Below are positions 1-20,228 of a stretch of 20,228 bases of DNA, in pieces. Every line of letters begins with the position of its first letter. The first letter of the stretch is position 1. The notes beneath the pieces are model-generated. The model saw nothing but the letters and a program-made list of their open reading frames with translations. It was not told the origin of the DNA and made no database searches. Both the position numbers and the translations under genes were made by a program. The stretch covers positions 1 through 20,228 of IMG/VR virus record IMGVR_UViG_3300048921_000075. One strand, 5' to 3'. The DNA is from a virus.

Positions 1-90
1 GTATTTGTACCCGCGACGAGTGACGACAAAGGTAAACCCTGTCTCTCTCACCCGCTTTACTGCCACCTGAACCGCCGTCTGTTTCGTCAT
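1..90 (-). CDS. Truncated leftward gene, first 30 residues of an unknown protein
   Basis: The complement strand opens with ATG at 90-88 and stays open to the window edge, giving MTKQTAVQVAVKRVRETGF and then a basic stretch ending RRGYKY. A GGAGGGG ribosome site lies at the right distance upstream, and a TTGACA promoter element sits about 45 bases upstream. The gene is transcribed away from the HTH gene at 208, a divergent layout often seen at phage control regions. The product is cut off, so no family can be assigned. The visible part is basic and has no membrane segment. Confidence 0.6.
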   Translation of the reverse strand, partial: MTKQTAVQVAVKRVRETGFTFVVTRRGYKY

Positions 91-111
91 GTTTTCCCCT
101 CCGCTGAATAG

Positions 112-140
112 ATACTCGCGCATCGCAAGAAACTTGTCAA
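112..140 (-). promoter_or_regulatory. Sigma70-like promoter for the leftward gene
   Basis: On the complement strand a perfect TTGACA (140-135) is followed after 17 bases by GAGTAT (117-112), a weak -10. Transcription would begin about 10 bases before the GGAGGGG ribosome site of the leftward gene. The -35 is convincing and the -10 is poor, so this could be an activated promoter or a chance match. Confidence 0.4.
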
Positions 141-207
141 CGTAAAAATGTGGATATTTGTAGTTGCATATTGGTTTCGATTGTGCGACAGTATGCATGG
201 AGGCACC

Positions 208-408
208 ATGACCAAAGAAAAGGTAATCGACTTGCTGCTATTGCGGGTGGAGAAGGCGGAAACCAATAAGGCCGCTGCGGAGGCATTGGGTGTATCGCCG
301 CAGTACCTGGGAGATGTTCTGCGTGGGCGCACGGAACCGGCAGGAAAGATGCTAGCTGCTCTCGGTATTGAGCGCGTTGTAACGTATCGCAAGTTGGAGG
401 CGAAATGA
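208..408 (+). CDS. Small HTH (Cro/CI-like) DNA-binding protein
   Basis: This 66-residue protein has a helix-turn-helix core at about residues 18-45 (NKAAAEALGVSPQYLGDVLRG), followed by an ALGIERVVTYRK tail. That is the usual shape of short phage Cro/C1-type regulators. The start at 208 was chosen because GGAGG lies at 199-203; an in-frame ATG at 148 would add an unlikely hydrophobic leader and has no ribosome site. Its stop overlaps the next start (ATGA). It is the first gene of the rightward operon and diverges from the gene at 1-90, so it may autoregulate this control region. That role is inferred from position. Confidence 0.75.
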   Translation: MTKEKVIDLLLLRVEKAETNKAAAEALGVSPQYLGDVLRGRTEPAGKMLAALGIERVVTYRKLEAK

Positions 409-803
409 GTGAGGCATGGTACATCTCTCGCACCGAGGAGTGGTTCAGCGAGGGGCCGTTAGACTCTCGCGAAGAAGCAATCAGGGAAGGTGTAGCTCAG
501 TTCGACGGGGAACCCTTCTGGATTGGTAAGCGTGAGGATTATGCACCGTTCCAGCGTGATTGGCTGGATGAGGCGCTAGAACTAGAAACCAATGATGTGT
601 ATGACGAGTGCGGTTCGGATGCTTCCGATCAGTGGCCTTCTCGTGTATCTCATGATGGCGAGTATCACCAAGCCAACGAAGAGATTCGTGCGATCCTGCT
701 GCGCATATACGGCAAACCATCCGTGTTCAAGGTTGAGGATGCAGAGCAGATCGTTCCCGAGGACAATGCAGCGCTGGCGCAGGCGAGGGGAGAAGAACTA
801 TGA
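405..803 (+). CDS. Acidic phage protein of unknown function
   Basis: A 132-residue strongly acidic protein. Its N-terminus, WYISRTEEWFSEGPLDSREEA, resembles short phage proteins that begin with a WYI-x-R strand and then a REEAI-x-EG helix; no function is known to me for them. No membrane segment, cysteine pairs or catalytic motif can be seen. The start codon overlaps the HTH gene by four bases, and the stop overlaps the next start by four. It is therefore probably translated by coupling within the operon. Acidic early proteins of this size are sometimes DNA mimics or inhibitors of host enzymes, but nothing here shows that. Confidence 0.7.
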   Translation: MSEAWYISRTEEWFSEGPLDSREEAIREGVAQFDGEPFWIGKREDYAPFQRDWLDEALELETNDVYDECGSDASDQWPSRVSHDGEYHQANEEIRAILLRIYGKPSVFKVEDAEQIVPEDNAALAQARGEEL

Positions 804-1003
804 ACCGCGACGAGAACCAGGAAGCAGTCACCGCAAGCGAGTACACCCCGCAGCGGCATTACGCACCAATGCACGATGCCCCACCGAGTTTCCTTGAGAT
901 GTACGCGGGAATGCTGCTGTGCATTGTAGTGGCTCTGGTGCTTGGATTCTGCCTTGGGTTTGGATTCTGCCTTGGGTACGATTACGCGGGAGGTGTGCGA
1001 TGA
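800..1003 (+). CDS. Single-pass membrane microprotein with Gly/Phe/Cys repeat
   Basis: A 67-residue protein with a polar N-terminal half and one hydrophobic segment at about residues 35-60. The second half of that segment reads LGFCLGFGFCLGYDYAGG. The repeated GFCLG unit is encoded by a perfect 18-base tandem duplication. The start overlaps the previous stop (ATGA), and the stop overlaps the following start. Topology is probably N-out or N-in single-pass with a very short tail. Its glycine spacing could support helix packing and oligomers, as in small holin-like or superinfection proteins, but no lysis genes are adjacent and the function is unknown. Confidence 0.65.
   Translation: MNRDENQEAVTASEYTPQRHYAPMHDAPPSFLEMYAGMLLCIVVALVLGFCLGFGFCLGYDYAGGVR
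942..977 (+). repeat. Perfect 18-bp tandem duplication inside a coding gene
   Basis: Two exact copies of TTGGATTCTGCCTTGGGT sit head to tail at 942-959 and 960-977. The unit is six codons, so the reading frame is kept and the membrane segment is lengthened by six residues. It may vary by replication slippage. Confidence 0.95.
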
Positions 1004-1245
1004 CTCTAGCCGAATGCATAAAGAAAGCGCGTGCTGGTGATGTGCTTGGCGAATGCTTTCAGCGGATGTGCTGGAGCACGAATGAGTTCTTGTGCATTGA
1101 GGAGTGCTCTGACACATGGCATGAGCGACAGGGAGATAGCGCGCAGGATTCGGTGTTTGTAAAAGATTACCGTCCTGCCATAGAAGACGTGATGGCTACA
1201 GATTGGAATTACTGCGGGCCGTTGCTTGGCGGAGGTGGAGAATGA
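1000..1245 (+). CDS. Probable DUF2829 / Tad2-like (Thoeris anti-defence) small protein
   Basis: An 81-residue protein starting at the ATG that overlaps the previous stop (ATGA); GGAGG lies at 989-993. The pattern matches the DUF2829 family: an N-terminal helix (LAECIKKARAGD), an R-x-x-W strand (QRMCWSTNEFLCI), and a C-terminal P-x-x-EDVMATDW box equivalent to the family's SQEDLLAEDW ending. Known family members such as Tad2 form oligomers that sequester the cyclic-ADP-ribose-type signal of Thoeris defence. The match is made by eye and is divergent: the central loop is cysteine-rich and the C-terminus ends in GGGGE. Its place among small early genes suits a counter-defence role, which is inferred. 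Confidence 0.5.
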   Translation: MTLAECIKKARAGDVLGECFQRMCWSTNEFLCIEECSDTWHERQGDSAQDSVFVKDYRPAIEDVMATDWNYCGPLLGGGGE

Positions 1246-1340
1246 CCAACCCGCCGCGCATCCTCACCGCTACCGACCTGCTGATACTGGCACTGATGGG
1301 ATTGTCGATCTACACGTTTTATTCAACCCGAGGAGTCTGA
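1242..1340 (+). CDS. 32-residue membrane microprotein
   Basis: A short frame starting at ATG 1242, which overlaps the previous stop as ATGA and is preceded by GGAGGTGGAG. It encodes MTNPPRILTATDLLILALMG and then a LSIYTFYSTRGV tail. Residues 12-27 form one hydrophobic helix flanked by an arginine on each side. The next gene starts three bases after its stop, and that gene's ribosome site lies inside its last codons. The overlap with its neighbour and the ribosome site argue for a real gene. No function can be assigned. Confidence 0.5.
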   Translation: MTNPPRILTATDLLILALMGLSIYTFYSTRGV

Positions 1341-1342
1341 CG

Positions 1343-1594
1343 ATGGCTAAGAGCAACATTTTCCAGTGCGACATCTGCGGCAAAGAGGTGCGCTACACAT
1401 CATGGCATAACTCGCCTACTTCGGTGTCGTTGTCGTTCGTGATCCCGCAGAGTTCCGCACAGAAGAAGTTCGAGCGTGAGAAGATTTGCAAGAGCTGTGC
1501 CGCTACCTTGATCGCAGGGTTCGACCGAGCTTACTACAGCATTGAACGCGCAGGATCGGATCCGGTGACTGCAGCTGCTATGGAGGCGAAGTGA
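1343..1594 (+). CDS. Small zinc-ribbon protein
   Basis: An 83-residue protein with two CxxC knuckles: C9/C12 in FQCDICGKEV and C49/C52 in KICKSCAA. Together they look like a treble-clef or zinc-ribbon fold with a long loop between the knuckles. The start at 1343 follows GAGGAG at 1331-1336; an upstream in-frame ATG at 1226 would run through two other genes. Such proteins may bind nucleic acid or protein, and the target is not visible. The stop shares a base with the next start (TGATG). Confidence 0.65.
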   Translation: MAKSNIFQCDICGKEVRYTSWHNSPTSVSLSFVIPQSSAQKKFEREKICKSCAATLIAGFDRAYYSIERAGSDPVTAAAMEAK

Positions 1595-1860
1595 TGAAAA
1601 ACATGGTCACATACTGGTATTCGAAGAAGCATGAAGAGTGGTTAAAGCATGTCTACGAGTTTGACGGAGGATATGAGAATACCACCGTCGAATTGAATGG
1701 CTGCACAATCCCGTACACAACATGCAGAAGCGACTCGCAGCGCAATACGGAGCCCTATGACCGTGCGCTCCTTCTGTTCCCTGATTATGTCCGCGTAGGT
1801 GAATGCGAGGGTTACCCGATAACTATTGGGCGCAAAGGAAAAGAATCGCTATGGTGGTAG
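1594..1860 (+). CDS. Hypothetical phage protein, 88 residues
   Basis: The protein begins MKNMVTYWYSKKHEEWLKHV and is rich in aromatic and charged residues. No motif is recognised. The ATG at 1594 is preferred over a GTG at 1591 because GGAGG at 1582-1586 gives better spacing, and because TGATG links it to the previous stop. Its last ten bases overlap the next gene. It is part of the same early operon, and its function is unknown. Confidence 0.6.
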   Translation: MKNMVTYWYSKKHEEWLKHVYEFDGGYENTTVELNGCTIPYTTCRSDSQRNTEPYDRALLLFPDYVRVGECEGYPITIGRKGKESLWW

Positions 1861-2138
1861 CCCTCTGGTTCCTCGCAATACCCACCCTATGCCTGATCCT
1901 CTATCGGATCCACTGTGAGGCGGTATCGTGTCGCGCATACCGCAGATACGATCAACTCAAACTCGCGGTAGATAACTACCAAGCCGCGTGGAATGAGTGC
2001 TGGGACGATCTATGGAGCCGCGCATCAGTTCAGGAACGCGGTTGGCTGACCGAACCACAACGCGCCCAACTGGATACAATCAACGAACGCATTGGGGCCA
2101 TCCATGTGCAGATGGCCGAGTGCGCGGAGGAATTCTAA
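1851..2138 (+). CDS. Membrane-anchored helical protein, unknown
   Basis: A 95-residue protein. Residues 2-19 (VVALWFLAIPTLCLILYR) form an N-terminal membrane anchor, followed by a charged, probably helical or coiled domain to the C-terminus. The start at 1851 was chosen over 1803 because it places the hydrophobic segment at the N-terminus and follows a GGA-rich site. The shape resembles an inner-membrane spanin or other anchored accessory protein, but no endolysin or holin is beside it. It ends TAATG with the methyltransferase start. Confidence 0.55.
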   Translation: MVVALWFLAIPTLCLILYRIHCEAVSCRAYRRYDQLKLAVDNYQAAWNECWDDLWSRASVQERGWLTEPQRAQLDTINERIGAIHVQMAECAEEF

Positions 2139-2812
2139 TGAAAGTACTCGATTTATTTTGCTGTGCTGGAGGGGCAGCATTTGGACTCAAGCAGGCATGG
2201 CCAGAAGCAGAAATTACAGGCGTGGATATAGACCCGCAACCCCGCTATCCGTTCAAATTCGTGCGCGCAGATGCGGTGGAATTCGATGTTTCTGGGTTTG
2301 ACTTCATTTGGGCTAGTCCTCCATGTCAAGGATATAGTGCTTTGAAAACTATGACGAACTCACGCGTCCATCCTAAGTTAATTGAAGAGGTTCGATACAA
2401 ACTGCAGATGTCTGGGTGCGATTGGGTGATCGAGAATGTACCAGGTGCTCCTATGCAAAATTCAGTGATGCTTTGTGGTAGCCATTTTGAGCTGGAATCG
2501 GAAGGGTTTCAATTGAGGCGCCACCGTCTATTTGAGAGTAATTTCCCTATAGCATTTCCGGGAGAATGCAAGCACTGGGAACGGACAGTGGGGGTATATG
2601 GGGCAAAAGTTAGAGATATAGCCCAGGAGAAGCGCCATTATTCTCAACCCAAAGAAGGCAGGGGTAAACCTGTGGGAGTTGTTCTAAAGCAATCCATAGG
2701 ACGAGAATCCATGGGGATCGATTGGATGAATATGCACGAGCTATCAGAGGCTATACCACCCGCATACTCCAGATACATCGGAGAGCAGTGGCTAGTTAAA
2801 GAGGGTAGGTAG
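2138..2812 (+). CDS. Compact DNA cytosine-C5 methyltransferase
   Basis: A 224-residue protein that would transfer a methyl group from SAM to carbon 5 of cytosine in DNA. Visible motifs are motif I DLFCCAGGAAFG (5-16), motif IV SPPCQGYS with the catalytic cysteine C63, motif VI IENV (98-101), motif VIII QLRRHR (125-130), and a C-terminal IPPAYSRYIGEQ (206-217) equal to motifs IX/X. It is much shorter than bacterial C5 enzymes (usually above 300 residues), so the target-recognition region is very small; this is common for phage versions. No restriction enzyme is nearby, so it is an orphan enzyme, probably protecting phage DNA or changing its expression. The start TAATG overlaps the previous gene, after GGAGG. 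Confidence 0.9.
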   Translation: MKVLDLFCCAGGAAFGLKQAWPEAEITGVDIDPQPRYPFKFVRADAVEFDVSGFDFIWASPPCQGYSALKTMTNSRVHPKLIEEVRYKLQMSGCDWVIENVPGAPMQNSVMLCGSHFELESEGFQLRRHRLFESNFPIAFPGECKHWERTVGVYGAKVRDIAQEKRHYSQPKEGRGKPVGVVLKQSIGRESMGIDWMNMHELSEAIPPAYSRYIGEQWLVKEGR

Positions 2813-2816
2813 ATTT

Positions 2817-3002
2817 ATGGCTGATAGGGAAATTATCCAGCAGATTTTAGAGCACTACAAATTGCTTATCAGGCTTGCAAACGGAAAAACGATATATCAG
2901 TTGCAAGATGGAAAACGCCTGCGGGTAAGTCTTAGAAGCGTAGTGAAATCCGAGTGCGAAGCTGCTATCAGGAAGATAAAGGAGGCCACATGCGCCGAGT
3001 AA
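2817..3002 (+). CDS. Hypothetical protein, 61 residues
   Basis: A small basic protein beginning MADREIIQQILEHYKLLIRL. It has an N-terminal helix, then a short strand-rich part (GKTIYQLQDGKRLRV), and ends with two cysteines. It starts four bases after the methyltransferase stop, with an AGGGTAGG purine stretch upstream. Its last 13 bases overlap the next gene. No family is recognised. Confidence 0.55.
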   Translation: MADREIIQQILEHYKLLIRLANGKTIYQLQDGKRLRVSLRSVVKSECEAAIRKIKEATCAE

Positions 3003-3175
3003 TCCTGGCACCAGAACCATACCACCCAATCCGCGAACGCCTCAAGCGCCTACAGAAGCGTGCAGACCGCTACATCTTCGCCGCACTCAACGGCTATAGC
3101 GCAGACAGGCAGGAGCGCGAGGACAAAGAGGATTGGGTTAACAGGAAGATTGAGGAGGCAGTGAATGGCAGATGA
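2990..3175 (+). CDS. Hypothetical basic helical protein, 61 residues
   Basis: It starts at ATG 2990 with GGAGG at 2981-2985. The sequence MRRVILAPEPYHPIRERLKR is followed by a charged, mostly helical C-terminus (DRQEREDKEDWVNRKIEEAV). Arginine, lysine and glutamate dominate, with no membrane segment or cysteines. The overlaps with both neighbours (13 and 11 bases) place it in the operon. The function is unknown. Confidence 0.55.
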   Translation: MRRVILAPEPYHPIRERLKRLQKRADRYIFAALNGYSADRQEREDKEDWVNRKIEEAVNGR

Positions 3176-3650
3176 ACGTATTTTAGATCCGTGCTGCGGT
3201 TCCCGCATGTTCTGGTTCGACCGAAAGAACCCCGATGCAATATTCGGTGACATCCGCAGCATTTCGACAGAGTTATGCGACGGGCGCCAGTTGCGCGTGC
3301 AGCCCGATGTGATGATGGATTTCACCTGCATCCCGTTCGCAGATGAATCGTTTTCGCTTGTAGTTTTTGATCCTCCACACCTCGAAAACCTAGGCGAACG
3401 CAGCTGGATGGCGGCTAAATATGGCGTTCTTGGAGGGGACTGGAAACAGATGCTACGAAATGGTTTCGAGGAGTGTTTTCGCGTCCTTAAAAAGGATGGC
3501 GTGCTGATCTTCAAGTGGAACGAGTCTCGCATCCGTCTAAAGGAGGTTATTGCGCTATCTCCGCATCCACCACTATTCGGGCATCCAACTTCCGCTAACG
3601 GTAAGACGCACTGGATGACATTCATGAAACCTCGTAAAGGCGTGGCTTAA
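3165..3650 (+). CDS. SAM-dependent methyltransferase (probably DNA-modifying)
   Basis: A 161-residue class I methyltransferase-like protein. Its N-terminus carries DPCCGSRMFWFDR (8-20), in place of the usual DPFxGSG SAM-binding motif, followed by an acidic GDIR (28-31). The catalytic-type box is FDPPHL (68-73), a DPPY variant used by amino-methylating N6-adenine or N4-cytosine enzymes. LKKDGVLIFKW (108-118) matches the following strand. It lacks an obvious target-recognition domain. With the C5 enzyme at 2138 it makes a pair of orphan methyltransferases in one operon. The substrate is most likely DNA, but RNA or a nucleotide cannot be excluded. The start follows GGAGG at 3153-3157. Confidence 0.8.
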   Translation: MADERILDPCCGSRMFWFDRKNPDAIFGDIRSISTELCDGRQLRVQPDVMMDFTCIPFADESFSLVVFDPPHLENLGERSWMAAKYGVLGGDWKQMLRNGFEECFRVLKKDGVLIFKWNESRIRLKEVIALSPHPPLFGHPTSANGKTHWMTFMKPRKGVA

Positions 3651-3676
3651 CCGCAAGACGAGGAGGATGAACGAAG

Positions 3677-3901
3677 ATGGAAGCTAGATGGGGAGTTTGG
3701 GATTGCCCGTACGAAGGTTGCGAGGAGGAGAGAATCAATGATCCAGACTCCATCCGCGTGACTTGCTGCGGTAACGGCCACACCGTTCTACTTGGACCGG
3801 TAAGTGACTCAGGATATCGTTGGGCCGAGAAGCACGAACCCGATGAGCATGATTTGAAACTGTCACTGATTGAAGCACGAATTTATGCTCAATCTCGCTA
3901 A
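3677..3901 (+). CDS. Small putative zinc-binding protein
   Basis: A 74-residue protein. Its N-terminal half has WDCPYEGC (C10, C15) and VTCCGNGH (C30/C31, H35), arranged like a small zinc ribbon. The C-terminus is an acidic helix (EPDEHDLKLSLIEARIY). An AGGAGG site at 3661-3666 lies ten bases before the ATG. An earlier ATG at 3667 gives only six codons. Metal binding is inferred from the cysteine and histidine spacing; no function can be assigned. Confidence 0.6.
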   Translation: MEARWGVWDCPYEGCEEERINDPDSIRVTCCGNGHTVLLGPVSDSGYRWAEKHEPDEHDLKLSLIEARIYAQSR

Positions 3902-3944
3902 CGATCAGACCCCGCGCGGATAGGGCGCGCAACAAGGAGGAGTT

Positions 3945-4217
3945 ATGGAAGAACTTTATAAAGACAACCCCAATGCAGAATCGGCAAGCCGCGATTGGAT
4001 GGACAAAGACATGTTCATGGTCTTGTCGGCATGGAACGGCGATAAGGCGCATTGCGTCTATCTCAACGACCATCGAATAGCAGGCGGTAAACCGTGGGGA
4101 GGAGGGGCTACTACCAAGAGATGGCGCTTGACTGTAAGGGACTTGGCGCGAGCTATTCCCGAGCTACGGCCACTCCTTGGAGTCAATTGCTACGGTAAGG
4201 ATAGCGATCAACTATAA
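3945..4217 (+). CDS. Hypothetical phage protein, 90 residues
   Basis: It starts at 3945 after a very good AAGGAGGAG ribosome site. The protein has a central strand-rich part (DMFMVLSAWNGDKAHCVYLN), a glycine-rich GGKPWGGG loop, and a C-terminal helix (VRDLARAIPELRPLL). No family is recognised. It is separated from the preceding gene by 43 bases, rather than overlapping as earlier genes do, and is followed by a GC-rich hairpin. Confidence 0.6.
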   Translation: MEELYKDNPNAESASRDWMDKDMFMVLSAWNGDKAHCVYLNDHRIAGGKPWGGGATTKRWRLTVRDLARAIPELRPLLGVNCYGKDSDQL

Positions 4218-4239
4218 AACGCCCACTGCACACACTCAT

Positions 4240-4264
4240 GGCCCCGCGCAATCTAGCCGGGGCC
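4240..4264 (+). terminator. GC-rich hairpin, weak terminator or mRNA processing stem
   Basis: A perfect 7-bp stem, GGCCCCG (4240-4246) with CGGGGCC (4258-4264), encloses an 11-base loop. Only GCTTTACT follows, so the U-run is poor. It lies between the stop at 4217 and the small gene at 4287 and may reduce or stabilise downstream transcript. Confidence 0.4.
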
Positions 4265-4286
4265 GCTTTACTCAAGAGGAGAATCC

Positions 4287-4439
4287 ATGGAAACTGAAAA
4301 CAAGGGAATAACGATTGATCTATACAACGCACTTGACCGATTGATTCGCGAGCATGGGATGTCATATCCGCTACGAAGAGATGCCCTAAAGAATGCGCGG
4401 GAGACCCTAGATCGCGCTAGAAATGAATTGGATACCTAG
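4287..4439 (+). CDS. 50-residue helical protein, unknown
   Basis: A short frame with a GAGGAG ribosome site at 4276-4281. It encodes METENKGITIDLYNALDRLI followed by a charged helical stretch ending ARNELDT. Regular spacing of leucines suggests two amphipathic helices. It is the last gene of the rightward operon and stops 17 bases before the T7-like terminator. Its 3' end overlaps a possible leftward frame (4417-4503). No family is recognised. Confidence 0.55.
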   Translation: METENKGITIDLYNALDRLIREHGMSYPLRRDALKNARETLDRARNELDT

Positions 4440-4503
4440 AATCCTCCATAGGCATAACCCTCGTGACAGTATCAATGACGTCTTGAGGGGTTTTTATTTG
4501 CAT
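4417..4503 (-). CDS. Possible 28-residue leftward microprotein
   Basis: On the complement strand an ATG at 4503-4501 overlaps the stop of the zinc-finger gene (TAATG) and follows AAGGAGG with six-base spacing. It would encode MQIKTPQDVIDTVTRVMPME and eight more residues. It runs across the T7-like terminator of the opposite strand and into the 3' end of the gene at 4287, which argues for caution. The ribosome site is better than that of many accepted genes here. No function is visible. Confidence 0.35.
   Translation of the reverse strand: MQIKTPQDVIDTVTRVMPMEDSRYPIHF
4456..4497 (+). terminator. T7-like rho-independent terminator
   Basis: AACCCTC (4456-4462) pairs with GAGGG-G-TT (4485-4492), with one bulged G, and a TTTTTAT run follows. 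The 3' arm GTCTTGAGGGGTTTTT and the upstream GCATAACCC match the arrangement of the well-known T7 late terminator. The middle of the hairpin differs. It would end the early operon before the leftward island. Confidence 0.75.
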
Positions 4504-4613
4504 TATGAGCCTCCTTGGCACTTGTGGACGCGTACTTGGCGCGCATTGAGGACCTTCTGGCACCGGTTGCAGGTGTAGAGGGTTGCGGGACGGCCTACGG
4601 GACGCTTATCCAT
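4503..4613 (-). CDS. 36-residue zinc-finger microprotein
   Basis: The complement frame starts at 4613 after a GGGAAGGGG ribosome site, three bases beyond the stop of the gene at 4617-4829. It encodes MDKRPVGRPATLYTCNRCQK followed by VLNARQVRVHKCQGGS. C15, C18, H30 and C32 make a C2HC-type zinc knuckle. The N-terminal KRPVGRPA is like an AT-hook (GRP core), so binding to the DNA minor groove is possible. That combination suggests a tiny DNA-binding regulator, which is an inference. It is too short for routine gene callers. Confidence 0.55.
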   Translation of the reverse strand: MDKRPVGRPATLYTCNRCQKVLNARQVRVHKCQGGS

Positions 4614-4616
4614 GCA

Positions 4617-4829
4617 TTACACCCCTTCCCGCATCATGCTTTCAATTCCAGAAAGCTGGCCATTTAGGCGCGACAGCTTCTCTACCCAATACTGGCGGTC
4701 GCTAGGAATAGTAAAGTTTTGGCGCAAGGTAAAGGTTGAGATGCGCTTAATTTCAGCCTGTAATTCAACAGCCTTGCACTGCAGAGTTGCTGTGTTGATC
4801 TTGTTTTCCCATTCGTATCCAGTGCGCAT
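4617..4829 (-). CDS. Leftward 70-residue coiled-coil protein
   Basis: The complement frame starts at 4829 after an AGAGGGG ribosome site and about 25 bases from a predicted transcription start. The protein MRTGYEWENKINTATLQCKA continues as a charged helical sequence with two likely helices separated by TLRQNFTIPSDRQ. It resembles small phage helical hairpin proteins; I cannot name a family. It is the first gene of a leftward island lying between rightward operons, with its own promoter. Confidence 0.65.
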   Translation of the reverse strand: MRTGYEWENKINTATLQCKAVELQAEIKRISTFTLRQNFTIPSDRQYWVEKLSRLNGQLSGIESMMREGV

Positions 4830-4860
4830 TGTTTATCCCCTCTCGATTGCTTACATGATT

Positions 4861-4889
4861 AGTATGTGCCACCAATTATTTTGTGTCAA
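4861..4889 (-). promoter_or_regulatory. Sigma70 promoter of the leftward island
   Basis: On the complement strand TTGACA (4889-4884) is followed after exactly 17 bases by CATACT (4866-4861), four of six matches to the -10 consensus. The spacer is AT-rich. The transcript would begin near 4854 and lead directly into the ribosome site of the gene starting at 4829. This is one of the best promoter matches in the window. Confidence 0.65.
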
Positions 4890-4916
4890 CTATTACTTGA
4901 AGAAAGTTGGAGGAAA

Positions 4917-5087
4917 ATGCAAACGCTATGCCCGTTCTGCCTACAGGTAAACCCGCACTCCGATCACCTCGCCGCACACCAGACTGGGGTTTCTCCCATG
5001 ACGCTCGAAAACATGCGGATGATCGCCAAGCACATGGCTGCGGAGATGTCCTATAAGAAAAATGATGGCTCAATCCAAAAACCATAA
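4917..5087 (+). CDS. 56-residue C2H2-type zinc-finger protein
   Basis: It starts at ATG 4917 with GGAGG at 4909-4913; an in-frame ATG at 4866 lies inside the opposing promoter and has no ribosome site. The N-terminus MQTLCPFCLQVNPHSDHLAA gives C5, C8, H17 (or H14) and H21, a compact C2H2 finger. A methionine-rich amphipathic helix follows (LENMRMIAKHMAAEM). It diverges from the leftward island and shares the intergenic region with its promoter. It is followed at once by a strong terminator, so it is probably transcribed alone. A role as a DNA-binding regulator is plausible but unproven. Confidence 0.65.
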   Translation: MQTLCPFCLQVNPHSDHLAAHQTGVSPMTLENMRMIAKHMAAEMSYKKNDGSIQKP

Positions 5088-5103
5088 ATTATGCTTATGT
5101 ATC

Positions 5104-5154
5104 CAACATCTTGTGTTGTCACATCCAATTGACCACAAGATGTTGTGGTTTTTA
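5104..5154 (+). terminator. Strong hairpin terminator after the zinc-finger gene
   Basis: A perfect 12-bp inverted repeat, CAACATCTTGTG (5104-5115) with CACAAGATGTTG (5134-5145), continues inward as GTCA/TGAC (5118-5121 with 5130-5133), leaving an 8-base loop. TGGTTTTTA follows. It starts 17 bases after the stop of the zinc-finger gene. The long AT-containing dyad could also serve as a protein-binding site. Confidence 0.75.
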
Positions 5155-5304
5155 CCAAAATTGTCTTTAAACCTCGTCTGCTACCCTCATGCCTGTATCA
5201 AAGTTTGGGGCGTGCGAGAACGTACTCCGTGATGCTCAGCCCTGACAGTTGTTGCTGTTGCTTTTCGCTTTTGTGCTGCACGAATACGTCTGGAAAGGAA
5301 CGTC
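5155..5304 (+). other. 150-base stretch without a convincing gene
   Basis: It lies between the terminator and the 31-residue gene. It is pyrimidine-rich on the + strand (repeated TTGTTGCTGTTGC and CTTTTCGCTTTTG). Short frames here lack ribosome sites. It should contain the promoter of the following two genes, but no -35/-10 pair stands out. Confidence 0.5.
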
Positions 5305-5400
5305 ATGAAAAGGCTATTTTGTTTATTTAGTTGGCATTCGTGGGCGATCGATATGCAGTCTCAGCGCACGGTCTGCGTCGATTGCGGTAAAGAAAAGTAG
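5305..5400 (+). CDS. 31-residue zinc-knuckle microprotein
   Basis: It starts at ATG 5305 after GGAAAGGA. It encodes MKRLFCLFSWHSWAIDMQSQ and then RTVCVDCGKEK. C6, H11, C24 and C27 form a plausible zinc site, with the ending CVDCGKEK like the second half of a zinc ribbon. Short proteins of the form CLFxWHxW...CxxCGK occur in phages and bacteria with no known role. It has only three bases between its stop and the alternative start of the next gene, so the two are probably co-transcribed. Confidence 0.55.
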   Translation: MKRLFCLFSWHSWAIDMQSQRTVCVDCGKEK

Positions 5401-5436
5401 CTCATGCCCTTCGGGGTGGAAAGGAAAACGCAGAGG

Positions 5437-5607
5437 ATGAATAAGACAGGAAAGAGGCTAGTTCTGGATCATGCAGATGCTAAAGAGGGAACCGTAAACA
5501 TCCGCAAACAAGGAGACCTATCGCTGCGCGTGACCGGAGAGAAAGTGACAATAGCCAACAATAATCTGTTCCGAGCGGGAGATAAAGTAGACATCTACCG
5601 CCTATAA
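5437..5607 (+). CDS. Small beta-rich protein of unknown function
   Basis: A 56-residue protein: MNKTGKRLVLDHADAKEGTV followed by alternating strands and turns ending FRAGDKVDIYRL. An in-frame ATG at 5404 would add 11 residues, but its upstream sequence is a poor ribosome site; GGAAAGGA lies before the 5437 start at somewhat long spacing. The pattern suggests a small barrel. No family is recognised. It is the last gene before the packaging operon and sits directly upstream of that operon's promoter. Confidence 0.55.
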   Translation: MNKTGKRLVLDHADAKEGTVNIRKQGDLSLRVTGEKVTIANNNLFRAGDKVDIYRL

Positions 5608-5619
5608 ACTAGCGCACCG

Positions 5620-5649
5620 CTTGACAGGGTTGCTATGATATTGGTCAAG
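5620..5649 (+). promoter_or_regulatory. Extended -10 promoter within a dyad before the small terminase gene
   Basis: TGCTATGAT at 5631-5639 is an extended -10 element (TGnTATnAT). It is framed by an exact inverted repeat, CTTGAC (5620-5625) and GTCAAG (5644-5649), with 18 bases between. The right arm overlaps the AAGGAG ribosome site (5647-5652). The dyad may be an operator, or in read-through RNA a stem that hides the ribosome site. Confidence 0.5.
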
Positions 5650-5662
5650 GAGTCTTTACACT

Positions 5663-6142
5663 GTGCCGTCAAAGCCAGCAGTCCCACTAACGCCTCAGTT
5701 GATTGAAACGGTGCTGACTCGCATCGCATCGGGTGAAGCCCTGCGGTCTATTTGCAGGGATGAGGGAATGCCAGAGGTTTCGCAAATAATGCGATTGCGG
5801 ATTTCTGATCCAGAGTTTGCGAAACAATACACACACGCGCGAGAGATGCAAGCCGAAGTATTTGGCGATGAACTCGTTGAAATTGTTGATGATGGACGCA
5901 ATGATTGGATCGAGAAGCACGGCAAAGACGGAGAACTTAAGGGCTATGAATTCAATGGCGAGAATGTAGCTCGTTCGCGTCTTCGCTTCGATCAGCGTCG
6001 TTGGTGGATGAGTAAGGTTCTTCCCAAGGTATACGGCGACAAGATCGAACACACTGGCGAGGTGGGAATTAAGCGCATCCTGGTTCCCAACCGGACGCAG
6101 ACAGAAGTAAGCCAACCTCCCGAATCTCCTGACTTCGAATGA
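5663..6142 (+). CDS. terS: Terminase small subunit
   Basis: A 159-residue protein that recognises the packaging site and loads the large subunit. The start is GTG at 5663 with AAGGAG ten bases upstream. The N-terminal helices (LIETVLTRIASGEALRSICR, 13-32) form the DNA-binding region, followed by a helical ring-forming part with DELVEIVDDGRNDW (69-82). The C-terminal block ENVARSRLRFDQRRWWMSKV-LPKVYGDK is typical of the Sf6/P22-type small terminases. Its stop overlaps the large subunit start by four bases. It leads the packaging and head operon. Confidence 0.92.
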   Translation: MPSKPAVPLTPQLIETVLTRIASGEALRSICRDEGMPEVSQIMRLRISDPEFAKQYTHAREMQAEVFGDELVEIVDDGRNDWIEKHGKDGELKGYEFNGENVARSRLRFDQRRWWMSKVLPKVYGDKIEHTGEVGIKRILVPNRTQTEVSQPPESPDFE

Positions 6143-7755
6143 GCCAAGGCACAACTTTTGACCTCGCAGCGCACTGGAAGCCAACGCCTAAGAACCTGCG
6201 CATCCGCTCTTCCAAGGCAACGAATCGCCTTCGCGTGGGTGGAACAGGAAGCAGTAAGTCATCCGATGCGCTCATGGAAGCGTTGGAGTACATGCTGCGC
6301 TATGACGGCATTGCGGTGCTGTTTATCCGCCGCCAATTGAAGGACTTGAAGAAGTCCAGCATTCTCGATTGGCATACGTTTGTGCCGAAAGAGTTGTATC
6401 ACTGGAACGCCAGCGACCACATCGCAACACTGAAGCACAACGGATCGAAGCTATTCTTTGGGCATCTCCCTAACAACTCAGAGAAGGATCTCGAGCAATA
6501 CCTGTCTGCGGCCTTTCCAGTCATCATTTTGGATGAGTGCGGTCAGTTCAGTGGCAATTCGGTCGAGTTCCTGTCCTCACGTAACCGTATCAACCGCGAG
6601 TGCAAGCCGGACGACACTGGGCAGATGCCGGTTCCTGTGATGCTACTGTGCACGAATCCAATCGGCGCGTACTGGCCCTATTACCACTCGGTATTTGTGA
6701 AGAAGCGCCCGCATGATGCCCCTGAGGACTCTCGCAGGGACAAGAATGGATGCTATTGGGTGCCCGATTCGCGCGAGAAGAGCGGTTGGAGGCTGATTTA
6801 CAACCCTGCGGACTACGATTACATCCACAGCACCATCCTCGATAACCCGTATCTTATGGAGCGGGACCCCGACCAGTACCAGAAACTACAGAAGTTGCCA
6901 GAACCGCTGCGTTCTAAGCTCCTTTCGGGTGAGATGGATACGACCGTTGGCCAATACTTCGACATCTTTGAGGAATCGCGCCATGTGATCGACCTAGCGA
7001 AAGACCCGACGCAGATCATTTGGCAACCCTGGCAGCCACGCTGGATTGGTTGGGATTACGGACGCGTACACTACAACGCCATGTATTGGTTCACGCTGGC
7101 ATTGGTGAGGACGGCCAGCGGGGAGTATCGAGAGAAGTGTGTCTGCTATCGCGAATACGTAGATAAAGGCAAGACGAGCCGCGAGACGGTACCGAATGCT
7201 GCTGCTATGAATTCCGCAGGTATGCCATATGCAAAGAATCCGAAGATTACCGTGTCTCTAAGCACGATATTTTTCTCACATGAGAAGTTCTCTAGGTCAC
7301 AGGAAAAGAAGGAAAAACTATCGATTGCTGAGCGTATCTCCAGGCGATTGCGTGCTCTCGGTTTGCCGTCTCTGACGCCGAACGACGCCAGTTCAGGTAG
7401 TCGCATCCGCAAGGCTGGCGTCATGTATGAGAAGTTGGAGGCGGATGAAGTGGTGATCCTGTCTTCCTGCGTCCACCTCATCGAGGCTATACCTCAACTT
7501 GTGCGCGACGAAGAGAACCAGGAAGACGTTCTCAAGGTGGAGGGCATCAGCAAGGCTGACGACTGCTACGACGCATTCACTATGGGACTCTATAACTGGT
7601 CAATTGGACGTGTACAGCCAGCAGAAGATGCACACCGAGAAGCCCAGGTGCTTGCTTTGGAGAAGGGCGACTATCAGCAGGCAAACTGGAACCAAATTCA
7701 CTTCGATGCGCAGAAGTCCGCACCTTTTTCCGTGACGGGTGGGCGCAGACGGTGA
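6139..7755 (+). CDS. terL: Terminase large subunit (packaging ATPase and nuclease)
   Basis: A 538-residue motor that pumps DNA into the prohead and cuts it. The N-terminal ATPase has a Walker A GGTGSSKS (34-41), Walker B VIILDE (128-133), and coupling motif LLCTNP (169-174). The C-terminal RNase H-like nuclease shows WIGWDYG with D306 and ADDCYDAF with D474/D475/D478. Full length and all motifs are intact. The Walker A has serine where many enzymes have glycine (GxGSGKS), a small variation. It is translationally coupled to the small subunit through ATGA. Confidence 0.95.
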   Translation: MSQGTTFDLAAHWKPTPKNLRIRSSKATNRLRVGGTGSSKSSDALMEALEYMLRYDGIAVLFIRRQLKDLKKSSILDWHTFVPKELYHWNASDHIATLKHNGSKLFFGHLPNNSEKDLEQYLSAAFPVIILDECGQFSGNSVEFLSSRNRINRECKPDDTGQMPVPVMLLCTNPIGAYWPYYHSVFVKKRPHDAPEDSRRDKNGCYWVPDSREKSGWRLIYNPADYDYIHSTILDNPYLMERDPDQYQKLQKLPEPLRSKLLSGEMDTTVGQYFDIFEESRHVIDLAKDPTQIIWQPWQPRWIGWDYGRVHYNAMYWFTLALVRTASGEYREKCVCYREYVDKGKTSRETVPNAAAMNSAGMPYAKNPKITVSLSTIFFSHEKFSRSQEKKEKLSIAERISRRLRALGLPSLTPNDASSGSRIRKAGVMYEKLEADEVVILSSCVHLIEAIPQLVRDEENQEDVLKVEGISKADDCYDAFTMGLYNWSIGRVQPAEDAHREAQVLALEKGDYQQANWNQIHFDAQKSAPFSVTGGRRR

Positions 7756-7756
7756 T

Positions 7757-8035
7757 ATGGTGAGCGATATGTGGGCTTATGCGATCATCTTATGGGCGAC
7801 ATCTTTCGCATTCCTCTGCGGCTGTGTTGCTGGCTTTACCTATTCGGACAGATTTCTTAATTGGGTAGCGATCCGAGTGCGCAAAGAGATTATTGCAACG
7901 CAACCTCCCAGCACGCCAGAAGAAGGTGATGAGCCTAAGCAGGGATTCAGCGCAGTATCAGGACGTGTTCCATGGGCTGTGCGCCGCCGCCAGTTAGAGA
8001 AGCAGTTCGCAGCAGAAAATCAGGAGGCAGTCTAA
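7757..8035 (+). CDS. Membrane protein between terminase and portal, unknown
   Basis: A 92-residue protein with one hydrophobic segment at about 6-28 (WAYAIILWATSFAFLCGCVA) and then a basic and proline-rich tail ending RVPWAVRRRQLEKQFAAENQ. ATG 7757 lies one base after the large terminase stop; an in-frame GTG at 7739 overlaps the terminase gene. The ribosome site is weak, so coupling to the terminase stop is likely. Its stop overlaps the next start (TAATG). The function is unknown; membrane targeting inside a packaging operon is unexpected. Confidence 0.6.
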   Translation: MVSDMWAYAIILWATSFAFLCGCVAGFTYSDRFLNWVAIRVRKEIIATQPPSTPEEGDEPKQGFSAVSGRVPWAVRRRQLEKQFAAENQEAV

Positions 8036-8181
8036 TGTTTGGCAAGTCACTGCAGAAGGAAAACATGATCGGCGGTAAGTCCGCAGACGTAACCAAGGGA
8101 AAGACCGGCCCATTTGGCAAGAAGAAGGTGGCAGGGACGTCAAAGGGCAAACTTTCGGCGATGCTTGCGGGGAAGAAGTAA
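8035..8181 (+). CDS. 48-residue lysine/glycine-rich protein
   Basis: It starts at ATG 8035, overlapping the previous stop, with AGGAGG upstream. It has twelve lysines and only two acidic residues: MFGKSLQKENMIGGKSADVT, then GPFGKKKVAGTSKGKLSAML. It lacks a hydrophobic core, so it is probably flexible and binds nucleic acid or an acidic partner. It ends immediately before the portal start. It could be a minor head or DNA-binding protein; this is a guess from composition and place. Confidence 0.6.
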   Translation: MFGKSLQKENMIGGKSADVTKGKTGPFGKKKVAGTSKGKLSAMLAGKK

Positions 8182-10365
8182 TTGCCACCACGCCCACAAG
8201 TCGATATCGCCGAGCGCTTACCCGAAGAACCTGGCAATCTCATGCAGGAAGACGAGCGTGGCGAGACGGTAGATGCAACGCTGGATGATCTGCCGGAACT
8301 TCAGAAGTCGCTCATCTCCGCGATCCTAAAGCACGGTAACCAGAACCGCGTGAACGATATGGCATTCGCAGCAGCGTGCCGGGATCGTCGCCTGTACAAA
8401 AAGGGTGTTCAGCACTTCTACTGGAACGGACAGCTTGGTCAGGTAGTGTTCGAGAACGAGATCGACACGCCATATGACCGCACGTTCAACATATCGCTCC
8501 CATACAACAAGATTTTCGTGGCTACTTTCATGGGTGCGCGTCCCAAGGTGGAACCGGAGCCGGACAACAGCTTTGATATCTCATCTATTCAGGATACCGA
8601 GAAGGCACGCGATTACGAGCGTATCTGGCGCAAGAACAATGATATGTCCGAGTTGCAGTTGCATATCGGCGATCTATTCTGGTCGGACGGACGCATCATC
8701 ACGGAGACGGAGCAGCGAGAGGACGGCGAGTATACTAGGATTTACGGTGGGTTGGAGTCGCGCATCAGCGGGTTTATCGACCGCATCGACCAAGCGACAT
8801 TGCTGGAGACGGAGGAAGACATCCCGCTCGTCACGGCCAAGCGCCAGTATCCCGACAAGAAGAAAGACCTTAACTCAGGCGCAGGAGATGCCTTCTTCCG
8901 CGCCCAGCGTATTGCAGTGCGACGTGTCAGTAAGACGGATGACTCAATAGACATTTACACCGGCGAGGACGGTACTGGACTCTGCACGATCACCAAGAGC
9001 CGCGTTGCACCGGACTTTTATGAGCATCTGAAGGACGACGAAACAGAGCAATTGAACCAGATGTATCCCGATGGCGTGATGGTCGTGCGTTCCGGAGATA
9101 CATTCCTTGAGGCATACCCGTATAGCATCACTGCTACGTGTGACGTTATTCACGCGATCAAATCTGACGGGATGAACGGTCCGGCACTCGCGTCTCCGTT
9201 GATGAACGTACAGGATTCCGTGAACACAGCTGGAAACCTTACAGAAGAGACGTTCGATCAGGGAATCCCGGTAACATATTACGGCCAGCGCACCAATATT
9301 GACACGCTCAACTCCGCGCATCTTGCGCCTGGTGCGAGCCGGAAGATGCTGCTGGAGGGCGATCAGAAGGCCTCAGATCAGTTCTTCGTTACTCCCGCAT
9401 TGCAGCCGTCTACTCAATTGCTGAACTATTGGCAGACAATGACAGGACAGTTTGCGCAGTTTGTTACGGGATTGCCCCCAGTAATTCAGGGATTTGGTGA
9501 CGATCACCAGCAGACTAGCAGCGGACAAACCGAACTGAAGAACCTCGCACTCGGACAGATGGCGATTGTCTGGAAGCCGTTCACATCTTGGTACACCCGC
9601 GAGATGAACCGCGCCTGCAAATTGGCAGCGCAGCGAACGGACGATATTACCTCGATTCTTGAGCCAACCACAGCATGGGGTAAGCGTAGACCCGTTCGTA
9701 TCACTCCCGCAGAACTCAAGGGTATGAAGTACACGAATGCCAGCGATGAGAACTTTCCGCAGTCGTATACTGACAAGCGCAATGTGTTCATGGGCTTGAT
9801 GCAAGACCCTGATACAAAGCAATGGCTGATGCAGTCGCCGGACAATTTGTATCTGGCGAAGCAATTGATCGGACTGCCTGAACTGGTGATTCCCGGTGAA
9901 GATCCACGCAACAAGCAGTTGCAGGAGATTTCTGAGATGCGGGATAGCGGTGGACCGGTACCGGTCATGCCCGAAGGTTCTCCGATGCTTCCTGCAGTTG
10001 GTGCAGCGCCGATCACCTATCCCAACCCAAATGTGCAGTGGAAGTCCTCGGTTGAGGTGGTCAAGTATGATGTGGACGAAACCGAGTACGCAGAGTGCAT
10101 GCGCTGGATAAATTCCACGGAAGGGCAGGACGCTAAGCGCAACGAGCCACTTTGGTATGCGGATGTTTGCCTGCATGCGGATGCTCATGAGGAGCAGATG
10201 AAGCAGAAGGCGGCAGCGAATGCACCAGCACCGGAAGAGAAACCACCGAGTATCAGCGTTTCGGTGCCTCTGGACAAGTTCTCCCCTGAGATCCAGGCGC
10301 AAGTGTTTGAGAAGTTTGGAATTCAGGTCACGCAACCACCAGTGGCTCCGGAGACGATCCAATGA
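8182..10365 (+). CDS. Portal protein
   Basis: A 727-residue protein, similar in length to P22-type portals. It would form the dodecameric vertex through which DNA enters and to which the tail attaches. Identification rests on its position after the large terminase, its length, and portal-like stretches: YDRTFNISLPYNKIFVATF near 95-115, a long alpha/beta stem region, SSGQTELKNLALGQ near 450, and a proline-rich and helical C-terminus. The frame opens directly after the previous stop with TTG (8182), preceded by GGGGAAG. The first in-frame ATG is at 8242 and has a poor ribosome site. It overlaps the next gene by four bases. Confidence 0.85.
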   Translation: MPPRPQVDIAERLPEEPGNLMQEDERGETVDATLDDLPELQKSLISAILKHGNQNRVNDMAFAAACRDRRLYKKGVQHFYWNGQLGQVVFENEIDTPYDRTFNISLPYNKIFVATFMGARPKVEPEPDNSFDISSIQDTEKARDYERIWRKNNDMSELQLHIGDLFWSDGRIITETEQREDGEYTRIYGGLESRISGFIDRIDQATLLETEEDIPLVTAKRQYPDKKKDLNSGAGDAFFRAQRIAVRRVSKTDDSIDIYTGEDGTGLCTITKSRVAPDFYEHLKDDETEQLNQMYPDGVMVVRSGDTFLEAYPYSITATCDVIHAIKSDGMNGPALASPLMNVQDSVNTAGNLTEETFDQGIPVTYYGQRTNIDTLNSAHLAPGASRKMLLEGDQKASDQFFVTPALQPSTQLLNYWQTMTGQFAQFVTGLPPVIQGFGDDHQQTSSGQTELKNLALGQMAIVWKPFTSWYTREMNRACKLAAQRTDDITSILEPTTAWGKRRPVRITPAELKGMKYTNASDENFPQSYTDKRNVFMGLMQDPDTKQWLMQSPDNLYLAKQLIGLPELVIPGEDPRNKQLQEISEMRDSGGPVPVMPEGSPMLPAVGAAPITYPNPNVQWKSSVEVVKYDVDETEYAECMRWINSTEGQDAKRNEPLWYADVCLHADAHEEQMKQKAAANAPAPEEKPPSISVSVPLDKFSPEIQAQVFEKFGIQVTQPPVAPETIQ

Positions 10366-10718
10366 GTGAAAATATGGAACTACAACTCGAAAAGGTAAAT
10401 AAAAAACTGCCTCAACTGTTCCTGAGCGACGCTGGCTCACTACTTAGGAAGATGGGTATTCCTGAACGGAAGATCATATCTCCCGGATGTGATGCAGTCT
10501 GGTCTATGCATGATATTGCTCGGCATCTCCTTCAACTTCCAGACGAAGATGTTTCTTTGGATTGGGAATATGGAGGTGTGCGGATAGATGAAAGCCTTCT
10601 TCCTGAACCCAAAATTGCAGCTAAGGAACCTATTTATGAGGCGGGTGAAGATTGGGTAAGAATTGGTCCAAGCAGGATTTCCTATAGACCGTTTCGTGTT
10701 CCCTTTTCAGGTGCATAA
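10362..10718 (+). CDS. Hypothetical protein between portal and scaffold
   Basis: A 118-residue protein starting MSENMELQLEKVNKKLPQLF. It has an N-terminal helical part, a central HDIARHLLQLPDED, and a C-terminal region rich in proline and arginine (GPSRISYRPFRVPF). The start overlaps the portal stop (ATGA). Its DNA is visibly more AT-rich than the portal and scaffold genes around it, hinting at later acquisition. No family is recognised. Confidence 0.6.
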   Translation: MSENMELQLEKVNKKLPQLFLSDAGSLLRKMGIPERKIISPGCDAVWSMHDIARHLLQLPDEDVSLDWEYGGVRIDESLLPEPKIAAKEPIYEAGEDWVRIGPSRISYRPFRVPFSGA

Positions 10719-10919
10719 GTGAGCATCTTCATGGTGGACGATAAGACGGTAGAGGCGATCAACGGCATCCGCTCGCGTGGCTATCAGCGCGACGTGAAGG
10801 CTATGCAGAATGCAGATGGCTCATACGATTTGGTAACAGTGGGTGGCGGCGAAGTGAAGGCTTCGGTCGCTGTAGACGGAACAATAACCTATCCCTCGGA
10901 GGTGGTTAGCAATGGCTGA
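10719..10919 (+). CDS. Hypothetical protein, 66 residues
   Basis: It is read from GTG at 10719, right after the previous stop and six bases after CAGGTG; an ATG at 10731 is a possible alternative start. It begins MSIFMVDDKTVEAINGIRSR and has a beta-strand-rich second half (GSYDLVTVGGGEVKASVAVD). Its composition is like the head genes rather than its two neighbours. It overlaps the next gene by eight bases. The function is unknown. Confidence 0.5.
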   Translation: MSIFMVDDKTVEAINGIRSRGYQRDVKAMQNADGSYDLVTVGGGEVKASVAVDGTITYPSEVVSNG

Positions 10920-11127
10920 TGTGAAAAGAGTTTTATGGGAACTGCAAACAGAAGATGGCACTCCTTTGTGTTTTACCAGAGTCGAAAAAGACGGTACATC
11001 CGTATGCTCACATGCCTATACAGAGGAAAGAGGACGGGAAGGATTATCCGCGGCCAAAAAGCGATATCCAGGAGCTAAGCTTTACCGCCGCACTGAGTTT
11101 GAGCCGGAATTTGAGGAGGTTTTGTAA
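10912..11127 (+). CDS. Hypothetical protein, 71 residues
   Basis: It starts at ATG 10912 with GGAGG at 10900-10904. The sequence MADVKRVLWELQTEDGTPLC suggests a small alpha/beta protein, with a helix at GLSAAKKRYPGAKLY and an acidic tail. The first half of the gene is AT-rich relative to the scaffold gene. The stop shares a base with the scaffold start (TAATG). No known family. Confidence 0.55.
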   Translation: MADVKRVLWELQTEDGTPLCFTRVEKDGTSVCSHAYTEERGREGLSAAKKRYPGAKLYRRTEFEPEFEEVL

Positions 11128-12443
11128 TGGCTGATGATGTGATGGAACTGGAAGATGCGGCACTTGGTGAAGACTCGGGCGTTGAGGGTGAAGAACTAAA
11201 TGAACTCAACGAAATGGACGACCAAAGCCAAGAAGAGGGCGCGGAGTTACAAAACGAAGGCGACGAATCCGAAGGAGAAGTTGAAGAGTCCGAAGGCGAG
11301 CAGCAGGAAGAACAAAAGCCTGTAGAGAACGCGCAGGATGGCCGCAAGATGCCAGATGCGGTCAAGAAGGCATTCGCAAACCTGAAGAGCAGCAACCCCG
11401 AAGCTGCTAAGACCCTACGCGCGACATGGTTCCAGAATCAGGACTACAAGGCTGTATTTCCCACGCCGGCAGATGCGGTAGCTCTGAAGGATAAGTTTGA
11501 GATGCTGGGAGGCGAAGAAGGCATCGCAGCTATTGAGTCTGAGCGTCAGGAGTGGCAGGGCATTGAGAAGCAGGTCGAAGAGGGCAAGATTGCTGACATA
11601 CTCGCCGAACAGCCTGAAATTCTCGCCAAGAACGCTGTTGGCATGGTGAACAAGTGGGCTGAAAAGGCTCCCGAGCAATATGCTTATTACGCCAACAAGC
11701 TCACCTACAACAAGATGGGCGGAGACGGCACGCTACGCACGCTGAGCTCCATTCATGGACTACTCGCGGACAACCCGCAGGCACAGCAGGCGATTGCAGA
11801 GATGCATGACCACTTGTTCGACATGCGCGAGAAGTCGGCACAGTTCGAGCAGAAGCGGGTTGACCCCCGCGAAGAGCAATTGAGGCAGGAGCGTGAGTCA
11901 TTCGAGGAACAACGCCGCGCGGACTTTGAAGGTCAGGTGTACAACGATGCACAGTCCTACCTAAAGCCAGAGATTGATAAGGCCATTGGCGCCATTCTGA
12001 ACGGTCGCCAGGTGAGTGCGGAGACGATGGAACTCCTGCGTGAGAAGGTGAACGGAAACATCGAGAAGATGATTGAACAGACTCCCGGACTAGCCGCACG
12101 TGTCGATGCACTCTACAGCACCGGCGACCGCGCCAAGTCTCTGGACTTCATCAAGCAGCAGTACAACCGGATTCTGACCTCAGGAAAGGCTGCGGATATC
12201 ATCAAGCCGTTTCTGCGCGACATCAACCCAACGCCAGCCACTAAGCAGAACGGGCAGCAGCAGAAACCTCAGCAACAGCGTCAGGCCGCACAACCAAACG
12301 AGGGCGGCAAGATTCACATGAATGGCAAGTGGCCGAACCATGCGGATGTGGATTGGTCAAAGACCTCAATGGCAGATTATGCTTCCGGTAAGGCCGTGCT
12401 GCGCTCTGGCAAGACCGCTACCGGATGGGCGACCACAGCCTAA
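11127..12443 (+). CDS. Capsid scaffolding protein
   Basis: A 438-residue protein that would guide assembly of coat protein into a prohead and then leave. It has an extremely acidic N-terminus (about residues 5-65, mostly Glu and Asp), a long helical and coiled-coil middle including REEQLRQERESFEEQRRADF, and a Q-rich linker (NGQQQKPQQQRQAAQ). The C-terminus is basic and carries the motif region MNGKWPNHADVDWSKTSMAD, where coat binding is usual. Position between portal and coat supports the call. The start follows GGAGG and overlaps the preceding stop. Confidence 0.75.
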   Translation: MADDVMELEDAALGEDSGVEGEELNELNEMDDQSQEEGAELQNEGDESEGEVEESEGEQQEEQKPVENAQDGRKMPDAVKKAFANLKSSNPEAAKTLRATWFQNQDYKAVFPTPADAVALKDKFEMLGGEEGIAAIESERQEWQGIEKQVEEGKIADILAEQPEILAKNAVGMVNKWAEKAPEQYAYYANKLTYNKMGGDGTLRTLSSIHGLLADNPQAQQAIAEMHDHLFDMREKSAQFEQKRVDPREEQLRQERESFEEQRRADFEGQVYNDAQSYLKPEIDKAIGAILNGRQVSAETMELLREKVNGNIEKMIEQTPGLAARVDALYSTGDRAKSLDFIKQQYNRILTSGKAADIIKPFLRDINPTPATKQNGQQQKPQQQRQAAQPNEGGKIHMNGKWPNHADVDWSKTSMADYASGKAVLRSGKTATGWATTA

Positions 12444-12467
12444 GTTACACCCCAAAAGGAGATCGTC

Positions 12468-12872
12468 ATGGACGAACAGCAGGAACAGCAAGTAGCATCC
12501 GAGACCACGGCGCAGGAAGTTCCTGTTGTCGTTGACGCAAAACCACTCGAACCCGCGAAGGTGGATGAGAACAGTGTTTCTTCGTCTTCGCTTCCCTACC
12601 ACACCGCTGCGACCGAGAAGATTCAGGAAGAGCGCATGAAGGAGCAGGAAGATAAGGATCCGGAACCGTTCACCTTCGAAATGCATGGGTATACTGTGCA
12701 GCAGCGCAAGGCGGAAGGTACGGAGGAAGGTTTCGCGGACGAGAATGGCGATGTATTCGAAGTCACCGGCAATGATCTGCACCGCGTGTATGGCAACAAG
12801 CGCGATGCCGTAATTTTCGTGCAGACCACAAATGCCGACTTCGCGAAGACTGGTAACATTCAGGTCATTTAA
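12468..12872 (+). CDS. Probable head-associated protein of unknown role
   Basis: A 134-residue acidic protein with an AAAAGGAG ribosome site. The first 65 residues look disordered (MDEQQEQQVASETTAQEVPV, then E/K/S-rich). The rest looks folded and strand-rich (PFTFEMHGYTVQQRKAEGTE and FVQTTNADFAKTGNIQVI). Its place after the scaffold, and originally perhaps next to the coat gene, suggests an accessory head or decoration protein. No family is recognised. A terminator follows 20 bases after its stop. Confidence 0.6.
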   Translation: MDEQQEQQVASETTAQEVPVVVDAKPLEPAKVDENSVSSSSLPYHTAATEKIQEERMKEQEDKDPEPFTFEMHGYTVQQRKAEGTEEGFADENGDVFEVTGNDLHRVYGNKRDAVIFVQTTNADFAKTGNIQVI

Positions 12873-12891
12873 GCGAATATGATGCAGCAAG

Positions 12892-12916
12892 AAGGCCTCC
12901 TTTATCGGGAGGCTTT
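12892..12916 (+). terminator. Hairpin terminator ahead of the GIY-YIG gene
   Basis: AAGGCCTCC (12892-12900) pairs with GGAGGCTTT (12908-12916), nine pairs including one G-U, around a 7-base loop. Only short T runs follow (TTTCGCTTTGG). It probably ends or weakens transcripts from the scaffold block. Confidence 0.6.
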
Positions 12917-12921
12917 CGCTT

Positions 12922-12930
12922 TGGTAGAAT
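12922..12930 (+). promoter_or_regulatory. Extended -10 promoter for the nuclease/capsid section
   Basis: TGGTAGAAT fits the extended -10 consensus TGnTATAAT with one change, and sits just after the terminator hairpin. The -35 region (TTATCG, 12902-12907) is poor. It resembles the TGCTATGAT element before the small terminase gene, so the two may respond to the same polymerase. Confidence 0.45.
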
Positions 12931-12940
12931 ATAAGCACGT

Positions 12941-12991
12941 CGTTGCGAGGTGTTCAGACCTCAAGCGAACGCAAATGATCGGAGGAGATCA
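12941..12991 (+). promoter_or_regulatory. Structured leader enclosing the nuclease ribosome site
   Basis: First stem: CGTTGCGAGGT (12941-12951) with ACCTC, GC and AACG (12958-12971, small bulges). Second stem: TGATC (12976-12980) with GATCA (12987-12991), holding the GGAGGA ribosome site in a 6-base loop. The GTG start follows at 12995. Such folding would limit translation. Confidence 0.45.
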
Positions 12992-12994
12992 ACC

Positions 12995-13573
12995 GTGCCA
13001 CTACAGTCTATTTCATATCGGGGATATGTCTATCTAATTAAAGCCATTGACCATCCGTGGTGGAAGATTGGAATGTCTGTACGGCTAGAAAAGCGCATTC
13101 AGAATCTAGGCGTTCTAATGCCTTTTGCAACCAAGGTTGTAGCTGTGTGGAGAACTAATGATCCCGCAGACGCTGAAAGGATGCTACATGAGCAGTATGC
13201 AGACCTCAGGCTAGGCGGAGAGTGGTTCGATTTCGCGGAAAGCAAAACCGCCAAAACCGCATTAAGAGTCCTTCTAGAAGAACCAATTTTAGATTTTGGG
13301 CGAGTTTTGATGGAGCGATGCGAGCAAGAGTTCGGAAACTCCATTAGGAGTAGACAAAGAATAGTCCTTACAGCTAAAAAGCAGTTTTATCGGGACATGT
13401 GGAGTAGGGAAATAGGAGTCCTAAAAGAACTATATAGAGACGACGAAGATGGGCTTCGGAAGGCTAAGAAGGAACTGCGCGCTAAGATAACTGGACGCCG
13501 ATTGCCTCATAGGGCGTGGAAACCCGTTGACATCGAGCCCTTTCATGCATCACACTTGCTGCATGTAGCTTAG
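12995..13573 (+). CDS. GIY-YIG family nuclease (T5orf172/MUG113 type)
   Basis: A 192-residue protein starting at GTG 12995, nine bases after GGAGGA. The N-terminal domain has GYVYLIKA (10-17, the GIY strand), WWKIGMSVRLEKRI (22-35, the KIG strand and arginine), E61 in AERMLHEQY with H65, and GEWFDF (75-80). These are hallmarks of the T5orf172/MUG113 branch of GIY-YIG nucleases. The C-terminal half is basic and helical, suitable for DNA binding. Its DNA is AT-richer than the flanking head genes, and it has its own promoter and terminator-bounded slot. A free-standing homing endonuclease in a late operon is the likeliest reading. Residues 53-80 and the catalytic arginine look intact. Confidence 0.8.
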   Translation: MPLQSISYRGYVYLIKAIDHPWWKIGMSVRLEKRIQNLGVLMPFATKVVAVWRTNDPADAERMLHEQYADLRLGGEWFDFAESKTAKTALRVLLEEPILDFGRVLMERCEQEFGNSIRSRQRIVLTAKKQFYRDMWSREIGVLKELYRDDEDGLRKAKKELRAKITGRRLPHRAWKPVDIEPFHASHLLHVA

Positions 13574-13677
13574 GCCGTGAGATGGACCCTCGCAACGGGA
13601 ACAGGCGACCCAGATAAACTTTGGGGTACTCACAAAGGTCAAGAGACATTGTTCCATCGCGAGTAGTGGGTTGTATG

Positions 13678-13723
13678 CGCGACACCCAAGGAAAAGCAGT
13701 CAATTTCTTTGTGAGGTGTCGCG
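13678..13723 (+). promoter_or_regulatory. Long hairpin abutting the major capsid start codon
   Basis: CGCGACACC (13678-13686) pairs perfectly with GGTGTCGCG (13715-13723). Inside, AAGGAAA (13688-13694) pairs with TTTCTTT (13704-13710), leaving a 9-base loop. The right outer arm covers the GAGGTG ribosome site and ends at the base before the ATG. It probably controls capsid translation or protects the mRNA 5' end after processing. Confidence 0.65.
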
Positions 13724-14992
13724 ATGGCGACTACGAATGCAAATGTAACAGCCGTCCAGAAAGAGGCCGTGCTGACGAATTTCCCGGCACTGTTCCTCGC
13801 TGGTGAAGACACTCTTCTCAACCGCATCCTGCGCAATGGTGGCCTTGGCTCTACGCCGGTTTCCAAGCGTTCTGTGCGCGTACCCCTTCAGCTTTCTCTT
13901 CCCGGTAAGTTCCGCATGGGTTCGTTCGACGGTGGTGCGCTCGGTCGCGGTTCCTCGATCAACTCCGTACCGGCCTTTGCTTCGACCAAGAGCTTCATTC
14001 ATGCGGTAGAGTCCACCTCGGACGCATATTGGGCTACGGACAGCAACAACAAGGCAATCAAGAGCCTTGCTTCGATTGAAGCCGCGCAGGAAGTGGATGC
14101 CTTCAAGCAGGGACTCGACGCTCTCCTGTTCGCCTACAACGGCGCGCTGGCGACGGTGACAGCGGTTGCTTCGACGGTCATCACGGTTGCGAATGCGAAC
14201 CAGTTCTATGACGGCCAGGACATCCTGTTCTACGCTTCGATTGGTGGCGCAGTTCGTTCGGCAACGGCCTCCACGATTGCGTATGTGGATGCGAACAACA
14301 AGCAGATCGTTCTCACGGCAGCGGCTCCTGCTGGTACTGTGGCTGGCGATCTTATCATGCCAGACGGTTCGCCGGGTACTTCGGGCGCTTCGATCACCTC
14401 GATTTACGACTACCACACCACCACCAACAGCGGCACCTACCTTACGCTGAACCGCGCGACGTATCCGGGCAAGCTGAATGCACAGGGCTACGCTCCTGGC
14501 GCGAACATCTCTCCCGCAATCGTGCGTGTGGCCAAGCAATTGGCGCGCCGCAAGGTTGGCAGCAAGAACAAGGCGATGCTGAACAGTCTTGTGTGGGTGA
14601 CTGGCGTGGAACAGGCTGCTGCGTGGGAGAATGCGGGCATCGCAATTTCGCAGATCTTCCGCAACATCCCGCTCGGCAAGAACATGTTTGATCCTCTCTC
14701 CGCTGATACGCCGGACACGATGGCAGGCGGTGAGTTGATTACGCAACTTCACGGCGACCCAACCCGCGTGGATGGTCTACTGCTGAAGAACTGGGGAACG
14801 GTTGAGACGAAGGCGCTTGGGCCATACAAGGTTCCGGGTAGCGGTCAGAGCCAGTTCGCCATCAGCAGCATCACGGACGGTTCGCCCACCACCAACAACG
14901 CGCACTACATCGTCTGGGAAGGCGAAGTGATCGACACCTTCCCGATGGGAGAAGTGGCTATTACCACGCTGAACGTACCGGCTGGTCTGTAA
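13724..14992 (+). CDS. Major capsid protein
   Basis: A 422-residue coat protein, close in length to P22 coat. The order is an N-terminal arm (ANVTAVQKEAVLTNFPALFL), a basic loop region near 45-70, a long spine-like helix (SLASIEAAQEVDAFKQGLDA, 114-133), and a beta-rich insertion (about 142-214, with TVITVANANQFYDGQDILFY). The HK97-like P and A domains follow to the C-terminus. Position after portal and scaffold supports the call; the exact coat family needs a profile search. The codon pattern (GCG, ACG, TTC, GGC) is more GC-rich than neighbours, as expected for a highly expressed gene. The start ATG follows GAGGTG and is enclosed by a hairpin. Confidence 0.85.
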   Translation: MATTNANVTAVQKEAVLTNFPALFLAGEDTLLNRILRNGGLGSTPVSKRSVRVPLQLSLPGKFRMGSFDGGALGRGSSINSVPAFASTKSFIHAVESTSDAYWATDSNNKAIKSLASIEAAQEVDAFKQGLDALLFAYNGALATVTAVASTVITVANANQFYDGQDILFYASIGGAVRSATASTIAYVDANNKQIVLTAAAPAGTVAGDLIMPDGSPGTSGASITSIYDYHTTTNSGTYLTLNRATYPGKLNAQGYAPGANISPAIVRVAKQLARRKVGSKNKAMLNSLVWVTGVEQAAAWENAGIAISQIFRNIPLGKNMFDPLSADTPDTMAGGELITQLHGDPTRVDGLLLKNWGTVETKALGPYKVPGSGQSQFAISSITDGSPTTNNAHYIVWEGEVIDTFPMGEVAITTLNVPAGL

Positions 14993-14997
14993 AACGT

Positions 14998-15024
14998 AGC
15001 GGGGTTGGCGATGCTGGCCCCGCT
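14998..15024 (+). terminator. 12-bp hairpin directly after the capsid gene
   Basis: Bases 14998-15009 pair with 15013-15024 (AGCG with CGCT, then GGGTTGGC with GCTGGCCC, three G-U pairs), leaving a 3-base loop, six bases after the stop. CTTCAC follows instead of a U-run, so it may slow polymerase or block 3' decay rather than stop transcription fully. Confidence 0.5.
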
Positions 15025-15044
15025 CTTCACCTAGAAAGATTCTG

Positions 15045-15692
15045 ATGATTCCTCTCGCTCCCGGCAAGGAAACACCGTCATTTATCAATGAAACGCTCGC
15101 CGCTTTTGGTTCATCCGAAGGCGGTTCGCCATTGTATCGGGTCATCTGGTCTGCCCGTAAGCGGATTCGGTTCAGCGATGACGGTGAACTGTACGAAGTA
15201 ATTCCTGAATATGATGATCCTGACCGCTGGATTCTGGAGGTATTCGTCAAGGAGCAGATGAGCCGCGCGATGTGGGATTTGCTGATTGCCCCATTCCTCG
15301 GCGAATACAGCGAAGGCGACTACTACCAATGCGATTACCCTCTTCCCCCAGACTGGCAACCAAATGAATTCCATCTGCAGCAGCTTTGCCAGGGTCTCGT
15401 CGCTTCCAAGGGCTTGACGATGAAGCAGCGCGTGGATGCTCGCAAGGACATTCTGGTGCAACGCCGCCGCGAGAAGATTTTGAAGGCTGCGGAGATTGCA
15501 GAAGAAGGCTTTACCTCGGCGCAATGGAACCGCATCCAGCAGGCGGTATCTGGCCCGAAGAACAATTTCGAAACCGTGGATGATTTCGTTCGGCGCAACA
15601 GTAAGCCAATTGGAAACATCGCGGAGTTAGGTCTACCCAAGGGATTCACGCTCCCGAAGCGTGGCACAAAGATGTTCACACCGGAGGAATAA
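15045..15692 (+). CDS. Phage virion-associated protein of unknown role
   Basis: A 215-residue protein after the coat gene. Its N-terminal part is strand-rich (PLYRVIWSARKRIRFSDDGE). The middle has a helix and an aromatic loop (GEYSEGDYYQCDYPLPPDWQ), and the C-terminus is helical and basic (KQRVDARKDILVQRRREKIL). The ribosome site is weak (AGAAAG), so expression should be far below the coat. Gene order suggests a connector or minor virion protein, but no family is certain. It ends TAATG with the next gene. Confidence 0.6.
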   Translation: MIPLAPGKETPSFINETLAAFGSSEGGSPLYRVIWSARKRIRFSDDGELYEVIPEYDDPDRWILEVFVKEQMSRAMWDLLIAPFLGEYSEGDYYQCDYPLPPDWQPNEFHLQQLCQGLVASKGLTMKQRVDARKDILVQRRREKILKAAEIAEEGFTSAQWNRIQQAVSGPKNNFETVDDFVRRNSKPIGNIAELGLPKGFTLPKRGTKMFTPEE

Positions 15693-16351
15693 TGCAGGCC
15701 AACCATTTCCAGCCCAAAGCAGTTATCGAGCATATCGACCCGCGCATCCTTGCGATGGGTGAGCCATGGTATCTGTTCAACATCTACGATATGGAGCACA
15801 CGCGTCCTGTAAGCACATGGGGAACATACTTCATCCCCGCATGCCCTGAAGGTGAACCGTGGGTGCGTTCGGCATCTGTGATTCCGGGGACCTATCAGGA
15901 GAACTACGCCAAGTTCACCGATAAGGAAGAGTATCCGGCTCGCGCTATTCCCGGCGAAGACATCGTGAAGGCAGTTCTAGCGCTGGAATCTCCTCTGGAA
16001 AACATCACCCGCTTTGGCGTGTTTGCTTCGCATAACGAAACGCCGACTAAGAAGGAACTGGAACAGGCTAATAAGAAGCTTGAGACGTTCCTGATCGCGC
16101 AGGTGCAGGAAGCGGATCAGTGGTCTACGTCCGTGGATGGGATTGAGCGTCAGTCTATCGGTGCACACCACTGGAAGGCCGCGCGCCGTTTGCGTGTTAC
16201 GCGTCCGTGGATGAACGAAGCGGAAGCCTTGGATTCTTGCCCGTTCTGCGATAAGCCGGTGAAGCGTGGGGTGCCGAAGTGCTCGCATTGTCACGAGGTG
16301 ATTGATGCCGCTGCTTACGCCGCATTGAAGGCAAAGATCGGAGCCGTCTAA
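15692..16351 (+). CDS. Virion-region protein with C-terminal zinc ribbon
   Basis: A 219-residue protein preceded by GGAGG. The N-terminal two-thirds looks alpha/beta (MGEPWYLFNIYDMEHTRPVS) with a helix at 115-140. The C-terminus carries CPFCDKPVKRGVPKCSHCHE with C183, C186, C197 and C200, a typical zinc ribbon, followed by an alanine-rich helix. Zinc ribbons at the end of a structural-region protein may mediate assembly contacts. I know of similar phage proteins only as unknowns. It is coupled to both neighbours by TAATG overlaps. Confidence 0.65.
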   Translation: MQANHFQPKAVIEHIDPRILAMGEPWYLFNIYDMEHTRPVSTWGTYFIPACPEGEPWVRSASVIPGTYQENYAKFTDKEEYPARAIPGEDIVKAVLALESPLENITRFGVFASHNETPTKKELEQANKKLETFLIAQVQEADQWSTSVDGIERQSIGAHHWKAARRLRVTRPWMNEAEALDSCPFCDKPVKRGVPKCSHCHEVIDAAAYAALKAKIGAV

Positions 16352-17190
16352 TGCCGGTCGTTCCGCCAATTCCTACCTTTCTACCATCCTCCGTGTTCTG
16401 GAATGTGGGGGATGTGTTGAACTTCGCGCGCATGCTAGTCAATGACATGCAGGGTTCAGTGCAGGGGCAGGAGTTGGCGGACAACAATCCATACACGATT
16501 TGGCTTCTCAACCTTGCATACTCGAACCTGCAAAGTGAGCTTGAGGATACGAATGTTGAGGCGGTGACAAAGGCGCAGGCGGTCGTTGGGCCCCTTGTAC
16601 CGTCGCCCCTTGCTGGGGTTGATCCTTCGGCACAGGTGCAATTGGGATTTGATGGATACTGGAATGCTGACCCAAACAATCCGACCGATGGCTCCGTAGC
16701 ACTGCCTGGAGACTTGCTGCAGCCTCTTCAGATTGAGGAGCGCCCAGCAGGAAGCAATCAACCGTTCGTGCCAATGAATCAGGTGCATGGGATATTGCCA
16801 TCCCGTTGGTCATTAGGTAGTGCATTTGTCCGGTTCGGCGTATGGCAATTCCGCAAGAGCGACACCGCAGTTGCAATCTATATGCCTGCTGCGAGTATGG
16901 CCAATGAATTGCGTATCAACTATGTTCCATCTCTGGACCTGTTTACGCGCAATGAGGATGGTTCATGGCCGCAGATTCCTCTGGCTCGTGCTGGAGAGGC
17001 GTTGGCGTATGGCGTGGCGGCGATGTGGACAGGGATTCGTGGCGCGGCGAATGCGGCATGGCTGGCGGCACAGTACAAGGAAAAAGTAACGATCCTTTCG
17101 AACAAGTCGGCCAAGCGGGACAACACCGGATTTCAACGACCTCAAGGATACGGATTTGGTCGCAATCCCCGCCGTGGATGGTATTGGTAG
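16351..17190 (+). CDS. Probable head-tail adaptor protein
   Basis: A 279-residue protein. The N-terminal segment NVGDVLNFARMLVNDMQGS and then WLLNLAYSNLQSELEDTNVE has the helical pattern of phage adaptors that dock on the portal. A proline-rich middle and strand-rich region (FVRFGVWQFRKSDTAVAIYM, ELRINYVPSLDLF) follow. The helix GEALAYGVAAMWTGIRGAAN and a Gly/Arg/Trp tail (GFGRNPRRGWYW) close it. The function is inferred from gene order and helix pattern. It ends exactly where the tail gene begins, with no spacer. Confidence 0.6.
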   Translation: MPVVPPIPTFLPSSVFWNVGDVLNFARMLVNDMQGSVQGQELADNNPYTIWLLNLAYSNLQSELEDTNVEAVTKAQAVVGPLVPSPLAGVDPSAQVQLGFDGYWNADPNNPTDGSVALPGDLLQPLQIEERPAGSNQPFVPMNQVHGILPSRWSLGSAFVRFGVWQFRKSDTAVAIYMPAASMANELRINYVPSLDLFTRNEDGSWPQIPLARAGEALAYGVAAMWTGIRGAANAAWLAAQYKEKVTILSNKSAKRDNTGFQRPQGYGFGRNPRRGWYW

Positions 17191-20100
17191 ATGGCAACCG
17201 GTCTAGAAGGCAAGCCGTTTATTGTCCGTTCGTTCAACGGATTGCGTACTGATTGCGCCGCATCGCAGGTAGATATCGAGCATTCTCCGGATTGCTCTGA
17301 CCTCGTGTTCAATGTGGGAGGATATGCGACTCGTCCGCCATTTCGCGTGGTCGACACGCTTCCTGCAAACATTGTCTATCGCAAGGAGTTTGTAGGGCGA
17401 GACGGCACGTTGCATGTCATCTTCCTCCTATCCGATGGCTCCCTATACGCGCAAGAGGGTGGAACGCTAACCCTGATTGATACGGTAACGGCTGGAAGCC
17501 AATGCAACAGCATCACCGCCTATGGTCGCGAATACCTATCATTCTTCAATGCAAATGATGGTACAGATGCGCCGCGCGTGTGGGATGGAAAGATTCTTAA
17601 CCGTGTCAGCCAAGGTGGGCCAGGTATTGCGCCTTCCGTGACCTGCGTGTCTTTGCAGCCTGTAGACCTGATCGCAGGCACAGCAGGAACTACGGTGCCA
17701 ATAGCCACTGCCACGCCAACAGATCCCCAGCAAGTGCAGATTGGTGGTGGTGGCGGCCCCGACGACTACGAACCGCCCATTTACCAGACGTACTACACGA
17801 CATTGACGATAGTCACCACAGCGGCGCACGGACTCGCGGTTGGCAATGTAGTCACTATCTCAGGAAACAGTGTGTGGAATGTGACTGTGGCATATGTGTC
17901 TGAGGTGATCGACGCGACCACTTTCAAGATCGCGTTCCAGACCACCGATAGCACCGTAGGTAATGGTGGAAACGTGGCCATTTCTGCGCCGCTACTTTCG
18001 CGCAAAAACAATGAAGTGACAGCGGCTACCGATGCGCCGCACAACCTGCGCGTAGGATTTCGGGCTTCCATTAGCGGAGTGTCTGATCTTTCGTATGCCA
18101 TCACGAGCATCCAGACCGATTCGGCGAACTATCCAGGCTATGCAGAGATTACCTTTCCATCTAATCCTGGGTTTGTTCCCGGAGATACGTTCTCCATTGC
18201 GAATGTTCCTTATGTGGATGCTGGAGGTGGCGTGCAGGGTTACGACATCCGTGATGGCATTGCCAGCGTTACGACCAACTCTGCACATGGGCTGAGTGTC
18301 GGCTTGGCAGTTGTCGTTTCACTGCACACCTACGCTCCGCGCAATGTTACGGTGGCCGCAATCCTCAGTCCGACCGTCTGGACGTATCAAACAGAAGAGC
18401 CGAACGTTACGGATACAGGTGGGTATGTGCATGTTCCCTTCCCTGGGGTGGCAGGACAGCAATACTCGGTGGCAGAAGTGCCAACTGATACCACGGTGCG
18501 CGTGCTGTTTGCATCAAGTGATTTCACTTGGACAGGTGGACAGGTAACTTTCCCCTGGAATGGCTCGTTCTATGTGGACGCGGTACCTACTTCGACCACG
18601 TTCCGCTACCGTCAGAGCGGTCCCGATGCCATCCTACAGACGGGAAGCGGCACGGTTTCTCCGCAAGGTCAGTTGTCACCTGGAGAGCATCAGGTTTGCG
18701 AGCACTACATCACGCAGAATGGTGATATCACGCCGCCTAGCCCTCCCTATCGCTTTACGGTGAAGGTGAATCAGTATCCGCTTGTCACGCTTTCCAAAGG
18801 GCCAGCGAATATAAAGGCACGCGTGCTCTCGTTTACAGGCGTCAATGGCAGTAAGTTTGCAATGATGCTTGTACCGCCTCGTGCTGGTGGCATTCAAGTA
18901 GGTACGTCGACGGTAATTCAAGACAACACGACGCCGAGCGCAATCGTGGATTTTCCAGATACGGCCATCCTAAGTGCAACCCGCATCGACATTCCGGGAA
19001 ATAACCTCTTCCAATGCTTCCCGCTGACTACTCCCGATGGCGTTTCCTGGTATCAGGATCGCATGGCATGGAAGGGTGAAAAGAACGTAATGCTGGGTAT
19101 GCAGAACATGGCATTTGATGGAGGCACTCCGTTCTCTGCAACGACGCCGAATGGCTGGACGGTTCTGGAAGGCGGCGGTTCGGTCATTCAGAGTGGTTTC
19201 ATGCCGGTGTACCAGATTTCGGCAGGCCAGACGGGCAAGGTTCAGCAGCCATGTGTGCGCCGATATGATGGTGGAACGATCATGCTTCCTGCAACGCGGT
19301 ACTCGCTGCGGTTTTGGGTCGATGGAGCGCATAGCGGAACTTTCAATGCCACGATTTCAAGCGCATCGTTGGCCTTCAACACATCAGCCCAAGTGGCGAT
19401 GACAGCACGCGGATACATGCAGGGAGACTTCGCAGCGGATACACCGGCGAGCATCCCCGATGACATGGTGATCACACTGTATTCTGCGAGCGGCCAGCAA
19501 ATTCAGGTGCGTGACGTGCAGTTCGTCTACCGCGACAACCCGAATCGGTGGCCAAACGCTATCTATAGCTACGTACAGCAGCCTGGTACCTACGATTTCA
19601 TTACGGGCATTGCGGGAGCAGCGGACGACAGCACCGAACTTCGGGCAATGTTCAAGTTGGAAGAGAACTTCTACCATGTCACTGCATATGGCTTGTACTA
19701 CACGCAATCCGTTGGAAACACGGAACCATCGTCATGGGGCATGCGCCGTCTTTCGGACAACTGCCCGGCGTTCAATGCAAACGCGTTGACTACGGGCAAC
19801 GGATGGGCGACATGGACAGGCAGCAATGGTGCGTTCTGGTTCAATGGCGGAGCAGTCAACGACGCTGGCGCAATCATCCTCAATACGTGGTCGCTCGTTA
19901 CAAACGTGACAAGCGCACAGAATGACCCGAAGACGAATGCAAAGCGTGTGTACCTCTGCACGAACTTCGGACTATTGGTCTACGACTATCGCGAACTCGT
20001 GTTGGGAGGCATGGGCAAGTGGTGTCCTTGGAATCGCCAGCCTGCCTATGTGTCAGCATCGGATCAATACGGCGCATTATTCTGCATTGGTGCAAAGACA

Positions 20101-20228
20101 TACCGTCTGGATACCGCAGTAGGAACAGATGATGATGATTTAGGAAGCATCGGCGGTTATTACACCTTTGCTCCTGCGGGAACGGAAACGCTGTACCAGA
20201 AGACGTTTGGATATGCCTACATGCGCAT
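17191..20228 (+). CDS. Large tail-associated protein with repeated HGL modules, truncated by window end
   Basis: The frame is open from ATG 17191 to the last base, 1012 codons with no stop, so the gene continues. The N-terminus (FNGLRTDCAASQVDIEHSPD, then LVFNVGGYATRPPF) resembles phage structural proteins that open with an LNG...NV..GG..TRPGF pattern. Three related beta modules follow: 203-250 (AHGLAVGNVVTISG), 273-322 (PHNLRVGFRASISG) and 356-401 (AHGLSVGLAVVVS), each ending with an ATTF- or TVWTY-like strand. A later region (DDSTELRAMFKLEENFYHVT, near 19630) resembles beta-propeller blades of podovirus tail-knob or stabilisation proteins. It probably closes the portal-adaptor channel or forms the tail hub. 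Only its N-terminal part is seen. Confidence 0.75.
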   Translation, partial: MATGLEGKPFIVRSFNGLRTDCAASQVDIEHSPDCSDLVFNVGGYATRPPFRVVDTLPANIVYRKEFVGRDGTLHVIFLLSDGSLYAQEGGTLTLIDTVTAGSQCNSITAYGREYLSFFNANDGTDAPRVWDGKILNRVSQGGPGIAPSVTCVSLQPVDLIAGTAGTTVPIATATPTDPQQVQIGGGGGPDDYEPPIYQTYYTTLTIVTTAAHGLAVGNVVTISGNSVWNVTVAYVSEVIDATTFKIAFQTTDSTVGNGGNVAISAPLLSRKNNEVTAATDAPHNLRVGFRASISGVSDLSYAITSIQTDSANYPGYAEITFPSNPGFVPGDTFSIANVPYVDAGGGVQGYDIRDGIASVTTNSAHGLSVGLAVVVSLHTYAPRNVTVAAILSPTVWTYQTEEPNVTDTGGYVHVPFPGVAGQQYSVAEVPTDTTVRVLFASSDFTWTGGQVTFPWNGSFYVDAVPTSTTFRYRQSGPDAILQTGSGTVSPQGQLSPGEHQVCEHYITQNGDITPPSPPYRFTVKVNQYPLVTLSKGPANIKARVLSFTGVNGSKFAMMLVPPRAGGIQVGTSTVIQDNTTPSAIVDFPDTAILSATRIDIPGNNLFQCFPLTTPDGVSWYQDRMAWKGEKNVMLGMQNMAFDGGTPFSATTPNGWTVLEGGGSVIQSGFMPVYQISAGQTGKVQQPCVRRYDGGTIMLPATRYSLRFWVDGAHSGTFNATISSASLAFNTSAQVAMTARGYMQGDFAADTPASIPDDMVITLYSASGQQIQVRDVQFVYRDNPNRWPNAIYSYVQQPGTYDFITGIAGAADDSTELRAMFKLEENFYHVTAYGLYYTQSVGNTEPSSWGMRRLSDNCPAFNANALTTGNGWATWTGSNGAFWFNGGAVNDAGAIILNTWSLVTNVTSAQNDPKTNAKRVYLCTNFGLLVYDYRELVLGGMGKWCPWNRQPAYVSASDQYGALFCIGAKTYRLDTAVGTDDDDLGSIGGYYTFAPAGTETLYQKTFGYAYMR

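What the first reader, a model, noticed from the sequence alone, without database searches (positions are those of the whole stretch)
1000..1245. Divergent Tad2/DUF2829-like protein in the early operon: candidate anti-Thoeris factor
The 81-residue product keeps the family layout by eye: N-terminal helix with a glycine, R-x-x-W strand, and a terminal EDVMATDW box. It lies in a block of tiny, tightly coupled early genes, the usual place for counter-defence proteins. The middle is cysteine-rich and unlike the common family, so ligand choice could differ.
Basis: partly seen in the sequence, partly recalled or inferred. Interest (0 to 1): 0.62.

Follow-up and report, generated by a model that had tools for sequence, protein, structure and literature searches.

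The report
Divergent Tad2-like phage early protein
A small early gene of an uncultured phage encodes a very divergent cousin of Tad2, a protein phages use to mop up bacterial alarm molecules, but its presumed binding site has changed so much that what it binds, and whether it fights Thoeris defence, is unknown.

Summary
The gene is real: 81 codons at 1000-1245, ATGA-coupled on both sides, inside an early operon behind a Cro-like HTH gene. PF11195 (Tad2-like) is the only Pfam hit (17.3 bits, E 0.0072), but below the curated cut-off of 25. A profile of short divergent relatives scores the protein above all 60,000 shuffles and above 8,396 ORFs from other phage loci. Two IMG/VR proteins that pass the Pfam cut-off share its closing box (Y-x-P-[AS]-I-[ED]-D-V-M-A-x-D-W). 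With relatives supplied, AlphaFold2 gives pLDDT 82; on structural re-alignment the ten best rows are all Tad2 entries (Z 7.0-8.0; best unrelated 4.3). Caveat: those relatives partly impose the fold, and the single-sequence model was uninformative. The protein keeps five framework residues (R22, W25, D63, D68, W69) but loses both presumed pocket loops (GWNG becomes CWST; W-x-P-S-Q-T-D becomes Y-R-P-A-I-E-D). It sits with an untested branch that includes the S. aureus phage phi12 gene. Best reading: a Tad2-fold protein with an altered pocket, plausibly a nucleotide-signal sponge with a different ligand; anti-Thoeris activity specifically is about 15% likely.

The parts
1000..1245 (+). CDS of the 81-aa divergent Tad2-like protein
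   Evidence: coding bias; PF11195 17.3 bits; PF11195 in own record 15.8 bits, E 3.6e-4
988..993 (+). Shine-Dalgarno GGGAGG, 6 nt before the ATG
   Evidence: sequence
1006..1035 (+). predicted N-terminal helix alpha1, residues 3-12
   Evidence: model
1063..1074 (+). R22-M-C-W25: keeps the invariant R and W of the family; G24, N26 and G27 of the GWNG loop (SPO1 numbering) are C, S and T
   Evidence: alignments
1168..1206 (+). Y57-R-P-A-I-E-D-V-M-A-T-D-W69 closing box, equivalent of W-x-P-S-Q-T-D-x-L-A-x-D-W
   Evidence: 11 of 13 identical to L295; alignments
208..408 (+). Cro-like HTH gene at the head of the operon
   Evidence: PF01381 28.7 bits (cut-off 23)
405..803 (+). coupled upstream gene, phrog_1672 (unknown function)
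   Evidence: E 8.4e-9
800..1003 (+). coupled upstream gene, probable one-helix membrane protein
   Evidence: sequence
1242..1340 (+). coupled downstream 32-aa probable membrane peptide
   Evidence: sequence
1343..1594 (+). downstream gene with CxxC...CxxC, zinc-finger-like
   Evidence: weak sub-threshold hits only

Best explanation
The ORF encodes a small single-domain protein of the Tad2-like fold (helix, beta hairpin, two more strands, short helix, last strand). It belongs to a short branch without the GWNG loop, together with the phage phi12 gene and two uncultured-phage proteins. The most likely mechanism, by inference, is that it assembles like Tad2 into an oligomer and binds a small, probably nucleotide-derived molecule early in infection, so that a host alarm signal cannot reach its effector. 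Because the residues of both loops that line the known pocket are replaced, the ligand is probably not gcADPR bound in the SPO1 way. Shown here: the gene, its coupling, the statistical link to the family, and the conserved framework residues. Predicted: the fold. Inferred only: oligomer, ligand binding and counter-defence.
For: PF11195 is the only Pfam hit, 17.3 bits, E 0.0072; the same profile in the whole record picks only this place, E 3.6e-4. The profile of short divergent relatives gives 14.6 bits, 0 of 60,000 shuffles as high, and ranks this ORF first against 8,396 ORFs from other phage loci and the window's other ORFs (13.6 bits against 9.3 for the next). Intermediates L295 (35.3 bits), L381 (33.6 bits) and the phi12-type S. 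aureus phage protein L303 (43.2 bits) pass the Pfam cut-off of 25 and align over the whole domain with R22, W25, D63, D68 and W69 invariant. AlphaFold2 with 23 relatives: pLDDT 82, pTM 0.73. VIA-align: the ten best rows are all Tad2 entries (8kbi, 8wje, 8wjd, 8kbk, 8sme, 9eib, 8smf, 8kbj, 8v3e, 8smg), Z 7.0-8.0, rmsd 2.1-2.5 A over 63-66 residues, next row 4.3. Foldseek against viral models: best hits are DUF2829/Tad2-like proteins, probability 1.00. Phi12 also carries its copy in the early region directly behind the Cro-like gene. Known Tad2 proteins bind different ligands (gcADPR, cyclic dinucleotides, His-ADPR; PMC12043709, PMC13299392), so ligand change within the fold has precedent.
Against: Score below Pfam's curated cut-off (17.3 against 25). 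The single-sequence model was uninformative and all-helical (pLDDT 53), so the good model depends on an alignment that already assumes the family. Foldseek against the PDB gave no match better than E 1.6. L295 and L381 were found with patterns based on this protein's own closing box, so their likeness there is partly selected. Their genes sit beside portal and head genes, which fits counter-defence less well. No homologue of P0001 itself was found in phages, IMG/VR or GTDB genomes, so there is no evolutionary test of its pocket.
Confidence: 0.4

Rival explanations
1. Canonical anti-Thoeris sponge: the protein binds gcADPR or His-ADPR as SPO1 Tad2 or ModTad2 do.
For: Same predicted fold, early operon, and functional spread in the family (PMC12043709, PMC13299392).
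Against: Both presumed pocket loops differ: in SPO1 numbering G24, N26, G27 and K28 are C, S, T and N, and W73, S76, Q77 and T78 are Y, A, I and E. All ten Tad2 sequences of alignment A2 keep G24, W25, N26, G27, W73 and S76.
Confidence: 0.15
2. Tad2 fold reused for another job: a regulator or accessory factor in the early region (phi12-like), or a head-assembly accessory (L295/L381-like), that does not sequester an immune signal.
For: PHROGs labels the branch 'transcriptional regulator' (phrog_643). L295 and L381 lie next to portal genes. Xenorhabdus carries Tad2-like domains fused to DUF7823 in many copies. The pocket loops are replaced.
Against: I found no basis for the regulator label beyond its being written in records. 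No DNA-binding motif is apparent, and the protein is acidic (15 D+E against 7 K+R).
Confidence: 0.3
3. Another inhibitor activity in the same fold, such as the anti-CRISPR activity reported for the DUF2829 protein AcrIIA7, or binding of a host protein.
For: AcrIIA7 carries the DUF2829 domain (PMC6739104) and PDB entry 8kbi (AcrIIA7) is the top structural row.
Against: 8kbk and 8kbj show the same protein holding cADPR and cGG, so sponge activity is at least part of its function; nothing specific in P0001 points to Cas9.
Confidence: 0.07
4. Chance resemblance: an unrelated small protein that happens to have R-x-x-W and an EDVMATDW box.
For: Below the Pfam cut-off; single-sequence model unlike Tad2; no direct homologues.
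Against: 0-4 shuffles per tens of thousands score as high; best of 8,396 foreign ORFs plus the window's own with the short-branch profile; intermediates pass the cut-off.
Confidence: 0.08

Closest known systems
SPO1 Tad2 (gp34.65; PDB 8sme, 8smf, 8smg, 8wje) and other solved Tad2 proteins (ModTad2 9eib, 8v3e; HgmTad2/AcrIIA7 8kbi-8kbk; SptTad2 8wjd)
   Same: Predicted order helix-strand-strand-strand-strand-helix-strand, about 2.3 A over 64 residues; framework residues R22, W25, D79, D84 and W85 of SPO1 kept.
   Different: 14-24% identity in the structural rows; GWNG and W-x-P-S-Q-T loops lost; six cysteines; about four extra residues between helix and first strand in the alignment; shorter middle without the long insertion.
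Staphylococcus phage phi12 gene phi12p07 and its many copies (phrog_643, DUF2829)
   Same: 81 aa, no GWNG loop (K-D-W-K), closing box W-Q-P-S-A-D-D-L-M-A-N-D-W, early gene right after the Cro-like gene; same clade in a short tree (support 0.98).
   Different: 26% identity; passes the Pfam cut-off (43.2 bits for its near-identical copy L303); two genes closer to cro.
IMG/VR proteins L295:2830-3057 and L381:3866-4171
   Same: Closest closing box: Y-Q-P-S-I-E-D-V-M-A-T-D-W and Y-S-P-S-I-D-D-V-M-A-K-D-W; no GWNG.
   Different: Lie beside portal genes in head cassettes; pass the Pfam cut-off (35.3 and 33.6 bits); no cysteine cluster.
Xenorhabdus Tad2-like domains fused to DUF7823
   Same: Non-GWNG Tad2-like domain with E-D-L-M-A-C-D-W box.
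   Different: Fused to a second domain and repeated in one bacterial genome; not a phage early gene.

Membership tests
PF11195 (Tad2-like / DUF2829) | whole-protein score at or above the curated cut-off (25 bits) | tested here: not met
   17.3 bits, E 0.0072
PF11195 (Tad2-like / DUF2829) | framework residues R..W after the helix and D....DW at the end | tested here: met
   R22, W25, D63, D68, W69 invariant across 24 aligned sequences; R..W in all 171 collected members (collection partly chosen by these motifs)
PF11195 (Tad2-like / DUF2829) | better match than expected by chance | tested here: met
   4/30,000, 1/60,000 and 0/60,000 shuffles; first among 8,396 foreign ORFs with the short-branch profile, but second with the broad one
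PF11195 (Tad2-like / DUF2829) | Tad2 fold | tested here: met
   ten best VIA-align rows are Tad2, Z 7.0-8.0, next 4.3. Conditional: the alignment given to AlphaFold2 contained Tad2-like proteins, and the single-sequence model was uninformative
canonical Tad2 sponge | GWNG beta1-beta2 loop | tested here: not met
   C-W-S-T instead
canonical Tad2 sponge | W-x-[PA]-S-Q-[TS]-D beta4-alpha3 loop | tested here: not met
   Y-R-P-A-I-E-D instead
canonical Tad2 sponge | homotetramer | not testable with these tools
   only single chains could be predicted
canonical Tad2 sponge | binds gcADPR, His-ADPR or cyclic dinucleotides | not testable with these tools
   needs purified protein
anti-Thoeris factor | protects phage against Thoeris in cells | not testable with these tools
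   needs a plaque assay; host unknown
phrog_643 ('transcriptional regulator') | profile match | tested here: inconclusive
   only PHROG listed, but E 0.16 and only residues 46-70

The most novel reading that the evidence does not exclude
The branch without the GWNG loop (P0001, phi12-type, L295, L381) is a functionally distinct set of Tad2-fold sponges whose rebuilt pocket, cysteine-rich in P0001, binds a defence signal not known to be targeted by any Tad2.
Probability: 0.17. Interest if true: 0.65.

Novelty: new variant of a known kind. Interest (0 to 1): 0.36.

Why it matters
Known Tad2 proteins already differ in what they trap (gcADPR, cyclic dinucleotides, His-ADPR). A coherent branch in which the presumed pocket loops are all replaced, present in common S. 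aureus temperate phages as well as here, is a ready set for finding new signals or for showing that the fold has jobs outside immunity. It also shows that curated cut-offs and automatic labels (such as 'transcriptional regulator') hide such members.

Tried and rejected
Direct homologues of the protein: none in phages at E 1; at E 10 only 8 weak hits. The best of these (Bacteroides phage BK687P6) lies in a different frame inside a large annotated gene and was rejected as spurious. None in IMG/VR or GTDB genomes by exact 8-mers. Weak hits in 299 genomes drawn from the phylum of a Burkholderia genome did not show the R..W plus DW pattern. Kin of the phage through terminase and portal: none close. 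Through the DNA methyltransferase: 80 loci, none with a homologue of P0001 and none giving a weak Tad2 match. The canonical Tad2 profile alone is weak for this protein (8.2 bits, 5 of 20,000 shuffles as high). PADLOC and NCBIfam gave no hit. Foldseek against PDB listed no Tad2 chain in its top 50; they appeared only on re-alignment. SPO1 gp5.3 scored 11.9 bits with the broad profile but lacks the DW box and is taken as chance. Residue-level pocket papers (Nature 2024) are not in the library, so the pocket loops are taken from a review (PMC12043709).

Full report
WHAT IS THERE. The record is a 20,228-base virus contig; terminase and portal have no close relative in the collections searched. The ORF at 1000-1245 encodes MTLAECIKKARAGDVLGECFQRMCWSTNEFLCIEECSDTWHERQGDSAQDSVFVKDYRPAIEDVMATDWNYCGPLLGGGGE. 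It has a good Shine-Dalgarno, is ATGA-coupled to the genes before and after it, and shows coding bias in its own frame only. It is the fourth gene of a rightward block that starts with a Cro-like HTH gene (208-408, PF01381 above cut-off), followed by a phrog_1672 gene and a probable membrane protein. 'Early' is inferred from this layout; no expression data exist.

IS IT TAD2-LIKE BY SEQUENCE? PF11195 is the only Pfam match: 17.3 bits, E 0.0072, residues 17-70, below the curated cut-off of 25. Searched with that one family, the whole contig gives this place alone, 15.8 bits, E 3.6e-4. I collected 171 family members and built profiles. Canonical members alone give a weak score (8.2-10.2 bits; 4 of 30,000 shuffles as high in the larger set). 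Adding or using only short divergent members raises it: 10.8 bits with 1 of 60,000 shuffles, and 14.6 bits with 0 of 60,000, the latter aligning residues 20-70. With that short profile the ORF ranks first against 8,396 ORFs of other phage loci and the window's other ORFs, 13.6 bits against 9.3; with the broad profile it is second to a chance-looking SPO1 ORF. Some circularity remains: the path to phi12 led through a protein (L295) found with this ORF's own motif, and the Xenorhabdus set came through phrog_643, its only PHROG hit (E 0.16).

INTERMEDIATES. A degenerate search with the box [IL]ED[VIL][LM]ATD found one relative, L295:2830-3057; the search alignment was made of this protein plus artificial rows that vary everything except the box, purely to make the tool scan for the box. 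L295 matches 11 of 13 residues of the box and scores 35.3 bits against PF11195. Its relatives are the phi12-type S. aureus phage proteins (weak, E 0.7; 43.2 bits against PF11195 for the copy L303) and L381 (42% to L295, 33.6 bits). In the alignment, R22, W25, D63, D68 and W69 are invariant in all 24 sequences. A small tree puts P0001 with L295 and L381 (support 0.72) and these with phi12 (0.98); with about 70 columns and selected sequences this is only indicative.

FOLD. Alone, the protein gives an uninformative model (pLDDT 53). With the 23 relatives it gives pLDDT 82 and pTM 0.73, with helix 3-12, strands 18-22, 29-33, 40-44 and 52-56, helix 61-65 and strand 69-74. Foldseek finds no significant PDB chain, but re-aligned by VIA-align the ten best rows are all Tad2 entries, Z 7.0-8.0, the best other row 4.3. 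In the viral model library the first hits are DUF2829/Tad2-like proteins with probability 1.00. The alignment given to the predictor contained Tad2-like proteins, so this shows that the sequence is compatible with the fold rather than proving it independently.

POCKET. According to a review (PMC12043709) the gcADPR pockets of Tad2 are built from the beta1-beta2 loop, the beta3-beta4 loop, strand beta4, the beta4-alpha3 loop and helix alpha3 of two protomers. In the ten diverse members of A2, F7, R22, G24, W25, N26, G27, W73, S76, D79, L81, D84 and W85 do not vary. P0001 keeps R22, W25, D79, D84 and W85 but has C for G24, S for N26, T for G27, Y for W73 and A for S76. The phi12, L295, L381, Xenorhabdus and Synechococcus phage S-CBWM1 proteins also lack GWNG. 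So the framework is kept and the presumed ligand loops are replaced throughout this branch. Which residues touch ligand was not checked on coordinates.

CONTEXT. In phi12 the gene follows the Cro-like gene directly, as here with two genes between. In L295 and L381 it lies beside portal and head genes. Xenorhabdus has several copies fused to DUF7823. Context is therefore mixed: early placement fits counter-defence here, but the fold may have other jobs.

VERDICT. A divergent Tad2-fold early protein is likely (about 0.85). A signal-sequestering counter-defence role is the best single mechanism (about 0.4, all inferred; separate from the canonical anti-Thoeris reading at about 0.15). By Pfam's own cut-off it is not a formal member, and it fails both pocket-loop features of canonical Tad2; I therefore call it a variant that may work like a Tad2, not a Tad2.

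Noticed in passing
L295:2830-3060 and L381:3866-4174: Short Tad2-like genes directly downstream of portal genes in two uncultured phages, inside the head cassette, with a 90-91 aa gene between portal and Tad2-like gene in both.
   Followed up: partly
L256, L259-L264 (Xenorhabdus thuongxuanensis genome G003) and L384:2111-2836: Tad2-like domain fused to DUF7823, several paralogues in one bacterial genome, some in tandem; possibly a use of the fold outside phage counter-defence.
   Followed up: partly
L296:2498-2743 (phage phi12) and many S. aureus phages: Short non-GWNG Tad2-like early gene right after the Cro-like gene, recorded as 'transcriptional regulator' in several records although its copy passes PF11195.
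   Followed up: partly
window 5103-5155: Inverted repeat CAACATCTTGTG...CACAAGATGTTG followed by a T run: terminator-like, loop about 18 nt, upstream of the gene at 5305 and the terminase genes.
   Followed up: no
window 12950-13573: GIY-YIG-type gene (MUG113/T5orf172) between the scaffold-like and capsid genes; looks like a homing endonuclease insertion.
   Followed up: no
window 2138-2812 and 3165-3650: Two DNA methyltransferase genes (phrog_363, phrog_954) in the early region, possible anti-restriction; the second is about 57-66% identical to many phage copies.
   Followed up: no
window 3945-4217: Second-best ORF of the window with the short Tad2-like profile (9.3 bits); matches only a D-W-x-x-x-D-M-F stretch without DW box, probably chance.
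   Followed up: partly
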